Assembly (NCBI GenBank): GCA_003151735.1 | Contig: PLYI01000089.1 | Location: forward strand, 1 to 64,000 | DNA: 64,000 bases | From: Candidatus Bathyarchaeota archaeon | Lineage (GTDB): Archaea; Thermoproteota; Bathyarchaeia; Bathyarchaeales; Bathycorpusculaceae | Direction of reading: 5' to 3' | In this document: one piece after another, positions 1 to 64,000 of the stretch | Layout of the letters: every line of letters begins with the position of its first letter | Position numbering within the stretch: position 1 is the stretch's first letter | The notes under the pieces: model-generated | Told to the model about the DNA's origin: nothing | The model's input: the letters and a program-made list of their open reading frames with translations, nothing else | Database searches by the model: none | Translations under genes and position numbers: made by a program

Positions 1-5
1 CGAAA

Positions 6-851
6 TTAAGTATTGAAGTAGGTCGGTGAAACGGCTTTTTCATGTCTTCCAATGTTTTGAGCTGCCTCCCTGTTAAGAACCAGACAAAGAATGCTGCATA
101 AAGCGTAAAATGCCACTTGCTTCAAACCCCTTACCTTGTTGTTGGCCATGCTGTACTGTGTCTTTAGAAAACTATTCACCGCTTCAATAAGTGGTCTCTT
201 ATGGTATTCCTGCTTTTGTTCTTCAGAACCGTAAGTTCTAAACTTCTTATCTACTCTTAAAAGACCCTCAATACCCTTCATGTGATTGGCTGGATATGGA
301 ATAGTCGCTTTCTCGACAGAAATTCTAAGTTTAGAGTCACTGTACTGGCTGTCTGCAACTACACTTCTGACCTTAACTTTGCAACGTTTAAGAATTCTCT
401 TGGCTTTGTTAAGTATAGTCAAGGAATGTTTCTTCTCATTTTGGTTTGCAGAAACAAAAACGCTCGAGAGAGGAAGCATTGTTTTGTGGTCAATTGATAG
501 ATGCAGCTTATAGCCTAAGGCAAATGACCTTCCGGATCTGCCAACCCTGGCATCAGCGTCCGAATAGCCGATTTGGTTATCTGTTGGGTGACGTATACTC
601 CAAGCCTTGATGAAAGAAGCATCTAACACAACATCAACTTCGCCGCTATGTTGATCTTTGAGGAGTTTGACAACTTTGCGATCTATTATCTTATTGAGGT
701 TTTCTTCGCCAACTCGTCTGGAGAATCTGCTAAGTACGCTTCGTGTGTAGCCTTTTTGGCTGTCTTTGATTAGGCAGAGCTTTCTGATTCTTTGATCAGT
801 GTTTAGGATGCGGGTCATTTCTCTTAGGCTACGTACAGCTTTCATACGCAT
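6..851 (-). CDS. IS4/IS5-type DDE transposase
   Basis: Cuts and joins DNA for its own insertion sequence. The reading frame stays open upstream of the first ATG to about 1007, and that segment encodes the family's typical N-terminal motif (GPGKPPRNPLGLFRAF, then MRMKAVRSLREM), so the true protein is longer than 281 residues; no ATG, GTG or TTG start was found in the extension. Inside are the DDE-core features: VDVVLDASF (first Asp), a VVADSQYSD block (second Asp), and a C-terminal KRPLIEAVNSFLKTQY block with the catalytic Glu. The 3' end lies 5 bases from the window edge, so the IS end is not visible. The missing start suggests the element may be inactive or misread at its 5' end. Family assignment rests on motif recognition only. 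Confidence 0.8.
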   Translation of the reverse strand: MRMKAVRSLREMTRILNTDQRIRKLCLIKDSQKGYTRSVLSRFSRRVGEENLNKIIDRKVVKLLKDQHSGEVDVVLDASFIKAWSIRHPTDNQIGYSDADARVGRSGRSFALGYKLHLSIDHKTMLPLSSVFVSANQNEKKHSLTILNKAKRILKRCKVKVRSVVADSQYSDSKLRISVEKATIPYPANHMKGIEGLLRVDKKFRTYGSEEQKQEYHKRPLIEAVNSFLKTQYSMANNKVRGLKQVAFYALCSILCLVLNREAAQNIGRHEKAVSPTYFNT

Positions 852-952
852 GATTAAGAATGCTCGAAAGAGTCCAAGTGGGTTTCTGGGTGGTTTTCCT
901 GGACCTGTTGTGTGGAAGCATTGTTTTAGGATGTTATTGGCAAAGCTTAAGT

Positions 953-1219
953 CTACGTTTTCAAAGAGGGTTTCAAGGGTTTTGTGTTCATCCTGTCTCG
1001 CAGGGATTCACCTTCTTTGTGATGATTGGTTCTCAAGATACGAGACCCCATTTCTAGTAATAAGCTTTTCAATTTAGGGACAAGCCAGCGCGCCTTTTCC
1101 ACCATATTAAGTCTAAAAGCGGCAACTGCGCTTAGAAGCATAGCAATTAAGCAGAACAAAGCATGAATTCTGATTCGCTTAAGGCTTCGAACCTTGCTCA
1201 AAATTTGCGAAAATATCCT
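953..1219 (-). pseudogene. C-terminal relic of a second transposase
   Basis: This short frame encodes KVRSLKRIRIHALFCLIAML followed by SAVAAFRLN, which resembles the hydrophobic C-terminal tail of IS4/IS5 transposases. The intact neighbour has a comparable tail (NNKVRGLKQVAFYAL). It sits head-to-tail just upstream of the intact copy and has no catalytic part. I read it as the last ~60 codons of an older copy truncated by, or next to, the newer insertion. It would not make a functional protein. Confidence 0.55.
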
Positions 1220-2018
1220 TATTCAATGATTTTGAGCATGGGGATTCATATCATGTATGGGGTAAACCCGGTCCGACTCGTCCTCAACATCTTTTTACTG
1301 GTAAATTGTGGCTAGGATCCTCCTTTCAGCGCTATAGTTTTTGAACCCAGATCTGTTGTTTGAGCATTTATTCCTTGTAGCCTTTTCCTTTTTGCTGATG
1401 TCTCTGCCGCATACTGTGCACGTTAGTTTTTGCTAAGAGCTCGTCACGTTTCACTTTTTCTTGTGTTCTGTTGTGGTCGTATGTGCTATTTTGATTTTAT
1501 CTTTTTGCCTCGCTCATGGAGCAAAAAAGAGTATTCGGAGAGCTCCTTTCTTTGGCTTTCAACTAAAAATTTACTTCAAAACCCCAAGAAAAACCGAACC
1601 ACCACTGAAAACCCAAACCAAGCCCAACATATATCCACTTCTACAACCAAAAAACCACAATGTTGAGCCATGCACACTAGTGAAAAATAACCATAAAACC
1701 CACAGCTTAAGGCGCCATGCAAAACAAACCAAAAACCAAACACAACCCAAAAAACAGCCAGAAAAGTAGTGCCTACGCAAGCTGCCACTTCCACACAAAA
1801 CAAAAATAGATTTCCTTAAGGAATTGCCCCTGGTAAAAGTCAACATTCGTGTAACAGGGCATATTGTACCTGAATTTGATGGTAAATGTAAATCATGTAT
1901 AATAACTACACCTGTTCCTCTAGGTTGATTGCGCGGATCGCATTATCATTTTTTTAAGCCTTGAATCGGGATTTTACGATTTAGTGACGTTCTGGGCAAG
2001 CAAAATGGAGTAGAAAAA
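1220..2018. other. Intergenic, strongly strand-skewed tract
   Basis: About 800 bases with no convincing gene. The first part (about 1330-1560) is T-rich on the plus strand. The second (about 1565-1800) is A- and C-rich and nearly free of G, apart from short stretches. Short frames exist on both strands here, but their proteins are low-complexity products of the skew (K/N/T/P/Q on plus, W/F/G/L on minus). The last 60 bases should contain the tfb promoter; a T-rich stretch at about 1949-1957 is the only candidate, and it is weak. Confidence 0.5.
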
Positions 2019-2993
2019 ATGAGTATAAACCAAGTTAATATAAGTAAAGAAGGTCCGAAAGTGAATCAGCGTTTAGCTGAAGTTTGCCCTGAATGTGCAA
2101 GCAAAAACCTCGTTCACGACTACGACAGCGGCGAAACCATCTGTGGTGACTGCGGTCTTGTCTGTTACGAGCAGATGCTAGACAAGGGACCCGAATGGCG
2201 CGCTTTTACTCAGCAAGAGAAAGCCTCAAGAAGCCGCGTTGGAATGCCAACATCATATTCAATTCATGATAAAGGATTATCCACAACCATCAGTCAAGTT
2301 GACAGAGATGCCTTCGGAAGAAAGCTGCCAGTATCTACTAGACTTCAGATGTGGCGTCTTCGCAAATGGCAAATACGCAGCAGAGTGCACTCATCAGTCG
2401 ACCGAAACCTCGCTCAAGCCATGAGTGAACTTGACCGTTTATCAGGCAAAGTAAACATTTCACCGCCTATCAAAGAAAAAGCCGCCGTCGTCTACAGAAG
2501 AGCACTCGACAAAGGCTTAGTGCGTGGAAGATCGATATCCGCCATTGCTGCTGCCGCGTTATATGCTGCTTGCCGCAAAAGCGGAGCATCCAGAACTCTT
2601 CGTGAAATCGCTGAAGCAAGTCTTGTTGACAAGAAAGATGTTGCACGCTGTTACAGACTTCTGCTACATGAACTTGATTTTCACATGCCTATTGCTGACC
2701 CGTTAACGTACGTTTCTAAAATTGCAGAGAAAAATAGAGTATCAGGCAAAACACAGGGTGCAGCTATAGCGATACTTAGGGAAGCTAGGCAAAAACGGTT
2801 TTCAGCAGGAAAAGATCCAATGGGCTTGGCTGCAGCTGCTATCTACATAGCTTGTCTTCAGAATGGCGAAAAGATAACGCAAAAAGATATTGCTGAAGCT
2901 GCTGGAGTCACTGAAGTTACGGTTAGAAACAGATACAAGGCACTAAAGCAGCAGCTAAAAATCGAAATACCAGAACAAAAAGTTCATTTTTAG
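2019..2993 (+). CDS. tfb: Transcription initiation factor B (TFB)
   Basis: Archaeal TFIIB homologue. It binds the TBP-TATA complex and the BRE and recruits RNA polymerase. Length (324 residues) and order of parts match the family: an N-terminal zinc ribbon (CPECASKNL then CGDCGLVC), a linker with the B-reader/B-linker type sequence (GPEWRAFTQQEKASRSRVG), and two cyclin-like repeats (about 125-215 and 220-315), the second ending in a helix-turn-helix (KDIAEAAGVTEVTVRNRYK). The gene stands alone. Archaea often carry several TFBs, and this one next to an IS may or may not be the main copy. Start ATG chosen because the zinc ribbon begins soon after; there is no strong ribosome-binding site. Confidence 0.97.
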   Translation: MSINQVNISKEGPKVNQRLAEVCPECASKNLVHDYDSGETICGDCGLVCYEQMLDKGPEWRAFTQQEKASRSRVGMPTSYSIHDKGLSTTISQVDRDAFGRKLPVSTRLQMWRLRKWQIRSRVHSSVDRNLAQAMSELDRLSGKVNISPPIKEKAAVVYRRALDKGLVRGRSISAIAAAALYAACRKSGASRTLREIAEASLVDKKDVARCYRLLLHELDFHMPIADPLTYVSKIAEKNRVSGKTQGAAIAILREARQKRFSAGKDPMGLAAAAIYIACLQNGEKITQKDIAEAAGVTEVTVRNRYKALKQQLKIEIPEQKVHF

Positions 2994-3020
2994 TTTTTTT
3001 TCTTTCTATGTTCTTTTAGG
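2990..3020 (+). terminator. T-rich terminator after tfb
   Basis: Directly after the tfb stop the plus strand reads TAG followed by eight T, then TTTCT and TTCTTTTAGG type runs. Archaeal RNA polymerase terminates at oligo-T tracts without needing a hairpin. None is visible here. Confidence 0.6.
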
Positions 3021-3203
3021 ATTTTTCCAAAGAATCAGCTCTACTTTTATTCGTTTGTTTAGTTGAGTCATAACACTTTCAGAGCAATCCTTAAAGCAAC
3101 TTCTTTGAATCCACACCTAATAAAAACTGAATTGACTTTAATTATAAACAAGGAACAATCTGCGATTGAAAAAAAGTTATTTTTGCCGGAAGGTGATTGC
3201 GAG

Positions 3204-3335
3204 ATGAGTAAGAAGGGTGAAACAGGTGAACAAGATCGGGGTAAACCTCAGCCTCGAAAAAAGAAGGAAAGGGAAGATGCCCGAAAGAAGAAAAAACTCG
3301 ACCGGGCTGGCAGACAACAGTCAAGACAGGCTTAG
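3204..3335 (+). CDS. Small very basic hypothetical protein (43 aa)
   Basis: The frame is open further upstream to 3063, but the ATG at 3204 is preferred. It has AAGGTGA 7-13 bases before it, and an AT-rich TATA candidate (TTAATTATAAAC, about 3138-3149) lies at the right distance. The product is mostly Lys, Arg, Glu, Gln and Asp (GKPQPRKKKEREDARKKKKL) with no hydrophobic core, so it is probably disordered or nucleic-acid binding. I do not recognise a family. It lies alone between tfb and a convergent PLD-like gene. Confidence 0.5.
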   Translation: MSKKGETGEQDRGKPQPRKKKEREDARKKKKLDRAGRQQSRQA

Positions 3336-3393
3336 ATAGATTAACCTCTAGTTGAGTGCAAACTTAAGAGTAGGGTCTAATTTTTTGAAAGCG

Positions 3394-4371
3394 TTAACGG
3401 GATTTACGTTTTCTTTTCCGCTTGATTGAAGAAAGAACGATGGCTATTCGGTTTAGTTGATCATTATTAAGTATGGTCTCAGACGCTTTAGAATTAATAT
3501 TTGAATTTTTTAGCATCGCAAAGAATTGTTCTCTTTCCAGCAAATACTTTTTTTCTACTTCAAATGCACAGTGAAAGTCTCCCTCATCTGTCTCTACGCG
3601 AGCTTTATCGGATATTTGTACATACTTAATCTCTATTTTCCCGCGTTTGCTTAAGTCAGCTATGTACGCATAATCGCCAAGTTTAACTTGCGCAAAAGCG
3701 TGGTAACCAACATCTCCTAGTACCGAGAGGTTAGTTTGCCAATTTGTTTCCTTCTTTATCTTGCGCTCAGATTTTGCAGAAATCCAATTGGAAACCCCAA
3801 TGTACCATGTATTAATGTAAGTGTTGGTCCAATCTTTGATTTCAGTGTAAGGCTTAACTTTTTTCAGATTGACGGTCTTTGTTTTTTTCTGGGCTAAATT
3901 CCATATCAGCTTATATTTTTTCAATTCCCCTACCGATTTTGAAGTGTTCCATAAGCTTTCATTGAAGAAGCTTTTTACTTCTTCTGCGTCGGGCCCCTCA
4001 AGCAGCACTCCACTTTCAATGTTGCTTTCAAACGCAGCTTCAGTCAAAGTGACTGAAGTTATTAAGGCGGAATTGTCAAAAATGTAGATGTTTGAATTAA
4101 AATTTTCACGAGATTTAATGCTAATGCCCTTGAAGTGCTCCAGGAGGAACTGTATTTCATATGGATTGACTTTGCCTTCTTTGACTGCAAAATCATTTAC
4201 TTGAAAGATGAATCGGATGTCGACTGGTGGTTTCTTTAGGATTTCTTGTGAGAAAACTCTGTGGGCGCCTAAACCAAGAGCTGATGAACAAATCCATAGA
4301 ATTTCTTTTGTTTCTGATGATTTCTGAAGGACAGTTTCGTATAACTCGGTATTCTGCAGGAATCTTGCCAT
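3394..4371 (-). CDS. PLD-like domain protein, degenerate active site
   Basis: 325-residue soluble protein. Residues about 90-130 have the shape of the second half of a phospholipase-D-fold repeat: NIYIFDNSALITSVTLTEAA followed by N-x-E-x-GVLLEG. In the family this is normally preceded by H-x-K; here the equivalent reads SNIYIF, so the HKD catalytic pair is missing. Proteins like this are often nucleic-acid-binding or nuclease-derived, but no catalytic claim is justified. The C-terminal 150 residues are charged and end in a Lys/Arg tail (KRKRKRKSR), consistent with DNA or RNA binding. It sits alone among DNA-repair-like remnants and converges on the small basic gene. Fold assignment is by eye and moderate at best. 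Confidence 0.5.
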   Translation of the reverse strand: MARFLQNTELYETVLQKSSETKEILWICSSALGLGAHRVFSQEILKKPPVDIRFIFQVNDFAVKEGKVNPYEIQFLLEHFKGISIKSRENFNSNIYIFDNSALITSVTLTEAAFESNIESGVLLEGPDAEEVKSFFNESLWNTSKSVGELKKYKLIWNLAQKKTKTVNLKKVKPYTEIKDWTNTYINTWYIGVSNWISAKSERKIKKETNWQTNLSVLGDVGYHAFAQVKLGDYAYIADLSKRGKIEIKYVQISDKARVETDEGDFHCAFEVEKKYLLEREQFFAMLKNSNINSKASETILNNDQLNRIAIVLSSIKRKRKRKSR

Positions 4372-4490
4372 AGTGTCAAGTTGCTTAATGTGAATAAAAG
4401 TGTTCCCAAAGTATTACCTGTGAAACCCGTTTGAAGTGACGGCAGGATCAGTTATAGTCAAATGCAAGCAATTTTTATGTCTGTTATCAC

Positions 4491-5470
4491 TTGAATTTAT
4501 GTTGTCAGTGCTCTATCTTGAAGCTAAAAAACGCATTCAAAGTTGAGTTCGAAGCGATTCCACCCTACAACTTTGAACTTACCCTCCGCAAACCCGCAGG
4601 ATGGTACTGGTCAACTCCAGAAGAAACCTGTGAGAAAGACACTTGCTGGAGCGCGACTCGTTTTAATGGAGAACTTTTAGGTTTAAAACTGCATTCCATG
4701 GGGGCGGTTCGGAAACCGCGGATACTTTGCGCGGTCTACTCCAAAACAAAAATTGATGATTTCAGTAAGCAGGCCATAACAGAGATGTTAAAGCGAGCAC
4801 TGAAAGCGGAGGAAGACCTATATGGTTTCTATAAGCTCAGCAAAAAAGACGATATCCTGAGAAGTGCAGTCAAAGACCTATATGGTATGCACACAATCGG
4901 TTGGCCAGAGTTGTTTCCTGCGTTAATCTTGGCGGTTTCTCTGCAAATGGCGCCCATGAAGAGAAGCAACCAAATGATGGACTTGCTGATGGAAAATTTT
5001 GGTGACGAAGCCACATTCGACAGAAAAACTATCCGCTATTGGCCTTCAGCCTAAACCATCGCTGCCACGTCAGTTGAAGAATTAAAGAATAAGGCTAAAC
5101 TGGGCTACAGAGCCAAAAACCTCAAAGCCATCGCAACAACCCTAACCCACGGCTTCTCCGCCATGGACGAACTCTATTCAATGGAGCCAGAAGAAGCGAA
5201 AACAAACTATTGACTTTGTATGGAATCGGCGAGTACTCTGCTGAACTGGTGATGCCCAAGATGGGGTTTCCGCTTGATGTTTGGAGCGCCAAAATCTTTA
5301 GCGTACTATTCTATGGTAAAGTACCTGAAAAACCACGAGATGCCATACCCTCCCTCAAAGAGAACGCTAAACAACGATGGGGAGATTGGATGGGCTACGC
5401 TTTTGTTTACGTCCTAAACGACCTGCCCAAACTATCAAAAAGAATCGGAGTAGACTTGACAAAGTTTTGA
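4491..5470 (+). pseudogene. HhH-GPD DNA glycosylase (AlkA-like), broken
   Basis: Base-excision glycosylase of the AlkA/HhH-GPD type, now interrupted. Part 1 (4491-5054) holds the N-terminal AlkA_N-like region and the first helical domain, ending RYWPSA then TAA. The frame continues after that stop (TIAATSVEELKNKAKLGYRA), matching the family's P-x-P-x-x-I-A...L-G-Y-R-A segment, so the TAA most simply replaces a CAA (Gln). Near 5200 the frame shifts: part 3 (5210-5470) has the helix-hairpin-helix (LYGIGEYSAELVM) and the catalytic Asp in FPLDVWSAK. One nonsense codon plus one frameshift argue for a dead gene or, less likely, two sequencing errors. The start at 4491 is a TTG and uncertain. Confidence 0.8.
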
Positions 5471-5558
5471 ATTTCTCCAATTCATGTCGGTTGTCAGTTC
5501 CTGATCTGCGCAAAAAAAGAAGAAAATTTCTTAAAAAAAAGAAAAATTGAGCGTGCGA

Positions 5559-5645
5559 TTACTCTTCTTCTTCCTCTTCGCAGTCGTCGCAATCGCAGTC
5601 TTCGCTATCCTCTTCTTCTTCGAAACCAAAAATTGTTTTTTCCAT
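5559..5645 (-). CDS. 28-aa acidic, cysteine-containing microprotein
   Basis: ATG at 5645, stop TAA at 5561-5559. The product begins MEKTIFGFEEEE and ends in a run of six Glu; its centre reads SEDCDCDDC. About two thirds of residues are Asp or Glu, and three Cys are packed in a C-x-C-x-x-C pattern, suggesting metal binding. An AGGT lies about 10 bases before the ATG. It is encoded on the minus strand between two damaged glycosylase genes on the plus strand. GAA/GAG and GAC/GAT codons are mixed, which argues against a simple-sequence artefact, but the size makes coding status unproven. No family recognised. Confidence 0.5.
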   Translation of the reverse strand: MEKTIFGFEEEEDSEDCDCDDCEEEEEE

Positions 5646-5780
5646 TTTTCAAACCTGCAAGTTTATGCTAAAGATAACTAAATAAACCCTCTTGTTGCAG
5701 TTGAGAATCTGCCCAAAATGCGCTTTGAGCTATCTTTTCTGCAAAAACAATTAAGGTAGCAGCGTCTAACTTTTGTAAGT

Positions 5781-7136
5781 ATGCCTCAAGAGTTTTCAAA
5801 TGACTTAAAGGACTTAATCGTGCGCTTTGTTCAAACATACAGCAGTATGCCTGATTTAGAGCTTGACTTGAACCTCAACCCTAAACCCTGGTTTATGCCA
5901 TTGAACAGTAACGAGTCAAAACGCGAAGCTGCACATTATTTTTTGCTTGCGGCAGCCCTCAGCGACTATATGCTAACTGTAAATCCAAGAAACATGTGAA
6001 TATTCCTAGACCACCTCTACACCGCACTCGGACCTAAGCTGTACACAACAAAGAACCCTCAAGAGTTTAGCCGTGAAATCGGCAAGTTCGAGAAGCAAAT
6101 AGAAAAGTTTGACCATCTCGGCCAAGCAAAAGCAGAGATTCCAGAAGTAATATGCTCAGTTAACCGGTTCGTTGAAAACAAAGCCCATGGCAACCTCATC
6201 GACTACACCGCTAAACTTAGCCAGAAAGGCAGAAAACCAGCTGACTTTGTTAAAGAACTCTCCTTTTGCATAAAGAGAATGGGCAAGCATAACAAGGCAA
6301 AGTCTTGGTTGTATTTGCGTTGGATGGTGAGGGGCTCACCAGACTTGGGGATTTTTCAATTTAACCCAAAAGACCTGATGGTGTCGCTTACTACGTCTAA
6401 ATTCAGAGTTTACGCTGCTTTAGGTCTTAGCGATAACGAGAACCTGCCGTTCGAATTAAACATTAAAAACAGGCCTGAAAGCTGGTGGAAAAATACCGCA
6501 GAATTCGACGATGACGCAGAAAGATTGACTGACTTTGCAAAGTCCCTGTTTCCAGAGGATCCAGGTGCAGTTGATTTCCCATTCTTTATCTTAGGAACAA
6601 GGCTAGAATACTCTGATTTAACCCAGATCTCTCTGGAGCGTTCGCTTTGGTTCTTCATACAAAAACACGAAGAATTGCTAAAACCCCTAATGCGGTACTT
6701 AACAGTGGTTTATCACTACAACCGAGTTGGCGAACGCATTGAACCTGGAGCATTTTCTGCATTGGAAAAAGAAGTCTACGATTTTTTGAGGAAAAAACAA
6801 GTGATTTTCTACTATGAGTTCATGGAATTCTGTTTATCACAAATGAACTCGAGCGCTTCTTTAACCTACAAACCAGATTTTCTTTTGCCACAGCTTACCA
6901 ACAAAGGCAGAAAAGTTTTGCTTGAGCCACACGGCATCAAAAGCAATCTCAAAGAGGTCCTGCATAAGTTTTCAATTTTCAAAAAACATTATGGCAAATA
7001 CTTCTGCCTTATCCTGATTGTTCCCGACGACTTCATGTCAGCGATCAAAGAATTGGATCCACAGCAAAATTCATATGACTTCGTTTGGAAGCGAAGTGAC
7101 TACAAAACGCAATTTGAAATCTTTCACAGTTCCTAA
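5781..7136 (+). pseudogene. DUF2400/HhH-GPD-like protein with C-terminal nuclease-like domain, in-frame TGA
   Basis: A single frame of about 451 codons interrupted by one TGA at 5997-5999 (VNPRNM, stop, IFLDHLYTALG). Reading through gives a continuous protein. The N-terminal half resembles the DUF2400 relatives of DNA glycosylases (LLAAALSDYML; later LYLRWMVRGSPDLGIF and a weak helix-hairpin-helix region). The C-terminal part from about residue 300 has a PD-(D/E)xK-like pattern: YKPDFLLPQL then KVLLEPHG. TGA could be a C-to-T change from CGA (Arg). The downstream piece alone has an ATG at 6279. It may be a recently inactivated gene, a two-part protein or a sequencing error. Function not established. 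Confidence 0.6.
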
Positions 7137-7538
7137 GATTCAATAAGAGACCCTGAAACATGTCTTGGCTGTAAAGGTCAGAGTAGAGTCTCCGTTCACT
7201 TGTTAGAGTTGCCGAAGAGTTACATATGCTTAACTGCTAGCGCTTGAAGAGTTTGTAGGCTAAAATGGCTGTTGATAAGAGGTTAGAAATTATCCGTTTT
7301 GTGTATTCCTGCGATAGAATTAAAAAATCAAACCATAATCGACCTTCCATCCCAAAAATTGTTGCTGTGTTAAGCCTTCCACATATCTTTAAAGCGGTTG
7401 CCATAGTAATTTTCTTGATGTTGCTAATTGAATAAACCGACAGTCATCTCTGTTGTTAATGTTCTCGCATCATTCCCTTTTAATCAAAATGCCACTTGCT
7501 CATCTTTGGAATTAATAACTGTTAACGAGACGACATAT
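7137..7538. other. Intergenic, no gene seen
   Basis: About 400 bases between the damaged glycosylase-like gene and the receiver-domain gene. Frames open into the region from the downstream gene (to 7428), but no domain precedes its ATG. No hairpin, repeat or clear TATA box stood out. Confidence 0.5.
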
Positions 7539-7913
7539 ATGAAGGAAAAAAAGCGAATTCTTGTAGTGGACGACGACGTAAATATTTTGAGGGTTTTTAA
7601 GAGTATTTTGGAAAAAGAGGGTTATGTAGTCGAAACGGCTGAGACCGGGAAAGATGCTCTTAAAAAGATAAAGAGGGGAAGGTTCAATGTTTGGTTAGTT
7701 GACGTCAAGCTTCCTGACATGGAAGGAACTGACCTTCTTCTTAAGAATGCTGGTTCTGACGCCGTCAAAATCATTATTACAGGTTTTTCAAGTGAGGAAG
7801 TGGGTAAGAGAGCTGCGGATTATGGAGCAGACGACTTTCTAGTTAAACCTGTCAGACCTGAGGAGCTTATCTCTACTGTGCGAGAAAGGTTATGTACAGT
7901 AGAGCACGACTGA
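7539..7913 (+). CDS. Single-domain response regulator (CheY-like receiver)
   Basis: 124-residue receiver domain with all phosphorylation residues: the acidic pair and neighbour (VVDDDVN), phospho-acceptor Asp in WLVDVKLPD, Thr in IIITGFSS and Lys in FLVKPVRPEE. It has no output domain, so it must act through protein contacts. The frame extends upstream to 7428, but the family begins at KKRILVVDDD and the ATG at 7539 fits that. No histidine kinase is nearby, so its partner is unknown. It stands alone in an accessory region. Confidence 0.9.
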   Translation: MKEKKRILVVDDDVNILRVFKSILEKEGYVVETAETGKDALKKIKRGRFNVWLVDVKLPDMEGTDLLLKNAGSDAVKIIITGFSSEEVGKRAADYGADDFLVKPVRPEELISTVRERLCTVEHD

Positions 7914-8082
7914 CCAATTTGCCTAGTTGTAATTAGAGTTCTAAATTATTGGCTGGACGGCATAAGGAAATCTCAAAATAATTGACTTTTGCAGCATGTG
8001 TTTGCTTAGTTGACGCTGAAAATTAGGGATCTATTCACAAATCTTAAAAGTCGCGACCTCAAATAAACGATTCATAACTTGC

Positions 8083-8695
8083 ATGGGTGTCACGATGGGT
8101 TTCCTTAAAAAGTTCACAAATAGGCTTACTGCCCCAGATGTTAATGTTCAGTTGAGGTTTTCTAGTTACTCTGTTGTGTTAGGAGATAATCTTCAGGGAT
8201 CTCTCAACGTAAATTCAAAAGAAGACTTCCCAGCTACCGAAGTTCGATGTGAAATTGCTTGCACTGAACAAGCTAAAGTCATAAGAGAAGTCTACGATGC
8301 CACCCTCAAAAGGTCAATTCCACAGGTTGTGGACGAGTCCGTGGTTATTTACGTACAAAACCTGTACTTTCTGGGCCGTCACAGTTTACAAACGGCGAAA
8401 CCAGAGTCATCCCAATCAGCGTAAACATTCCTGCTGGCGCAAGGGCAACATACACGGGTGTGGATCGAAGAGTCACATGGACAATAAAGGGGTTCTTGCA
8501 GTTGATGGCCGACCAGATAGGACAACTACAATAAGTGAAATCCAAGTTATAGAGCCAATCGTTCAAGCTCAGGTTGCTACGGTGCAAAGGGAAGTCGTCC
8601 GTACCATAGTTATGATTCCCTGCAAGTACTGCCAAGGCCTCATGGATCAGACTCTAACAGTTTGCCCTAACTGAGGCGCAAAAAGGACCGTTTAG
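8083..8695 (+). pseudogene. Arrestin/Spo0M-like protein with zinc-ribbon tail, multiply frameshifted
   Basis: Three frames must be joined to read one protein. Frame 1 (8083 or ATG 8095 to about 8370) has MGFLKKFTNRLTAPDVNVQL and a beta-sandwich typical of Spo0M/arrestin-like proteins. Frame 2 (about 8370-8490) reads GPSQFTNGETRVIPISVNIP. Frame 3 (about 8490-8674) reads GVLAVDGRPDRTTTISEIQV and ends IPCKYCQGLMDQ...VCPN then TGA. A C-terminal zinc ribbon would need CPNCGA, and codons after the stop do read GGC GCA, so TGA occupies a Cys position. Two frameshifts and a nonsense codon make it a decayed gene, or a region of poor sequence. Confidence 0.7.
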
Positions 8696-8771
8696 AAAGA
8701 AGAAACACGGTTTAGTCTACTTCTTTTTGTTTCTGTCTGTTTTTTGATTGGGTAGTGATTTGGGTAATTCC

Positions 8772-8782
8772 TTAAATACATA
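8772..8782 (+). promoter_or_regulatory. Candidate TATA box for the AbrB gene
   Basis: TTAAATACATA lies about 45 bases before the preferred ATG at 8824, which would place a start of transcription near 8803 and leave a short leader carrying the AGGAG at 8806-8810. There is no strong BRE. Confidence 0.4.
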
Positions 8783-8823
8783 TTTTTCATATTAGTGTGA
8801 AATGCAGGAGAAGTGCATTAATT

Positions 8824-9066
8824 ATGTTTGAACAAAAATCAAATTCAAGGCTTTACGGAACCGTGAAAGTAGGCGACAGAGGACAAGTAGTCATACCTGT
8901 CGAAGCACGCAAAGAACTCGACATCAAACCGGGTGACCTTCTGTTTGTGATGTCTGGGAGAAACCGTCGAGGCATAGCCATGGTTAAAGCCGACGCCATG
9001 AAAGAACTCGCCGAGAAAATCATGCAAGGACTCGAAGTCACAGACCAAGAAAACCCCGAAAAATAA
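8824..9066 (+). CDS. AbrB/SpoVT-family DNA-binding protein
   Basis: Small swapped-hairpin DNA-binding protein. Residues about 10-45 carry the diagnostic pattern LYGTVKVGDRGQVVIPVEAR followed by KELDIKPGDLLFV. The remainder is a helical tail. An alternative GTG start at 8797 adds nine residues, but the ATG at 8824 is preferred because of the upstream AGGAG, although the spacing (13) is long. It is followed after 21 bases by a membrane-protein gene on the same strand; the two probably form one transcript, and the AbrB protein may control that unit. Such archaeal AbrB proteins act as regulators or antitoxin-like partners; no toxin is visible here. Confidence 0.88.
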   Translation: MFEQKSNSRLYGTVKVGDRGQVVIPVEARKELDIKPGDLLFVMSGRNRRGIAMVKADAMKELAEKIMQGLEVTDQENPEK

Positions 9067-9087
9067 TGATGTGAGGAAGGAACCGAA

Positions 9088-9633
9088 ATGTTTAGAGACA
9101 GACAGCAAATGCGGCAGCGACTGCAGGAAATAATCGAAAAATTCAGGCAAAAGGGAGCAATCAGCCCAGAAAAAGCCTTAACCATACAAGAACTAGGTTT
9201 GCAGCCGCGTTTTGAACAAGCCATGCACAGAAGACTCGGTCAATCAGGCATATTTGTTGAAGTAAACAGCAAATACTACCTCAATGAAGAACGGCTTAAG
9301 CAAATCCAGGAACAACGTGCCAGGGAAGGGTCTGCCAGCAACGGAGAAGGCTATGGCATGAATCGAGGGCAACCACCGAGTTGGTACAGGTTGGTTGGAA
9401 TTTTTCTTATGCTTCCTATCGGCATAATCGTTGCGCTTTTGCTTGTTTACTTTGTAGGTTTTGGAGGCAGCTACTATCCAGGTGAATTCTTAATCATTTT
9501 GTTGGTTGTGGTCTTAGTGATGTTTGTGGCTCGGTTGCTGTTCTGGAGGTCAAGAAGAAGATATTGGCGTGGGAGCTCTAATGTAGTATGGGGTGCCGCT
9601 GTGAAGCTTCTTCGCAGCTTAATTCTTGTCTAA
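9088..9633 (+). CDS. Membrane protein with N-terminal winged-helix-like domain
   Basis: 181 residues. The N-terminal ~80 residues are soluble and helical, with a segment (KALTIQELGLQPRFEQAMHR then GIFVEVNSKYYLNEERL) that looks like a winged-helix fold. A polar linker follows (residues about 80-98), then two hydrophobic segments (about 102-126 and 130-152) and a basic end. This topology, cytoplasmic domain plus two helices, suggests a membrane-tethered regulator or scaffold. It lies 21 bases after the AbrB gene and its last 15 bases overlap the 3' end of the convergent aspartokinase gene. No family name assigned. Confidence 0.6.
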   Translation: MFRDRQQMRQRLQEIIEKFRQKGAISPEKALTIQELGLQPRFEQAMHRRLGQSGIFVEVNSKYYLNEERLKQIQEQRAREGSASNGEGYGMNRGQPPSWYRLVGIFLMLPIGIIVALLLVYFVGFGGSYYPGEFLIILLVVVLVMFVARLLFWRSRRRYWRGSSNVVWGAAVKLLRSLILV

Positions 9634-11031
9634 GTTGAATTCTTCGTGTATCGCGCGGACAACGGCTACTCCGTCTTTTTCTTTGACTACGAATGATATG
9701 TTTAGTTCGGAGCTGCCTTGCGCGATCATGCGGATGTTTATGCCTTTCTTAGCAACGGTTGAGAATATTCTTGATGCAACGCCTAAGGTGCCTTTCATGT
9801 TGGCGCCCATAACCGCGATAACTGCAACATCGTCTTCAGCTGAAACCTCGCTGACTACGCCGCCTCGCTCCAGTAATGCGATTTCAAGGTTGCTGATAGC
9901 CCTGCCTAAAAGCCCGCGTTTAATAATTATGGATATGTTGGCTTCTGACGCTGCGGTAGATATCATCATTACGTTAATGTTGTTTCTGCCTAAGATGTCG
10001 AAGACTTTGGCGTAGCTTCCCGGTGCACCAACCATTCCTGCGCCGTTGACGTTGAGCATTGCGACGTCTTTTATCATGGCGACTGCTTTGACAGGGTTAG
10101 TTTCGTTGGCAGCTGGTTCCTTAGTTATTAGTGTACCTGGGTTTTCTGGGTGGAATATGCTTCTGATTCTGACTGGGATGTTTTCTTTTATAACTGGTCC
10201 TAAAGCGCGGGGGTGCATGGCTTTGGCACCGAAAATGGCCATTTCGGCGGCTTCCTGATAACTTAATTGCGGCAGCATTCTGGCGGCTGACACAATCTTA
10301 GGGTCAGTGGTCATTATGCCGTCAACATCTGTCCAAATCCACACCTCATCAACCTGTAATGCAACTCCCAGGATGGTTGCGGTATAGTCTGAGCCGCCGC
10401 GTCCAACCGTAGTCACTATGCCGTCTTGGTTTGCCGCAATAAAACCAGTGACCACAGGAATCGTGCCTTTTTCAAGTAGTGGTGCAACTCGTTCGTGTAT
10501 TAGGTGGGTGCTAAAGTTCATGAGTGGGTTGGCTTCGCCAAAGTTTGAGTCGGTAACTATGCCTGCTTCTTTGCCGGTTAAGCATTGGGTTTCGAGTTTG
10601 TGGTCTTTTATGGCTCCCCAAACTATGGGTGCGGATAAACGTTCTCCAAAAGAGGCAACGTAGTCTTTAGATTTTGGTGTGAGTTCGCCCACATAGCATA
10701 TGCCTGTTAACACTTTTTCTAGTTCAGTGATTGTTTTTTCCGTTATTTGGGCTACTTCTTTTTGGATTAGTTTGCTGGTAATGGCCGATGAAATGGCTTC
10801 TTTGTGTTTTTGCAGTAGTTCTTTTGTAAATGTTTCGATGTGTTTTTCGTCGCTTTTCTTAGCTTGGCAAGCGACCTCCATCAAACTGTTGGTCACTCCA
10901 GCCAATGCAGAAACGACTACGGCAATTCGGCAATCGTTTTTGGCGTATTGGGTAACTAAGTCGGCAACATGGCGTATGTTTTCGCCTGTGCCAACGCTGG
11001 TTCCACCGAACTTCATCACTATCTTATTCAT
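9619..11031 (-). CDS. lysC: Aspartokinase (threonine-operon copy)
   Basis: Phosphorylates aspartate, the first step toward threonine, methionine, lysine and isoleucine. 470 residues: kinase domain with MKFGGTSVG at the start, FGERLSAPIV, and a VGRGGSDYTAT nucleotide/substrate loop, followed by two C-terminal ACT domains (from about residue 320: MLNVNGAGMVGAPG, then VIAVMGANMKGTLGVASRIF) that normally bind threonine or lysine for feedback. It is last in thrC-hom-lysC, 17 bases after hom. A second, differently related aspartokinase is at 24490, so this one is inferred to serve threonine synthesis. Confidence 0.95.
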   Translation of the reverse strand: MNKIVMKFGGTSVGTGENIRHVADLVTQYAKNDCRIAVVVSALAGVTNSLMEVACQAKKSDEKHIETFTKELLQKHKEAISSAITSKLIQKEVAQITEKTITELEKVLTGICYVGELTPKSKDYVASFGERLSAPIVWGAIKDHKLETQCLTGKEAGIVTDSNFGEANPLMNFSTHLIHERVAPLLEKGTIPVVTGFIAANQDGIVTTVGRGGSDYTATILGVALQVDEVWIWTDVDGIMTTDPKIVSAARMLPQLSYQEAAEMAIFGAKAMHPRALGPVIKENIPVRIRSIFHPENPGTLITKEPAANETNPVKAVAMIKDVAMLNVNGAGMVGAPGSYAKVFDILGRNNINVMMISTAASEANISIIIKRGLLGRAISNLEIALLERGGVVSEVSAEDDVAVIAVMGANMKGTLGVASRIFSTVAKKGINIRMIAQGSSELNISFVVKEKDGVAVVRAIHEEFNLDKN

Positions 11032-11048
11032 TTCTCTTCAGCCTTTTC

Positions 11049-12077
11049 TCAGTTTAGTAGTTTGGTTGCTAACTTACGTCTAATATCTAAGAGGTCCCTT
11101 AAAACTGCGCTGGCAGTTTCAATGCCGCCTGCACCTTTGCCGATGAGAGTTTGCTCTGCAGCGTATTCGGTAGAGAATGTTATTGCGTTCAAAACTCCGC
11201 TGACACATAAGGGGTTGGTTACCGGTATTTCCATGGGTTTAACGACTGCTTTATCCTCGTCTATGGAACCAATAAGTTTGATAGTATTGTTTCGTTTGGC
11301 GGCTTCTGTTAGCATTTGAAGTGAAACATCGCGGATGCCTGTTCTATCCACGTCTTTTAAAGTTATTTTTTTGTTCATTATCCAGTTACAGAGAATAACT
11401 ACTTTGCAGGCGGTATCGAATCCGTCAATATCCATGGATGGTTCTTTCTCAGCGTAACCAAGTTTCTGTGCGTTTGCCAACGCGTCTTGGAATGTAACGT
11501 GGTTCTGAGACATTTCAGTTAATATGTAGTTAGTTGTGCCGTTTAATATGCCTCGTATGCCTAGGATTCGGTCTCCTGCGAGGCATCTTTTTGCGAATTC
11601 AAGCATTGGTGTTCCTCCGCCCACAGTGCCGCTGAACCGAAAGTAAACGTTGTTGTATTCAGCAAGTTCTGTAAGTGCTGGCATGGCTAAGGCTAAGGGT
11701 CCTTTGTTGGTGGTAACAACATGTTTCCCTGTTTTGAATGCTTTAGTGATATGTGATAGGGCTGGTTCAGCGTTTTTTATGTTGACGGGTGTGACTTCGA
11801 CAACTACTTCTGCTTCAACGGATTCAATAACGTCTAGCGCTGATATGCCTGGACGCCCAAAATCAGGATCTTTTGATATAGGGTAACCGCGTTTTTTAAT
11901 CTCATCCAGTTTTTCAGGGCTTAGACCTCTTGGGTTAATGACTGCACCGTCTATATCGGCTATAGCTACGATTTTCGGGTTAAACCCAGTATCCCTAACT
12001 TTTTCTGCGTATTTGCGGGCAAGAATCGTGGTTACACCCTTGCCGACTACTCCGTATCCGACTAAAATGATTCTCAG
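11049..12077 (-). CDS. hom: Homoserine dehydrogenase, probable CTG start
   Basis: Reduces aspartate semialdehyde to homoserine using NAD(P)H. The first usual start codon (ATG at 11684) would remove the whole nucleotide-binding domain. Reading the same frame upstream is open to 12095 and gives LRIILVGYGVVGKGV, a Rossmann GxGxxGxG, then EVTPVNIKN and HVVTTNKGPLAL, exactly the family's N-terminus. No ATG, GTG or TTG occurs in that stretch. CTG at 12077 lies about 6 bases after AAGGTGAG and 8 bases after the thrC stop, so I place the start there (342 residues). The catalytic domain has SGTVGGGTPMLEFA, GILNGTTNYIL and the catalytic-lysine region (GFDTACKVVILCNW). No ACT domain, so no direct allosteric control is expected. 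Confidence 0.9.
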   Translation of the reverse strand: MRIILVGYGVVGKGVTTILARKYAEKVRDTGFNPKIVAIADIDGAVINPRGLSPEKLDEIKKRGYPISKDPDFGRPGISALDVIESVEAEVVVEVTPVNIKNAEPALSHITKAFKTGKHVVTTNKGPLALAMPALTELAEYNNVYFRFSGTVGGGTPMLEFAKRCLAGDRILGIRGILNGTTNYILTEMSQNHVTFQDALANAQKLGYAEKEPSMDIDGFDTACKVVILCNWIMNKKITLKDVDRTGIRDVSLQMLTEAAKRNNTIKLIGSIDEDKAVVKPMEIPVTNPLCVSGVLNAITFSTEYAAEQTLIGKGAGGIETASAVLRDLLDIRRKLATKLLN

Positions 12078-12084
12078 TCTTGTC

Positions 12085-13332
12085 TCACCTTGCTAAAATT
12101 ACCTGCCTCTTTAAACCCAACGCATCCTCTATGGCTTTCATTTCTGCTTCCACTTCAACTGGTTTTTCACTCATCTTAACTGCCGTGTCTGGATCTTTAA
12201 GTCCATGTCCAGTAGTAATGCAAACAACCCGTTCGTCCTTGCTTATTACGCCGTTTTTGACCAGTTTCTTTAGGCCAGCGATGGATGAGGCACTTGCAGG
12301 CTCAACGAAAATGCCCTCTATTCGAGCAAGGATTTTCTGGGCATCCAAGATTTCCTCGTCGGTCACGGTTTCCGCTGTGCCGTTTGATTCATGGATTGCG
12401 TTGACTGCTTTCTTCCAGCTCACCGGCGCACCAATCCGTATGGCGGTTGCAACCGTTTCAGGGTGCTCAACTGGAATTATTTTGTCGCTGTTGGTTTTGA
12501 TTGCTTGCACGATGGGTGCAGAGCCAACCGCTTGTATCCCAGTCATTTTGGGAAGCGTTTTTATGAATCCGAGCGTGTGAAATTCAGTCATGCCTTTCCA
12601 GACCGCGCTAATGTTTCCCGCGTTGCCGACGGGTATGATTATGCGGTCTGGAGCTTGATTGTTTAGTTGCTCGCAGATTTCGTAGCCGAGGGATTTTTGT
12701 CCTTCAATTCGGAATGGATTAATTGAGTTTAACAGGTAGATGTCCTTGTGTTTCTCAGCAAGTTTTAGCACAAACTCCAAAGCTTGGTCAAAGTTGCCCT
12801 TGACTTGGAGGACTTTGGCGCCATGAATCATAGCTTGCGAGAGTTTGCCGTAAGCGATTTTGCCTGAAGGAATGAGGACTGTACATTTTATTCCTGCCCT
12901 AGCTGCATAAGCGGCTAAGCTTGCTGAGGTGTTGCCTGTGGAAGCGCAGATTACATGTCTTGCGCCCAGTTCAACGGCTTTTGTTACGCCGACAGTCATG
13001 CCTCTGTCTTTGAAGCTGCCAGTGGGGTTTTCGCCTTCATTTTTGACGTAGAGGTTTTTGAGTCCAAGCTCTGCACCTAAACGTTCGGAACGGTGAAGTC
13101 CTGTGCCGCCTTCGTTTAGGGTTACTACTTTTGTGGCTTCGTGGATGGGCATGAAGTCGCGGTACCGCCAAACTGAGAGCGGCTTACTTAACCAGTCACT
13201 TCCTTTGAGCGTTTCGGATAACTCTTTGAAGTCAAGCTTTATCTCTAGAATGTCTCCGCATTTTTTGCAGAAGTAAATAATCTCATCTATGCCGTAAGTT
13301 GTTTTGCAGTTTATGCATTCTTGATGAGTCAT
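12085..13332 (-). CDS. thrC: Threonine synthase
   Basis: PLP enzyme that converts O-phosphohomoserine to threonine. 415 residues with an N-terminal zinc-ribbon-like segment (CINC then CKKC) common in archaeal ThrC, the PLP-lysine motif ENPTGSFKDRGM and the phosphate loop VGNAGNISAVW. It is the first enzyme gene of thrC-hom-lysC, and its stop is 8 bases before the hom start with the hom ribosome-binding site inside its last codons, so translation is probably coupled. Homoserine kinase is not in the window. A 21-codon ORF and the ACT-domain gene lie directly upstream on the same strand. Confidence 0.96.
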   Translation of the reverse strand: MTHQECINCKTTYGIDEIIYFCKKCGDILEIKLDFKELSETLKGSDWLSKPLSVWRYRDFMPIHEATKVVTLNEGGTGLHRSERLGAELGLKNLYVKNEGENPTGSFKDRGMTVGVTKAVELGARHVICASTGNTSASLAAYAARAGIKCTVLIPSGKIAYGKLSQAMIHGAKVLQVKGNFDQALEFVLKLAEKHKDIYLLNSINPFRIEGQKSLGYEICEQLNNQAPDRIIIPVGNAGNISAVWKGMTEFHTLGFIKTLPKMTGIQAVGSAPIVQAIKTNSDKIIPVEHPETVATAIRIGAPVSWKKAVNAIHESNGTAETVTDEEILDAQKILARIEGIFVEPASASSIAGLKKLVKNGVISKDERVVCITTGHGLKDPDTAVKMSEKPVEVEAEMKAIEDALGLKRQVILAR

Positions 13333-13367
13333 CTTTTTTTCTCCACTTTAGCAAACACTTTTCTTGG

Positions 13368-13433
13368 TTAACTGTGAAAGATAGCTGGAATATCGACTAT
13401 AACATTATTAATGTTGCTGACACTCTGCAGCAT
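13368..13433 (-). CDS. Possible Ile/Val-rich leader ORF before thrC
   Basis: A 21-codon frame begins ATG one base after the stop of the ACT-domain gene (TAACATG) and ends 35 bases before thrC. Its middle reads INNVIVDIPAI: five Ile and three Val codons in 21, but no Thr. The segment is also bounded by GGTTAAC/GTTAACC inverted copies. It could be a leader peptide reporting on isoleucine, the end product of the threonine branch, but its composition also follows from AT-rich spacer DNA. No clear downstream hairpin was found. Coding status is doubtful. Confidence 0.25.
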   Translation of the reverse strand: MLQSVSNINNVIVDIPAIFHS

Positions 13434-13434
13434 G

Positions 13435-14043
13435 TTAACCCACCAAATTTGACAGAACTTCATATGTTTTGAGACTGTCCTTCTTCTCAACTACCATAAT
13501 TGTTTCTGTCCAGCAGGAAATGAACTCAACAATGTTCACGTTCTGTTCAGCCAGCAATGTGGCTAGGAAAGCGACAACTCCCGGCGTGGCCTCAAGTTCC
13601 TCTGGGGAGTGAATGACAATCATCGTGCAATTGTCGTGTTTCACAAGTGTGGTTATGCGTTCGGGCATATCGCTTCTGTCAAGCAGATAGACGAATTTGC
13701 CAAGCAAATCTACTTTCATTCCTGTTTGTGAAGGCAGTTCTTTTGCCGTTATCATGACAGATTTTCGGTCATAAACAGCTATGTTGCTGCGTTTTAGGAG
13801 TTGAAGCACTTTTTCTTCTCTTTTCTGTTTGTGCCTTTGCAGTTCTTCTGAGTAGCGACGTAAGGCGGCTTTTATGGCGCTTGTGTCGCTGGTTTTTAAT
13901 TCTGTTTGGATTTGGCGTGAAAGCTCACTTAGGTTGACTATGCCTTTTTCCAGGGCTTCCAGCAGGTAGGGTTTGTTTCGCAGGTGGCTTCTCACGTTTT
14001 GAGCTACTGTCATGGTAATCTGTGAATGTATCAAATGGGACAT
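13435..14043 (-). CDS. ACT-domain protein, probable amino-acid-responsive regulator
   Basis: 202 residues. The C-terminal ~75 residues form an ACT-like domain (CTMIVIHSPEELEATPGVVA then LLAEQNVNIVEFISCWTETI), a small-molecule binding fold. The N-terminal ~75 residues are helical and could form a helix-turn-helix (KPYLLEALEKGIVNLSELSR). ACT-only archaeal proteins with this layout are poorly characterised. Position directly upstream of thrC-hom-lysC on the same strand suggests it senses threonine or a related amino acid for that operon. ATG at 14043 or the second Met at 14013 are both possible; neither has a good ribosome-binding site. It is divergent from argG. Confidence 0.7.
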   Translation of the reverse strand: MSHLIHSQITMTVAQNVRSHLRNKPYLLEALEKGIVNLSELSRQIQTELKTSDTSAIKAALRRYSEELQRHKQKREEKVLQLLKRSNIAVYDRKSVMITAKELPSQTGMKVDLLGKFVYLLDRSDMPERITTLVKHDNCTMIVIHSPEELEATPGVVAFLATLLAEQNVNIVEFISCWTETIMVVEKKDSLKTYEVLSNLVG

Positions 14044-14076
14044 TTAAAGCTTGTTAAGTAACAAAAAAGTCACAAC

Positions 14077-14088
14077 GTTTAAAAATAC
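14077..14088 (+). promoter_or_regulatory. Candidate TATA box for argG operon
   Basis: GTTTAAAAATAC in the 113-base divergent spacer. Transcription would start near 14108, about 30-50 bases before the argG coding signal. The same AT-rich stretch could also serve the divergent ACT-domain gene. Confidence 0.45.
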
Positions 14089-14156
14089 AGCCCTCAAGGT
14101 AAGGGAAACAATTTAAAACCAAAAAATGGGGGAGCAAACAGATAACCGATAAATTT

Positions 14157-15359
14157 GTGTTAGCGTACTCGGGCGGATTAGACACATCTGTGTTAATCAA
14201 GTACCTCCAAGAAAAATACAACGCACAAGTAATCACAGTAACAGTTGACGTTGGCCAAGGCGAAGACCTTGAAGCAGCCGAGGAAAAAGCAAAAAAACTC
14301 GGCGTCCTCAAACATTTCTCAATCGACGCCAAAGACGAGTTTGCCAAAGACTACATTTTTCCAGCTATCAAAGCCAACGCCCTCTATGAAGGCAAATACC
14401 CCATCAGCACAAGTCTCTCACGGCCATTAATCGCGGCAAAGATGGTTGAAATCGCCGAAAAAGAAGGCGCTACAGGCTTAGTTCACGGCTGTACAGGCAG
14501 AGGTAACGATCAAGTGCGCTTCGACGTCACATTGGGCGCCTTAGCACCCGAGATTAAGATTATTGCTCCTGTGCGTGAATGGGGTCTGACGCGTGAAGAA
14601 GAAATCGCTTACGCAAAAACCAAAGGTATCCCTGTCTCTGGCTCAGCCAAAAAATACAGCATTGACGCAAGCGTTTGGGGACGAGCCATCGAATGCGGAC
14701 TCTTAGAAGATGCGAGCCAAGCGCCGCCTGAAGATGCTTACGAATGGACTGTTGCCCCTGAAAAAGCTCCAGATAAACCCGAAATTGTTACAATCGCTTT
14801 TGATGATGGAGTGCCAGTTGCTGTAAAGGGCAAAAAAATGCCGCCCCTCGCACTCATAGAGGAAGTCAACAAGATTGCAGGACGAAACGGCGTCGGCCGC
14901 ATTGACCATATCGAAGACCGAATAGTTGGCCTGAAATCTCGTGAAGTTTATGAATGCCCAGCGGCAACGGTGATTTTGGAAGCGCACAAAGACCTCGAAA
15001 AAATGGTGATGACCCGGCACGAGGTTTTGTTCAAGCAGCAAATCGATGCTCAGTGGGTATTCTTGGCCTACGCTGGCCTGTGGGTTGACCCACTCAAAGA
15101 CGATTTAGACGCATTCATCAACAAATCCCAAGAAAACGTCACTGGAGAAGTCAAACTTAAACTCTACAAAGGAAGCCTCCAGGTAATCGGACGCAGCTCA
15201 CCAAACTCACTCTACGACAAAAACCTAGCCAACTACAACATCAAAACCAGCTTCAACCAATCCTACAGCAAAGGCTTCATCGAACTCTGGGGACTGCAGA
15301 CTAGAATGTACAATTCGCTCAAAAGGGCCAGCAAGAAGCCGAAGGCAAAGAAAGCATAG
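14157..15359 (+). CDS. argG: Argininosuccinate synthase
   Basis: Joins citrulline and aspartate with ATP. About 400 residues; ATP-binding P-loop variant AYSGGLDTSVLIKYL at the very start, then GCTGRGNDQVRFD and SLSRPLIA. GTG at 14157 is the first usual start codon, but it leaves only one residue before LAYSGG, shorter than the family. The frame is open upstream and reads DKFVLAYSGG, so translation probably begins earlier: ATA at 14142 lies 7 bases after GGGGGAG, or the ATG at 14126 would be in frame if the G-run after it were one base shorter. First gene of argG-argH-carA-carB. Confidence 0.95.
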   Translation: MLAYSGGLDTSVLIKYLQEKYNAQVITVTVDVGQGEDLEAAEEKAKKLGVLKHFSIDAKDEFAKDYIFPAIKANALYEGKYPISTSLSRPLIAAKMVEIAEKEGATGLVHGCTGRGNDQVRFDVTLGALAPEIKIIAPVREWGLTREEEIAYAKTKGIPVSGSAKKYSIDASVWGRAIECGLLEDASQAPPEDAYEWTVAPEKAPDKPEIVTIAFDDGVPVAVKGKKMPPLALIEEVNKIAGRNGVGRIDHIEDRIVGLKSREVYECPAATVILEAHKDLEKMVMTRHEVLFKQQIDAQWVFLAYAGLWVDPLKDDLDAFINKSQENVTGEVKLKLYKGSLQVIGRSSPNSLYDKNLANYNIKTSFNQSYSKGFIELWGLQTRMYNSLKRASKKPKAKKA

Positions 15360-15410
15360 TTTTTCTTAACAAGGGATGACTGATGGGAGGGTAAGGAAAA
15401 AACGTCGAAA

Positions 15411-16913
15411 ATGCTGCATGGGGGAAGACTGGGCAATGTTCGAGAGGATGTTGCTAAATTCACGTCTTCAAGAAAAGATGATGCTCGATTAGGTGACGCT
15501 GTGTTGGCAATCAACAAAGCACACGTAGTCATGCTTATGGAGCAAAAAATTATTCAGTTGCAGGACGGCGCAAAAATCCTATCAGCCCTCCAAAAACAGT
15601 CCGTTCAAAACCTTGATGCCAACGCTGAAGATGTCCATATGGCAGTTGAAGAGGCAGTTTTAACTGAGACTGGAGCTGAGGTTGGAGGAAACCTGCATAT
15701 TGCCAAGAGCAGAAATGACCAAGTCACAACCGCCATCCGCATACAACTACGCAATGAACTACTCAGCATCATCCAGGAAGTGCTCAACATGCAGGAAAGC
15801 CTCCTAGAAAAAGCCAGCAAACATACAGAAACAATCATCCTGGCTTACACTCACCTGCAACCAGCCCAACCAGTCACCTTCGCCCACTACCTGCTCTCGC
15901 ACGTTGACGGGTTAGGACGCGACCTGGAAAGACTGCAGAGCGCATACGATCGGGTTAACCTGTGCCCTCTTGGAGCTGGAGCATTGGCAACCACAAGTTT
16001 TCCCATAAACCGCAAAAAAACAGCCGAACTGTTAGGCTTTGATGCGGTGTTGGAAAACTCGATTGACGCGGTCGGCAGCCGAGACTTCATCCTTGAAACA
16101 CAATCAGCGTTGACGTTGCTTGCGGTGAATTTGAGCCGTTTAGCTGAGGATTTGATAATCTGGAGTTCATCGGAATTCGGTACAGTCGAGCTGCCAGACG
16201 AGTTCACGTCAACCAGTAGCATTATGCCCCAAAAGAAGAACCCTGAAGTCCTCGAAGTTATCCGTGGACGAGCAAGTTATGCGCTTGGCGATTTTGTTGC
16301 TTCAGCTGCTGCGCTCAAAAGTTTGCCCTCAACATACAACCTTGATTTCCAAGAGATAACTCCGAAGCTTTGGGCAACCACAGATAATCTATCCGCTTCA
16401 TTAAACATCTTTGTCAAGCTTATTCCAAACCTCAAAGTTTCCTCAAACGTTGAAGGTAAAGCAGCCGCAGGCTTCGTGGGTGCAACAGAACTCGCTAACA
16501 TGTTGGTGCGAAAGTACAATGTTGCTTTCCGAACCTCCCACAAGATAATCGGCGCCCTAGTCAAATCGTTAATTGACTCAAAACAAACTTTGCTCGATGC
16601 CACACCTGAATTGCTCCAGAAAGTAACTCAAGGAGCCGCTGGCGTAAAATTAACAGTTAAGAAAGAGGACATAGTTGAATGCATAAATCTCCGCAAACTA
16701 ATCGAAACCTATAAAGTACAAGGCGGTCCATCACCCGCAGAGGTCGAAAGAGCCATCAAATCAAGAAACAAAACCCTGACACAAACAAAAACAGCAGTAG
16801 CTAAACTTCAAGCGAACCTTGCAAACGCAGAAAAAAGCCTCAACTCGACCGTGGAATCGTACTCTCAATCAAACTCTTCCAAAAGCGGAAAACTTAAAAC
16901 CTCAAACCTGTAG
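15411..16913 (+). CDS. argH: Argininosuccinate lyase
   Basis: Splits argininosuccinate into arginine and fumarate. 500 residues, fumarase/aspartase superfamily; it begins MLHGGRLG in place of the usual L-W-G-G-R-F, and carries NLHIAKSRNDQVTT, YTHLQPAQPVTFAHY (the TxxQ-PAQP block with catalytic His) and the signature STSSIMPQKKNPEVLE. The C-terminal ~35 residues are a Ser/Lys/Asn-rich extension not typical of the family. ATG at 15411 is supported by a GGGAGGG and GTAAGG about 15-25 bases upstream. It lies 51 bases after argG and just before carA. Confidence 0.96.
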   Translation: MLHGGRLGNVREDVAKFTSSRKDDARLGDAVLAINKAHVVMLMEQKIIQLQDGAKILSALQKQSVQNLDANAEDVHMAVEEAVLTETGAEVGGNLHIAKSRNDQVTTAIRIQLRNELLSIIQEVLNMQESLLEKASKHTETIILAYTHLQPAQPVTFAHYLLSHVDGLGRDLERLQSAYDRVNLCPLGAGALATTSFPINRKKTAELLGFDAVLENSIDAVGSRDFILETQSALTLLAVNLSRLAEDLIIWSSSEFGTVELPDEFTSTSSIMPQKKNPEVLEVIRGRASYALGDFVASAAALKSLPSTYNLDFQEITPKLWATTDNLSASLNIFVKLIPNLKVSSNVEGKAAAGFVGATELANMLVRKYNVAFRTSHKIIGALVKSLIDSKQTLLDATPELLQKVTQGAAGVKLTVKKEDIVECINLRKLIETYKVQGGPSPAEVERAIKSRNKTLTQTKTAVAKLQANLANAEKSLNSTVESYSQSNSSKSGKLKTSNL

Positions 16914-16914
16914 G

Positions 16915-18072
16915 TTGAATAGGGCTTTGGTCCCACAAAATAGCACGTCCAACAAAAATAAAAAAGCAATACTGCTTCTTGAAGACGGAACGTCATTTAT
17001 CGGCCACGGTTTTGGCGCAACAGGAAAAATCAGCGGGGAAGTTGTTTTCTCAACTCAAATGGTTGGTTACCCCGAGGCGCTTACGGATCCGTCGTATAAG
17101 GGGCAGGTTTTAACGTTTACTTATCCGATGGTCGGCAACTACGGTGTTCCATGCAACGAGTTAAACCTTGGATTACCGCTTTATTTCGAGTCAGACCACA
17201 TCCAAGTCCAAGGCCTCGTAATCCACGAGCTTTGTCATGAACCATTCCATTGGGCGTCAACAAGAACCCTTGATAAATGGTTAGCCGATGAAGGAGTCCC
17301 AGGAATCTACGGCATAGACACCAGACGTTTAACCAAGAAACTTCGAACCCACGGAGTCATGCTGGGAATCTTGCAGGTTTTTGAAGCGGGCGAAGAACCC
17401 AACTTAGATGCGCTCCTAAAGAACGGCAAGAACATCGCTGACCCTAACTTAACCGATTTGGTTAAGGAAGTGTCAGTTAAAAAACCCGTCAAGTACAGTG
17501 TGGATGGCAAAAAAACCGCGGTGCTAATTGACTGCGGAGTCAAATACAGCATTATCCGCAACTTGCTTAAACGAGGCATAAACGTTGTTCGCGTACCATA
17601 TGACACGTCAGCCAGTGAAATTATGGCTTACAATCCTGACGGCGTCTTTCTAAGTAACGGTCCAGGCGACCCCAAAAAATGTGTAAAAACTATCGAGAGC
17701 ATCCGTGAATTGTCTGAGAAGGTTCCGCTTATGGGCATTTGCCTTGGCGCACAAATCTTGGCACTCTCGCTGGGTGGGGACACTTACAAGCTAAAGTTTG
17801 GTCACAGAGCCCAAAATCAACCGGCGCTTGATCTAAACAACAACCGCTGCTACATAACAACCCAAAACCACGGCTACGCAATAAACTTAGAATCCCTAAA
17901 GAAAACGCCCCTTGAACCCTGGTTCGTTAACCCAAACGACAAAACCACAGAAGGCGTCAAGCACAAAACCAAACCTGTCTTCGCTGTACAATGGCACCCT
18001 GAAGCTTCACCAGGACCATACGACACCGAGATGCTGTTCGATAAATTCGCTAAGACATTGGAGGTCAAGTAG
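16915..18072 (+). CDS. carA: Carbamoyl-phosphate synthase small subunit
   Basis: Glutamine amidotransferase subunit that supplies ammonia to CarB. The N-terminal CarA domain (ILLLEDGTSFIGHGFGATG, STQMVGYPEALTDPSYKGQV) is followed by a class I amidotransferase domain with the nucleophile Cys in LMGICLGAQILAL and the His-Glu of VQWHPEASPGPYD. The frame overlaps the end of argH upstream (to 16819), but that part has no family similarity. I place the start at the TTG at 16915, one base after the argH stop, giving 385 residues; TTG at 16930 is an alternative. Its stop is adjacent to the carB ATG (TAGATG), so expression is coupled. Confidence 0.95.
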   Translation: MNRALVPQNSTSNKNKKAILLLEDGTSFIGHGFGATGKISGEVVFSTQMVGYPEALTDPSYKGQVLTFTYPMVGNYGVPCNELNLGLPLYFESDHIQVQGLVIHELCHEPFHWASTRTLDKWLADEGVPGIYGIDTRRLTKKLRTHGVMLGILQVFEAGEEPNLDALLKNGKNIADPNLTDLVKEVSVKKPVKYSVDGKKTAVLIDCGVKYSIIRNLLKRGINVVRVPYDTSASEIMAYNPDGVFLSNGPGDPKKCVKTIESIRELSEKVPLMGICLGAQILALSLGGDTYKLKFGHRAQNQPALDLNNNRCYITTQNHGYAINLESLKKTPLEPWFVNPNDKTTEGVKHKTKPVFAVQWHPEASPGPYDTEMLFDKFAKTLEVK

Positions 18073-21000
18073 ATGCCGAAGTTTGATTGGATAAAGAAAG
18101 TTATGGTTCTTGGCAGTGGCGCCATTAAAATCGGGGAAGCAGCCGAATTTGACTATTCAGGAAGCCAATGCCTCAAAGCCCTGCGCGAAGAAGGCATAGA
18201 AACTGTTCTGATTAACCCAAACATAGCAACCATCCAGACTGATCCGCGGCTATCTGGAAAAGTGTATCTTTTGCCGGTGACCCCAGAATACGTCGAGAAA
18301 GTCATAGAGAAAGAACGCCCCGACGGTATCCTGCTGGGTTTTGGCGGGCAAACAGCCCTCAATTGCGGCTTAGAACTTGAAAAAACAGGAATTCTCCAAA
18401 AGTACAATGTTAAAGTTTTAGGTACACCTGTCCAAGCCATCGAAGACACAGGCGACCGCGAACGCTTCTACCAAGCAATGCTAAAAGCAGGTGTGCCGCC
18501 GCTAAAAAGTAAGTCAGCGACAAACGTAAGGCACGCTTTGGAAGTGGCTGAAGAAATCGGTTACCCCGTTATTGTGCGTGTAGCTTACACTTTAGGCGGG
18601 AAGGGCGCGGGCGTGGCCCATAATGTTTCTGAACTAAAAGAAATCGCTACCCGCGGCATCGCGCAAAGCCGTATCGGTCAAATCCTTGTTGAGGAATATG
18701 TTGGGCACTGGAAAGAAGTCGAGTACGAAGTTATGCGGGACTACGCAGACAACTGCTTAACCGTATGTAATATGGAAAATTTTGACCCCATGGGCGTCCA
18801 CACTGGCGACTCAATAGTGGTTGCTCCTTCGCAGACTATGACAAACCGTGAGTACCATCTTATCCGCTCAATCTCAATAAACGCAATCCGAGCTTTAGGA
18901 ATTGTGGGCGAATGCAACATTCAATGGGCACTCAACACAAAATCCGAAGAGTGCCGCGTAATAGAAGTCAACTCACGCATGTCAAGAAGTTCTGCGCTTG
19001 CCAGCAAAGTCACAGGCTACCCACTTGCTTACATAGCTACAAAATTAACCCTCGGCTACACGCTTCCTGAACTAATAAACAAGGTAACTGAAGTCACAAC
19101 CGCCTGCTTCGAACCAGCCCTCGACTACATAACCGTCAAGATCCCCCGGTGGGACCTTCAGAAATTCAAGAACGCTGACCGACACATCGGTCCACAAATG
19201 CGCTCCGTAGGCGAAGTCATGGCGATTGGACGCTGCTTCGAAGAAGCGTTGCAGAAAGCTGTGCGTATGTTGGATACGGGCAAGATAGGTTTAGTCTGCA
19301 ACCCCGAGGATTCCGAGCCAGAATCAGAAGAACGCATAAGAGACGAAATCGCAAACCCAACCGACGAACGCCTCTACAAACTCGTTAAAGCACTAAAAAT
19401 GGGCATACCCATCCCAGAAATCTACCGTTTAAGCGGCGTAGATCCCTTCTTCCTCTACAAAATCCAAAACATCATCAACATGGAAAACCAACTCCGCACA
19501 CTCAACCTGGCAGAGAGTTCAGCAGTAGAAGTTATCCGTGAAGCAAAACGCATCGGCTTCTCAGACCAACAAATAGCCGAATGCCAAAAAACAGACGAAT
19601 TCACAATTAGAGCGTACAGAAAAAGCGTTAACATCCTTCCAGTTATAAAACAGATTGATACGTTAGCAGCGGAGTGGCCAGCAAAAACCAACTATCTCTA
19701 CTTGACTTATGGCGGAGATGAAGACGACATAGAGCTATCCACGACATCAAGCAAAGTCATTGTGCTCGGCGCAGGCGTTTTCCGAATAGGTTCAAGCGTA
19801 GAGTTCGACTGGTGCGGCGTCAACACAATTTGGGCGCTCAAAAAGAACGGCATAAAAGAAGCCATCATGGTCAACTACAACCCAGAAACTGTCTCAACCG
19901 ACTACGACGTCTCCGACAAACTATACTTTGAAGAACTAAGTGTTGAGCGGATTTTGGATATTTACGAAAAAGAAAACCCGTTGGGCGTCATCACAAGCGT
20001 GGGCGGACAAATTCCAAACAATTTAGCCATGACGCTTTCAAAATCAGGCGTAAAACTGCTTGGCACGTCAGCGGAAAACGTGGATTTGGCGGAGGACCGC
20101 TCAAAATTCAGTGCGCTCCTAGATCAATTGGGGATTTGCCAGCCGAGTTGGAGCAAACTCTTATCAATCGATGACGCAAAACGGTTTGCCCAGAAAATCG
20201 GTTACCCCGTACTTGTCCGACCAAGCTATGTTCTATCGGGTTCAGCGATGCGCGTCGCCTACAACGAAACTTCATTGGAAAACTTCCTTAACTTAGCTGC
20301 AAAAGTTTCCCGCGACCACCCCGTAGTTATCAGCAAATTCATAAATCGCGCCAAAGAAGTTGAGGTAGACGGCGTTTCAGACGGCGAAAACGTTCTTATA
20401 GGCGCCATAATGGAGCATGTGGAAAACGCGGGCGTCCACAGCGGCGACGCAACCATGACTATTCCGCCTCAAGCCCTAAAGGTTGAGGTTCAAAAGAAAA
20501 TCGAGGAATGCACACAAAGCATAGTTAAAGCGCTTAAAATTCACGGACCATACAATATACAGTACCTTGTTAAAGACGACGTAGTAAACGTTATCGAATG
20601 TAACCTGCGTGCTTCGCGTTCTATGCCGTTTGTCAGCAAAACACGCGGAATCAACCTGATTGAGCAGGCGACTTTGGCGATGCTGGGCAAAAAAATCGAC
20701 CTTAAACTTTCCCCGATGCAGGTTGCGCCTCATGTGGGTGTTAAGGTTCCGCAGTTTAGTTTTATGCGTTTAAGCGGGGCTGACCCAGTTTTGGGCGTAG
20801 AGATGCTGAGCACTGGTGAAGTTGCTTGTTTAGGAGAAACCTTCTCTGATGCTTTCTCTAAGGCGTTGCAGGCTGCAGAATTCAATATTCCACCACAAGG
20901 CGGCTCAGTTTTCATAAGTGTCGGCGGCGACGAAGAACGCAAAAAACGGGTTGTGCCCATAGCTAAGGCGTTTGCTGATATGGGTTTCAAAATCTACGCG

Positions 21001-21345
21001 ACCCAGCACACAGCCGACGTGCTTAACGCAAACGGTGTAGCTTCCACAGTACTCTACAAGGTTAAAGACGCTCAAGTTAGCCCTAACATAATGGATTATT
21101 TGCAGGAACGCAAAATTGACTTAGTCATCAACGTGCCTATAGCTAACCGACGCTCAAGCTTCTCAGACATCTTAACTGACGGCTACATCATACGGCGCCA
21201 AGCAGTAGAATTCAATATCCCAGTCATCACTAACCTGCAACTCGCAGCTGCACTGGTGGATGTGATGAAACAGAAGGGACAAAACGGAAACTCAATCCGC
21301 AGCCTAAACGAGTACATGGACGATCTGCCCTGGAAGCTCTGGTAA
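18073..21345 (+). CDS. carB: Carbamoyl-phosphate synthase large subunit
   Basis: Makes carbamoyl phosphate for arginine and pyrimidines from bicarbonate, ATP and ammonia. 1090 residues, intact: two ATP-grasp halves (first with MVLGSGAIKIGEAAEFDYSG, second with VIVLGAGVFRIGSSVEFDWC), an oligomerisation region between them and a C-terminal MGS-like allosteric domain (ADMGFKIYATQHTADVLNAN). It is slightly longer than most homologues. Last gene of the arg-car unit. A long open frame like this argues that sequence quality in this region is good. Confidence 0.98.
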   Translation: MPKFDWIKKVMVLGSGAIKIGEAAEFDYSGSQCLKALREEGIETVLINPNIATIQTDPRLSGKVYLLPVTPEYVEKVIEKERPDGILLGFGGQTALNCGLELEKTGILQKYNVKVLGTPVQAIEDTGDRERFYQAMLKAGVPPLKSKSATNVRHALEVAEEIGYPVIVRVAYTLGGKGAGVAHNVSELKEIATRGIAQSRIGQILVEEYVGHWKEVEYEVMRDYADNCLTVCNMENFDPMGVHTGDSIVVAPSQTMTNREYHLIRSISINAIRALGIVGECNIQWALNTKSEECRVIEVNSRMSRSSALASKVTGYPLAYIATKLTLGYTLPELINKVTEVTTACFEPALDYITVKIPRWDLQKFKNADRHIGPQMRSVGEVMAIGRCFEEALQKAVRMLDTGKIGLVCNPEDSEPESEERIRDEIANPTDERLYKLVKALKMGIPIPEIYRLSGVDPFFLYKIQNIINMENQLRTLNLAESSAVEVIREAKRIGFSDQQIAECQKTDEFTIRAYRKSVNILPVIKQIDTLAAEWPAKTNYLYLTYGGDEDDIELSTTSSKVIVLGAGVFRIGSSVEFDWCGVNTIWALKKNGIKEAIMVNYNPETVSTDYDVSDKLYFEELSVERILDIYEKENPLGVITSVGGQIPNNLAMTLSKSGVKLLGTSAENVDLAEDRSKFSALLDQLGICQPSWSKLLSIDDAKRFAQKIGYPVLVRPSYVLSGSAMRVAYNETSLENFLNLAAKVSRDHPVVISKFINRAKEVEVDGVSDGENVLIGAIMEHVENAGVHSGDATMTIPPQALKVEVQKKIEECTQSIVKALKIHGPYNIQYLVKDDVVNVIECNLRASRSMPFVSKTRGINLIEQATLAMLGKKIDLKLSPMQVAPHVGVKVPQFSFMRLSGADPVLGVEMLSTGEVACLGETFSDAFSKALQAAEFNIPPQGGSVFISVGGDEERKKRVVPIAKAFADMGFKIYATQHTADVLNANGVASTVLYKVKDAQVSPNIMDYLQERKIDLVINVPIANRRSSFSDILTDGYIIRRQAVEFNIPVITNLQLAAALVDVMKQKGQNGNSIRSLNEYMDDLPWKLW

Positions 21346-21390
21346 ACCGTTTGCTTTCTGCGACCTCCCCTCCCCATATTTAAAACGCAA

Positions 21391-21475
21391 AATTTTAACA
21401 TGTTAATGGCTTGAAAGAATGCCAATACGACCTACCCCCCTTGGAGCTTATGAACCCCTAGGGTTTATGGGAGTG
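21391..21475. repeat. Intergenic element, copy A
   Basis: Convergent spacer after carB. ATTTTAACATGTTAATG, GCCAATACGACCTACC and CCCCCCTTGGA recur, slightly changed and in the same order, at about 56602-56660 (copy B). Here it is followed by AACCC-CTA-GGGTT (21453-21465), a small hairpin that could help terminate either convergent transcript. A TATA-like ATATTTAAAA lies just upstream (about 21377-21386), so a short RNA from this element is possible. Confidence 0.5.
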
Positions 21476-21479
21476 TTTT

Positions 21480-21908
21480 CTAAGTGAATTGGTGCTTGGC
21501 TTTTACAATGAAAAATACGCCCGCGAAGGCAAAGAAGGCTTGCATTATGATCGTTCCACCCCAAGCGTAAACCAGTGGCGCCACGATTGCTGAATGTGGA
21601 GCATACGTTAAAAGGGCGTATTCAACTGGGCAAGAAGTCATGATAAGGCAAGCTCCGGTTAATGCTAAACCGAAATGTTTCTTTACTATCGAATATGCGG
21701 CACCTGCCCACCCAAACGCAAGAAAAACAATGCCTAGCCACGCCATAACCGCGTATCCAACAAACCCCTCCCCGGAATTAAGCATGCTGACTTGGTTGGG
21801 TGCGCTGGCTTGGGTAAACCCCATTATCGTGTAAAATAAGGTGCCTAACGAAGCAAGGACTGTTGCGAAGGCGCCTATGGAATTGGAAGCTGCCATGGCT
21901 GTGTCCAT
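21480..21908 (-). CDS. Four-helix membrane protein, unknown function
   Basis: 142 residues with four hydrophobic segments (about 8-33, 50-70, 78-103 and 108-137) and almost no soluble part. No signature motif recognised. It overlaps the 3' end of the upstream gene (21875-22330) by 34 bases on the same strand, so the two are probably co-expressed and their products may interact. ATG at 21908 gives the longest frame; ATG at 21893 (MAASNS) is an alternative. Confidence 0.6.
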   Translation of the reverse strand: MDTAMAASNSIGAFATVLASLGTLFYTIMGFTQASAPNQVSMLNSGEGFVGYAVMAWLGIVFLAFGWAGAAYSIVKKHFGLALTGACLIMTSCPVEYALLTYAPHSAIVAPLVYAWGGTIIMQAFFAFAGVFFIVKAKHQFT

Positions 21909-22330
21909 CCTAACGTTAAAGTTACATTCGGCGGCGGCGTGCCTGAGTAGGTTACGTTTGCATCCACGTATGATGAGGCGCCGCCTGAAACTTCTGCGCC
22001 GAATATGGTGTCGGAAACGTCGGCACCGAAATAGAGAGCGGTCGAATTAGTGATTGCGCCGTCTTGGTTGAGGTTAACTTGAACGTGGCTTCCATAAGCA
22101 GTTGCGTTTCCGTCGTTGTAGACATACTCAGTTACATAGATGACTCCCTGACCGTTATCAGAGTAGGCTAAACTGACATTTACAAGCCTTGGGTTTTGCG
22201 ATTCGCTGATTTGATTCTGCAAGTTAGTAATCTGTATGGAGTAAGCAATCGCTGTAAAAGCCACAGCCATAACTACACACAAAGCAGTAACCACTACATG
22301 AAAATTGTCCCGTTTTTTCTTTTGGGTCAT
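21875..22330 (-). CDS. Membrane-anchored extracytoplasmic protein, unknown
   Basis: 151 residues: short basic N-terminus (TQKKKRDN), one hydrophobic segment (about 10-32, VVVTALCVVMAVAFTAIAY) and an outside domain of beta character (LVNVSLAYSDNGQGVIYVTE) rich in Asn, Ser and Thr. This matches single-span archaeal surface proteins with an immunoglobulin-like fold. First gene of a two-gene unit, divergent from the ABC-2 transporter operon. No function assigned. Confidence 0.6.
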   Translation of the reverse strand: MTQKKKRDNFHVVVTALCVVMAVAFTAIAYSIQITNLQNQISESQNPRLVNVSLAYSDNGQGVIYVTEYVYNDGNATAYGSHVQVNLNQDGAITNSTALYFGADVSDTIFGAEVSGGASSYVDANVTYSGTPPPNVTLTLGWTQPWQLPIP

Positions 22331-22515
22331 TTTCCGGCGCTCGTACTTGTGCTCTATTTCGGAAAATTGTTTTAAAGTTTTGCATCCTCAAACAAAATCG
22401 CCACCGTACATAATTTACTTCAACCTTCAGGTCTAACTTTTAATTGAACTCAGGCAGGCAATTGGGATGAAGTTGATTTTTTAAGATTTAAGATGTTGCT
22501 TGCATGATGCGAAGG

Positions 22516-22524
22516 TTATAAAAG
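22516..22524 (+). promoter_or_regulatory. Candidate TATA box for ABC transporter operon
   Basis: TTATAAAAG, 43-51 bases before the ATG at 22567. Transcription would start near 22543, leaving a short leader that contains CAAGGTGGAAGC (GGTGG) before the start codon. Confidence 0.5.
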
Positions 22525-22566
22525 AAACTTACCGATTAAACGTGAAACCTCAACCAAGGTGGAAGC

Positions 22567-23535
22567 ATGAGTAGTAACAGCTCAGTCAACGACGAATTCG
22601 TCGTCATTCGCGACCTAACAAAAGACTACAGCGGCTTCCGCGCTTTAGAAAATGTTTCCTTCTCAATTAAAAAAGGAGAAATCTTTGGATACATAGGTCC
22701 AAACGGCGCTGGAAAAACAACAACCATGAAAATCCTCATAGGCTTAATCACAGATTTCCACGGCGAAGTCCTAATAGGCGGCTACCAAGGGCCGAAGCAA
22801 AAGGATGAAATTCACAAGTTAATGGGTTATCTTCCGCAGAACGTGGCTTTTCAAGAATGGCGCACCGTGGACCACGCGCTAAAAATTTTTGGCAAACTTT
22901 CAGGACTCAAAGACGAGGAATTAGACGCACGCATTCCCGAAGTCTTAGATTTGGTTTCCCTAAGTGATGTGCGGCACAAGAAAATCTCGCAGCTTTCCGG
23001 CGGTATGACTCAGAAGGTTGGGTTAGCACAGGCTTTGCTTCATAATCCAAAGCTGCTAGTTTTAGATGAGCCTCTGGGTGGACTTGACCCGCTTAGCCGC
23101 CATCAACTTAAAAACATCGTCCTCGACCTGGGTAGAAAAGGCACAACAATTTTGTTCTCTTCACATATCCTTAGCGATGTTCAAGATGTTGCTGACCGAA
23201 TCGGAATCTTGAGTCATGGACGCCTCAAGCAGGTTGGCACCTTAAACGAGTTAAAATCTCAGCTTGCTCCTCAAAAGGTTGTTGAAGTTCTTTTGTCCTA
23301 TGCTTCCGATAAATGGCAAGAATTTAAGTCCGTTAAAAATGCGAAGGATGTAGAGCAGGTTTCTCCTGGACGGGTTTTGGTGAATCTTGAGGCTGAAGCA
23401 GACGCCGATCAAGTTATCGATGACATAATCCAGACAATAGCGAGTTTGAAAATTAAGGTGCGCGGTATCACGTTGTTGTCGCATTCGCTGGATGAGATCT
23501 ACTTTAATTATGTTCGGGATGGTGAAAAAGGATGA
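22567..23535 (+). CDS. ABC-2 type transporter, ATP-binding protein
   Basis: Energises an export permease encoded directly downstream. 322 residues: Walker A IGPNGAGKTTT, Q-loop YLPQNV, signature LSGGM, Walker B LLVLDEP, then D-loop GGLDPLSR and the switch His in FSSHILSDV. A C-terminal domain (about 235-320) ends in SLDEIYFNYV, as in DrrA/NatA-type proteins. The stop overlaps the permease ATG (ATGA). Substrate cannot be inferred from sequence; the family exports drugs, lipids, sodium or peptides. Confidence 0.93.
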   Translation: MSSNSSVNDEFVVIRDLTKDYSGFRALENVSFSIKKGEIFGYIGPNGAGKTTTMKILIGLITDFHGEVLIGGYQGPKQKDEIHKLMGYLPQNVAFQEWRTVDHALKIFGKLSGLKDEELDARIPEVLDLVSLSDVRHKKISQLSGGMTQKVGLAQALLHNPKLLVLDEPLGGLDPLSRHQLKNIVLDLGRKGTTILFSSHILSDVQDVADRIGILSHGRLKQVGTLNELKSQLAPQKVVEVLLSYASDKWQEFKSVKNAKDVEQVSPGRVLVNLEAEADADQVIDDIIQTIASLKIKVRGITLLSHSLDEIYFNYVRDGEKG

Positions 23536-24197
23536 ATTTGCCCCTACTTTTTGTTGATGAGTTAAGAGGGTTCTACAAGTCCAAAGTGATGATTTTCCTC
23601 TGGGTTGGCTTGCCAATCATAACCATCCTGTTTCGGTTTATACAGTTAGGCGCCACAGGACAAGCTATTTCCTTCACAGTTATCTCGGCGCTGGTGACTT
23701 CCAGCATAGCGGGAACTCTCGCGTCGGTGATGCTGGCGGTTTCATTAATTAACGAAAGGAATAGGCATGTCTACGAGCTCTTCTTGATAAGACCAATTAA
23801 GCGGCGCGATATACTTCTTGCAAAGTTCTTTTCCGTTTACATCTCCGTGGCTATAGCGATTTTCATTTCGTTTTTTGTCGGAATGGCAACAGACTACCTT
23901 ACCACGGGTGCACTTTCAACGGCAATCTTGAGCAACCTTGGGCAGTCCTTATCAATTAGCTTTTCCATGGTTGCTGTAGCTTGCTCTGCAGGAGTACTTA
24001 TCGGCGTTGCTGCACCATCAGTTCTTGTCGGAGCGATACTGATTATTTATGGAGGCAACCAGACATCTGCTATTTCACTTGTCCCTACCCTGCTAAACTT
24101 ATCCAACCCAGACTTTTTTACAATTGGTCTATCAGCGATTGTCACAGTTGCCTTAATTGCTGCAGCAATAGTTTTGTTTGAAAGAAAACAATTCTAA
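23532..24197 (+). CDS. ABC-2 type permease
   Basis: 221 residues, six hydrophobic segments spread over the protein (beginning about residue 15), typical of the ABC-2 membrane family. It includes a cytoplasmic loop with NERNRHVYELFLIRPIKRRD, the common interaction loop for the ATPase (R-P-I/L-x-R). Starts inside the stop codon of the ATPase gene and ends the unit. Its 3' flank leads into the aro leader region. Confidence 0.88.
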   Translation: MNLPLLFVDELRGFYKSKVMIFLWVGLPIITILFRFIQLGATGQAISFTVISALVTSSIAGTLASVMLAVSLINERNRHVYELFLIRPIKRRDILLAKFFSVYISVAIAIFISFFVGMATDYLTTGALSTAILSNLGQSLSISFSMVAVACSAGVLIGVAAPSVLVGAILIIYGGNQTSAISLVPTLLNLSNPDFFTIGLSAIVTVALIAAAIVLFERKQF

Positions 24198-24291
24198 ACT
24201 CCGAAAACTTCTAGCTATCAGGTTTTAGCCTTTACATAGGGGAACTATAGGAAAAAATCACAGCTAAACCTCCTTAAATTGCTGCCTGATT

Positions 24292-24309
24292 CCGAAACGC
24301 TTATATTTT
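24292..24309 (+). promoter_or_regulatory. Promoter (BRE + TATA) of the aro operon
   Basis: CCGAAACG (24292-24299) fits a TFB-recognition element and TTATATTTT (24301-24309) a TATA box. Transcription would begin near 24328, leaving about 18 bases before the leader-peptide ATG at 24346. This is one of the clearest promoters in the window. Confidence 0.7.
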
Positions 24310-24345
24310 CTGGGAGACGACTGAATCAACAGGTTCGAAGCAGAA

Positions 24346-24432
24346 ATGTTCAGTTGCAAAAGCAAAAAAGAAGACCGCGCATCACAGTTACTTAGCTTCG
24401 ACTACTACTTTTATTTTCATTATTTTCCTTAA
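24346..24432 (+). CDS. Leader peptide rich in Phe/Tyr (putative attenuator)
   Basis: 28 codons, ATG to TAA. The first half is ordinary (MFSCKSKKEDR), but residues 18-27 read FDYYFYFHYF: eight aromatic residues in ten, then Pro and stop. Nine of 28 codons are Phe or Tyr. It sits between a strong BRE/TATA promoter and the second aspartokinase, the first gene of an operon that ends in chorismate mutase, an aromatic-type aminotransferase and tyrA. An AGGTT lies about 10 bases before the ATG. A six-T run and a 10-bp hairpin follow the stop directly. Ribosome stalling at these codons when Phe/Tyr-tRNA is scarce would report on the operon's end products. Translation itself is not proven. Confidence 0.7.
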   Translation: MFSCKSKKEDRASQLLSFDYYFYFHYFP

Positions 24433-24470
24433 GCCCAGGACTGACGAATTTTTTGGGAAAAGTTCTGGGC
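24433..24470 (+). promoter_or_regulatory. Attenuator-type hairpin and T-run after aro leader peptide
   Basis: GCCCAGGACT (24433-24442) pairs with AGTTCTGGGC (24461-24470): ten pairs, one of them G-U, starting on the first base after the leader stop codon. The 18-base loop contains six T (24449-24454), itself a possible archaeal termination signal. The left arm's GCCCA could alternatively pair with TGGGT (24477-24481), which overlaps the likely ribosome-binding site of the next gene. A ribosome at the leader's end would cover the left arm. Whether control is at termination or at translation start cannot be told from sequence. Confidence 0.6.
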
Positions 24471-24489
24471 AAAGCATGGGTGTACTAAA

Positions 24490-25725
24490 ATGGTAGATAA
24501 CAAAAAAATTGTGGTTAAATTCGGTGGATCCAGCTTAGCTGATCACGAGCGGCTTTTAAAAGCGGTTGTCTCCGTAGTGAATGAAGCTAAAAAAGGCACA
24601 AAAATCGCTGTTGTAGTTTCCGCTATGGGCAAAACAACCGACGTTCTCATGAGTACGGCGAAGAACACTTCGAACGGGAAACTAGAGAAGCATGATTTAG
24701 ACGACATCCTCTCGATGGGTGAACGGACAAGTGTACGCATATTTTCCGCTGCACTAAAAAGCAATGGGGCAAACTCCTGCTACTTCGACCCTATCGACTG
24801 CAACTGGCCCATAATAACCGATGCCGCCTTCCAAAACGCCAACCCACTGCGAAAAGAATGCGAAAAAAACATCAAAGAATGCATCCTGCCAATCGTTGAA
24901 AAAGGCACCATACCCGTAATCGCGGGGTTTCTGGGAAAAACCAAAGAAGGCAAAATCACCACGCTCGGCAGAGGCGGAAGCGACACCACGGCGTTTATTT
25001 TAGCGGAAGCATTAAACGCTGACCAAGTTGTACTTGTAACTGACGCTGACGGCATTATGTCAGGTGACCCGAAAATCATTGCAAACCCCCAGAGGCTCAA
25101 GGAAATCAACGTTAACACACTGGTTGGGCTTGCGGATTCGGGAGCAAAATTTATTCACAGTAAAGCTTTAAAGTACAAACCGAAAAATATCGATGTCAAA
25201 GTCATCAACCATGCAACCGGTGATTTAAGCAAAGAAGGCACCTTAATCACTGGTGGATTAGCTTCGGAGCTCGACGCTGAAATAGCTCATCCCACACCTG
25301 TCGCTGAGATAACGGTTATTGGAACTGGAATTTCAGCAAACCCACAGATCATCACTGAAATGATAGCGAAAGTTAAGGAAAACTCGATGCTTCTTGGCAT
25401 GTCAATGAATACAAATTCAATAATCCTCTACGTTCCCCAAGAAAAAACCATAGAAACCCTCTTCAACCAAATCCACAAAATAACTACTGGCAACAAGGAA
25501 ACCATAGCGATGGCAGTGAAGAAAGATCTGGTGTTCATAAAAACAAGCGGTGTCGGACTTGAAGAAACACATGGCATCATCGGCAGAATCAGTGAGGACC
25601 TAAGAGTTGGTGGCATTAACATTTCAGGCATTTTAACCATTACTTCCAGTATTCTGCTGTTTGTAGATTGGAATGAAAAAGAAAAAGCATTAAAGTTAAT
25701 TAAAAACTCACTTAAAACACATTAA
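24490..25725 (+). CDS. Aspartokinase (aromatic-operon copy)
   Basis: 411 residues. Kinase domain with KFGGSSLAD, SMGERTSVRIF and TTLGRGGSDTTAF, then two ACT domains (about 270-410: EITVIGTGISANPQ; LVFIKTSGVGLEETHG). It is more compact than the threonine-operon copy. It is the first structural gene of the aro operon, 9 bases before aroA'. Known pathway logic: aspartate semialdehyde, two steps after this enzyme, is a substrate of AroA', so a dedicated aspartokinase would secure precursor for aromatic amino acids. Its ACT domains might sense an aromatic amino acid instead of threonine or lysine; this is inference. Aspartate-semialdehyde dehydrogenase is not in the window. Confidence 0.93.
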   Translation: MVDNKKIVVKFGGSSLADHERLLKAVVSVVNEAKKGTKIAVVVSAMGKTTDVLMSTAKNTSNGKLEKHDLDDILSMGERTSVRIFSAALKSNGANSCYFDPIDCNWPIITDAAFQNANPLRKECEKNIKECILPIVEKGTIPVIAGFLGKTKEGKITTLGRGGSDTTAFILAEALNADQVVLVTDADGIMSGDPKIIANPQRLKEINVNTLVGLADSGAKFIHSKALKYKPKNIDVKVINHATGDLSKEGTLITGGLASELDAEIAHPTPVAEITVIGTGISANPQIITEMIAKVKENSMLLGMSMNTNSIILYVPQEKTIETLFNQIHKITTGNKETIAMAVKKDLVFIKTSGVGLEETHGIIGRISEDLRVGGINISGILTITSSILLFVDWNEKEKALKLIKNSLKTH

Positions 25726-25734
25726 GGTGAAAAA

Positions 25735-26523
25735 ATGAACGAAGGAAAAATACGCAGATTAAGAAGAATCATGCAAAAAGACAACCGTACAGTAATCGTG
25801 CCCATGGATCACGGTGTAACGGTGGGTCCCATTCAGGGCATAGCCAACATGCAGCAGATAACTGATAAGCTTCTTAAGGGCAAAGTTGACGCTATCCTTG
25901 TCCACAAGGGCATAGCTAGACACATCGACGTTGGCAACGCAGGCTTAATTGTGATGTTATCAGGCATGTCTAATTTAAGCCCAAACATCAACGCCAAAGT
26001 CCAAGTCTGCAGCGTCCAAGAAGCCATACGCATCGGAGCAGATGCAGTCAGCGTACACGTAAACGTGGGCGCACAAGACGAGGACAGAATGCTTCAGAAC
26101 CTCGGCAAAGTCTCAGATGAATGCGACATCTTAGGTATACCTCTTTTAGCGATGATGTATCCGCGGGGACCAAAAATCCCAAATGAGCAGGCGCCAGATG
26201 TCATTGCGCATGCTGCGAGAATAGGAGCGGAACTTGGCGCAGACATCATCAAAACAAACTATACAGGCAGCATAGACACTTTCAAAGCAGTAGTTGAAAG
26301 CTGCCCCGTTCCAGTAGTCATTGCAGGCGGACCAAAATGCAAGTCCTTAGATGAGGTCCTTCAAACAACCTTTGACTCAATGAAAGCCGGAGCAGCAGGG
26401 CTCTCCATCGGACGAAACGTCTTCCAATGTGACAGCCCAACACAAATAGCGAAAGCGCTATCCGCCATCGTCCACGAAAACGCAACCGTGGAGCAAGCGC
26501 TTAAAATTCTTGGTTCTCGGTGA
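25735..26523 (+). CDS. aroA': 2-amino-3,7-dideoxy-D-threo-hept-6-ulosonate synthase (ADH synthase)
   Basis: First committed enzyme of the archaeal DAHP-independent route to 3-dehydroquinate. It condenses a 6-deoxy-5-ketofructose phosphate with aspartate semialdehyde. 262 residues of the DhnA/class I aldolase barrel: VPMDHGVTVGP near the start, the Schiff-base Lys in ADIIKTNYTGS and a phosphate-binding end (GLSIGRNVFQ). Immediately after the aspartokinase and followed by aroB', the next enzyme, as in methanogens. No DAHP synthase or classical AroB is present in the window. Confidence 0.94.
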   Translation: MNEGKIRRLRRIMQKDNRTVIVPMDHGVTVGPIQGIANMQQITDKLLKGKVDAILVHKGIARHIDVGNAGLIVMLSGMSNLSPNINAKVQVCSVQEAIRIGADAVSVHVNVGAQDEDRMLQNLGKVSDECDILGIPLLAMMYPRGPKIPNEQAPDVIAHAARIGAELGADIIKTNYTGSIDTFKAVVESCPVPVVIAGGPKCKSLDEVLQTTFDSMKAGAAGLSIGRNVFQCDSPTQIAKALSAIVHENATVEQALKILGSR

Positions 26524-26530
26524 AAAAACG

Positions 26531-27550
26531 TTGAAGGAACTCTGGATAGAAGGTAACAAAAAAGAAGCCTCATCAGCAGCGCTTGTTAACCAGTACTTTG
26601 ACGTAATCGTCGATGGTGACACAGCCACTTTTCTGGTTAACAAAGAAACCCAGAACGTCATTTCGCGCAAAAACGAGGACAGCCTCGAAAAAAATAAGAT
26701 ACAAAAAAAAATTTTCCGAATTTGCATCAGCGATAAAGCAACCGAGAACCTGATCGTTAAAGCTGCAGAACTCGGAGCAAGCTACTTAATCATTAGCTGC
26801 GCCAACTGGCGCGTGATTCCTCTGGAAAACTTAATTGCCCGCATTAAGGGCAAAAGCAAACTAATCGCAGAAGTCACTAACGCCGAAGAAGCAAAAATCG
26901 CGCTTGAAACACTCGAACTTGGGACCGACGGTGTTCTGCTAAAAACCTCTGATCCAGATGAAATCCTCAAAACCGTCGCCATCGTTAAGCCCGAAGCCTT
27001 AAAACTTGAAATGGCAACTGCCAAAATTGTAGCCACCAAACCCATCAGCACAGGAGCACGAGTTTGCGTAGACACCTGCGACATGATGAAACAGGGTGAA
27101 GGTATATTGGTTGGAAGCCAAAGCGCAGGGTTATTTTTGGTGGAGGCGGAAGTTAACGAGAACCCGTATGTTGCCTCTCGTCCCTTTAGAGTAAACGCTG
27201 GACCCTTATCGATGTACACTTTGGGCTCACTGCAAAATACCCGTTATCTCTCGGAACTTAAGGCAGGAGACGAAGTCATAATCGTCAATCGCGAGGGAAA
27301 AACACGGAAAGCAAATGTGGGAAGAATAAAAATTGAAATCCGCCCACTTATCCTAGTGGAAGCTGAAGTCGAAGGCAAAACTATAAAGACCATCCTCCAA
27401 AACGCTGAAACCATCCGCCTAGTAACACCAAAAGCCTCCAAACCAGTCACCGAACTGAAACCCAACGACGAAGTCATAGTGCATTTAGCGGCGAAGGGGG
27501 GACGACACTTCGGCATATCTGTGCCTGAAGAAACGGTGATTGAAAAGTGA
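26531..27550 (+). CDS. aroB': 3-dehydroquinate synthase II
   Basis: Oxidatively deaminates and cyclises the ADH-synthase product to 3-dehydroquinate, NAD-dependent. 339 residues from the TTG at 26531 (KELWIEGNKK), which follows GGTGA by 7 bases, the sequence that contains the aroA' stop; a TTG at 26510 would also be in frame. Family features: SAGLFLVEAEVNENPYVASR, RPFRVNAGPLSMY and the C-terminal GRHFGISVPEETVIEK. Its stop overlaps the aroD GTG (GTGA). Confidence 0.95.
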   Translation: MKELWIEGNKKEASSAALVNQYFDVIVDGDTATFLVNKETQNVISRKNEDSLEKNKIQKKIFRICISDKATENLIVKAAELGASYLIISCANWRVIPLENLIARIKGKSKLIAEVTNAEEAKIALETLELGTDGVLLKTSDPDEILKTVAIVKPEALKLEMATAKIVATKPISTGARVCVDTCDMMKQGEGILVGSQSAGLFLVEAEVNENPYVASRPFRVNAGPLSMYTLGSLQNTRYLSELKAGDEVIIVNREGKTRKANVGRIKIEIRPLILVEAEVEGKTIKTILQNAETIRLVTPKASKPVTELKPNDEVIVHLAAKGGRHFGISVPEETVIEK

Positions 27551-28230
27551 CCCCGAGAATCTGCGTTTCGATTCTCCCCAAAAACAACCTTGAAGCGTTA
27601 AGTCTCATTGAAAAAGCAAAGACGGCCCAAGCAGACTTCATTGAAGTAAGGCTCGATTGCCTTGAAATTTCCCGCAAGTTATCCGAACTTTCAGCAAGTA
27701 CAAAAATTCCCCTAATCGCCGCTAACAAACTCCAAAGCGAAAAAGGATACTTCTCGGGAACAGAGGCTGAGTGGCAACAAACAATGTTCCTTGCCGCCCA
27801 GAGCGGTTTTGAATACGTTGACGTTAACTTATCAAGCCCAAAACATAAAGAAACCATCCGCCAACTGAAGCAGTTAGGGGCGAAAACAATCGTTTCCTAC
27901 CACAAATTCGACGGCGCACTCAACGCTTCAGCTATGGAGAAGGTTCTTGATGAGGAAATTGCCAGCGGAGCCAGCGTATGCAAGATTGTGACAACAGCCA
28001 AACAGGTTGAAGATAACCTTCCTGCTTTGAGCTTTGTTTCTTTTGCTTCCAGCAAGGCGAAGCTGGTTTGTTTCTGTATGGGTGAACACGGCAAAATCTC
28101 AAGGCTTCTCTCGCCACAATTCGGGGCATTCTTCACGTTCGCTTCACTTGAACAGGGCAGCGAAACCGCAACTGGGCAGATGAGTATCAGTGAGTTGCGT
28201 GCTGCCTACGGTTTATTGGGGATAAAATAA
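27547..28230 (+). CDS. aroD: 3-dehydroquinate dehydratase, type I
   Basis: Dehydrates 3-dehydroquinate to 3-dehydroshikimate via a Schiff base. 227 residues: FIEVRLDCLE (substrate-binding Glu and Arg), IVSYHKFDG (catalytic His) and VCKIVTTAKQVEDN (Schiff-base Lys). GTG start at 27547 inside the aroB' stop; stop codon shares one base with the aroE ATG (TAATG). Tight packing indicates a single coupled transcript. Confidence 0.95.
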   Translation: MTPRICVSILPKNNLEALSLIEKAKTAQADFIEVRLDCLEISRKLSELSASTKIPLIAANKLQSEKGYFSGTEAEWQQTMFLAAQSGFEYVDVNLSSPKHKETIRQLKQLGAKTIVSYHKFDGALNASAMEKVLDEEIASGASVCKIVTTAKQVEDNLPALSFVSFASSKAKLVCFCMGEHGKISRLLSPQFGAFFTFASLEQGSETATGQMSISELRAAYGLLGIK

Positions 28231-29087
28231 TGGATATCTCAGGAAAAACACGTGTATGCGGAGTCATCGGCGACCCCATAGAACACACCCTTAGCCCCAT
28301 AATGCATAATGCAGCTTTTGGTGCCCTCAAACTTGACTACGCTTTTTTAGCTTTCAAAGTGAAACCTGCGGAACTTGAAAGTGCAGTAAACGGATTGCGA
28401 GCTTTAAACATCCGAGGTTTAAACGTGACCATGCCGCATAAGAGTGCAATCCTAAAATTTTTAGATAGAGTCGATTTATCGGCTCAAATCATAAATTCTG
28501 TCAACACAGTTCTGAATAAGGAAACCAAACTTTTCGGCTTTAACACAGACGGCGTTGGAGCGTTAAAGGCTCTAAGAGAGAACGGTGTGGAGCTGAAGGG
28601 CAGAAAAGTTTTGTTGCTTGGTGCAGGCGGAGCCGCCAGAGGCATAGCTTACGCGATGGCTAAGGAATCTGACGAACTCGCAGTTTTGAACCGCACCTTA
28701 AAACCAGCTCAAGAATTAGCCAGACTGCTGGAGAAGATAGCTAACAAAAAAATTGTTGCAGGTTCGCTCACACTAAAAGAAATCCAGCATAACCTCCAAG
28801 ACTCAGATATCCTAATCAACGCAACATCCGTTGGAATGAAACCTAAAGCTGAAGAAAGCCTCGTAGCGCCTAAACTGTTAAGGCCCGATTTAGCGGTGAT
28901 GGACATAGTTTACAACCCAATCGAAACAAAGCTCGCTAAAGAGGCAAAAGCCGCAGGAGCCAAAGTTGTAAGCGGCGTTGAAATGTTGATTTATCAAGGT
29001 GCAGCCTCATTTGAAATTTGGACGGGGAAATCTGCGCCAGTTGAAGTTATGAGGCAGGCAGCGCTTAATCACTTGATGAAGGTGTAG
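28230..29087 (+). CDS. aroE: Shikimate dehydrogenase
   Basis: NADPH-dependent reduction of 3-dehydroshikimate. 285 residues: N-terminal substrate domain with VIGDPIEHTLSPIMHNAAF and GLNVTMPHKSAIL (catalytic Lys), Rossmann domain with LLGAGGAARGIAYAM, then INATSVGMKP and YNPIETKLAKEAKAAGA. Standard length and motifs. Three bases separate its stop from the aroK ATG. Confidence 0.97.
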   Translation: MDISGKTRVCGVIGDPIEHTLSPIMHNAAFGALKLDYAFLAFKVKPAELESAVNGLRALNIRGLNVTMPHKSAILKFLDRVDLSAQIINSVNTVLNKETKLFGFNTDGVGALKALRENGVELKGRKVLLLGAGGAARGIAYAMAKESDELAVLNRTLKPAQELARLLEKIANKKIVAGSLTLKEIQHNLQDSDILINATSVGMKPKAEESLVAPKLLRPDLAVMDIVYNPIETKLAKEAKAAGAKVVSGVEMLIYQGAASFEIWTGKSAPVEVMRQAALNHLMKV

Positions 29088-29090
29088 ATT

Positions 29091-29960
29091 ATGACAGGTA
29101 AAGCTGTAGCTATTGCTCATGGAGCTGCAACAATCGTGAACGCGATCGCACTGGGTAAAGGTGCAGCGTTTGGGGTTGACTTGTGGACTAGAGCCGAAGT
29201 TAAACTAACCGACGAACCAGACGTTTTAAGAGCAGAGATAGTTTCTGACCCCAAAGAAAGCACGCTTCTCATAGAAAAAACCGTTGCGAGGGTCCTGAAG
29301 AGGTTTGGTTTAGAGAAAAGTTTTGGCGCAAAAATAAAAACGCTATCAAACATCCCTATTGCAAGAGGACTCAAGAGTAGCAGCGTAGCCGCAAACGCAA
29401 CGGCACTCGCAACCACTGCGGCTCTGAGCAAAACTCTTGACGACCTAGAAATAGTAAAGTTGGGTGTTGATGCGGCTTTTGATGCCAAAGTCACAGTTAC
29501 CGGCGCATTTGATGATGCTTGTGCTTCTTATTTTGGCGGCATAGTAATTACCGATAACTCTAAACGGGAAATCATCAAACAGTTTCCCTTGCCTAAGGAT
29601 TTAACAGTGCTGTTTCATGTGCCGCCCCAAAAGGTGTATACCGCTGACTCAAATGTGAACAGGCTCAAAACTCTCAAACCTTTGGTGGAAGTTGCTTTCG
29701 AGAAGGCTTTGGAGGGAAAAGTTTGGGAAGCCCTAACTCTTAACGGGTTAATTTACTCTTCGGCTTCTAGTTTTAACACCAAAATCGCCGTTGACGCGTT
29801 GGCTGCGGGAGCCGTGGCGGCTGGACTTTGCGGCAAAGGCCCTGCTGTTTCCGCAGTGGTCCCGAATGACAAGGTTAATGAGGTGAAAGCTGCCTTGCAA
29901 AAATATGAAGGCGAAATATTACGCGCGCAACTGAATTGTGAGAAAGCTAAGGTGCTCTAA
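29091..29960 (+). CDS. aroK: Shikimate kinase, archaeal GHMP type
   Basis: Phosphorylates shikimate. 289 residues of the GHMP kinase fold rather than the bacterial P-loop AroK: VAIAHGAATIVNAIALGKGA at the start and the ATP loop PIARGLKSSSVAANA (about 90-105), then AFDDACASYFGG and a C-terminal CGKGPAVSAVV. This non-orthologous replacement is typical of archaea. Position between aroE and the EPSP synthase gene supports the call over homoserine or mevalonate kinase. Confidence 0.95.
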   Translation: MTGKAVAIAHGAATIVNAIALGKGAAFGVDLWTRAEVKLTDEPDVLRAEIVSDPKESTLLIEKTVARVLKRFGLEKSFGAKIKTLSNIPIARGLKSSSVAANATALATTAALSKTLDDLEIVKLGVDAAFDAKVTVTGAFDDACASYFGGIVITDNSKREIIKQFPLPKDLTVLFHVPPQKVYTADSNVNRLKTLKPLVEVAFEKALEGKVWEALTLNGLIYSSASSFNTKIAVDALAAGAVAAGLCGKGPAVSAVVPNDKVNEVKAALQKYEGEILRAQLNCEKAKVL

Positions 29961-29962
29961 AC

Positions 29963-31261
29963 ATGGCAGACGTGAAAGTTAAAAAAACTGAAAAGTTGAA
30001 CGGTCAAGTTTGTGCGTCGCCATCCAAGTCTTATACACAAAGAATGGTCATTGCCGCCGCGCTTTCCCATGGAACTTCTGAAGTTTCTAATCCTCTTTTG
30101 TCTGAGGACACGGAAGCTACGCTCCGCGCTGTTACGGCTTTAGGTGCAAAAGTGAAAACAGAGAAAGGTTGCTGGACAATCCACGGCAATTTGCCGCTTA
30201 AAGGGGCAAAACAGCCGATTGATTGTGGTGAATCTGGGGCGACATTGCGATTCATGATTCCCGTAGCCGCTTTGGCAAGCGGTTCTTCAACTTTAGTGTT
30301 TAAGGGTTCAATCAAGAAACGACCCGTGGAACCATTATTAACAAGCCTTAGGGAACTTGGTGCCAAATCACAAGTTGGAAAACTCGGCGACAATGATGCT
30401 GTTTTTGTTGAAGGAGGCGGAATTGTTGGCGGTGAGACCTCCATTCGGGGCGATGTGAGTTCGCAATTTATCTCTGGGTTGATGTTTGCATGTCCAATGG
30501 CCAAAGTGGACTCGGAAATTATGCTTACTTCGACTTTGGAGTCTAAGGATTACGTAAAGATGACTCAGGCAGTTCTGGCTAATCATGGAATTAGGGTACC
30601 TGCACATGAAAATCACCTTCATATCCCAGCAAACCAAACCTATACGCCATCCGACGGAATGGTTCCGGGCGATTTCTCTTCAGCTGCTTTCCTCCTTGCT
30701 GCTGCAGCCATAACCAAATCAAAAGTTCAAATAAACAACCTTAATTATGGCAGCGTTCAAGGAGACAAAGCCATTTTGGACATATTGAAACATATGGGTG
30801 TTGAAGGGAAAGTCTGTGAGGACAGAGTCGAGATAGAATGCTCAGGCAATTTACTCGAACCTATAGAAGTTGATGCCAAAAACATTCCTGACCTTGTCCC
30901 CACCATAGCTGTTCTATCATGTTACGCAAAGGGCACTTCCCACATTTTTGGTGCTCACAGGCTTCGGCTTAAAGAATCTGACCGTCTTGAGTCGCTTTAC
31001 CTTGAGTTAACAAAGATGGGTGCACAAATCAGCATCAACGACGACGGCTTAATCATAGAGGGCGGTTCACCCCTGCATGGCGCAGTCATAGATCCACACA
31101 ATGACCACCGAATTGCGATGGCTTGCGCGGTCGCGGCTCTACGTGCAGAAGGGGAAACCACAATTCAGAACGCTGAGTGCGTTAGAAAGTCTTATCCACA
31201 GTTCTTCACTCATCTAAAACAGGTAGGAGCTAACTTAGTTGGCGGGAAATTCGATAGGTAA
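29963..31261 (+). CDS. aroA: 3-phosphoshikimate 1-carboxyvinyltransferase (EPSP synthase)
   Basis: Transfers enolpyruvyl from PEP to shikimate-3-phosphate. 432 residues: ASPSKSYTQRMVIAAALSHG (phosphate-binding Lys and Ser), DCGESGATLRFMIP, ISGLMFACP and the C-terminal LKESDRLES and DPHNDHRIAMAC blocks. The first motif has Ser-Tyr-Thr-Gln-Arg in place of the usual Ser-x-Thr-x-R. The 3' end overlaps the aroC start by 23 bases. Confidence 0.97.
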   Translation: MADVKVKKTEKLNGQVCASPSKSYTQRMVIAAALSHGTSEVSNPLLSEDTEATLRAVTALGAKVKTEKGCWTIHGNLPLKGAKQPIDCGESGATLRFMIPVAALASGSSTLVFKGSIKKRPVEPLLTSLRELGAKSQVGKLGDNDAVFVEGGGIVGGETSIRGDVSSQFISGLMFACPMAKVDSEIMLTSTLESKDYVKMTQAVLANHGIRVPAHENHLHIPANQTYTPSDGMVPGDFSSAAFLLAAAAITKSKVQINNLNYGSVQGDKAILDILKHMGVEGKVCEDRVEIECSGNLLEPIEVDAKNIPDLVPTIAVLSCYAKGTSHIFGAHRLRLKESDRLESLYLELTKMGAQISINDDGLIIEGGSPLHGAVIDPHNDHRIAMACAVAALRAEGETTIQNAECVRKSYPQFFTHLKQVGANLVGGKFDR

Positions 31262-32342
31262 AGAATTCACAGTAACAACCTTCGGCGAAAGCCACGGCAA
31301 AGTAGTTGGAGTAGTTGTGGATGGTTGTCCAGCTGGCTTGCCGCTTACTGAGGGCGATTTTCAGGAGGAGCTTGACCGCAGGGTTCCAGCGGAACCCAAG
31401 ATTGTTTCTGCACGAGTTGAAAAGGACACTGCCAAGATTCTCAGCGGAGTTTTTAGCGGTTTCACAACGGGTGCTCCAATCGCTTTGATGGTTGAGAACA
31501 AGGAGACCAACTCAAGCGATTACGAAGCCATCAAGAACCTGCCCAGACCAGGGCATTCTGATTACCCCGCCCGCGTCAAGTACGGCGGCTTAAATGACTA
31601 CCGTGGCGGCGGACGCTTCTCTGGCAGAGTCACCGTGGCACTGATAATGGCTGGCACCATAGCCAAGAAACTGCTCAGCAAATTTGACGTTGATGTTCTT
31701 GCATATACCTCAGCAATTGGGCAAATTAACACCACTAAAAAGTTTACTGCAGCGGAAATCCGCAAAAATCGTTACGCAGCAGCAACAAGGTGCCCAGACT
31801 TAGCTTGCGCCGAGAAGATGGAGCAAGCCATAATCAACGCTCGAAAAGTAGGCGACAGTCTTGGCGGAATAATTGAATGCTTAGCCCTAAACATGCCCGT
31901 TGGGGTGGGTGATCCGCTGTTTGATTCGTTGGATGCTGATTTAGCTAAGGCATTGTTTGCTGTTCCCGCGGTAAAGGGCGTGGAGTTCGGCGCAGGCTTT
32001 AGAGCTGCCGAGATGATGGGATCAGAGAACAACGATGCTTTCCTCTTGAAAAACGGCAAGGTTGTGACTTCAACAGAGAATGCAGGCGGCATCTTAGGTG
32101 GCTTAACCAGCGGCATGCCCATCATGATACGTGTCGCGATTAAGCCGACGCCCTCGATTGCGAAGGAACAGAAAACAGTTAATCTATCCTCGATGAAAAA
32201 TGCGGCTTTAAGCGTCAAGGGCAGACACGACCCCTGCGTGGTTCCAAAAGCAGTACCTGCTATCGAAGCCGCAGTCGCCATAACGTTAGCCGACCACATG
32301 ATTCGCTCAGGGTTCATACCGAAAATCTTCAAGGAGCATTAG
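31239..32342 (+). CDS. aroC: Chorismate synthase
   Basis: FMN-dependent elimination that yields chorismate. 367 residues: MAGNSIGKEFTVTTFGESHG at the start (TTG start at 31239, AGGAG a few bases upstream), RPGHSDYPARVKYGG, DYRGGGRFSGRVT and the C-terminal SLKGRHDP-like SVKGRHDPCVVPKAVP. The start overlaps aroA but fits the conserved N-terminus exactly. Two bases separate it from chorismate mutase. Confidence 0.97.
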   Translation: MAGNSIGKEFTVTTFGESHGKVVGVVVDGCPAGLPLTEGDFQEELDRRVPAEPKIVSARVEKDTAKILSGVFSGFTTGAPIALMVENKETNSSDYEAIKNLPRPGHSDYPARVKYGGLNDYRGGGRFSGRVTVALIMAGTIAKKLLSKFDVDVLAYTSAIGQINTTKKFTAAEIRKNRYAAATRCPDLACAEKMEQAIINARKVGDSLGGIIECLALNMPVGVGDPLFDSLDADLAKALFAVPAVKGVEFGAGFRAAEMMGSENNDAFLLKNGKVVTSTENAGGILGGLTSGMPIMIRVAIKPTPSIAKEQKTVNLSSMKNAALSVKGRHDPCVVPKAVPAIEAAVAITLADHMIRSGFIPKIFKEH

Positions 32343-32344
32343 AT

Positions 32345-32605
32345 ATGGACAACATTTCAAAGCTCAGAAAAAAGGTAGATGCAGTCGACGACCAAATCCT
32401 TAAGGCTTTATGTGAAAGAGTCAAAATTTGCAAAGCCATCGGCGATGCCAAGAAAAAGCAGGGCATGCCAATTAGAGATTTGTCTAGGGAAAATGAGGTT
32501 TACAAGCGCATTCAAGAGAAATCAGTACAATTTCAGCTTGATTCAGTTCAAATTGAACGGGTTTACCGCGAAATAGTTAATATGTGCAGTGCTGTTCAAG
32601 AATAA
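32345..32605 (+). CDS. Chorismate mutase (AroQ class)
   Basis: Rearranges chorismate to prephenate. 86-residue all-helical monofunctional enzyme: ISKLRKKVDAVDDQILKALC with the catalytic Arg and Lys pattern, ICKAIGDAKKKQGMPI and RENEVYKRI. It is short, as in other archaea, and not fused to pheA or tyrA; both of those are separate genes here. The frame of the next gene continues after its stop, but no alternative start is visible there. Confidence 0.93.
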   Translation: MDNISKLRKKVDAVDDQILKALCERVKICKAIGDAKKKQGMPIRDLSRENEVYKRIQEKSVQFQLDSVQIERVYREIVNMCSAVQE

Positions 32606-32632
32606 AGAAATCTTGACGGAGCGTCCAAAGCA

Positions 32633-33709
32633 ATGCTCTACGAAATAAACGAGAAAGCCCTCAAACTTGAAAGCGAAGGAAAAAAAATAATCCGCTTAAA
32701 CCTCGGTGACCCAGATTTAGCTACGGCTCCCGAAATAGTGGAAGCTGCCTACTCGGCTATGAAGGCAGGCAAAACCAAGTATTCTTCCTCTTACGGCGAG
32801 AACAACCTGCGGCAGAAACTCGCTGAACGGCACAGCGTAAAAGCAGAGAACGTTGTTATTACTCCTGGTTCGAAATGGGGCATATTCGCCACCATGTTTT
32901 TAATGATGAAGGGCGGAGGCAACGTCATTATTCCTACGCCTTACTGGACAGCTTACGATTTAATAGCAAAAAGCTTAGGTGCCCAAACGAAACTGTTGCG
33001 CACTGAGCTTGAGAACGACTGGAAAGTTGACCTTGCCACGCTTGAGAACATGATTGACAAGGACACACGCATGATTATTCTCAACAACCCAAACAACCCC
33101 ACGAGCAAAATTATGGATGCCAAAACTCTTGACGGCATAGTAGAAATAGCCAACAGAAAAGGCGTCACAATCCTCTCTGATGAGGTTTATGGGACAATAG
33201 CCTTCACCAAAACCAAAAGTATCCTAGAATATAACGGAGGACACAAACACATCCTCACCACCGGCTTCTCCAAAACTTTTAGTATGACCGGATGGCGCAT
33301 CGGTTACATAATAGCCAACAAAATGTTTGTCGACAATATAACTAAACTAAACCAAATCACCATCAACAACGTACCCGTCTTCATACAGGAAGCAGCTTTA
33401 AGAGCGCTCGAAATGCAAAAACAACTCTCCACAAAAATCAAAGAAGAGTATGAGGAACGGGCGAAAATAGCAAGCAAAACCTTAGCTAAAGCAGGTTTCA
33501 AATTCTCAAAGCCTGAAGCTCCATTCTACGTTTTCCCCAAACTCGACGGCCTAGACTCTGAAAAATTCACTTTAGACTTGCTCGACAAAGGCGTTGCAGT
33601 TGCTCCGGGAACAGCGTTTGGCGATTACAGAGAACACTTCAGAATTTCTCTGACAGCTCCAAGCGAAGAAATTAAGGTGGCATTAGACAAAATCAGCGAG
33701 GCTGTTTGA
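32633..33709 (+). CDS. Class I/II PLP aminotransferase, probable aromatic
   Basis: 358 residues, fold-type I: LNLGDPDLATAPEIVEAAY, VITPGSKWGIFATM, NNPNNPTSKI, LSDEVYGTI and the PLP lysine in TTGFSKTFSMTGWRIGY. The N-terminus is about 10-20 residues shorter than most AspC/TyrB relatives, but no upstream start exists and CGGAG lies about 10 bases before the ATG. Location between chorismate mutase and tyrA suggests amination of phenylpyruvate and hydroxyphenylpyruvate, or prephenate. The stop overlaps the tyrA ATG. Confidence 0.9.
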   Translation: MLYEINEKALKLESEGKKIIRLNLGDPDLATAPEIVEAAYSAMKAGKTKYSSSYGENNLRQKLAERHSVKAENVVITPGSKWGIFATMFLMMKGGGNVIIPTPYWTAYDLIAKSLGAQTKLLRTELENDWKVDLATLENMIDKDTRMIILNNPNNPTSKIMDAKTLDGIVEIANRKGVTILSDEVYGTIAFTKTKSILEYNGGHKHILTTGFSKTFSMTGWRIGYIIANKMFVDNITKLNQITINNVPVFIQEAALRALEMQKQLSTKIKEEYEERAKIASKTLAKAGFKFSKPEAPFYVFPKLDGLDSEKFTLDLLDKGVAVAPGTAFGDYREHFRISLTAPSEEIKVALDKISEAV

Positions 33710-34581
33710 TGAGGATTGCCGTAATCGGCGCTGGAAAGATGGGTGTTTGGTTCGCTAAATTTTTTCAGTCTAAAGGCTACGATGTCGTGTTGGCTGATAG
33801 GAAAGAAGAAAAATTAGCTAAACTAAAAGACCTCCATGTTGAATTAACCGCCGATTTCAAGGCAGCAGTCAAAGACGCCGACCAAATCCTTCTTTGTATA
33901 CCCATAAGCGGTGTGGAAGAGGTTGTTAAAGCCATCAGCCCTGCCGTGCATGAAGGACAAGTTGTCATGGATATTTGCTCAATCAAAGAAACCCCAGTCA
34001 AAACCATGCACCAATACATTAAAGGCGCCACGGTTTTGGGAACCCACCCAGTTTTTGGTCCGGGAAGCAACGGCGTAAAACACAAAGCTTACGTCTTAAC
34101 CCCAACCAACCCCAAAGAGACAGCGATTGCAGAACATTACCGAAAGTGGCTGGAGCAGGAGGAAGCGCACGTTTTCATTATGACTCCAAAGAAGCATGAT
34201 GAGCTCATGTCTGTTGTTCTGGGTCTGCCGCATTTTTTGGGTTTAGTTGCCTGCGAAACTCTTCTGGAGCAGAAGAATTTGCCTGAAACAAAAAAAGTCG
34301 CGGGCACCACCTACAGAATGCTGTTCACATTAGCTGAGGCGACTGCGTTGGAAACACCAGAACTCTACGCAAACCTGCAAACAAACCTGCCCGACCTCGG
34401 CAAAATCGAAGACCAATTCATGACAAAAGCCCACGAATGGCTCAAACTGATAAAAAACAAAGATACGAAAGCAATCGTTGAGCGGATGGAGCAACTGAAG
34501 AAGAAGCTGAAGGAAACTGACAGCGACTTCGCCGAATCCTACAAAGTAATGTACAAGATGTTAGAATCCACAGAAAAATAA
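33709..34581 (+). CDS. tyrA: Prephenate dehydrogenase
   Basis: Oxidative decarboxylation of prephenate to 4-hydroxyphenylpyruvate. 290 residues: Rossmann start RIAVIGAGKMGVWFAKFFQS, then DICSIKETPVKTM and GTHPVFGPGS (catalytic His region), and a helical dimerisation half. No chorismate-mutase fusion and no clear ACT domain. ATG at 33709 overlaps the aminotransferase stop (TGATG); a TTG three bases earlier is possible. Last gene of the aro operon. If leader-peptide control exists, tyrA would lie under it, unlike pheA. Confidence 0.93.
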   Translation: MRIAVIGAGKMGVWFAKFFQSKGYDVVLADRKEEKLAKLKDLHVELTADFKAAVKDADQILLCIPISGVEEVVKAISPAVHEGQVVMDICSIKETPVKTMHQYIKGATVLGTHPVFGPGSNGVKHKAYVLTPTNPKETAIAEHYRKWLEQEEAHVFIMTPKKHDELMSVVLGLPHFLGLVACETLLEQKNLPETKKVAGTTYRMLFTLAEATALETPELYANLQTNLPDLGKIEDQFMTKAHEWLKLIKNKDTKAIVERMEQLKKKLKETDSDFAESYKVMYKMLESTEK

Positions 34582-34636
34582 ACCTAACAGGAAAACTCAA
34601 GTAACCATTTGTTTTTTACTAGATTGAGCTGTTTTT

Positions 34637-34993
34637 ATGGAATTCAAGAAGGCACCACAAGAACTTGTAGATTTCATAAATGATAAAATGAAGGATAAAA
34701 ACTGCGATTACAAAAAAATGTTCGGGTACCCCGCCTATTTTTTTAATGGATACATGTTTGTTGGTGTTCACGGCGACAAACTGTTTCTACGGCTATCTGA
34801 TGCTGACACAGCGGAAATAATGAAAGATTGCAAGGGTGTTGTTGCTTTTAAGGTTATGCCGGGAAGGGCGATGAAAGGGTATGTTGAGCTTCCAAAATCT
34901 ATTTACTCGGACGACAAGGTTTTCGCGGAATATTTGGATAAATCACTAAATTATTTTTCCTCGTTGCCGTCTAAACATGAGAAAAACAAGTAA
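34637..34993 (+). CDS. TfoX N-terminal-domain protein
   Basis: 118 residues matching the TfoX_N fold: YKKMFGYPAYFFNGYMFVGV then DKLFLRLSDADTAEI and VMPGRAMKGYVELP. In bacteria the name comes from a competence regulator, but the stand-alone N-terminal domain is widespread and of unknown role. Alone, 55 bases after tyrA, with a T-rich stretch (GTTTTTTACTAGATTG) between, so it may have its own promoter. It converges on pheA. Confidence 0.8.
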   Translation: MEFKKAPQELVDFINDKMKDKNCDYKKMFGYPAYFFNGYMFVGVHGDKLFLRLSDADTAEIMKDCKGVVAFKVMPGRAMKGYVELPKSIYSDDKVFAEYLDKSLNYFSSLPSKHEKNK

Positions 34994-35017
34994 ACTCAAA
35001 ATTGGATCTGAAAAAGA

Positions 35018-35833
35018 TTAAGCCGCTTTCGGGTATGAACCCAGAACCTTAACGAATATAGCGTATTTCTCCAGTGTTTTTAGGGCTTCAGCGCATTTTG
35101 GATCTGTTCTATGCCCCTCAAAGTCTAAGTAGAAATTGTATTCCCATGCGGTTTTTTTGGTCGGTCTGGATTCGATTCTGGTTAGGTTGATGTTGCGCTT
35201 GGCGAATTCTCCCAGCGCGCTGTATAGTGAGCCTGGTTCGTGTTTGGCTGAGAAGATGATTGAGGTTTTGTCTTTGCCCGTTGGAGATGAATCTTCTTTG
35301 GATAGGACGAAGAATCGTGTGTAGTTTTCTTTGTTGTCCGCTATGTCTCTGGCAAGGATTTGCATGCCGTAGAGCTCCGCTGCCCGTTCGCTGGCGATGG
35401 CTGCTGCGTTTGTGAGTTTTTGCTCCTTTATGATTTTGACGCTTCCCGCGGTATCGTATGTTGGGATTATTTCCCACTTTGCTTTCTCCAAGTACCTTCG
35501 GCATTGCGCTAGTGCCTGTGGGTGTGAATAAACCGATTTAATTTGCCCCTTGCTGGTACCAGGATTCACAATAAGACAATGCTCGACTCTAACAATGACT
35601 TCACCGCAGACTTTAAGCTCATAACTAAAGAATAAGTCGTAGTTTTGGTTGATGCTGCCTTCAAGGGAATTCTCAACCGGAACCACCCCCGCTGCAACTT
35701 CTTCGCGCTTTACGCTTTCAAAGACGTCTCGGAAGTCTCTGCAGGGTTTAACTTGGACTTTTGAGCCGAAAAACTGGTGGACTGCACATTCGCTGTATGC
35801 GCCGCGTTCGCCTTGGAAGGCTACTGTTGTCAC
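35018..35833 (-). CDS. pheA: Prephenate dehydratase
   Basis: Converts prephenate to phenylpyruvate. 271 residues: FQGERGAYSECAVHQFFG, VPVENSLEGSINQNYDLFF, the catalytic Thr-Arg-Phe in ENYTRFFVLSK, then a C-terminal ACT domain with the Phe-binding ESRP motif (RIESRPTKKTAWEYNFYLDF). It is the last gene of the minus-strand ilv-leu unit, its ATG overlapping the leuA-family stop (ATGA), so it is expressed with the branched-chain genes and not with the aro operon that it faces. Feedback by phenylalanine through the ACT domain is expected from the family. Confidence 0.96.
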   Translation of the reverse strand: MTTVAFQGERGAYSECAVHQFFGSKVQVKPCRDFRDVFESVKREEVAAGVVPVENSLEGSINQNYDLFFSYELKVCGEVIVRVEHCLIVNPGTSKGQIKSVYSHPQALAQCRRYLEKAKWEIIPTYDTAGSVKIIKEQKLTNAAAIASERAAELYGMQILARDIADNKENYTRFFVLSKEDSSPTGKDKTSIIFSAKHEPGSLYSALGEFAKRNINLTRIESRPTKKTAWEYNFYLDFEGHRTDPKCAEALKTLEKYAIFVKVLGSYPKAA

Positions 35834-37353
35834 TTTTTGTTTCCCTGCTTGTGATTCTTAATCAAGAGCTTGTTTATTCCGTTTATCATCGCTTCAACGC
35901 TTGCCATGACGATGTCTTCTCTTGCGGCTCGTGCTGAGACGAGGTTGCCTTTTTCATCTTCGACTTTTATGACGACTTCGGCAACTGCATTTGAACCGCC
36001 CGTTATGGCTTCAAGTCGGTATTCCCTTAGGCGGATATTTTCCAGGTTACTGGTTAATTTCTGGATTGCTTTTAAGACTGCATCGACTGGTCCCACTCCT
36101 GTTTCTGCAGCAACGTATTCTTTTCCATCTAAAATCAGCCGCACGGACGCCGTTGGGATAACTTTGATGCCTGTTACGACGGCCATGTCGCATAAGTCAA
36201 TGATTTTTTCTTCCCCAATCACTTCACCCATCACAGCCGAAGTCAACGCTATCAAGTCAGCATCGGTCACCATCTTGCCCTTGTCACCTAAGTCTTTGAC
36301 GCGCTGGACGATTTCTTTAAGTTGCTCCTCCGTTGGGTGGATGCCGATTTCTTCGAGTTCAGCTTTGATGCCTCGGGTTCCAGCTAGTTTGCCAGCGACC
36401 AGTTTCCTTGTACGCCCAACCAGTTCGGGGTTAATTGGTTCAAAGGTTAATGGTTTCTCCGTGACGCCGCGGGTGTGGATGCCTGATTCGTGGGCAAAAG
36501 CGTTCTCGCCGACAATTGCCTTGTTAGCCTGCACAGTAATTCCTGTTAAGGATGCAACCAACCTTGAGGTGCTGTAGAGTAAGCGTGTGTTGACGCCTGT
36601 TTTGTACTTGTAAATCATATGCAGCGCCATGACTACTTCCTCCAGCGAAGCGTTCCCTGCGCGTTCACCTAAACCGTTAACGGCGACATGCACTTGCGCT
36701 GCGCCAGCCTCAACAGCGGCTAAGCTGTTTGCTACTGCCAGTCCAAAGTCGTCGTGGCAATGTGTGCTTATCGGAACGGTGACGACTGTTCTTAGTTCCT
36801 CAATTAGTTTAGCGGTTGTTTTAGGAATCATAATGCCGACGGTGTCAGGAACATTTAGGCTATCCATACCTGCTTCCTGCGCCGCTTTGCAAACTTTCTT
36901 TAAAAACGGCATCTCTGAACGTGTGGCGTCCATAGGTGAGAACTCGCATCTTACGCCGTGCTTCTTAACATAGGAAATCGAGTCTACGGTTGAAGCGAGC
37001 ACTTGTTCAGGTTTTAAATTGACGGCATACTTCATTTGGACAGGTGAGGTTGGGATGAAAACGTGGATTAAGCCCACATCACAGTCGAGTGCCGCGTCGA
37101 TGTCGCCTCGGGTTGCTCGTGATAGCGCGCAGATCTCTGAGGTTAACCCCGCCTTGGCAATGTCTCGGACAACTTTTTTTTCGCCGTCTGAAGAACTTGG
37201 AAAACCAGCCTCGATGGTGTCGACGCCCAGCTTGCTTAGTTGCCGTGCAATCTCCATCTTATCGTCAGCAGTTAAAGAAACTCCGGGGGTTTGTTCCCCA
37301 TCTCTTAATGTGGTGTCAAAAATTCGGATGGTTTTTGGGGTTTTGTTTGTCAT
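35830..37353 (-). CDS. 2-isopropylmalate/citramalate synthase, LeuA family (copy 1)
   Basis: Claisen-type condensation of acetyl-CoA with a 2-oxo acid. 507 residues: metal-binding IFDTTLRDGEQTPGVSL, catalytic ISTHCHDDFGLAVANSLAAV, HVAVNGLGERAGNASLEEVV and KAIVGENAFAHESGIHTRGV, then the C-terminal LeuA dimer/regulatory domain. The sequence does not tell 2-isopropylmalate synthase from (R)-citramalate synthase by eye. It is co-transcribed with leuB, D, C and ilvBN. A second family member at 58074 suggests that one copy serves leucine and the other isoleucine through citramalate. Confidence 0.9.
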   Translation of the reverse strand: MTNKTPKTIRIFDTTLRDGEQTPGVSLTADDKMEIARQLSKLGVDTIEAGFPSSSDGEKKVVRDIAKAGLTSEICALSRATRGDIDAALDCDVGLIHVFIPTSPVQMKYAVNLKPEQVLASTVDSISYVKKHGVRCEFSPMDATRSEMPFLKKVCKAAQEAGMDSLNVPDTVGIMIPKTTAKLIEELRTVVTVPISTHCHDDFGLAVANSLAAVEAGAAQVHVAVNGLGERAGNASLEEVVMALHMIYKYKTGVNTRLLYSTSRLVASLTGITVQANKAIVGENAFAHESGIHTRGVTEKPLTFEPINPELVGRTRKLVAGKLAGTRGIKAELEEIGIHPTEEQLKEIVQRVKDLGDKGKMVTDADLIALTSAVMGEVIGEEKIIDLCDMAVVTGIKVIPTASVRLILDGKEYVAAETGVGPVDAVLKAIQKLTSNLENIRLREYRLEAITGGSNAVAEVVIKVEDEKGNLVSARAAREDIVMASVEAMINGINKLLIKNHKQGNKK

Positions 37354-37357
37354 ACTT

Positions 37358-38395
37358 TCAACCAGTTTTCGCCGTTAAAGCGGCAGCAATGGCTTCAGCC
37401 ATTCCGACGGTTGTGGCGGTGCCGCCGCAGTCTGGAACAGATTGACGATTACGCAACGCGTACACTACTCCGTTCTCTATGCCTGCGCCTGCTTGTAAGC
37501 ATTTCTTGTCGCCGTATTTTTCGCCCAGCCACTCCAACATCATTTTTGCGGAGAGTATCATGGAGATTGGGTTGGCGGTGTGTTTTCCTGCTCTGTTTGG
37601 TGCTGAGCCGTGGATGGGTTCGAATAATCCGAAGTTGTCTCCTACGTTTGCGCCTGGTGCCATGCCTAACCCGCCAATTTGCTGGGCTGCTTCATCGGAT
37701 AGGATGTCGCCGAACATGTTGCAGGTGCAGAACACATCAAATGCTTGTGGTTCTTTGATTAGGCGCATGGAGGCTGCGTCAACGTAGAGTTCGTTAAATG
37801 CGATGTCTGGGTATTGTTTTGCTGTTTCGCGGCATATGCTGGCGAATAAGCCGTCGGTGATCCGCATGACGTTAGCTTTGTGGATGGCTGTGACTTTCTT
37901 TTTGCCGTTGCGTAGGCGTGCGATTTCGAAGGCTTTTTTGGCGATACGCTCGCAGTTTTTGCGTGTAATAATTCTCATACAAACGGTTGTGTCTTCGCCA
38001 ATTTTGAATTCTATTCCTTTGTAAACGTCTTCGGTGTTCTCGCGGACAAAAAACATGTCGATGTCTGGGTGGGCAACGGGGACGTTCGGGTAAGCTTTCA
38101 ATGGACGCAGATTAGCGTATAGGTCAAACATGATTCTGAGTTTCACTATGACGTCGGCTGCAGATTCGCCTACTGGTCCTTTTAGGCAGGCGTGGGAATC
38201 CTTGATTATCTGCACCGTGCTTTCAGGTAATGCGGCGCCTGTTTTAGCTAAAGTTCCGTCGCCTGCTTCTGCCTCGATGATTTGCAGTTTTATTCCGAAT
38301 TTTTTCTGTGCTGAGTCCAGGACTTTTAGGGTGGCTTCGGTTAATTCTGGTCCGATGCCGTCGCCTGGAATTAGGGATATTTTGTATTCTGTCAT
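37358..38395 (-). CDS. leuB: 3-isopropylmalate dehydrogenase family
   Basis: NAD-dependent oxidative decarboxylation. 345 residues: ISLIPGDGIGPELTEA, VRENTEDVYKGIEF, AIHKANVMRITDGLF (catalytic Lys) and FEPIHGSAPNRAGKHTANP, with FGDILSDEAAQ metal-binding Asp residues. Archaeal members may also act on 3-methylmalate in the citramalate route, and homoisocitrate dehydrogenases are close relatives, but the leuCD context fixes the broad role. Overlaps the leuD stop by 4 bases. Confidence 0.92.
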   Translation of the reverse strand: MTEYKISLIPGDGIGPELTEATLKVLDSAQKKFGIKLQIIEAEAGDGTLAKTGAALPESTVQIIKDSHACLKGPVGESAADVIVKLRIMFDLYANLRPLKAYPNVPVAHPDIDMFFVRENTEDVYKGIEFKIGEDTTVCMRIITRKNCERIAKKAFEIARLRNGKKKVTAIHKANVMRITDGLFASICRETAKQYPDIAFNELYVDAASMRLIKEPQAFDVFCTCNMFGDILSDEAAQQIGGLGMAPGANVGDNFGLFEPIHGSAPNRAGKHTANPISMILSAKMMLEWLGEKYGDKKCLQAGAGIENGVVYALRNRQSVPDCGGTATTVGMAEAIAAALTAKTG

Positions 38396-38892
38396 TTTTT
38401 CATTTTCCTTCGTAGGTTTTCGATTAATCCGCCATCTGCTAATATTTCTAAGATGAATGATGGAAGCTTTTCTACTTGAAACTTCTTGCCGTTTGAAACG
38501 TTTTCGATTTTGCCAGCTTCAAAATCCACGGCTAACTCGTCACCTGTTTCAACTGCGCTGGATATGCCTTTGCATTCGATTACTGGTAGGCCGATGTTAA
38601 TTGTGTTTCGGAAGAAAATGCGAGCGAAAGATTCTGCGATGACGCATTTCACGCCTGAGTACTTTAAGGCTAATGGCGCCTGCTCGCGGCTTGAGCCGCA
38701 GCCGAAGTTTTTGCCTCCGACTAAGATGACACCGCCTTTGGCTTTTTGCACGAACTCTGTATCTAAGCTTTCCAGTGCATGTTTGGCCAATTCACATGGG
38801 TCAACTAATATCAGGTATTTGCCCGGCAGGATAACGTCTGTGTCGATATTGTTGCCGAACACTATTGCTGGCGCTTTAATTTTGCTGTTCAT
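38392..38892 (-). CDS. leuD: 3-isopropylmalate dehydratase small subunit
   Basis: Swivel domain of the split aconitase-like isomerase. 166 residues: VFGNNIDTDVILPGKYL, GGKNFGCGSSREQAPLALK and AESFARIFFRNTINIGLPV, the standard small-subunit blocks. ATG overlaps the leuC stop (ATGA), consistent with equal expression of both subunits. Confidence 0.96.
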   Translation of the reverse strand: MNSKIKAPAIVFGNNIDTDVILPGKYLILVDPCELAKHALESLDTEFVQKAKGGVILVGGKNFGCGSSREQAPLALKYSGVKCVIAESFARIFFRNTINIGLPVIECKGISSAVETGDELAVDFEAGKIENVSNGKKFQVEKLPSFILEILADGGLIENLRRKMKK

Positions 38893-40157
38893 GCTTTTGT
38901 CTCCAGTGTTGCTGGGTTGGTTAATTTGCCTGTGACAGCTGAAGCCGCCACCGTTGCAGGTGAGGCTAAGTAGACGCTGGCTTGTGTGCTGCCCATTCGT
39001 CCGATGAAGTTACGGTTTGAGGTGCTGATGCATGATTCGCCTGCTGCCAGTAAGCCGATATGGCCGCCTAAGCATGGTCCACACGCGGAACCGCAGACGA
39101 TTGCGCCTGCGTCAGTGAAGATTTCCATTAAGCCCTCGTTTAAGGCTTGGCGGTAGACTTCTTGGGAAGCAGGAATCACTAGTGCCCTTACGCCTTCTTT
39201 GACCCGTTTACCTTTCAGGACTTCGGCTGCCAAACGTAAATCTTCAATCCTTCCGTTTGTACATGACCCAATGAATGCTTGCTCGATTGGGACGTTGCCT
39301 ACTTCTGATACAGGCTTCACATTGTCGACTGATGATGGGCAAGCTACTTGCGGCTCCATTTTTGATACATCAAACTCGACGGTGCGCTCGTAAACTGCGT
39401 CTTTGTCGCTCTTCAACGCTTCAAAATCGGGCATGGATTTGACCCTGCCCTCTAAGAACTTGCGTGTTGTTTCGTCTGGTTCGATTATGCCATTTTTGGC
39501 ACCCATCTCCACCGCCATGTTGCACAACGTCATTCGGCCAGCTATGCTCATTTTTTTAATTGTTGGACCAGTGAATTCTGTGCTTTTGTATATGGCGCCG
39601 TCTACTCCCATTTTGCCGATTATAGCCAGAATCAGGTCTTTTGGTGTAACGTACTTTTGGAAGTTGCCTTTGATGTTCATTTTGATTGTAGGCGGCACTT
39701 TAAACCAGATTTTGCCTGTTGCAAAAACTGCGGCTGCCTCAGTTGAGCCGATTCCTGTAGCAAACGATCCGAACGCTCCGTAAGTGCAGGTGTGTGAATC
39801 TGCACCGACGATTACTGAGCCAGGGACCACGTGTCCTTTTTCTGGCATAACCTGGTGGCATATACCTCCTCTTCCCACATCGTAGAAAGTTAGGTTTTGG
39901 TCTTTGGCGAATTGCCGCATGGTCTTGTGCAGTTCCGCTGCCTTAACCGATTCAGCTGGAACCTGATGATCCAGTATCACGACTACTTTTTTGTTATTCC
40001 AAATTTTTGGCACGCCTATTTTTTTGAAGGCTTCAACAGCTAAAGGTCCAGTTAAATCGTGCACCATGATCATGTCAACGTTTGCGTCGATGATTTCTCC
40101 AGGGTGTACATCTTTTTTTCGCGAAGCTTTAGCTAAGATTTTTTCTGTAATGTTCAT
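38889..40157 (-). CDS. leuC: 3-isopropylmalate dehydratase large subunit
   Basis: [4Fe-4S] subunit of isopropylmalate isomerase. 422 residues of the archaeal short type: MTEKIL-like start NITEKILAKASRKKDVHPGE, HQVPAESVKAAE, GADSHTCTYGAFGSFATGIG, IGSCTNGRIEDLRLAAEVLK and GSACGPCLGGHIGLLAAGE supply the three cluster cysteines. Upstream spacing to ilvN is about 95 bases and carries a copy of the AAAGAACAG motif. Confidence 0.96.
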   Translation of the reverse strand: MNITEKILAKASRKKDVHPGEIIDANVDMIMVHDLTGPLAVEAFKKIGVPKIWNNKKVVVILDHQVPAESVKAAELHKTMRQFAKDQNLTFYDVGRGGICHQVMPEKGHVVPGSVIVGADSHTCTYGAFGSFATGIGSTEAAAVFATGKIWFKVPPTIKMNIKGNFQKYVTPKDLILAIIGKMGVDGAIYKSTEFTGPTIKKMSIAGRMTLCNMAVEMGAKNGIIEPDETTRKFLEGRVKSMPDFEALKSDKDAVYERTVEFDVSKMEPQVACPSSVDNVKPVSEVGNVPIEQAFIGSCTNGRIEDLRLAAEVLKGKRVKEGVRALVIPASQEVYRQALNEGLMEIFTDAGAIVCGSACGPCLGGHIGLLAAGESCISTSNRNFIGRMGSTQASVYLASPATVAASAVTGKLTNPATLETKA

Positions 40158-40211
40158 TTTTCTTCTTATCCTTAGATTAACTAAATACAGCTAAAGATAA
40201 TTGGGAATTTT

Positions 40212-40220
40212 AAAGAACAG
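40212..40220 (-). promoter_or_regulatory. CTGTTCTTT motif upstream of leuC
   Basis: On the minus strand CTGTTCTTTAAAATTCC runs into a TATA-like stretch about 55 bases before leuC. The same nine bases form each arm of the inverted repeat in the ilvB promoter (42641-42664). Two copies upstream of genes of one pathway suggest a shared regulator and an internal promoter here. Confidence 0.35.
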
Positions 40221-40252
40221 ACAATTAAGGGTTTCCGCTTAGGCTATGCTGT

Positions 40253-40765
40253 TTACTCGTCTATTCTTATCGATTTTGCGCCTCGGGCTAATGCTGTTAT
40301 GCCTGTTCGTGCGAGCTCTATGACTCCGTATGTTTTCATAAGGTTTAGGAACGCGTCGATTTTGTCGGGGGTTCCGGTGATTTCAACAGTTAAGCTGTCG
40401 TTTGAAACATCTATGATTCTGCCTCGGAAGACTTCTACGCAGTTGATGATGTCGGAGCGTTCTTTGGTGGTTGGCACATTGACTTTTATCAAAGCGAGTT
40501 CTCGCATGACAAAATTACCCTGAGATAGTTCATCGACTTTGAGGACGTCGATTAATTTTGCGACTTGCTTGATGACTTGGTCGATTGTTTTTTCGTCTCC
40601 GTTGATTGTTATGGTCATGCGGGAGACGGCCTTTTGTTCAGTGGGGCCTACGGTTATGCTTTCGATGTTAAAGTTTCTGCGTCTAAACAGGTTGGCTATA
40701 CTGTGTAATACACCGGGTTTGTTCTCGACTAGGACACTGATTACTTTGGTTTTTCCAGTTTCCAT
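40253..40765 (-). CDS. ilvN: Acetolactate synthase small subunit
   Basis: Regulatory subunit of acetohydroxyacid synthase. 170 residues: an ACT domain at the start (VISVLVENKPGVLHSIANLF RRRNFNIESI in two blocks) and a second ACT-like half (RELALIKVNVPT, then VEVFRGRIIDVSNDSLTVEI). The family binds valine here. ATG shares its first base with the ilvB stop region (40765), so the pair is translationally coupled. Confidence 0.95.
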   Translation of the reverse strand: METGKTKVISVLVENKPGVLHSIANLFRRRNFNIESITVGPTEQKAVSRMTITINGDEKTIDQVIKQVAKLIDVLKVDELSQGNFVMRELALIKVNVPTTKERSDIINCVEVFRGRIIDVSNDSLTVEITGTPDKIDAFLNLMKTYGVIELARTGITALARGAKSIRIDE

Positions 40766-42471
40766 TAGTAGTCACCTTTCTGTTGTGGTAAACCGCAGCC
40801 TGGAGGCACAAATGGAACCACATCGGTCTCTGAGCCAATAGGCACATCGATTACCGTTGTAACCTTGCTAGTTAGTGCTGTATTAACTGCTTTGTGGAAC
40901 TCCTCGATAGACGTAGCACGCAGACCCTGCGCTCCGTACGCTTCTGCCAGCTTAACGAAGTCAGGTGTTTTGCCTAGGTTTACTGCCATGTAGCGCCGTT
41001 TGTAGAGCATCCTTTGCCACTGAGCCACCATGCCAAGCACTGAGTTGTTTAGAACTATGACGGTTACTGGGATGTTCTCGGTTACTGAGCATGCTAGTTC
41101 CTGCTCGGTCATTATGAAGCTGCCGTCGCCTGCTATGTCTACCACTGCTCGGTCTGGGCATGCGACTTTTGCGCCGATGGCTGCTGGGAAACCGAAGCCC
41201 ATGGTTCCTAAACCGCCTGAACTGATGAATGTCCGCGGCTTTAACGCTTTGAAATATAGGGCCGACCACATTTGGTTTTGTCCAACTTCGGTGGTGACTA
41301 TGGCGCTTTCAGGCAACAGTTTCCTCAGCTCTGTCAATAGTGCTTTAGGAACTAAATCTCTTGGCAAATCTTTCATCAGCGGGCTTAGTTGTTCTTTGGC
41401 TTCTTTAACTCGTTTTGTCCAAGCTTTGCCTTCGCCTTTCTGCAGTTTCTTCGACACAGCGGCATGCAGCAGCTTCAATGAGACTTTGGCGTCGCCGATT
41501 ATGGGCAAGTCAACTTCGATGTTTTTGTTGATTTCAGCGTTATCGATGTCTATCTGGATTTTTTTAGCATTTGAAGCGAAAGTATCCAGGTTCGCTGTCG
41601 CGCGGTCAGAGAACCTTGTTCCAACCGCCAGCAAAACGTCGGCTTCACCCATCAATTTGTTTGCAGCTGGGTTGCCATGCATGCCGATGCTTCCAAGTGA
41701 TAATGGGTGGCATTCTGGAAATGCTCCTTTACCCATGAACGTTGTTGCAACTGGCGCCATAAGTAAATCTGACATTTGGGTTAGTTCGTCTGATGCTCCA
41801 GCAATTATCACTCCGCCGCCTGCCAGGATGATTGGTCGCTCCGCTTTTGCAAGCATTGAGGCGGCTTCGCTGATTTTTGCTAAGTCTGGTTCGATGACTG
41901 GTTTGTATCCGCCGACGTCAATTTTATCGGTGAACTCTACTTCAGCGGTTGCTGACTGTATGTTCTTTGGCAAATCAATCAAGACCGGTCCTGGTCTACC
42001 TGTGGTTGCTAGGTAAAAGGCGCTTTTAACGGCAATAGGGATTTCGTTGACTGTTCTTGGTTGATAATTGTATTTGGTGATGGCGGTGGTGATGCCGATG
42101 ATGTCTGCTTCTTGGAAGGCATCTCTACCAATCATGTAGCTGGTGTTAACACCAGAAGATGGAACTTGCCCTGTAAGAGCAATTATTGGGGAAGAATCCA
42201 TGTAGGCGTTGGCTATGCCTGTGACTAGGTTAGTGGCTCCTGGACCAGACGTTGCCATGCATACGCCTGCTCTTCCGCTGGCTCGTGCGTAGCCTTCAGC
42301 GGCGTGGGCTGCTCCCTGCTCATGTCGTGCAAGTATGTGGCGGATTTTCTTGTTACCGCATAACGCATCGTATACCGGCAGGATTGCGCCGCCTAAGATG
42401 CCGAATATCACATCGACTTTCTCTCGTTCAAGGGATTCTAAGAGTGCTTGTGCACCAGACATTTTTGCCAT
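40765..42471 (-). CDS. ilvB: Acetolactate synthase large subunit
   Basis: ThDP-dependent synthesis of acetolactate and acetohydroxybutyrate. 568 residues: DVIFGILGGAILPVYDAL, the catalytic Glu region HEQGAAHAAEGYARASG, GPGATNLVTGIANAYMDSSP, and the ThDP motif GDGSFIMTEQELACSVTENI followed by NNSVLGMVAQWQ. First gene of the ilv-leu-phe unit, with a roughly 180-base leader upstream. ATG at 42471 has GGAG about 16 bases before it; the second ATG at 42462 is closer to none. Confidence 0.97.
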   Translation of the reverse strand: MAKMSGAQALLESLEREKVDVIFGILGGAILPVYDALCGNKKIRHILARHEQGAAHAAEGYARASGRAGVCMATSGPGATNLVTGIANAYMDSSPIIALTGQVPSSGVNTSYMIGRDAFQEADIIGITTAITKYNYQPRTVNEIPIAVKSAFYLATTGRPGPVLIDLPKNIQSATAEVEFTDKIDVGGYKPVIEPDLAKISEAASMLAKAERPIILAGGGVIIAGASDELTQMSDLLMAPVATTFMGKGAFPECHPLSLGSIGMHGNPAANKLMGEADVLLAVGTRFSDRATANLDTFASNAKKIQIDIDNAEINKNIEVDLPIIGDAKVSLKLLHAAVSKKLQKGEGKAWTKRVKEAKEQLSPLMKDLPRDLVPKALLTELRKLLPESAIVTTEVGQNQMWSALYFKALKPRTFISSGGLGTMGFGFPAAIGAKVACPDRAVVDIAGDGSFIMTEQELACSVTENIPVTVIVLNNSVLGMVAQWQRMLYKRRYMAVNLGKTPDFVKLAEAYGAQGLRATSIEEFHKAVNTALTSKVTTVIDVPIGSETDVVPFVPPGCGLPQQKGDY

Positions 42472-42570
42472 TTTCGGTTCTGTCTCCTATGATTTGAATC
42501 AACTATACTCTCGTCTCGAAAAGTTAAGAATGCATTTCTTCTTTGAGTTTCAGAGGATAACCTGGGTGAA

Positions 42571-42621
42571 TCAAAGAATTGGTACCCGACGATCCCAGCT
42601 ATTGAGGTGACGATCCCTCAT
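42571..42621 (-). CDS. Possible 16-codon leader ORF in the ilvB 5' leader
   Basis: ATG at 42621 with AGAGG about 8 bases before it, stop TGA at 42573-42571. The peptide ends VPIL directly before the stop, so three of the last four codons are branched-chain amino acids, the products of the operon; one more Leu lies at residue 6. The rest (Arg- and Asp-containing) is unremarkable. It starts about 25-30 bases after the predicted transcription start. Much weaker in composition than the aro leader; included because of position, ribosome-binding site and ending. Confidence 0.35.
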   Translation of the reverse strand: MRDRHLNSWDRRVPIL

Positions 42622-42640
42622 GTTCTTGCCTCTTGAACCT

Positions 42641-42664
42641 CTGTTCTTTAAAAAGAAAGAACAG
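42641..42664 (-). promoter_or_regulatory. 9-bp inverted repeat at the ilvB transcription start
   Basis: CTGTTCTTT, six bases, AAAGAACAG: a perfect nine-base inverted repeat. A TATA-like TTTTTATTT lies just upstream on the minus strand (42668-42677, preceded by CGTAAAC), so transcription would start inside the repeat. That position suits a repressor operator. One arm recurs upstream of leuC. Confidence 0.5.
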
Positions 42665-42666
42665 TG

Positions 42667-42683
42667 CAAATAAAAAGTTTACG
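42667..42683 (-). promoter_or_regulatory. Candidate promoter of the ilv-leu-phe operon
   Basis: Minus strand: CGTAAAC then CTTTTTATTTGC, an acceptable BRE plus TATA. It implies a leader of about 175 bases before ilvB, unusually long for an archaeal mRNA in this window, where several genes look near-leaderless. Downstream in that leader GGGATCGTC occurs twice, 20 bases apart. Confidence 0.5.
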
Positions 42684-42737
42684 GTCCCGCCCAAATTATT
42701 TACTGCCGTTTGCAAATGATTTTTTCAAATTAGGGAC

Positions 42738-42763
42738 AAAAAAAGGAAGCGAAAGCCGCTTCC
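42738..42763 (-). terminator. Hairpin plus T-run terminator of the hydrogenase operon
   Basis: Read on the minus strand: GGAAGCG (42763-42757), loop GCTTT, CGCTTCC (42751-42745), then seven T. It begins 22 bases after the stop of the hydrogenase alpha-subunit gene and looks like a bacterial intrinsic terminator, uncommon but functional in archaea where the T-run is the key part. Confidence 0.75.
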
Positions 42764-42784
42764 CAACTCTTCTTCTCTTCTTAA

Positions 42785-44095
42785 CTAAACGAAGTGTACT
42801 TGCACTGCATGTGTAGAACATGAAATGCATGGGTCGTAAGCTCTAACAAGCATCTCAAGGTTTAACTCAATTTCTTTTTCAGTCTTGTCTAGCAGCTTAG
42901 GAACAAGTGCCTTCAGGTCCAGCTCAATGTTGCCGTGGTTTTGATTGGTCGGGATAATGCAGTTCGCTTTTGTGCAGACTCCTTTCGCATTGTATGTGTA
43001 GTCGTGAAACAGTATGCCTCTTGGAACTTCAACTGCCCCAACTCCTCTTCCCGCCTTAACCTGTATGTTAGGCTTGTTGTATTCAGACTGCGATTGCAAA
43101 CCGGAGGCTTCAAGTTCAGCTAACAGTTTGATTGAGTCTTCTACGCTGTGAACCGTTTCAACCAACTGCGCAATGCTATTCATGAATGGATTGTAATTGA
43201 TTGGTTTTAGACCGAACATTTTTGCTACATCTTTTGCCATAGGTGAAAGCTTATCGTAGTTTATGTTTAATCTTGCCAAAGCACCGACCATATATGAATC
43301 TCGTGCATGTTTTGCCCATTTTGCGGTAGATTTTGGTGTGATGTATTCGTTTGTGTAAGTTAAGTATTCGTTCACTGGCGCTTTTCCCGTATCGGTGGAA
43401 CACATTTGTCCGTCATAGAGAGCATACTCTTTGTCATCTGTCAAAGCAATGTATTCAGTTTCTCTAGTGAAATCTGGGAGTTTTCCAGCTAAACTCTTAA
43501 CGAGGTTTGCGACAATTAGAAGGTCAGGAACTGAGTCTTTTAGCTTCTTCTTGAGGTCTGTCAATTCTTTAATTGACGGAATTTTTGAGAAACCACCAGG
43601 TATGAGCCTTTGAGGATGTGTTGTTCTTCCGCAGATTAGGTTTGACATTTCGTTGGCGGTTCGATGTAGACGTATAACCGTTTTAACTTCATCGGGATTA
43701 GAAGATGCAAGAGGGATAACGGATCCAACACCTAGTAAATCTGGTAAGACAAGGTATCCAAGATGCAAAACGTGGCTCTGTATATTTTCAGCGTGTATCG
43801 CAAGTTTTCTAAGTTTAAGGTCTTGTTCACTGATAGGTATACCCATGGCTGCCTCGGTAGCTTTTAGTGACGCAAGCGAGTGTCCAATTGAGCAGATACC
43901 GCATATTCGCGAAGTTATGTGGTGAAGTTCACTATACTGTCGACCTACAACCATGGCTTCAAAGAACCTTGGTGCTTCAGGAACATTCCATTCGCACCTC
44001 TCTAAAAGTCCTTGTTTTACGTTCACGTATATGTTGCCGTGTCCTTCAACTCTGGTCACGTGATGGACATCGATATTTACATTTTTGTTGCTCAT
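42785..44095 (-). CDS. [NiFe] hydrogenase alpha (large catalytic) subunit, group 3b-like
   Basis: Carries the NiFe active site of a cytoplasmic, NAD(P)-linked hydrogenase. 436 residues: N-terminal VTRVEGHGNIYV, first Cys pair in RICGICSIGHSLAS, second in DPCISCSTH near the C-terminus. The seven residues after that His (AVQVHFV) fit a C-terminal extension removed by a maturation protease, and such a protease gene lies divergently upstream. Together with a delta subunit and the flavin/FeS subunit encoded upstream this is the sulfhydrogenase (HydA of HydBGDA) arrangement. Last gene in the minus-strand unit. Confidence 0.93.
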   Translation of the reverse strand: MSNKNVNIDVHHVTRVEGHGNIYVNVKQGLLERCEWNVPEAPRFFEAMVVGRQYSELHHITSRICGICSIGHSLASLKATEAAMGIPISEQDLKLRKLAIHAENIQSHVLHLGYLVLPDLLGVGSVIPLASSNPDEVKTVIRLHRTANEMSNLICGRTTHPQRLIPGGFSKIPSIKELTDLKKKLKDSVPDLLIVANLVKSLAGKLPDFTRETEYIALTDDKEYALYDGQMCSTDTGKAPVNEYLTYTNEYITPKSTAKWAKHARDSYMVGALARLNINYDKLSPMAKDVAKMFGLKPINYNPFMNSIAQLVETVHSVEDSIKLLAELEASGLQSQSEYNKPNIQVKAGRGVGAVEVPRGILFHDYTYNAKGVCTKANCIIPTNQNHGNIELDLKALVPKLLDKTEKEIELNLEMLVRAYDPCISCSTHAVQVHFV

Positions 44096-44829
44096 CTTTT
44101 AGCCTCCTGCCAACCTGAATATAGTTTAAACTTTCCAATTGCATCGTCAACTGTCAAACCATTTTTGATCAGAATTTCTTTTTGGCTGTTCTCATTTGGA
44201 TTATCTACCACTCCGCGACATCCCCAGCATATGGTTCCCTGATTGATACAGGCGCTGTTGCAACCTGCTCTGGTAACTGCTCCGATGCAGAATTGTCCAC
44301 GTTCAAATGCGCAAATGTTCTCGTTTTTCTTGCATTCAACGCAAACAGGATAGGTTGGTATGTCGGGTTTTTTTCCAAGCAGAAGTGACTTTACAATTTG
44401 GATGAATTCGTCTTTGTCTATTGGGCATCCGTAGATGTATGCGTCTACTTTTACTACTGCGTCGATGGGTCTAGCTGCGTAGGTATCGAATAGTTTTGCT
44501 TGGTCGCCGTAAACTGTTTTCCTAACTTCGTCCAAGTCTTTGTAGTTCCTGATGCAGTTTATGCCGCCGATTGCTGCGCATGAACCGAGAGCAACAACGA
44601 TTTTGGCGTTACTTCTGATTTGCTTTAGCCTTTCTTCGTCTTGAAGTCTAGTGCAGGACCCTTCGATAAATGCGATGTCGTAGTTGTCGCTGTGTTCTTT
44701 CATAACTTCTCTAAAACTTACCACATCAACTTGGCCGAGCAACGCGAGAATGTCTTCTTCAAGGTTAGCAATTTGTAGCTGGTCTCCTTCACATCCAGCA
44801 AAATCAAAAAAAGCAACTTTTGGTTTCAT
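44092..44829 (-). CDS. [NiFe] hydrogenase delta (small) subunit
   Basis: Holds the electron-relay FeS clusters. 245 residues: FDFAGCEGDQLQ (proximal-cluster Cys), IEGSCTRLQDEERL, VALGSCAAIGGIN, YIYGCPIDKDEFI and a C-terminal Cys-rich region (CVECKKNENICAF, CNSACINQGTICWGCRG). This is the short small-subunit type of group 3 enzymes with no signal peptide. The ATG shares one base with the end of the upstream gene and its stop overlaps the alpha-subunit ATG. Confidence 0.92.
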   Translation of the reverse strand: MKPKVAFFDFAGCEGDQLQIANLEEDILALLGQVDVVSFREVMKEHSDNYDIAFIEGSCTRLQDEERLKQIRSNAKIVVALGSCAAIGGINCIRNYKDLDEVRKTVYGDQAKLFDTYAARPIDAVVKVDAYIYGCPIDKDEFIQIVKSLLLGKKPDIPTYPVCVECKKNENICAFERGQFCIGAVTRAGCNSACINQGTICWGCRGVVDNPNENSQKEILIKNGLTVDDAIGKFKLYSGWQEAKR

Positions 44830-46745
44830 TATAATGCCTCCGGAATTCCTTTTATTTTTGAATAATTAAACACAGGTCCATCCTTACAGACGTAGATATG
44901 GTTGATTTGGCAGTGACCGCATTTTCCTACTCCGCATTTCATTCTTCGTTCGAGAGAGACAATTATGTGTTCGTCTGGGACATTTTGTTTCTTCAAATCC
45001 CTAATTACGAACTTGTACATTACTGGTGGACCGACTATGATTGCATGAATATTCTGTGGATCAAAGTTTACTTGCGGAATTAGAGTTGTGATTACGCCTG
45101 TGTTGCCTGTCCACGCTTCGCCTTCAGGGCATCTGTCTACTGTAGCTTTGAATTCGACGTCTTTTCTGCTGCTCAGTGCAAGAATTTCATCTTTAAAAAG
45201 AACTTCGCGTGGTTCTTTAGTACCGTACAAAAGGGTGACGTGACCGTAATCTTTTCTGTTATCCAGAACATAGTTGAACAAAGATCGAAGTGGAGCAAGT
45301 CCTAACCCGCCTGCAATGAAGAGCAAATCTTTTCCTTTAAGCGTTTCAGTGTCGAAACCGTTTCCGAATGGTCCTCTTACTCCTATTTTGTCACCTACGT
45401 TTAGGGTATGTAACTTCGTTGTGACGTCGCCGAGTTTACGTACGCAGATTTCAAAAGTTCCCTTCTTTGTAGGAGAGGACGAAATTGAAATGGGGGCCTC
45501 GCCTATTCCGAAAACGGAGATTTCCGCGAATTGGCCAGGTTTATGCCCTAAGTTAGAGTCATCATCAAGTTTAACCTCAAATAGCGTTTCATTGTCAGTC
45601 ATCTTCTGTTTTTTCACTATCGATGCAAGCTTCGGCACATAGTCAATGTTGCCTTCTGATTGGATGTTAACATCTATTTGGCTTACTGGAGCTACCTCTG
45701 TACTCAAAGATTGGGCTTCACGGTATATGTCGTTGAAAAGCTTAACGGGATTTGCAATGTCTGGCAAACAGTTGGATGCGCATCGGCCGCAGCCAACGCA
45801 GGATACAAAGCCGAATCTGTCGAAGAGGTACTTTCCCTTCTTGAAGTAGCGATGGCGGTACCGTGAGGGTTTTGTTGGGCGGAAGTTTTCTCCTGAAGCA
45901 ATTTTTGCAAAATCCTCCAGAATGCATCCATCCCACGTTCGAACTTTCTCGCCTTTTTCTAGTGAGAGATCAAGATTGTCCTTAATGTCGAAGCAATAGC
46001 AGGTGGGGCAAACAAGAACACATGAGCCGCATCCCAAACACTTCTCGGAATGTTTTTCCCAAAAGGCACTCTCACTGTAAGTTTTGCCTAGTAAATCTGG
46101 AATCATTTCTGGTGAGAACTCAAACTTTTGTTGTGACATGTTCATTATTTCACGTTTTTTCTGTCCGACCTGCTGCACATCGCGGGCTAAAGCTTCAGTG
46201 ACGTTTTCACCGTATTTTGTTAGGAGTTCTCCTCCTTTCTGAGATCCCACGGTGACTGCGTACCTGTTTCCAAGGTCTGTTAGCATTAAGTCGTAGCCGT
46301 AATCAACTATCGCTGAGCCCATTGCTGCTGAAAAGTTGTACGAGGTCATCTTTTGGATGTTTACTCCGATGATGATTGTAGAGTTTCTCTTCTCGAAGTA
46401 GTATGGATCTGATTTTGTCTCTTTGAAAATCTCATCCATGTGGAACAAAGCCACTATATCGTATGGGTGAACGCCAATTATGATTGATGGTTTTGTCTCA
46501 GCTGGGTTCTTGGCTGAGAAGCCGTTTGTTAAACTGTAAGTGAAAAGGGTTTCGCGCTGTGGGAAAAAATATTTTTTTGGGGGGAGAAGAGTTACATCAT
46601 AATCTAGCGTTAATTCGTCGGCTGATTCTAATGGTCCAAAAGCAAATTTGTTTTCTTTTGCTTTGACGCCTATGATGTTCCATGAGTTATCTTTTATCAG
46701 GGTGTTTACAAAACTGGTGAAGTCTTTTTTGGAGATTATTTTCAT
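44829..46745 (-). CDS. Hydrogenase beta-gamma fusion: FeS plus NAD(P)H/flavin subunit
   Basis: 638 residues that combine two proteins separate in Thermococcales sulfhydrogenase. Residues 1-340 match the beta subunit, with ferredoxin-type clusters CLGCGSCVLVCPTCYCFD and CVGCGRCASNCLPDIANP. Residues about 360-638 match the gamma subunit, a ferredoxin-NADP reductase-like module: FAD region GEAPISISSSP, IGVRGPFGNGF, NAD-binding LLFIAGGLGLAPLRSL and a C-terminal [2Fe-2S] motif (RRMKCGVGKCGHCQ). No frameshift or linker anomaly is seen, so the fusion looks genuine. It passes electrons between the hydrogenase and NAD(P)H. First gene of the operon. Confidence 0.9.
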   Translation of the reverse strand: MKIISKKDFTSFVNTLIKDNSWNIIGVKAKENKFAFGPLESADELTLDYDVTLLPPKKYFFPQRETLFTYSLTNGFSAKNPAETKPSIIIGVHPYDIVALFHMDEIFKETKSDPYYFEKRNSTIIIGVNIQKMTSYNFSAAMGSAIVDYGYDLMLTDLGNRYAVTVGSQKGGELLTKYGENVTEALARDVQQVGQKKREIMNMSQQKFEFSPEMIPDLLGKTYSESAFWEKHSEKCLGCGSCVLVCPTCYCFDIKDNLDLSLEKGEKVRTWDGCILEDFAKIASGENFRPTKPSRYRHRYFKKGKYLFDRFGFVSCVGCGRCASNCLPDIANPVKLFNDIYREAQSLSTEVAPVSQIDVNIQSEGNIDYVPKLASIVKKQKMTDNETLFEVKLDDDSNLGHKPGQFAEISVFGIGEAPISISSSPTKKGTFEICVRKLGDVTTKLHTLNVGDKIGVRGPFGNGFDTETLKGKDLLFIAGGLGLAPLRSLFNYVLDNRKDYGHVTLLYGTKEPREVLFKDEILALSSRKDVEFKATVDRCPEGEAWTGNTGVITTLIPQVNFDPQNIHAIIVGPPVMYKFVIRDLKKQNVPDEHIIVSLERRMKCGVGKCGHCQINHIYVCKDGPVFNYSKIKGIPEAL

Positions 46746-46795
46746 GCTCAGCTATCTCCTGAATGCTACTTACATCTGCTTATCAATCATTTATC

Positions 46796-46818
46796 TTTTG
46801 CTACTAAAAATAGCAAAA
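46796..46818. promoter_or_regulatory. 8-bp inverted repeat in the hydrogenase promoter region
   Basis: TTTTGCTA, seven bases, TAGCAAAA: perfect inverted repeat about 50-73 bases before the hydrogenase start codon on the minus strand. A TATA-like GTATACATATTT (about 46846-46857) lies just upstream on that strand, so the repeat would fall around or just after the transcription start, as an operator would. The surrounding 170 bases are very AT-rich and also serve the divergent protease gene. Confidence 0.4.
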
Positions 46819-47013
46819 TTGATGTGGTTTATGTACGTTTTTTAAACAAATATGTATACTTTTTATGATAATAATTATAATTACAACAATAATTAAAATG
46901 AAATTAATCTTCTAAATATGGTCATTAAGTCTCTCCAACCAAACAAACAGACCCATCGCCAACCCAAACTTTTTCTTTCAGCCTCATTCTATATCTTTTT
47001 TGAGCAGGTCAAT

Positions 47014-47508
47014 TTGGCAAAAAAACAATCCAAACTTGAAAAAGAACTCCGAGAATGGCTAAACGCTCCCAAACGAGTAGCAATAGCGGGCATAGGCAAC
47101 CCTATTCGGTCCGACGACTATGTCGGCATGAAGATCATCCAAGAATTACAGGACAAAACCTCCCCAAAAATAAAACTGCTCGAATGCGAAACTGTGCCTG
47201 AAAGCTTCGTTGACGAAATAGGCGCGTTTAAGCCCACTCATGTACTTCTGATTGATGCTGCTTTGATGGGGCTAAAACCTGGAGAAGTGCGGCTACTAAA
47301 CACCGAGAACATAAAGAATTTTCCAGCAATATCCACCCATATGCTTCCGTTGCCAGTGTTCTGTGAGTTCATCGCTCAGTTGACAGGAGCAAAGATTGCT
47401 CTCATTCTAATCGAGCCCAAGAACACGGAAATGGGCGAGGTTTTGACGGCGGAAGTTCAAAACTCCGCGGAAATAATAGTGCGTTTGCTACTCAAGTTAC
47501 TTCCTTAG
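47014..47508 (+). CDS. Hydrogenase maturation protease (HycI/HyaD family)
   Basis: Trims the C-terminal extension of the large subunit after nickel insertion. The domain starts at about RVAIAGIGNPIRSDDYVGMK, with the metal-binding Asp, then LLECETVPESFVDEIG (Glu) and LLIDAALMGLKPGEVRL, and STHMLPLPVFCEFI with the conserved His. The frame is open back to an ATG at 46918, but those 32 residues (aromatic, Asn/Gln-rich) are not part of the family; I prefer the TTG at 47014, which follows AGGT closely. Divergent from the hydrogenase genes and followed by hypE. Confidence 0.88.
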   Translation: MAKKQSKLEKELREWLNAPKRVAIAGIGNPIRSDDYVGMKIIQELQDKTSPKIKLLECETVPESFVDEIGAFKPTHVLLIDAALMGLKPGEVRLLNTENIKNFPAISTHMLPLPVFCEFIAQLTGAKIALILIEPKNTEMGEVLTAEVQNSAEIIVRLLLKLLP

Positions 47509-47616
47509 TGCTTCTGCCCGTTTTTCATTTCTAGTAGCATGAGTTATGGAGAGCGATTCATTTATTTTTCACTTCAAAGAGTATGCTAATGCAAACTAAC
47601 GAAGGGACCAACCACA

Positions 47617-48684
47617 ATGTCGGACAAAAGCGAGAAAATAACCATGCTACATGGTGCAGGCGGCTCAGTCATGCATGACCTCGTCAAAAACTACATCGTA
47701 AAATATTTTGGGGGACTGGGCAACGCTGCAGAAGTGCCCTTGGAAGCCATGGATGATGCAGCAGTCATCGGCGACATAGTTTTCAAAAGCGATTCTCACG
47801 CCGTGAAACCCATCTTTTTCCCAGGCGGCGACATCGGTCGCATGGCGATTTCGGGTACGGTTAATGACATTTCCTGTTTAGGTGCGGAGCCTTATGCGTT
47901 GGCTTGCGGGCTTATTCTTGAGGAGGGATTGACGCTTTCAGATCTGGAGAAAATCCTTGTGAGTATGAGGCAAACCTGCATTGAAGCGGGCGTGGGCATC
48001 GTTACTGGCGATACGAAGGTGGTGGAGAAGGGCAGTTTAGGAGGCTGCGTCATGAATGTTTCAGGCATCGGCAAACGCACATCAGCCTTAGAGAGCAACC
48101 TCCAAGTGGTCAGGCAATATCGGGAACTAAAAACCCGTTGGACGCTGGATTCAAACCTTACCGAGGGCGACAAAATCATACTCTCCGGCACAATCGGCGA
48201 CCATGGTTTGGCAGTGCTTTCAGCGCAGCAGGGCTTAACGTTTGGAAGCAAGATACTGTCTGATGTGAAACCGCTTAACCATATGGTTCAAGCTTTATTG
48301 GGTACTGTCGGCGGCGTTGTTGCCATGAAAGACCCGACTCGCGGGGGCTTAGCAGATGCACTCAACGAGTGGACTGAAAAATCTAAAATCGGAATACTTG
48401 TCCACGAAAACAAAGTGCCCATTCGACAAGACGTGCAGACCGCATGTGAAATGCTTGGGTTAGACCCTTTAGAAATAGGCAACGAAGGCAAAATGATAAT
48501 CGGCATTGTACCAGAAAAGGCAGAAGAAGCACTCAAATTTTTAAAGCAGACCAAAGAAGGCAAAGACGCCCAAATAATCGGCGAAACCACAACCGATTTC
48601 AAAGGCGTCGCCATGCAGACGCTGGTTGGCGGCAAAAGAATAATCGCAAAGCCAGTGGGCGACCCAGTGCCGAGAATCTGCTAG
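47617..48684 (+). CDS. hypE: Hydrogenase maturation factor HypE
   Basis: Dehydrates the carbamoyl group donated by HypF to the cyanide ligand of the active-site iron. 355 residues, AIR-synthase-like fold: HGAGGSVMHDLV, DDAAVIGDIVFKSDSHAV, GTVNDISCLGAEP, DPTRGGLADALNEW and a C-terminal VPRIC whose last Cys carries the thiocarboxamide. Its last 4 bases overlap the convergent hypD gene. Confidence 0.97.
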   Translation: MSDKSEKITMLHGAGGSVMHDLVKNYIVKYFGGLGNAAEVPLEAMDDAAVIGDIVFKSDSHAVKPIFFPGGDIGRMAISGTVNDISCLGAEPYALACGLILEEGLTLSDLEKILVSMRQTCIEAGVGIVTGDTKVVEKGSLGGCVMNVSGIGKRTSALESNLQVVRQYRELKTRWTLDSNLTEGDKIILSGTIGDHGLAVLSAQQGLTFGSKILSDVKPLNHMVQALLGTVGGVVAMKDPTRGGLADALNEWTEKSKIGILVHENKVPIRQDVQTACEMLGLDPLEIGNEGKMIIGIVPEKAEEALKFLKQTKEGKDAQIIGETTTDFKGVAMQTLVGGKRIIAKPVGDPVPRIC

Positions 48685-49769
48685 CCCTGAACAACCACGT
48701 TTTTTGCCCAGACGCGGCAGGTGCCTTCGCTGCTGACCATGCAGGCGCCGACGGGTTTAGCTGGGGTGCAAGCTTTCATGAACATGGGGCATTCTTTAGG
48801 CTTGATTTTTCCGATGATTACAAGGTGGCATTCACATCCCAGAAGGATATCTTTGCCCTGCTCCACATGAACACCATACTTTAATCGTGCATCGTACTGG
48901 GCGAGTGACTCACGCAACTGCAACGCGGAGTCGGGAAGTCTCCCAATTCCACGCCAGTTCCCCGCGGTGACAATGAAGGCTTTTTCCATCATTTCCAAAG
49001 CTTTCGGGTTACCCTCCGGCTTGACCACGCGTGAATACTCATTTTCCAACGTGGCTTCTCTTTCGCTGACTTGTTTTAGAAGCATGTAAATCGACATCAA
49101 CACGTCAATGGGTTCAAAACCAGCTACAACCGTTGGCATCCGATAAACTCGTGTAAACAACTCGTAGGGCTTTAGTCCAATGATGGCGCTCACATGTCCA
49201 GGCGCGATGAAACCCTCAATGTGTAGGTCGCCAACGCCGAGCAATAGTTCCATGGCTGGCGGAATTAAACGGTGGGAAACCAGGAAGCTGAAGTTTTTGG
49301 GTAAATCGCCGAGTGCTTCAACTGCTGTTGAGGGTGCGGTTGTTTCGAATCCGACTGCTGAGAACACAAACTCTTTTTCTGGTTCACGTTTAGCCATATC
49401 CACTGCGTCTGAAACCGCATAGACGATTCGGACTTCTGCGCCCGCTGCTTTGGCCTCCAAAAGTGAAGATTCACTGCCGGGAACACGCAGCATATCCCCA
49501 AAACAAGTTACAACAATTCCTTTTTGCGCCAGCTGCACAGCTTCATCGATTTCTGATGCAGGCACAATGCATACGGGGCATCCTGGTCCCGCGATGACTT
49601 CAACATTCTCAGGCAAGAGGCTGCGTAAACCATAGTGGGTTATTGTCCACTCGTGGGTTCCGCAAACATGGCAAAACTTGACCTGCTCCTTCTTTGGTGC
49701 TATAGCCTTGATTTTTTCGGCTATGTTGTGTGCCAACTCTGGGTTTCGGAACCTGTGGTTCTGTGCCAT
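48681..49769 (-). CDS. hypD: Hydrogenase maturation factor HypD
   Basis: [4Fe-4S] scaffold on which the Fe(CN)2CO unit is built with HypC. 362 residues: CHVCGTHEWTI, GPGCPVCIVPASEIDEA, FSAVGFETTAPSTA and a C-terminal Cys-rich region (GCECHLVIIGKIKPKECPMF, then CTPAKPVGACMVSSEGTCRV). All expected motifs are present. It follows hypC by 17 bases in a minus-strand hypF-hypC-hypD series. Confidence 0.97.
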   Translation of the reverse strand: MAQNHRFRNPELAHNIAEKIKAIAPKKEQVKFCHVCGTHEWTITHYGLRSLLPENVEVIAGPGCPVCIVPASEIDEAVQLAQKGIVVTCFGDMLRVPGSESSLLEAKAAGAEVRIVYAVSDAVDMAKREPEKEFVFSAVGFETTAPSTAVEALGDLPKNFSFLVSHRLIPPAMELLLGVGDLHIEGFIAPGHVSAIIGLKPYELFTRVYRMPTVVAGFEPIDVLMSIYMLLKQVSEREATLENEYSRVVKPEGNPKALEMMEKAFIVTAGNWRGIGRLPDSALQLRESLAQYDARLKYGVHVEQGKDILLGCECHLVIIGKIKPKECPMFMKACTPAKPVGACMVSSEGTCRVWAKNVVVQG

Positions 49770-49786
49770 GTTCTCAACTTACCAGT

Positions 49787-50008
49787 TTATTCTCCAGCTG
49801 CCAAAACCTCGTTCATTAAGCTGAGGGTTTCTAAAGCTTCCTTTTCCTCTAAAACCTGAATTGCGTAGCCTGCATGAACCAACACGTACTCGCCTACTTT
49901 AGCCTCAACAAGCGCCACGTTTACGTCTCGCAAAATGCCCTGACCGAAATCCACATGGGCTTTTGTCCCTTCAAGGCTTAGTACTTTAGCTGGAATTGCT
50001 AAACACAT
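49787..50008 (-). CDS. hypC: Hydrogenase maturation chaperone HypC
   Basis: Carries the iron ligand complex through its N-terminal Cys. 73 residues: MCLAIPAKVLSLEG and QGILRDVNVALVEAKVGEYV, VHAGYAIQVL. A TTG two codons upstream would extend the frame, but function needs Met-Cys at the N-terminus, so the ATG at 50008 is used. Between hypF and hypD. Confidence 0.95.
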   Translation of the reverse strand: MCLAIPAKVLSLEGTKAHVDFGQGILRDVNVALVEAKVGEYVLVHAGYAIQVLEEKEALETLSLMNEVLAAGE

Positions 50009-50055
50009 AGTCAATCTACTAAAGACGCATTAAACGGCGATAAAAACAGATTGGT

Positions 50056-52383
50056 CTAAACCCCGCTAAATCCCGCGGCAACTGCTTGACCAAAAGAGAT
50101 TCCTCCGTCGCCCGCGGGAACCGATTCGTGAACAAAAAACCGCAACCCCGAAGACTCAACGGTTGAGCGCATTATTTCTGCGAGTATTTGGTTGCAGGCG
50201 GCGCCGCCTGAGAACCCAACGTTTTTTACTCCTTGATTTAGAGCTTTTTCCGCGGCTAACGAAGCTAAGCCCTTTGCCAAGTAAGCAAGGGCAGAATACG
50301 CTAAATCTGCAGTGGAAACTTTGCCAACGTTCTCAAACACTGTTCTTAGCAAATTCGTAGAATCCAATATGTCGCCATGAAAAATGGGCTTTAGATTAAA
50401 CACATCCCTTCCACACAGTGCTACCGACTCCAGCTTCATGGCGGGTTCACCCTCGTAGGTACGCTCAAAACAAACCCCCAAAACCGCAGCAACCGCATCC
50501 AAAACCCTACCGCAACTCGTTGTCTGGACGGCAGATCCGCATTTTTTGAGTTGGTCAAGGATAAGTTGGGCTTCGGTTTCGCCATGAGCTAAATGTCTGC
50601 TGTTTTGCATTAGCCAAGGTTCAACGTTTACTGCTGATTTAGAGAGGATTCCAGCTGCAACGCGTGTGGGATAGCGACTAGCTAAATCTCCTCCGAGCAG
50701 CGGCTGAGCTTCCAAATGTCCAAGACGCTTAAACTCGGCTGATTCGCGTGTGCAGAAGAGGATTTCGCCGCCCCACGCTTCGCCGTCGCTACCGTAGCCG
50801 TACCCATCACAAACTACGCCAACGATTTCGTCCAATCCATGCTCCGCCATCAAAGCCGCGGCATGCGCATGATGATGCTGCACCTGCACGAGCTGTAAGC
50901 CTTCCGTCTCCGCCATCTCCTTAGCCAAAAGGGTTGTGGTGAATTTTGGGTGCAAATCGCAAGCTACCGTTTCTGAGTGGTAGTTGGTTAAGCTGTGAAG
51001 ATGAGCGGTGGCTTCTTGGAGGAAACTGCGGGTTTCTACGTTTTCGACGTCGCCGATGTGTTGGCTGATGAAGGCTCTATCGTCAAGCAGCACGCAGGAG
51101 GTGTTGTTCAGTTCGCAGCCTAAGCCAACAACGCAGCGTTTCGATTTTTGTTTGAGCCTGATTGGTGCTGGAGCGTAGCCTCTGCTTCGCCGCAAGAACA
51201 CTTGACCGTTGCCGTGGACGCGCATTACTGAGTCGTCACAGCGATGGGCGATTTCGCGATTGTGAAACAAAAAATAATCCACAGTACCGCCGAGAATTTT
51301 GAGAGCATCCTCGTTATCTTTTACGATGGGTTGGTTTGGCGGGTTCGCACTGGTCATCACAAACGCCGGGTCGCCTACTTGGTCGAAGAGCATATAGTGC
51401 AAGCCTGTGTAGGGCAACATGACGCCGACGTTATGCAGGTTCGGCGCAACTAACGGCAAAAGACTGTAATTTCTGCTTTTATTCAGCAATACCACTGGTC
51501 GTGCGGGAGAAGAAAGTAGTTCTTGCTCCTTCGAACCCACTTCGGCGAACCCTTTTGCAACCTCAAGGCTTTTTGCCATGATGGCGAAGGGTTTTTCGCG
51601 TCGATGCTTCGTTGCTCGAAGGGCTTGTAAGGGCTTTTCTTTAAGGGTTGAAGCTGCGATATGGAAGCCTCCATAACCTTTTACAGCGACAATGCTGCCT
51701 TCTGAGAGCAATTTTCCTGCTCCCCTAACAGGGTCACTGCTTTGGATGATTTCCCCTGTGTTTGTTGTCAAATAAGCTTTGGGCCCGCAAGTTGGGCATG
51801 CCACGGTTTGCGCATGAAATCGCCGATTCGCTGGGTCACTGTACTCTTTTAGGCAGAAACCGCACAGCGGAAACTCTCGCATGGTCGTGTTTTCTCGGTC
51901 GTAGGGCAGGCGCTCGATGATGGTGAAGCGTGGCCCACAGTTGGTGCAGGTGATAAAGAAGTATTCGTAGCGAGGGTCTTTGGGGGCTCGTAGCTCTTGG
52001 AGGCATTGATTGCAGATTGCGATGTCGGGGGGTATGATTGAACCTGAGGTTTCGGTTTCTTGGGAACTCTTGTAAATCGAAAAGTTTTGGTATTCGTTTT
52101 TCCCTGAAAGCTCAGTCCTGACCATTTTATCTATTTGAGCTAGAGGCGGCTTTTCCGCAGTCAAAGAACTCGCGAAATTATCTATGTTCTTTGCGTCTCC
52201 TTCGAGGAGAATTTCAACGCCAGCATCGCCTCTGTTGCGAACATAACCTGCCAAGCCATTCCGCACGGCTAAACGGTAGATGAATGGGCGGAAACCGACG
52301 CCTTGAACAATGCCTGAAACGTTGATTTTTACGCGCAAGGGCAGAGCCTTAACTAATTCAAGACGAGGTTTTCTCTTATACAT
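50056..52383 (-). CDS. hypF: Carbamoyltransferase HypF
   Basis: Makes thiocyanate precursor from carbamoyl phosphate and ATP and passes it to HypE. 775 residues in the usual order: acylphosphatase domain (INVSGIVQGVGFRPFIYRLA), two zinc fingers (CNQCLQEL...CTNCGP; CGFCLKEY...CPTCGP), a YrdC-like domain (VKGYGGFHIAAS) and a Kae1/TobZ-like C-terminal domain (QVQHHHAHAAALMAEHG, GYGYGSDGEAWGGE, FSGGAACNQILAEI). Carbamoyl phosphate may come from the CarAB encoded in the same window. First gene of hypF-C-D. Confidence 0.97.
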   Translation of the reverse strand: MYKRKPRLELVKALPLRVKINVSGIVQGVGFRPFIYRLAVRNGLAGYVRNRGDAGVEILLEGDAKNIDNFASSLTAEKPPLAQIDKMVRTELSGKNEYQNFSIYKSSQETETSGSIIPPDIAICNQCLQELRAPKDPRYEYFFITCTNCGPRFTIIERLPYDRENTTMREFPLCGFCLKEYSDPANRRFHAQTVACPTCGPKAYLTTNTGEIIQSSDPVRGAGKLLSEGSIVAVKGYGGFHIAASTLKEKPLQALRATKHRREKPFAIMAKSLEVAKGFAEVGSKEQELLSSPARPVVLLNKSRNYSLLPLVAPNLHNVGVMLPYTGLHYMLFDQVGDPAFVMTSANPPNQPIVKDNEDALKILGGTVDYFLFHNREIAHRCDDSVMRVHGNGQVFLRRSRGYAPAPIRLKQKSKRCVVGLGCELNNTSCVLLDDRAFISQHIGDVENVETRSFLQEATAHLHSLTNYHSETVACDLHPKFTTTLLAKEMAETEGLQLVQVQHHHAHAAALMAEHGLDEIVGVVCDGYGYGSDGEAWGGEILFCTRESAEFKRLGHLEAQPLLGGDLASRYPTRVAAGILSKSAVNVEPWLMQNSRHLAHGETEAQLILDQLKKCGSAVQTTSCGRVLDAVAAVLGVCFERTYEGEPAMKLESVALCGRDVFNLKPIFHGDILDSTNLLRTVFENVGKVSTADLAYSALAYLAKGLASLAAEKALNQGVKNVGFSGGAACNQILAEIMRSTVESSGLRFFVHESVPAGDGGISFGQAVAAGFSGV

Positions 52384-52461
52384 TTCGAAGCAATTGAGGG
52401 GCTAGGTAGTTTGGTTTTTCTGCAATATTCTTTTATTAATCTACAAAGCCTAAGTTAATCT

Positions 52462-52869
52462 ATGCATGAATGGGCGCTGGCTGAAGCAATCCTGAAGTCC
52501 GCAACTCAAATCGCTGAAAAGGAAAACTTGAAGGAAATCTCAGAAGTCACCATCAAAATCGGCGAGCTTCAGCAAGTTGAACCCCAAATCCTGCGGTCTG
52601 CACTTTCCCAAATGAAAACGGACATTTTCAGAAACGCCAAGTTCCACATTCTGAAATCTAAGTCAACGCTCAAATGCAGGGTCTGCAACACCACTTGGCA
52701 ACTCAACCTCAAAGAACTCGACAAAACCACCGCTGAAGCTATTCACTTCGTTCCCGAGGTCGTACACACCTATATTAAATGTAATAGTTGTGGCAGTCCG
52801 GACTTCGAAATCGTCACCGGACGAGGTGTCTGGCTAGAGAACATAAAAGGAGCCAAATCATATGGTTGA
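52462..52869 (+). CDS. hypA: Nickel metallochaperone HypA
   Basis: Delivers nickel to the hydrogenase large subunit. 135 residues: the nickel-binding N-terminus MHEWALAEAIL (His2, Glu3), EISEVTIKIGELQQVEP, and a structural zinc site of two CxxC pairs (CRVCNTTW; CNSCGSPDF) separated by a longer insertion than in bacteria, as in Thermococcus HypA. A TATA-like TTTTATTAAT at 52431-52440 puts transcription start near the ATG (near-leaderless). Overlaps the next gene by 8 bases. Confidence 0.95.
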   Translation: MHEWALAEAILKSATQIAEKENLKEISEVTIKIGELQQVEPQILRSALSQMKTDIFRNAKFHILKSKSTLKCRVCNTTWQLNLKELDKTTAEAIHFVPEVVHTYIKCNSCGSPDFEIVTGRGVWLENIKGAKSYG

Positions 52870-53608
52870 CCCGCGGACAAGCGTGATAACTGAGCGATTA
52901 AGCGGCATAAACCGAATTATTGCGGTTTCAAGCGGCAAAGGCGGCGTCGGCAAAAGCATAGTCGCAACCACATTGGCACTGACACTTTCAAAACGCGGCT
53001 GCAAAGTAGGATTGTTCGACTTAGATTTCACAAGCCCCTCAACCCACATAATCCTCGGTGCCCCAAAAGTGCAGCCTAAAGAAGAAAAAGGCATCGTGCC
53101 GCCAACCGTCCACGGCTTAGAATACATGACTCTTGTTTACTTTGTCAGCGACAACCCTACACCGTTGCGGGGAGCAGACGTTTCAAACGCTCTAATCGAG
53201 CTTCTATCGATTACACAATGGGGAAAACTGGATTTTCTTGTGATTGATATGCCCCCAGGGATCGGTGACGTAATCCTAGACTTAATAAGGATGGTTAAAC
53301 GGTTGGAATTCCTAATTGTAACTACGTCTTCGTTGATGGCTTTTGAAACCGTGAAGAAGCAGGTGGTTTTGCTTTGCGAGTTGAAGCTGCCAATCCTCGG
53401 TGTTGTCGAGAACATGAAAATTGACAAAGCAAAGAGAATTCAAGTTGAGACCGAGAAGTTGGGACTAAAGTTTCTGGGCAATGTTCGTTTTGACACTCGG
53501 GTTGAAGACGCAATCGGCGACAAGGATATGTTGCTGAAAACTGCTGTTGGCGAAAGAATCCAGCAAATATCAGAAACTAACATTCTTGACAAAAAAGCGA
53601 AGTCTTGA
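52862..53608 (+). CDS. hypB: Mrp/MinD-type ATPase, archaeal HypB
   Basis: 248 residues with a deviant Walker A VSSGKGGVGKSIVATTLALT, GLFDLDFTSPS, and Walker B FLVIDMPPGIGDV: the Mrp/NBP35 family of P-loop ATPases. In bacteria HypB is a GTPase of a different subfamily; in Thermococcales the HypB partner of HypA is this Mrp/MinD type. Overlap with hypA and the complete hyp set around it (C, D, E, F, A) support the nickel-insertion role over FeS-cluster transfer. No bacterial-type HypB is present in the window. No CxxC pair typical of FeS-carrier Mrp proteins is seen, which fits. Confidence 0.85.
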   Translation: MVDPRTSVITERLSGINRIIAVSSGKGGVGKSIVATTLALTLSKRGCKVGLFDLDFTSPSTHIILGAPKVQPKEEKGIVPPTVHGLEYMTLVYFVSDNPTPLRGADVSNALIELLSITQWGKLDFLVIDMPPGIGDVILDLIRMVKRLEFLIVTTSSLMAFETVKKQVVLLCELKLPILGVVENMKIDKAKRIQVETEKLGLKFLGNVRFDTRVEDAIGDKDMLLKTAVGERIQQISETNILDKKAKS

Positions 53609-53789
53609 CAACTTGTTGGGTGCACCTTCAGCTATTGCAGACGGCCATCATAAACTAAGTTTTTTGTGCTAAGTTTTAGTTGCATATTGTTCCTTTCAAA
53701 TGAACGCTCATTGCCTCAACATTTCAAACTCGGCGTTTGTTAAGAGTATAAATAAGGGAGCTATATTTTTTGCAAGCGCTTGCGTTGGC
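53609..53789. other. Intergenic with perfect palindrome and orphan TATA box
   Basis: GCAAGCGCTTGC (53772-53783) is a 12-base perfect palindrome. It is followed by GTTGGCT (53784-53790) and AGCCAAC (53806-53812), a seven-pair stem that overlaps the end of the minus-strand gene and may terminate it. A near-consensus TATAAATA lies upstream (about 53747-53754) on the plus strand, but no plus-strand gene follows; a transcript from it would be antisense to the winged-helix membrane gene. Confidence 0.4.
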
Positions 53790-54392
53790 TCAGTTTTTTT
53801 GTTGAAGCCAACTGGATAAGTAGACTTGGTTTGTGTTGCCTGTCTTTTCCAGCGAGACTATACCTCTGTCGGCTAGGCGCGAAATTATTCTGTGGGTTTG
53901 GAGTCTGCTTAGACCTGTTTCATTTCGGATGTATTTTTGGAGGTATTTGCCTTCGTGGGCGTTTAGGACGGTGACGATTTTGCGTTCTTCTTCTGTGAGG
54001 GTTTTAGCCACTGATTCAAGGGGTGTGGTTCCGTTTGTGGCTGGCTGAGTTACTGCCGTATTTTGCATGGGTTGAATTGCGCCGATTCGGATTTGTGGAT
54101 ACAGAAGATAATAAGCTATACCGATTACTCCAACTATGGTAACGCTGACCAAGACCGCGAATAAGATGCCGAAATAAGTCAGTGTTGGATTGGCGGCGAC
54201 TGGTGCGGTTCCAGTTTGTCCCATCATGCCGCCCATTCCAGTCGTGCCCGAAGCTGAGCCTCCCCACATTTGGCTCATCCAGCTGTTTGCGCTCTGGGTG
54301 GACGAGAAGACGGCGAAGCCTATGGCGGTGGACGCTATTAGAGCTGCTATGGATGCGATTAGTAGGGTTAGAAACACGTTAACTCTTTTCAT
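53790..54392 (-). CDS. Membrane-anchored winged-helix regulator with Met-rich outside loop
   Basis: 200 residues. Helix 1 (about 5-30), an outside loop of about 40 residues rich in Met, Gly and Trp (SWMSQMWGG, then GMGGMMGQ), helix 2 (about 72-97), a polar linker and a C-terminal winged helix (about 130-196: EERKIVTVLNAHEGKYLQKY, SRLQTHRIISRLADRGIVSL). The layout suggests a one-component membrane sensor whose loop could bind Cu(I) or Ag(I) through Met, or sense oxidation. It is divergent from a secreted peptide with the same kind of Met-Gly sequence, with three GTTTCA repeats between. Function inferred only. Confidence 0.75.
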   Translation of the reverse strand: MKRVNVFLTLLIASIAALIASTAIGFAVFSSTQSANSWMSQMWGGSASGTTGMGGMMGQTGTAPVAANPTLTYFGILFAVLVSVTIVGVIGIAYYLLYPQIRIGAIQPMQNTAVTQPATNGTTPLESVAKTLTEEERKIVTVLNAHEGKYLQKYIRNETGLSRLQTHRIISRLADRGIVSLEKTGNTNQVYLSSWLQQKN

Positions 54393-54477
54393 TTTATATC
54401 TAAAAAAGACTTATCGCCGGGAGATTTAAGGATTTTTCCATCCAACCCACTTTTTCCCATCAAAACCCACAGAAACC

Positions 54478-54507
54478 GTTTCACCCAAACGTTTCACATA
54501 TGTTTCA
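54478..54507. promoter_or_regulatory. Three GTTTCA direct repeats in divergent spacer
   Basis: GTTTCA occurs at 54478-54483, 54491-54496 and 54502-54507, spaced 13 and 11 bases start to start, about one helical turn. The array lies between the membrane winged-helix gene and the secreted Met-rich peptide gene, and is a candidate binding site for that winged-helix protein. Confidence 0.5.
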
Positions 54508-54561
54508 GCCAACTCTCAAACCACCCCGAGCCCATATGGTATGTTGAGGTGAAAAAACAAA

Positions 54562-54816
54562 ATGACTAAAACTAAAATCATTCTCGTCACTTTGGCAATG
54601 TCCCTGGTACTCATGGCGGCAGTCGGAGTAACCTACGCCCAATACGTTAACACCCAAAACCAAACCAGCGCCTACAGCCAAACATCACAAGGCTACGTGG
54701 TCAACTACGGATACTTGCCACCTAACAGTGGCAGTGGCTATTCCCAAGTTCCACAGCAAGGCGGCCATTCCAACCGAATGGGCATGGGAATGGGCATGAT
54801 GGGACGCGGCTGGTAA
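54562..54816 (+). CDS. Small secreted protein with Met-Gly-rich tail
   Basis: 84 residues. Typical signal peptide or single anchor (about 4-26: KIILVTLAMSLVLMAAVGVT then YAQ), a Gln/Ser/Tyr/Asn-rich middle and a tail reading SNRMGMGMGMMGRGW with a nearby His. Met-rich tails of this kind bind soft metals such as Cu(I) in known proteins, though that is only suggestive here. Start ATG 10 bases after GAGGTGA. It stands alone and is divergent from the membrane winged-helix protein that carries a matching loop. Confidence 0.75.
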   Translation: MTKTKIILVTLAMSLVLMAAVGVTYAQYVNTQNQTSAYSQTSQGYVVNYGYLPPNSGSGYSQVPQQGGHSNRMGMGMGMMGRGW

Positions 54817-54861
54817 ACCCAGCAGCCCAACATTTTTTTGCCCTTATCAGTTTTTAGTTTT

Positions 54862-56490
54862 TTATTCAGTTGGTGATGGCTTGTAGCGGGAGAGTACGCC
54901 CTTTTTAATTTTGGGTTCTCTTGGTTTCCACGCGGCTAATCTTGCTTTGAGTTCTTTGTCGGATAATTCCACACTTAGATTGCGGTTGGGGATGTCGATG
55001 GTTATTGTGTCTCCGTTTTTGAGAACTGCGATTGGGCCGCCGTCGAAGGCTTCTGGAGCAACGTGTCCGATGCTTCCTCCGCGTGTGGCGCCTGAGAAGC
55101 GTCCGTCCGTTATTAAAGCAACGCTTTCACTAAGACCCATACCAGCGATGATTGCTGTGGGAAACAACATTTCAGGCATTCCAGGTCCACCTCTTGGTCC
55201 TTCATAGCGAATGACGACAACGTCGCCTTCTTTGATTTGGTTGCCGCGGATGGCTGTGAGTGCTTCTTTTTCTGAATCGTAGACTTTTGCTGGACCTGTG
55301 TGCTTTTGCATTTTTGGTGAGACGCCTGCGGTTTTTATGACTGAGCCTTTAGGTGCGAGGTTGCCTGTTAAGATGGCAATGCCGCCTTCTATGTGAACAG
55401 GATCGGTTAACGGTCGGATAACATTGCGGTCGAGGACTTGTGCGTTTTTGATGTTCTCGCCCACGGTTCTACCCGACACCGTTGGCAATTTTAGGTTGAG
55501 CAGACTTTTGAGTTCGTTCATGACTGCGGGAACTCCGCCTGCTGCATCCAAATCCTCAAGGGCATAAGACCCGCTTGGAATCATGCTGCATAAGTGGGGA
55601 ACTTCTCTGCCTATTTCATCGAAGGTTGATAATGGTAAGGTTAAGCCTGCTTCTTTGGCAATGGCTGGCAAATGTAGTGTGGTGTTGGTTGAGCCGCCGA
55701 GCGCCATGTCAACCGCGATGGCGTTGATGAAGGCTTCTTTGGTGAGAATTTGCGAGGGCTTAAGGTCATCGTGGATTAGTTTGACAATTTGTTTGCCTGT
55801 GCCTCTGGCTAAGCGAAGTTTGAATGCGCTGTTCGCAAGTGAGGTTCCGCAGTAAGGCAAAGACATCCCTAACGCTTCAGTTAAGCACGCCATGGTGTTG
55901 GCGGTAAACATGCCGCTGCAACTGCCGCATCCTGGACACGCGTTTTCTTCCATCTCGCAAAGTTCGCCTTCCGTCATTTTTCCAGCAGCCACTTGTCCGA
56001 GTGCTTCAGGCATTGAGGAGTAACTTATTTTTTTGCCACGGTGGCGTCCTGCCGCCATGGGTCCGCCCGTAACCATTATGGAGGGAATGTTGACGCGTGC
56101 GGCTGCCATAAGCATGCCCGGCGTGACTTTGTCACAGTTAGAAATCATAACAAGCCCATCAAGGCTGTGTGCCTGCAGCATAATCTCAACCGAGTCAGCA
56201 ATTATTTCGCGTGAGGGCAAGGAGTAGCGCATGCCGTCGTGCCCCATGGCGATGCCATCGCAAACCGCGATGGTTTCAAATTCAAACGGTGTGCCGCCTG
56301 CAGACAGAACGCCTTCTTTCACGGCTTCTCCTATAACTCGGAGGTGAATGTGTCCGGGAACGATGTTTGTGTAGCTGTTAGCTATGCCGATAAGCGGCTT
56401 TGCAATGTCATCGTCTTCTAAACCCAGTGATTTTAGGAGGGCGCGGTGAGGCGCTTTTTCTGTTCCTTTCTTAATTTGGTCGCTTCGCAT
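54862..56490 (-). CDS. ilvD: Dihydroxy-acid dehydratase
   Basis: FeS enzyme of valine, leucine and isoleucine synthesis. 542 residues: MRSDQIKKGTEKAPHRALLK, ISNCDKVTPGMLMAAARVN, CPGCGSCSGMFTANTMACLT, DMALGGSTNTTLHLPAIA and TDGRFSGATRGGSIGHVAPE. The frame is open 24 codons further upstream (to a TTG at 56562), but the family starts at MRSD, and GAGGT lies 10 bases before this ATG. Monocistronic here, away from the ilv-leu unit. Confidence 0.96.
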   Translation of the reverse strand: MRSDQIKKGTEKAPHRALLKSLGLEDDDIAKPLIGIANSYTNIVPGHIHLRVIGEAVKEGVLSAGGTPFEFETIAVCDGIAMGHDGMRYSLPSREIIADSVEIMLQAHSLDGLVMISNCDKVTPGMLMAAARVNIPSIMVTGGPMAAGRHRGKKISYSSMPEALGQVAAGKMTEGELCEMEENACPGCGSCSGMFTANTMACLTEALGMSLPYCGTSLANSAFKLRLARGTGKQIVKLIHDDLKPSQILTKEAFINAIAVDMALGGSTNTTLHLPAIAKEAGLTLPLSTFDEIGREVPHLCSMIPSGSYALEDLDAAGGVPAVMNELKSLLNLKLPTVSGRTVGENIKNAQVLDRNVIRPLTDPVHIEGGIAILTGNLAPKGSVIKTAGVSPKMQKHTGPAKVYDSEKEALTAIRGNQIKEGDVVVIRYEGPRGGPGMPEMLFPTAIIAGMGLSESVALITDGRFSGATRGGSIGHVAPEAFDGGPIAVLKNGDTITIDIPNRNLSVELSDKELKARLAAWKPREPKIKKGVLSRYKPSPTE

Positions 56491-56601
56491 AATCAAATAC
56501 CTCAATGAACACAAAGACACAATTGCGGGTGTTGCTGTTAAATTTTTTGCGGCTACAACCAAAAGCTGTGAAGTCAGCGGCGTTTTTTTCTGTTAAGCAC
56601 T

Positions 56602-56660
56602 GATTTTCAACATGCTAATGAGCGCTGAAAACGCCAATAGCTACCCACCCCCTTAGGAAA
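56602..56660. repeat. Intergenic element, copy B
   Basis: GATTTTCAACATGCTAATG, GCCAATAGCTACCCACC and CCCCTTAGGA match copy A at 21391-21445 in order and spacing, with roughly three quarters of bases identical by eye. It lies upstream of ilvD and of the ABC-2 remnant. Not found elsewhere in the window. It may be a relic of a small mobile element, a small-RNA gene or a regulator site. Confidence 0.5.
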
Positions 56661-56793
56661 ATACCCCCTCTATCGTTTCTACATAGAACTGCTATTAGGA
56701 TCCCGAGAAGTGTGCACAATTCGGTTTTGTATTCTTTTTGCTGTTTAACTTTTCTGGTATAAGGGTAGAAAAACAGTTATCGAGTTAGAAAAG

Positions 56794-57009
56794 GTGAACG
56801 ATGCAATTCTAAACGCCTTGAACAAGCTGTCACTTAAGAACCTGACCAGCGAGGGCAACAAGATAATGTTTAATGTTTTAGACCCGAACAATGAGAATTG
56901 GACCGCTGTAGAGGCTATAGTGCTAGCTGGCGGTCATTTTAATAGCGTTAATGTGGTGGGTTCAACATTGGAAGATGTTTATTTGAAGCTTGTGAGGGAG
57001 TCTGCATGA
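56794..57009 (+). pseudogene. C-terminal stub of an ABC transporter ATPase
   Basis: 71-residue frame whose end, EAIVLAGGHFNSVNVVGSTL then EDVYLKLV, matches the C-terminal accessory domain of DrrA/NatA-like ATPases (compare SLDEIYFNYV in the transporter at 22567). In-frame codons upstream (RKTVIELEKV) also fit. Walker A, signature and Walker B parts are absent, and the upstream 230 bases hold only the intergenic element. It overlaps the permease start by four bases, as a full ATPase gene would. I infer an internal deletion that left the stub. Confidence 0.6.
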
Positions 57010-57743
57010 GATTATCTAAAGCATGGCTTATAGCTGCCAGAGACTTCAAGGTATTCAGGCACCAAAAAAACGTTTGGTATTCAATCATCGTCTTCCCCGT
57101 TATCATCTCAGTTATTTTTCTCTTGGTGTTGGAGTATGCTGGAAGTCGGTCGCGTGGACTTACAGCCGCCCAGCTTCCAACATTAATCAACTCGTTTTCC
57201 TTCTTTTTGGTAATAGGCGCAGCGTTTGTTCCCTTAGGAATTGCCTCTTACAGTATCGTTGGGGAGAAAGTGGAGAAGAGTCTGGAACCGCTTCTGGCTA
57301 CTCCATTAACGGATGGGGAGATTTTGCTGGGAAAAACCGTTTCAGCAGTTTTGCCAACGTTGGTTGCTATGTACGCGGGTGCAGCGGTTTTCATGACGGG
57401 CATTGATGCAGTGACTTTTCAGAAGTTAGGTTACTATTATTTTCCAAATTGGACCATCGGTGTTTTACTTTTGGTTCTAGTTCCTATCGCTGTTGTTATG
57501 AGTGTTTTGTTTAGCGTCATCGTCTCATCAAGAGTTAACGATGTGCGTAGCGCCAGCAGCTTTGGGATTTTGATGTTCTTTCCCTTTTTAGCCATTTACC
57601 TTGCCAGTGAAATAGGCATAATAAGCCTTGACATAAACAGCCTGCTTATAATCTCAGGGGTTCTCTTGGCGGTTGATGTTGCCTTGTTCTTTGTCAGTAC
57701 AGCAACTTTTCGCAGGGAGGAAATATTGACAAAATGGAAATAG
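57006..57743 (+). CDS. ABC-2 type permease, orphan
   Basis: 245 residues with six hydrophobic segments and the ABC-2 features: a first cytoplasmic segment (AARDFKVFRHQKNVWYSIIV), GEKVEKSLEPLLATPLTDGE as the ATPase-contact loop, and a C-terminal helix pair. Its own ATPase gene is reduced to a stub, so it would need another ATPase, for example the one encoded at 22567, or be non-functional. Followed closely by a two-helix small membrane gene. Confidence 0.85.
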   Translation: MRLSKAWLIAARDFKVFRHQKNVWYSIIVFPVIISVIFLLVLEYAGSRSRGLTAAQLPTLINSFSFFLVIGAAFVPLGIASYSIVGEKVEKSLEPLLATPLTDGEILLGKTVSAVLPTLVAMYAGAAVFMTGIDAVTFQKLGYYYFPNWTIGVLLLVLVPIAVVMSVLFSVIVSSRVNDVRSASSFGILMFFPFLAIYLASEIGIISLDINSLLIISGVLLAVDVALFFVSTATFRREEILTKWK

Positions 57744-57786
57744 TGGAACCTGAAGCTTGAGGTTGAATAGAGACGGAGGTGGACAT

Positions 57787-57975
57787 ATGGATAATATGAA
57801 AATAAGACTCATCTTAATGGGCTGTGTACTTACTGTGCTAGGCATCATCCTGCTTGTCGCAAGGAGTTATTCAGTAGCTTTCGTTGGAATAATCGCAGTA
57901 GTAATAGTGTTAGCTTCGGTTGGGGTTGTTTGGAAGCCGCGAAAGAAAGCAGATGTCTCAAGTTGGGAAGTTTAA
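57787..57975 (+). CDS. Two-helix small membrane protein
   Basis: 62 residues: two hydrophobic helices (about 6-26 and 30-50) and a basic tail (KPRKKADVSSWEV). ATG at 57787 chosen because GGAGGTG lies 6 bases before it; an in-frame TTG upstream (57757) is ignored. Probably part of the ABC-2 unit. No family assigned. Confidence 0.65.
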   Translation: MDNMKIRLILMGCVLTVLGIILLVARSYSVAFVGIIAVVIVLASVGVVWKPRKKADVSSWEV

Positions 57976-57978
57976 AAG
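57971..57978 (+). promoter_or_regulatory. Candidate TATA box for the second leuA-family gene
   Basis: TTTAAAAG overlaps the end of the upstream gene. With the usual spacing transcription starts near 57998-58004, so the mRNA would begin at or just before the ATG of the Ile/Leu/Val-rich ORF at 58004, making it leaderless. Confidence 0.4.
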
Positions 57979-58003
57979 TCAAGCTGCAAAAAGAAAGCCA
58001 GCA

Positions 58004-58066
58004 ATGAATCGTGCCACCATAATTCTTATATTTGTGCTTGCCCCCTTGAAAATGAATGTGATTTAA
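58004..58066 (+). CDS. Ile/Leu/Val-rich leader peptide before leuA-family gene
   Basis: 20 codons from ATG to TAA. Residues 4-15 read ATIILIFVLAPL; nine of 20 are Ile, Leu or Val. It ends one base before ATGGGG, directly ahead of the synthase coding signal, so no room is left for a terminator hairpin; control would have to act by translational coupling or stalling. Branched-chain composition matches the product pathway of the next gene, as in bacterial ilv/leu leaders. The composition would also suit a tiny membrane peptide, so coding and role are unproven. Confidence 0.5.
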   Translation: MNRATIILIFVLAPLKMNVI

Positions 58067-58073
58067 ATGGGGT

Positions 58074-59594
58074 ATTGCTTTATCCAACCATTTCCCTAAA
58101 CAAATAAGATTTTTAGACACCACCCTGCGTGATGGTGAACAGACTCCTGGAGTATCGCTTGTTCCTGAAAATAAACTGCGGATTGCTCAGCGCTTAGACG
58201 AGCTCGGCGTGGATGTTATTGAAGCTGGGTTTGCTGCGGTTTCTGAGGGCGAAATGGAATCTGTCAGCCTCATCGCTAAGCAGGGTTTGAAGGCGCAGAT
58301 TTTCAGTGCTGCAAGAGGAACAAAAAACGACGTGGATGTCGTACTGAAGAGCGGTGCTTCCGGAGTCGCTATGATTGTTCCAACTTCTGATTTGCACATT
58401 GAGGTTAAACTGCATAAGACACGCGAGCAAATCCTAAAAACCACCCAAGATCTCGTTGGATACGCTAAAGACCACGGTTTGACTGTGGAGTTATTAGCTG
58501 AAGACGCAACCCGCTCAGACTTCAATTATCTGTGCAAAGTTTTCCAGACCGCGGTTGATGCTGGCGTTGACAGAGTGGTTCCATGTGACACTGTGGGAAT
58601 CTTGACTCCTGAGCGAGCAGCAGAGTTCTTTTCAAACCTGCAAAAAAAGGTTAAAGTTCCTATGGGCGTTCACTGCCACAACGATTTCGGCATGGCAGTT
58701 GCCAACTCACTTGCCGCGTTGGGTACAGGAGTTGGTGAGGTGCATGCAACCATAAATGGTTTGGGTGAACGTGCAGGGAACGCTTCGTTGGAGGAAGTTG
58801 TGGTTACGTTAAAATCGCTCTACAACATTGAGTTAAAAATTAAAACTGAGTTGCTCTACAGCACTTCAGTTTTGGTTTCGCGCTTAACCGGTATACCTGT
58901 GCAGCCTAACAAAGCAATCGTTGGCGAAAACGCTTTCACCCACGAATCAGGCATACACACACAAGGCTTGCTATCTAACCCGCTAACTTACGAGCCGTTT
59001 GCCCCAGAACTGGTCGGCGCCACACGACGCCTCTCACCTGGAAAACACTCAGGCTCCCACGCCATCCGAGCAACCCTGGAGAACCTGGGTCTTAAGCCAT
59101 CTGAGGAACAGTTCAAAGAGGTTTTCAAACGCATAAAAGAACTTGGTGACAAAGGCAAAACTGTTATGGATGCGGATGTGTTGGCGATCGCTGAAGCCGC
59201 TATGGGTTTGGGCGGAGTTAAACCCATTCAGCTTGAGGAAATGACGTATGTTGGCGGCGACAAAGTTACGTCAACAGCTTCTGTGCGTCTGAAACTAAAC
59301 GGTAAAAGTGTTTGGGGCTCAGCGCTGGGCGTTGGACCCGTGGATGCAACTATAAACGCTGTTAAAGATGCTATTGCAGAAACCGAACCTATAACGCTGG
59401 AACAGTATAACGTTAAAGCTATCACGGGCGGAACAGACGCAGTGGTGGAAGTTATGGTGCATATGCGTAAGGGCAACCGAACCGTTACAGCTATGGGTGT
59501 CCGCGAAGACATCGTTAAAGCTAGCATAGAAGCTGTCCTTAGCGCCATGAACGTGTTAACTACCGACTACAACAACAAAACCCAACAGCAATAG
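58074..59594 (+). CDS. 2-isopropylmalate/citramalate synthase, LeuA family (copy 2), start unclear
   Basis: About 505 residues with QIRFLDTTLRDGEQTPGVSL (metal site), GVHCHNDFGMAVANSLAALG, ATINGLGERAGNASLEEVVV, KAIVGENAFTHESGIHTQGL and a C-terminal LeuA regulatory domain. The first usual start codon in frame (GTG at 58209) would remove the metal site, so translation starts earlier. The frame is open back to 58062. ATT at 58074 is in frame; the ATG at 58067 would be in frame only if the GGGG after it were one base shorter. Paralogue of the gene at 35830; one is likely 2-isopropylmalate synthase and the other citramalate synthase. Followed by a T-rich terminator. Confidence 0.88.
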   Translation: MALSNHFPKQIRFLDTTLRDGEQTPGVSLVPENKLRIAQRLDELGVDVIEAGFAAVSEGEMESVSLIAKQGLKAQIFSAARGTKNDVDVVLKSGASGVAMIVPTSDLHIEVKLHKTREQILKTTQDLVGYAKDHGLTVELLAEDATRSDFNYLCKVFQTAVDAGVDRVVPCDTVGILTPERAAEFFSNLQKKVKVPMGVHCHNDFGMAVANSLAALGTGVGEVHATINGLGERAGNASLEEVVVTLKSLYNIELKIKTELLYSTSVLVSRLTGIPVQPNKAIVGENAFTHESGIHTQGLLSNPLTYEPFAPELVGATRRLSPGKHSGSHAIRATLENLGLKPSEEQFKEVFKRIKELGDKGKTVMDADVLAIAEAAMGLGGVKPIQLEEMTYVGGDKVTSTASVRLKLNGKSVWGSALGVGPVDATINAVKDAIAETEPITLEQYNVKAITGGTDAVVEVMVHMRKGNRTVTAMGVREDIVKASIEAVLSAMNVLTTDYNNKTQQQ

Positions 59595-59648
59595 TGCTTC
59601 CAAATATTTCCTCCTCAATAAATAATTAAAAATTATTTTCCCCTTATT

Positions 59649-59660
59649 CTTTTTTTTTAA
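59649..59660 (+). terminator. T-run after the second leuA-family gene
   Basis: CTTTTTTTTT about 60 bases after the stop, in an AT-rich stretch, without a strong hairpin. The rest of the 234-base spacer to the next gene holds GTAGT-AGCGCG-ACTAC (about 59714-59729), a five-pair stem of unknown role, and nothing else clear. Confidence 0.5.
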
Positions 59661-59828
59661 TTAGCTCAGGTTAAAATAAAAAATTAGTGCTCAGAATAAC
59701 AGGTTGGTTGTGGTAGTAGCGCGACTACTGCAAACCCTTTTACAGTAAAACTCGTTGATTTTTGTAGTGATTTGCCACTAACAGGCGGGTCCATTTTTGC
59801 CGAAAAACACAATAAACGGGGTTTTTGT

Positions 59829-60176
59829 ATGGGTTTAGTTGAAGGAATCGAGATGAAAACCGAGCGCATACCTAAACGACGCCTTACTGCGGCATGGAAA
59901 ACCTTAAGCAACGAGCCAATGCCAAAAGTTACAGCGCTCAGGGTAAGCGACGATGATTTCAACCACGTTCTGCATCACCGCCACTGCGTAGAGGATGATT
60001 TTCGAGAGCTCGAGGAGTGGGGCAGGGTTCTTTCAACTAAGGGTACAGATGCCTGCGTGTTCAATGGCGAGGAGGGGGACGCTGATTACATTATCTTGGT
60101 TAGAGAAAATCCGTACCATAGTCTGGATGAAATCATCGTTCATGAACTGTCGCATATTGCCCGAGGAGACCTCTAA
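59829..60176 (+). CDS. Small HExxH protein, possible minimal metalloprotease
   Basis: 115 residues from the ATG at 59829 (the frame extends to 59772 without domain). The C-terminus reads IIVHELSHIARGDL: an HExxH zinc motif two helical turns from the end. The third zinc ligand of peptidases is normally downstream and there is no room for it, so the Asp or another residue would have to serve. A Phe/His-rich middle (DFNHVLHHRHC) precedes. No family assigned. The stop codon abuts the stop of the convergent LLM gene. Confidence 0.6.
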   Translation: MGLVEGIEMKTERIPKRRLTAAWKTLSNEPMPKVTALRVSDDDFNHVLHHRHCVEDDFRELEEWGRVLSTKGTDACVFNGEEGDADYIILVRENPYHSLDEIIVHELSHIARGDL

Positions 60177-61127
60177 CTACATTTTATCAGCGACGGCTTT
60201 TGCAAATAATCTTAACCCATTCGTGCTTGGTAAGTCGACGAAAGATAGCATAAAATAAGTTACTCCCAAATCCACGTAAACCTGCAACTGTTCAAAGCAT
60301 TCGTCGGGAGTGCCAGATAAATTACCTCTCCTATATTCCTCCAGAGGCAAACTTGTGGGTTTCCGCGTGGAAATCATTTCATTTAATTCTCTCTGACCCT
60401 TAGCAATCAAAACTTGACCTCCAGGCCAACACGACCGTTCAATCTCACCAAAATCTCTGCCAACGATTTTGCACTGTTCCTTTAAAATCTCGAGTTTACG
60501 CTTATACTCATCAATAGAGGATAGAGAACCCCAATCAAATCTGTCAGCGTATTTCGCGGTAACTTTCAGCATTTTTTCGCCGCTTCCTCCAACAGTTGTA
60601 GGTGGATGCGGCTTTTGCAGGGGTTTTGGTTCACAGACGGCGTCTTTTAGCGTGTAGTGTTTTCCTTGGAAGGTTGCCTTCTCTTGTGTCCATAATCGTG
60701 TCATCACTTCCAAGGCTTCGCCTACACCCTCGACTCGAACGTTTGCTTTTGGAAAGCCAAATCCATAAGCTAAATGTTCAGCTTCTTGGCAGCCTGCTCC
60801 GATGCCGAACTCTAACCTGCCATTTGAGATAACATCGAGTGTGGCGGCGGTTTTGGCGAGTAACGCTGGGTTTCTGTGTTGGTTGCAGGAAACCATTGTT
60901 CCTAACCTTATCTTGTTGGTTAATGAAGACAGCGCGGAAAGGGTCGTCCACGGCTCAAGGATTGGCCAGTTATTGTACATTAAATGGTCATCCAGCCAAA
61001 CTGCGTCGTAGCCTAATTTTTCACATTCTAAAACAATAGTTTTGAGTTGGTCGTAGTATTGGTTGTTTGGAGCTTTGGCTTGGAAAGCGTAGAACGGAAG
61101 GAACACCCCAAATTTGTTTTTGCCCAA
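60177..61127 (-). CDS. LLM-class flavin/F420-dependent oxidoreductase
   Basis: Luciferase-like TIM barrel, F420-dependent in most archaeal members. 316 residues: FGVFLPFYAF, ECEKLGYDAVWLDDHLMYNN, IRLGTMVSCNQHRNPALLAK, SNGRLEFGIGAGCQEAEHLA and PTTVGGSGEKMLKVTAKYAD. TTG at 61127 is preferred to the ATG at 61163 because GGAGAAG precedes it and the extra 12 residues are not family-like. Closest known roles are methylene-H4MPT reductase-like or secondary F420 enzymes; the substrate cannot be told. Confidence 0.88.
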   Translation of the reverse strand: MGKNKFGVFLPFYAFQAKAPNNQYYDQLKTIVLECEKLGYDAVWLDDHLMYNNWPILEPWTTLSALSSLTNKIRLGTMVSCNQHRNPALLAKTAATLDVISNGRLEFGIGAGCQEAEHLAYGFGFPKANVRVEGVGEALEVMTRLWTQEKATFQGKHYTLKDAVCEPKPLQKPHPPTTVGGSGEKMLKVTAKYADRFDWGSLSSIDEYKRKLEILKEQCKIVGRDFGEIERSCWPGGQVLIAKGQRELNEMISTRKPTSLPLEEYRRGNLSGTPDECFEQLQVYVDLGVTYFMLSFVDLPSTNGLRLFAKAVADKM

Positions 61128-61180
61128 ACGACTTCTCCGACCGAGAGCCAGAATTATGTACAATTAGACGGTTAGCGCTA

Positions 61181-62650
61181 TTAGGCTTTAGGTTTGCCCT
61201 CTGTTTGTTTGCGGGTATCTCTTCCCCTGCTAAACGACAAAATGCCCGCAATTGCAAGGATAATTATCGATGCATAAAACGCATTATGTATCCCAAACAA
61301 GAAATCTTGACTAACCCCGCCAGTCAAGTTAGTTGTTCCAATAAACACTTCAAATGCTATCTGCCGCGGAATTGAGGCTGCCGCAACTGAAATTGCCAAC
61401 ACGTAACTTCCAACCAATCCAATATTCTGCACAGTTCTAAGCAGACCCGAGATGCTGCCAAAAGAACCTGTTCGCGCGTTTGCCATGACTGCGCTGTTGT
61501 TGGCTGGGAAAAACATTGAAGTTCCCAGGCCTGAGATGGCTGAAGCGATAAGAACGATGTAGAGAGGCGAAGTTGTACTCATTGTCAGGTAAACTGTTAT
61601 AGCTAGGGCTAAAAAGAATACGCCGATGGTGGCGATTTCTCTTGAACCATACTTGTCGGAAAGCCTGCCCATGATTGGCCCAAGAAAGCTACCAGCTACG
61701 TATCCGGGCACCAAAAGCAGTGAAGCATCGAGGGGGGATAACCCCCTTATGCCTTGCAAGTACATGATCACCAAGAAAACCACGGAAAAGTAGCCGACGC
61801 TAAGGAAGAACGCTGAAAAGATTGCGTTCCGCAGAACTCTGATCTTGAAAGCTTCAAAATCGATCATTGAGTTTTTCAGTCGCCTATCATACAATATAAA
61901 GACAGGCAACAACGCTGCCCCAATCACTGCTAAAACAACGCTTAACACGCTGATTCCTTGTGAAGCAAAATTCACCAGCCCCAGAGACAGCAGAACAAGC
62001 GCTGCGGCAAGTAAACCCGCTCCTGCAAGATCCAGTTTGGCAGGTATCCGCTCAGCATCCTTTAGGTACTTTAAACCCGCTATTACCGCGATTATGCCGA
62101 TTGGGATGTTTATGAAAAAGATGTATTGCCAACTGGTGAAAGTGGTGATTACTCCACCTAAAACGATGCCGAGCATTGCTCCGCTTGTAAAGCCGAGAGA
62201 ATTGTATCCGTAAGCTTTTCCCCGTTTTTCTCTGGGAAAATAGTCTGCTATGATAGCTCCGCTGGTGGCTTGCATGATGGCTCCCCCCACTGCTTGCACT
62301 CCTCTGAACGCTATTAGCGGGTAGATGTGGGGTGAAAAACCGCACAGCGCTGAGCCGACGGTGAAGATTACGAAGCCTAAATTGAATATTCTGCTGCGTC
62401 CATAAATGTCGCCGATTCGCCCCATTTGGGTAGTTGCAACCGCAAGAATCAACAAGTAAGCAAGGATTATCCACAGCGACGTAGCCAAATCCGAGTGGAG
62501 GCTGTCGTTTATTACTGGAAAAGCCAACAAAACGATGGTGCTGTCAAGCGCACCCATCATGGTTCCAAGCATAACTATTGCTAATACTATGTTACTGTGC
62601 CTGCTGGAAGTGGAGGCTGGTTTGCTGGGTGCTTGCGGTTGAGCCATCAA
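61181..62650 (-). CDS. MFS transporter, DHA2 (14-helix) type
   Basis: 489 residues, about 14 hydrophobic segments. N-terminal part contains the drug/H+ antiporter-2 features GTMMGALDSTIVLLAFPVIN and the loop motif QMGRIGDIYGRSRIFNLGF; RGVQAVGGAIMQATSGAIIA follows. Likely exports a toxic compound or metabolite. It stands between the LLM gene (17 bases gap to that gene's longer frame) and the ferredoxin gene, on the minus strand. Confidence 0.92.
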   Translation of the reverse strand: MMAQPQAPSKPASTSSRHSNIVLAIVMLGTMMGALDSTIVLLAFPVINDSLHSDLATSLWIILAYLLILAVATTQMGRIGDIYGRSRIFNLGFVIFTVGSALCGFSPHIYPLIAFRGVQAVGGAIMQATSGAIIADYFPREKRGKAYGYNSLGFTSGAMLGIVLGGVITTFTSWQYIFFINIPIGIIAVIAGLKYLKDAERIPAKLDLAGAGLLAAALVLLSLGLVNFASQGISVLSVVLAVIGAALLPVFILYDRRLKNSMIDFEAFKIRVLRNAIFSAFFLSVGYFSVVFLVIMYLQGIRGLSPLDASLLLVPGYVAGSFLGPIMGRLSDKYGSREIATIGVFFLALAITVYLTMSTTSPLYIVLIASAISGLGTSMFFPANNSAVMANARTGSFGSISGLLRTVQNIGLVGSYVLAISVAAASIPRQIAFEVFIGTTNLTGGVSQDFLFGIHNAFYASIIILAIAGILSFSRGRDTRKQTEGKPKA

Positions 62651-62780
62651 ATTCCTCAGAACGCGCTTAAAAAAATAGAAGCGTACTCCAATATAAGGAA
62701 AATCTGCTCAAAACGTAAGATAAGTAATTATAATTCTTAAACCCTATTTTTAAAACAAACCCAACCTAGCCGTGGTTACG

Positions 62781-63272
62781 ATGCCTACTAAACCCGCTTC
62801 TTCCGTTGATATATTCGGCTTACTATCAAAGGACAGCGGCGATGCTGAGGCGGAAAAGAAGAAGCGAAGACATGAGCTTTTGGAGCCCACAGGCGTTAAA
62901 GAGCTTTTTAAAGAAGGCAAAATCGACATAAACAAGTTCACATGCGTCGGCGGACAATGCAAACTATGCATAAAAGCCTGCCCAACCAACGCGCTCTACT
63001 GGAGCAACGGCAAAGTCGGCGTCATCGAGGACCTTTGCGTTTACTGCGGCGCCTGCGTGCTCAACTGCATGGTGGACAATTGCATAAAGGTCGAGAGAAA
63101 ACGCGAAGATGGCAAAGTGGAACGCTTCGGCAAACCCAAAGACGTCATCATGCTTGGCGAAAAAGTTAATGCGCAGAAGCGTTTGACGCGGGTAACGGCA
63201 GTTTTGCCGACCGTTGAAGAGTTCTGTGAAAAACGCGGTCGGGGTAAAAAAGCAAATCTGAATGAGGCATGA
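62781..63272 (+). CDS. Ferredoxin-like protein with two [4Fe-4S] sites
   Basis: About 163 residues. Central cluster motifs CVGGQCKLCIKACPTNAL (first site) and CVYCGACVLNCMVDNCIKV (second), flanked by basic segments (EKKKRRHEL; KKANLNEA). The first motif begins C-x4-C instead of C-x2-C, which is unusual. Probable electron carrier or FeS subunit; partner unknown. Start ATG at 62781 or GTG at 62772; AT-rich DNA 25-50 bases before suggests a near-leaderless mRNA. Its stop overlaps the methyltransferase ATG. Confidence 0.85.
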   Translation: MPTKPASSVDIFGLLSKDSGDAEAEKKKRRHELLEPTGVKELFKEGKIDINKFTCVGGQCKLCIKACPTNALYWSNGKVGVIEDLCVYCGACVLNCMVDNCIKVERKREDGKVERFGKPKDVIMLGEKVNAQKRLTRVTAVLPTVEEFCEKRGRGKKANLNEA

Positions 63273-63888
63273 ACGTGTCGCAGAATAGCTATTGGGAAAG
63301 CGCCTATGAGAATGGGGAATTCAAACACTGGGAGTCTGGCTATCCTTCTCCTGAGCTTATTGCGCTTGCAGCTACCGAGATGCTTCTGAAAAATGCGAGA
63401 GTTCTCGATGTTGGGTGTGGAGGAGGAATTACGCAGTCTTCATGGCTCAATGCGGATTTAAAGTCATAGGAGTCGACATCAGTGCTGCAGCTCTTAGAAT
63501 TGCAGAAAAAAGAGCAGAAGAAGCCCATGTTAAAGTTGAGTGGCGCAGAGGAAATGTTCTGAAACTTCCCATTGATGACGAATCTATCGATTTTGTAACC
63601 GACCGCGGGCTGTTCCACCTAATCGAAGACGCTGATCGCCCCAGATATGCTTCAGAGCTTTTTCGCGTTTTAAAAAACAGGGGATGTGTCCTTATAAGAG
63701 GTGCCAGCGCCGAATCTGCGCCTGACCGATTCAATCCTATAACCGAAGAAGCCCTCAAAAGATTTTTTTCTGCTTTCAAATTTAAGAGAGGTCCAGTTTT
63801 GCCGGTTCCGCTCTTCTCAGTGGAGGGCGCATTGGACGCAAGAATTGTTATGCTGAAGAAAACAGGTCCTAAGAAACTCAGGATTTAG
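63269..63888 (+). pseudogene. Class I SAM-dependent methyltransferase, frameshifted
   Basis: Two frames read one protein. The first (from ATG 63269) has SYWESAYENGEFKHWESGYP and VLDVGCGGG, the SAM-binding loop; directly after it the frame must change to continue NYAVFMAQCGFKVIGVDISA, then DFVTDRGLFHLIED. One base missing from GGAGGAGGAATT at about 63419-63430 explains it. Either a real recent mutation or a sequencing error in the purine run; all downstream motifs are intact. It was translationally coupled to the ferredoxin gene (ATGA). Substrate unknown. Confidence 0.8.
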
Positions 63889-64000
63889 CGATTGAGGCAA
63901 CCGTTGCCGACCGAGTAGATAATTCCAATTTACCTCCAAACCCTTTCTTAACAAAAACATTTTCCAGATGTAGCTTATCGCCGATTTTTATTTCCTTTAG
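63878..64000 (-). CDS. OB-fold protein (RPA/SSB-like), 3' end only
   Basis: The minus-strand frame open from the window edge to a TGA at 63880-63878 encodes LKEIKIGDKLHLENVFVKKG then KLELSTRSATVASIAKS. The pattern I-x-x-G-D-x-L-x-L-x-N-V-x-V and a closing L-x-L-S is that of archaeal RPA-type OB folds. The start lies outside the window. It overlaps the methyltransferase 3' end by 11 bases, tail to tail. Confidence 0.6.
   Translation of the reverse strand, partial: LKEIKIGDKLHLENVFVKKGFGGKLELSTRSATVASIAKS

Follow-up and report, generated by a model that had tools for sequence, protein, structure and literature searches.

The aro operon of a Candidatus Bathyarchaeota archaeon is preceded by a short leader open reading frame (ORF) that ends in a run of Phe and Tyr codons, and the position of a ribosome on these codons probably controls the operon. 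We put the probability of this reading at about 0.78—a figure that refers to the core of the claim and not to the step involving the termination factor FttA, which is discussed separately below. The locus lies in a window of 64,000 nucleotides (contig PLYI01000089.1, positions 1 to 64,000 of the forward strand), where the following features were recognized from the sequence:

24292..24309, + strand: predicted BRE/TATA promoter, CCGAAACGCTTATATTTT
24332..24341, + strand: element 1, GGTTCGAAGC, directly 5' of the leader start codon and nearly or fully invariant in 46 loci of family f1
24346..24432, + strand: leader peptide ORF of 28 codons plus TAA (ATG at 24346-24348, TAA at 24430-24432), encoding MFSCKSKKEDRASQLLSFDYYFYFHYFP followed by the stop
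24394..24402, + strand: element 2, AGCTTCGAC (codons S17 F18 D19), the pairing partner of element 1
24397..24426, + strand: stretch of aromatic codons (F D Y Y F Y F H Y F), with synonymous changes enriched in the tail and UAU and UUU preferred
24433..24470, + strand: stop-adjacent hairpin of 10 bp, GCCCAGGACT from 24433, its 5' arm starting at the first base past TAA
24449..24454, + strand: T6 in the hairpin loop, not universal in relatives
24478..24482, + strand: probable Shine-Dalgarno (SD) sequence GGGTG of the first structural gene; a GGTG- or GGAGG-like motif precedes the assigned start in most listed loci
24490..34581, + strand: 11-gene aro operon, aspartokinase to tyrA, with its first ATG at 24490

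The operon encodes, in order, aspartokinase, ADTH synthase, DHQ synthase II, aroD, aroE, an archaeal shikimate kinase, aroA, aroC, chorismate mutase, an aminotransferase and tyrA (with the domains PDH_N/PDH_C), and it represents the archaeal ADTH/DHQ route. The original prediction had described a BRE/TATA promoter, a leader ORF containing FDYYFYFHYF, a hairpin after the stop and six T in its loop, all of which proved correct base for base; its description of the first downstream gene as the start of an 11-gene operon ending in chorismate mutase, aminotransferase and tyrA was likewise confirmed. The window peptide ends in FDYYFYFHYFP, and the hairpin that follows (24433-24442 with 24461-24470) had a z of -2.56, with 3 of 200 shuffles equally good. 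The 193-nt leader folded as a whole gave nothing special (z -0.82, 43 of 200 shuffles equally good), and a comparison of the aro leader with Rfam assigned it to no family, the single weak match having an E of 0.45 and 16.2 bits against a threshold of 60. We also found a conserved helix that the earlier description did not include, in which GGTTCGAAGC (24332-24341) is able to pair over 7 bp with GCTTCGA (24395-24401). In 30 of 31 loci of the genus, the promoter motif CGAAANGCTTATAT, or a close variant of it, occurs at most 80 nt 5' of the leader start, with 38-48 nt from TATA to ATG.

The locus was found in relatives via aspartokinase, the first gene, at an orthologue cut-off of E<=1e-100. An orthologue was present in 101 of the 256 genomes of the class, and the upstream stretch of all 101 was read. 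These loci comprised 79 complete leaders with an end of Phe and Tyr codons, two leaders cut by contig ends (L044 and L060, dropped though the aromatic tail is visible) and 20 loci without an aromatic tail (14 in family f10 and six in f15), which were kept apart from the 79. In the leader set, 19 starts, one stop (L074) and two gene starts (L028 and L047) were set by hand from the sequence. The 79 complete leaders span 27 genera and nine families—52 in f1, the family of the window genome, 13 in f6, six in f9, two each in f5 and f12, and one each in f13, f14, f19 and f23—and are related, so that counts of loci do not represent independent events. Within the genus, the leader is present in all 31 genomes having the aspartokinase, the 32nd (G012) being without a match to that gene. 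The 79 leaders are 21-42 codons long, start with ATG (71), TTG (seven) or GTG (one), and lie at a distance of 44-74 nt from the assigned gene start. Outside f1 the nucleotide sequence becomes unrecognisable and the aromatic peptides remain, e.g., FYSFSYFFYN, FFGSFGYFGYRG, FFTYFSGYYTTF, SGYWYFFNY, YYYYYYYCFF and FHYPYFYFFYCYYFFEG, the last being a GC-rich example (L117). Relatives close to the genus include Candidatus Bathycorpusculum and other Bathyarchaeota, and two f6 genomes (G057 and G048) are those of Bathyarchaeum tardum M17C.

Genes of the aro pathway downstream of aspartokinase were also seen in f5, f9, f43 and the odd f1 genera g4 and g32, with ADTH synthase located elsewhere or on the opposite strand in some relatives. 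In G138, G139 and other f9 genomes, a paralogue of ADTH synthase is divergent from aspartokinase, which places the leader between two opposite genes. The operon occurs without an aromatic tail in f10 and f15 (20 of the 101 loci) and also in f18 and f21; most f10 and f15 loci have a different short ORF in its place. In f18 and f21 (L165-L167 and L171-L173), reading by eye revealed other short ORFs before the aro operon, with spaced Phe and Tyr codons (GTTTTC..GTTTAC). Loci of ADTH synthase in 20 genomes without an aspartokinase gene at hand gave a credible aromatic tail in G189 (f13) only; two other matches look like chance. In other classes of the phylum, aromatic ORFs were present in five of seven sampled loci, including VFGFFYGFYFYFYFGP, and missing from two (f38). 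Hairpins at these sampled loci beyond the class were not above shuffles (z -1.91 to 0.87), and the same holds for the hairpin of G189 (z -0.61).

Judged by its pattern of change, the leader appears to behave like translated coding sequence whose tail matters, while its N-terminal residues drift as if neutral. Across the 79 leaders, F, Y and W account for 62% of the last 12 residues vs 7% of the rest. An automatic rule requiring at least six F/Y/W in the last 12 residues recovered an upstream ORF at 74 of 78 orthologous loci and at 0.7% when applied to dinucleotide shuffles of these regions; in control upstream regions from the same genomes, an aromatic-tail ORF was found at 0 of 30 ilvB and 0 of 30 trpE loci. 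(This count and the codon analyses used 78 loci, with L071 omitted on account of its Ns.) The reading frame is kept as well: at all 43 f1 loci parsed, element 2 follows 14-16 codons after the first ATG past element 1 and in the same frame; the test lies in the first ATG being the in-frame one, and distances in multiples of three are by construction. The non-coding spacer from element 1 to this ATG varies in the same 43 loci, measuring 11, 12, 13, 14, 15 or 18 nt; three f1 loci (L011, L013 and L024) fell outside the parsing patterns, and their leaders were found separately. Single-base codon changes, counted from pairs of related loci that are not independent of each other, were 144 non-synonymous vs 48 synonymous in the N-terminal part, as without constraint, vs 419 and 383 in the tail—identifying the tail amino acids as the constrained part. 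Codon choice in the tail (UAU 223 vs UAC 83; UUU 156 vs UUC 113) is opposite to that of 24 genes of the window (UAU:UAC 59:188; UUU:UUC 132:192), a comparison that sets leaders of all families against genes of one genome. A frameshift from the aro leader into aspartokinase was also considered and was rejected for the 78 loci whose gene start is assigned, the frame relation in these being mixed (31, 26 and 21).

An RNA hairpin stands at the end of the leader ORF. The first stem starts 0 nt past the stop in 68 of the 79 loci and within 0-4 nt in 78, and the stop hairpin is better than shuffles (z<-2) in 74, with sequences that are unrelated between families; L039 and L067 showed no significant hairpin. 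In f1, a second helix formed by elements 1 and 2 (helix 1:2) brackets the coding region. Helix 1:2 and the stop hairpin (helix 3:4) together have 94.4% of cells paired in 46 f1 loci, vs at most 48.1% when slid, with covariation above 500 of 500 shuffles; helix 1:2 alone has 91.8% of cells paired in 46 loci, with one double change at a C-G pair (to U-A) and two at the outermost pair. Duplex energy put helix 1:2 above shuffles (p<0.05) in no more than 12 of the 79 loci, with group mean z between -0.36 and -1.34; it was clearest in g30/g36 (CCAATAGCCAC with GTGGCTATTGG) and in f19. RNAalifold returned the stop hairpin alone for g1 and the stop hairpin plus helix 1:2 for the other f1 genera, and elements 1 and 2 differ between families. 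Antiterminator and terminator hairpins that exclude one another had no counterpart here: f1 showed no conserved alternative pairing of the 2:3 type, and a possible alternative noticed by eye in single loci such as L073 is not conserved.

Folding models with a ribosome placed on the leader connect these two parts. Across 77 loci (without L061, which lacks an assigned gene start, and L071, which contains Ns; the SD models below use the same set), hairpin pairing was about 0.86 with the A site at least five codons from the stop, and fell over the final positions up to the stop to 0.75, 0.24, 0.02 and 0. The models thus predict a folded hairpin for most ribosome positions on the aromatic codons, and an open one for a ribosome at the final two codons or the stop. 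Because the hairpin would be opened by a ribosome only on reaching the stop, behind the Phe and Tyr codons, it would report ribosome passage, and we therefore read the arrangement as ribosome-mediated attenuation.

We infer the following course of events in vivo. Ribosomes would translate the short leader ORF; with Phe- or Tyr-tRNA scarce, a ribosome would stall on the aromatic tail, and would otherwise reach the stop codon. The hairpin at the stop would be the read-out, staying folded upon an upstream stall and being opened by a ribosome at the last codons or the stop. A stalled ribosome would cover the U-rich Phe and Tyr codons and exclude the archaeal termination factor FttA/aCPSF1, and quick translation followed by release would expose these codons to the factor. 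The most likely output, to which we give about even odds, would then be whether RNA polymerase goes on into the operon, decided through FttA exclusion. FttA binds U-rich nascent RNA. Its preference is for U-rich stretches at -30 to -36 relative to the RNA end, and PMC11616081, which gives this, also proposes as a hypothesis that FttA and the ribosome exclude each other sterically. Of the 79 loci, 77 have U-rich RNA in this window; this U-richness is due to the Phe and Tyr codons, and hence constitutes no independent evidence. A wider version of the scheme, which we regard as tentative and rather doubtful, would make the Phe and Tyr codons both the sensor and the FttA/aCPSF1 binding site, such that a starved ribosome covers the terminator and the operon is on. 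In the sister families and at trpE, a second ribosome-based sensor would be a +1 frameshift, driven by starvation, at an early NUU-Uxx pair, and jointly the two would form a ribosome-centred control of amino acid synthesis replacing protein repressors in these archaea.

A different output, which we hold to be unlikely, would be translational: a stall on the tail would let the hairpin form and leave the aspartokinase SD open, and a ribosome at the stop would free the 3' arm to mask it. In its favour, the SD is located right past the hairpin, and the last bases of the 3' arm in f5, f9 and g30 are CUCC-like and stand beside GGAGG. Moreover, in 61 of 77 loci the models made the SD cheaper to open for a ribosome 3-5 codons ahead of the stop than for one on it (the difference averaging 1.35 kcal/mol), in a comparison that takes the lowest of three stalled positions and thereby favours this explanation. 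However, with the ribosome at the stop, the 3' arm did not mask the SD clearly more than in shuffles (mean z 0.33, 77 loci), and the f1 3' arm, GUUCUGGGC, is not complementary to the SD. Between the aromatic stretch and the SD and start region, pairing was at the level expected by chance (group mean z -0.21 to 0.52), and masking by the tail was set aside.

Somewhat less probable still is classical intrinsic attenuation, in which the T-run (that of the loop or, in other families, one past the hairpin) would be an intrinsic terminator prevented by stalled ribosomes. Archaeal polymerases can stop at U-runs (PMC8116511), and in several loci of f9, f12, f6 and g30 the hairpin runs straight into a U-run. 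Between stop and gene, a run of at least four T is found in 62 of 79 loci and one of at least five in 39. The 17 loci without a run of at least four, ten of them among the 31 of the window's own genus, nevertheless keep both leader and hairpin, so that a T-run terminator is not the general answer and was rejected as a universal output. Furthermore, the T-run of f1 sits in the loop and not past the hairpin, ahead of the synthesis of the 3' arm, and the hairpin could therefore not act on it; in this position and with these counts, the order of hairpin and then U-run that marks bacterial attenuators is not general among the loci. For the original prediction, which had proposed leader-peptide control of the aro operon with either a change of termination at the T-run or access to the ribosome-binding site as its output, the comparative part stands—aromatic codons, stop position and hairpin are kept while other bases drift. 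Neither of the two outputs gained such support, in view of missing or loop-bound T-runs for the first and, for the second, of tail pairing at chance and a low z for masking by the 3' arm.

We consider it quite improbable that the leader encodes an arrest peptide, i.e., that the nascent peptide, in combination with free Phe or Tyr, arrests the ribosome on the stop codon in the manner of TnaC and Trp, with the open hairpin as the signal. Such a mechanism would agree with a hairpin adjacent to the stop, with the f1 peptide motif SF-x-Y-x-FYY, which is kept, and with the Pro found right before the stop in many leaders of the genus. It does not agree with the tails themselves, where no position is kept across families, F, Y and W interchange, and the stop is preceded by differing residues (P, N, T, R, F, Y and others). 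Finally, a site acting as structured RNA or as DNA (a riboswitch, a protein-binding site or a TTCGAA operator), with the ORF as a by-product of U-rich sequence, would account for the two conserved helices of f1 and for the palindrome TTCGAA within element 1, but is very hard to reconcile with a frame kept in 43 of 43 loci despite a freely varying spacer, with constrained tail amino acids, with the GC-rich leader of L117, with elements 1 and 2 that differ by family, and with the lack of an Rfam match. Attenuation mediated by a ribosome on the aromatic codons remains our preferred reading.

The control loci yielded observations of their own. For trpE, used as a leader control, the sequence suggests that translation requires a +1 shift of frame at a Trp codon (own genome G000:C49:62764-63180, minus strand, L156; further loci L134-L163 and L207-L226). 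In the genus, 28 of 30 trpE loci begin with ATG, three codons, (C/A)UU and UGG, and a +1 shift at NUU-U leads into TrpE; 23 of these 28 have no ATG, GTG or TTG in the TrpE frame past the last in-frame stop. In L154 (G021) and L158 (G030), TrpE is in frame with the ATG, and UGG is lost in L154; these two may be natural escapes from the proposed control. Outside the genus, NUU-UGG occurs in the same register in 19 of 20 sampled loci, nine of which lack an in-frame start, G237 being the one without the pattern. The site resembles the RF2 site CUU UGA C. A review of archaeal recoding (PMC8211752) lists, in its accessible part, a single proven case of -1 shifting and, for +1, no proven cellular one. 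A similar arrangement exists in f10 and most of f15, where the aro operon has no aromatic tail. The aro aspartokinase starts with MGGHLYW or MGGNLYW in 13 of 14 f10 loci and with a similar sequence (MGDHLF, MGGNLF and the like) in four of six f15 loci, the other two not fitting. In f10 and most f15 loci (L108-L112 and L118-L133), CUU-UAC or CUU-UUC is in register for a +1 shift into aspartokinase, with a geometry like that of trpE; a GTG in the aspartokinase frame of f10 and f15 makes an ordinary start possible.

A second candidate leader lies at 42621-42571 of the window (minus strand), where an ORF encoding MRDRHLNSWDRRVPIL and ending in a stop precedes an ilvBN-leu-pheA operon. This element is strongly conserved in nucleotides in all 30 loci of the genus with ilvB, and its ORFs often end in V-L-I-L. 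It contains the helices GAGG/CCUC and CUGGG/CCCAG, but R-to-C changes occur and its ends vary, and a structured RNA may be at work here instead of a peptide. A comparison of the ilv leader with Rfam gave no match. Near the expected ilvB transcript start, at 42664-42641 (minus strand), there is a palindrome, CTGTTCTTT-CTTTTT-AAAGAACAG, which is variable in relatives.

Leader-peptide attenuators of biosynthetic operons are well known from bacteria, with pheL and trpL of E. coli as examples. Like pheL and trpL, the aro leader is a short ORF with codons for the end product before the operon, with its stop beside an RNA structure. Unlike them, it resides in an archaeal host, its hairpin begins at the stop codon itself, f1 has no conserved pair of mutually exclusive antiterminator and terminator structures, and the U-run is not universal. 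With TnaC and the Rho-dependent bacterial leaders it would share a leader ribosome that may shield RNA from a termination factor, but starvation would cause the stalling instead of a ligand-bound arrest peptide, and the factor would be FttA/aCPSF1 and not Rho. In erm-type translational attenuation (ErmBL), the position of the ribosome on the leader alters a downstream hairpin, as modelled here, whereas masking of the SD is not clearly above chance in our case. T-box riboswitches have a comparable target, as they sense uncharged tRNA for amino acid operons; the aro leader, in contrast, matches no Rfam family and has a conserved ORF instead.

In archaea, the known control of aromatic operons is exerted by proteins, according to the accessible text of PMC6737238. 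TrpY of Methanothermobacter and Tar/TK0271 of Thermococcus act on the same pathways in the same domain of life, but are DNA-binding proteins without a leader peptide (PMC6737238, same text). A search confined to open-access literature found no archaeal leader-peptide attenuator, and in the accessible part of a review on archaeal transcription-translation coupling (PMC8116511) the terms attenuation, attenuator and leader peptide do not occur. Recruitment of RNA polymerase was the only known target of archaeal transcription control before work of 2021, as far as the available text of PMC8448881 states.

Bathyarchaeum tardum, a member that bears the leader, is in laboratory culture according to the accessible part of PMC10477458. 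Most crenarchaeal genomes are without TrpY and Tar, and the accessible text of PMC6737238 calls for a third mechanism and states the control of aromatic synthesis in these organisms as an open question. Archaeal transcription control has been described mainly at initiation.
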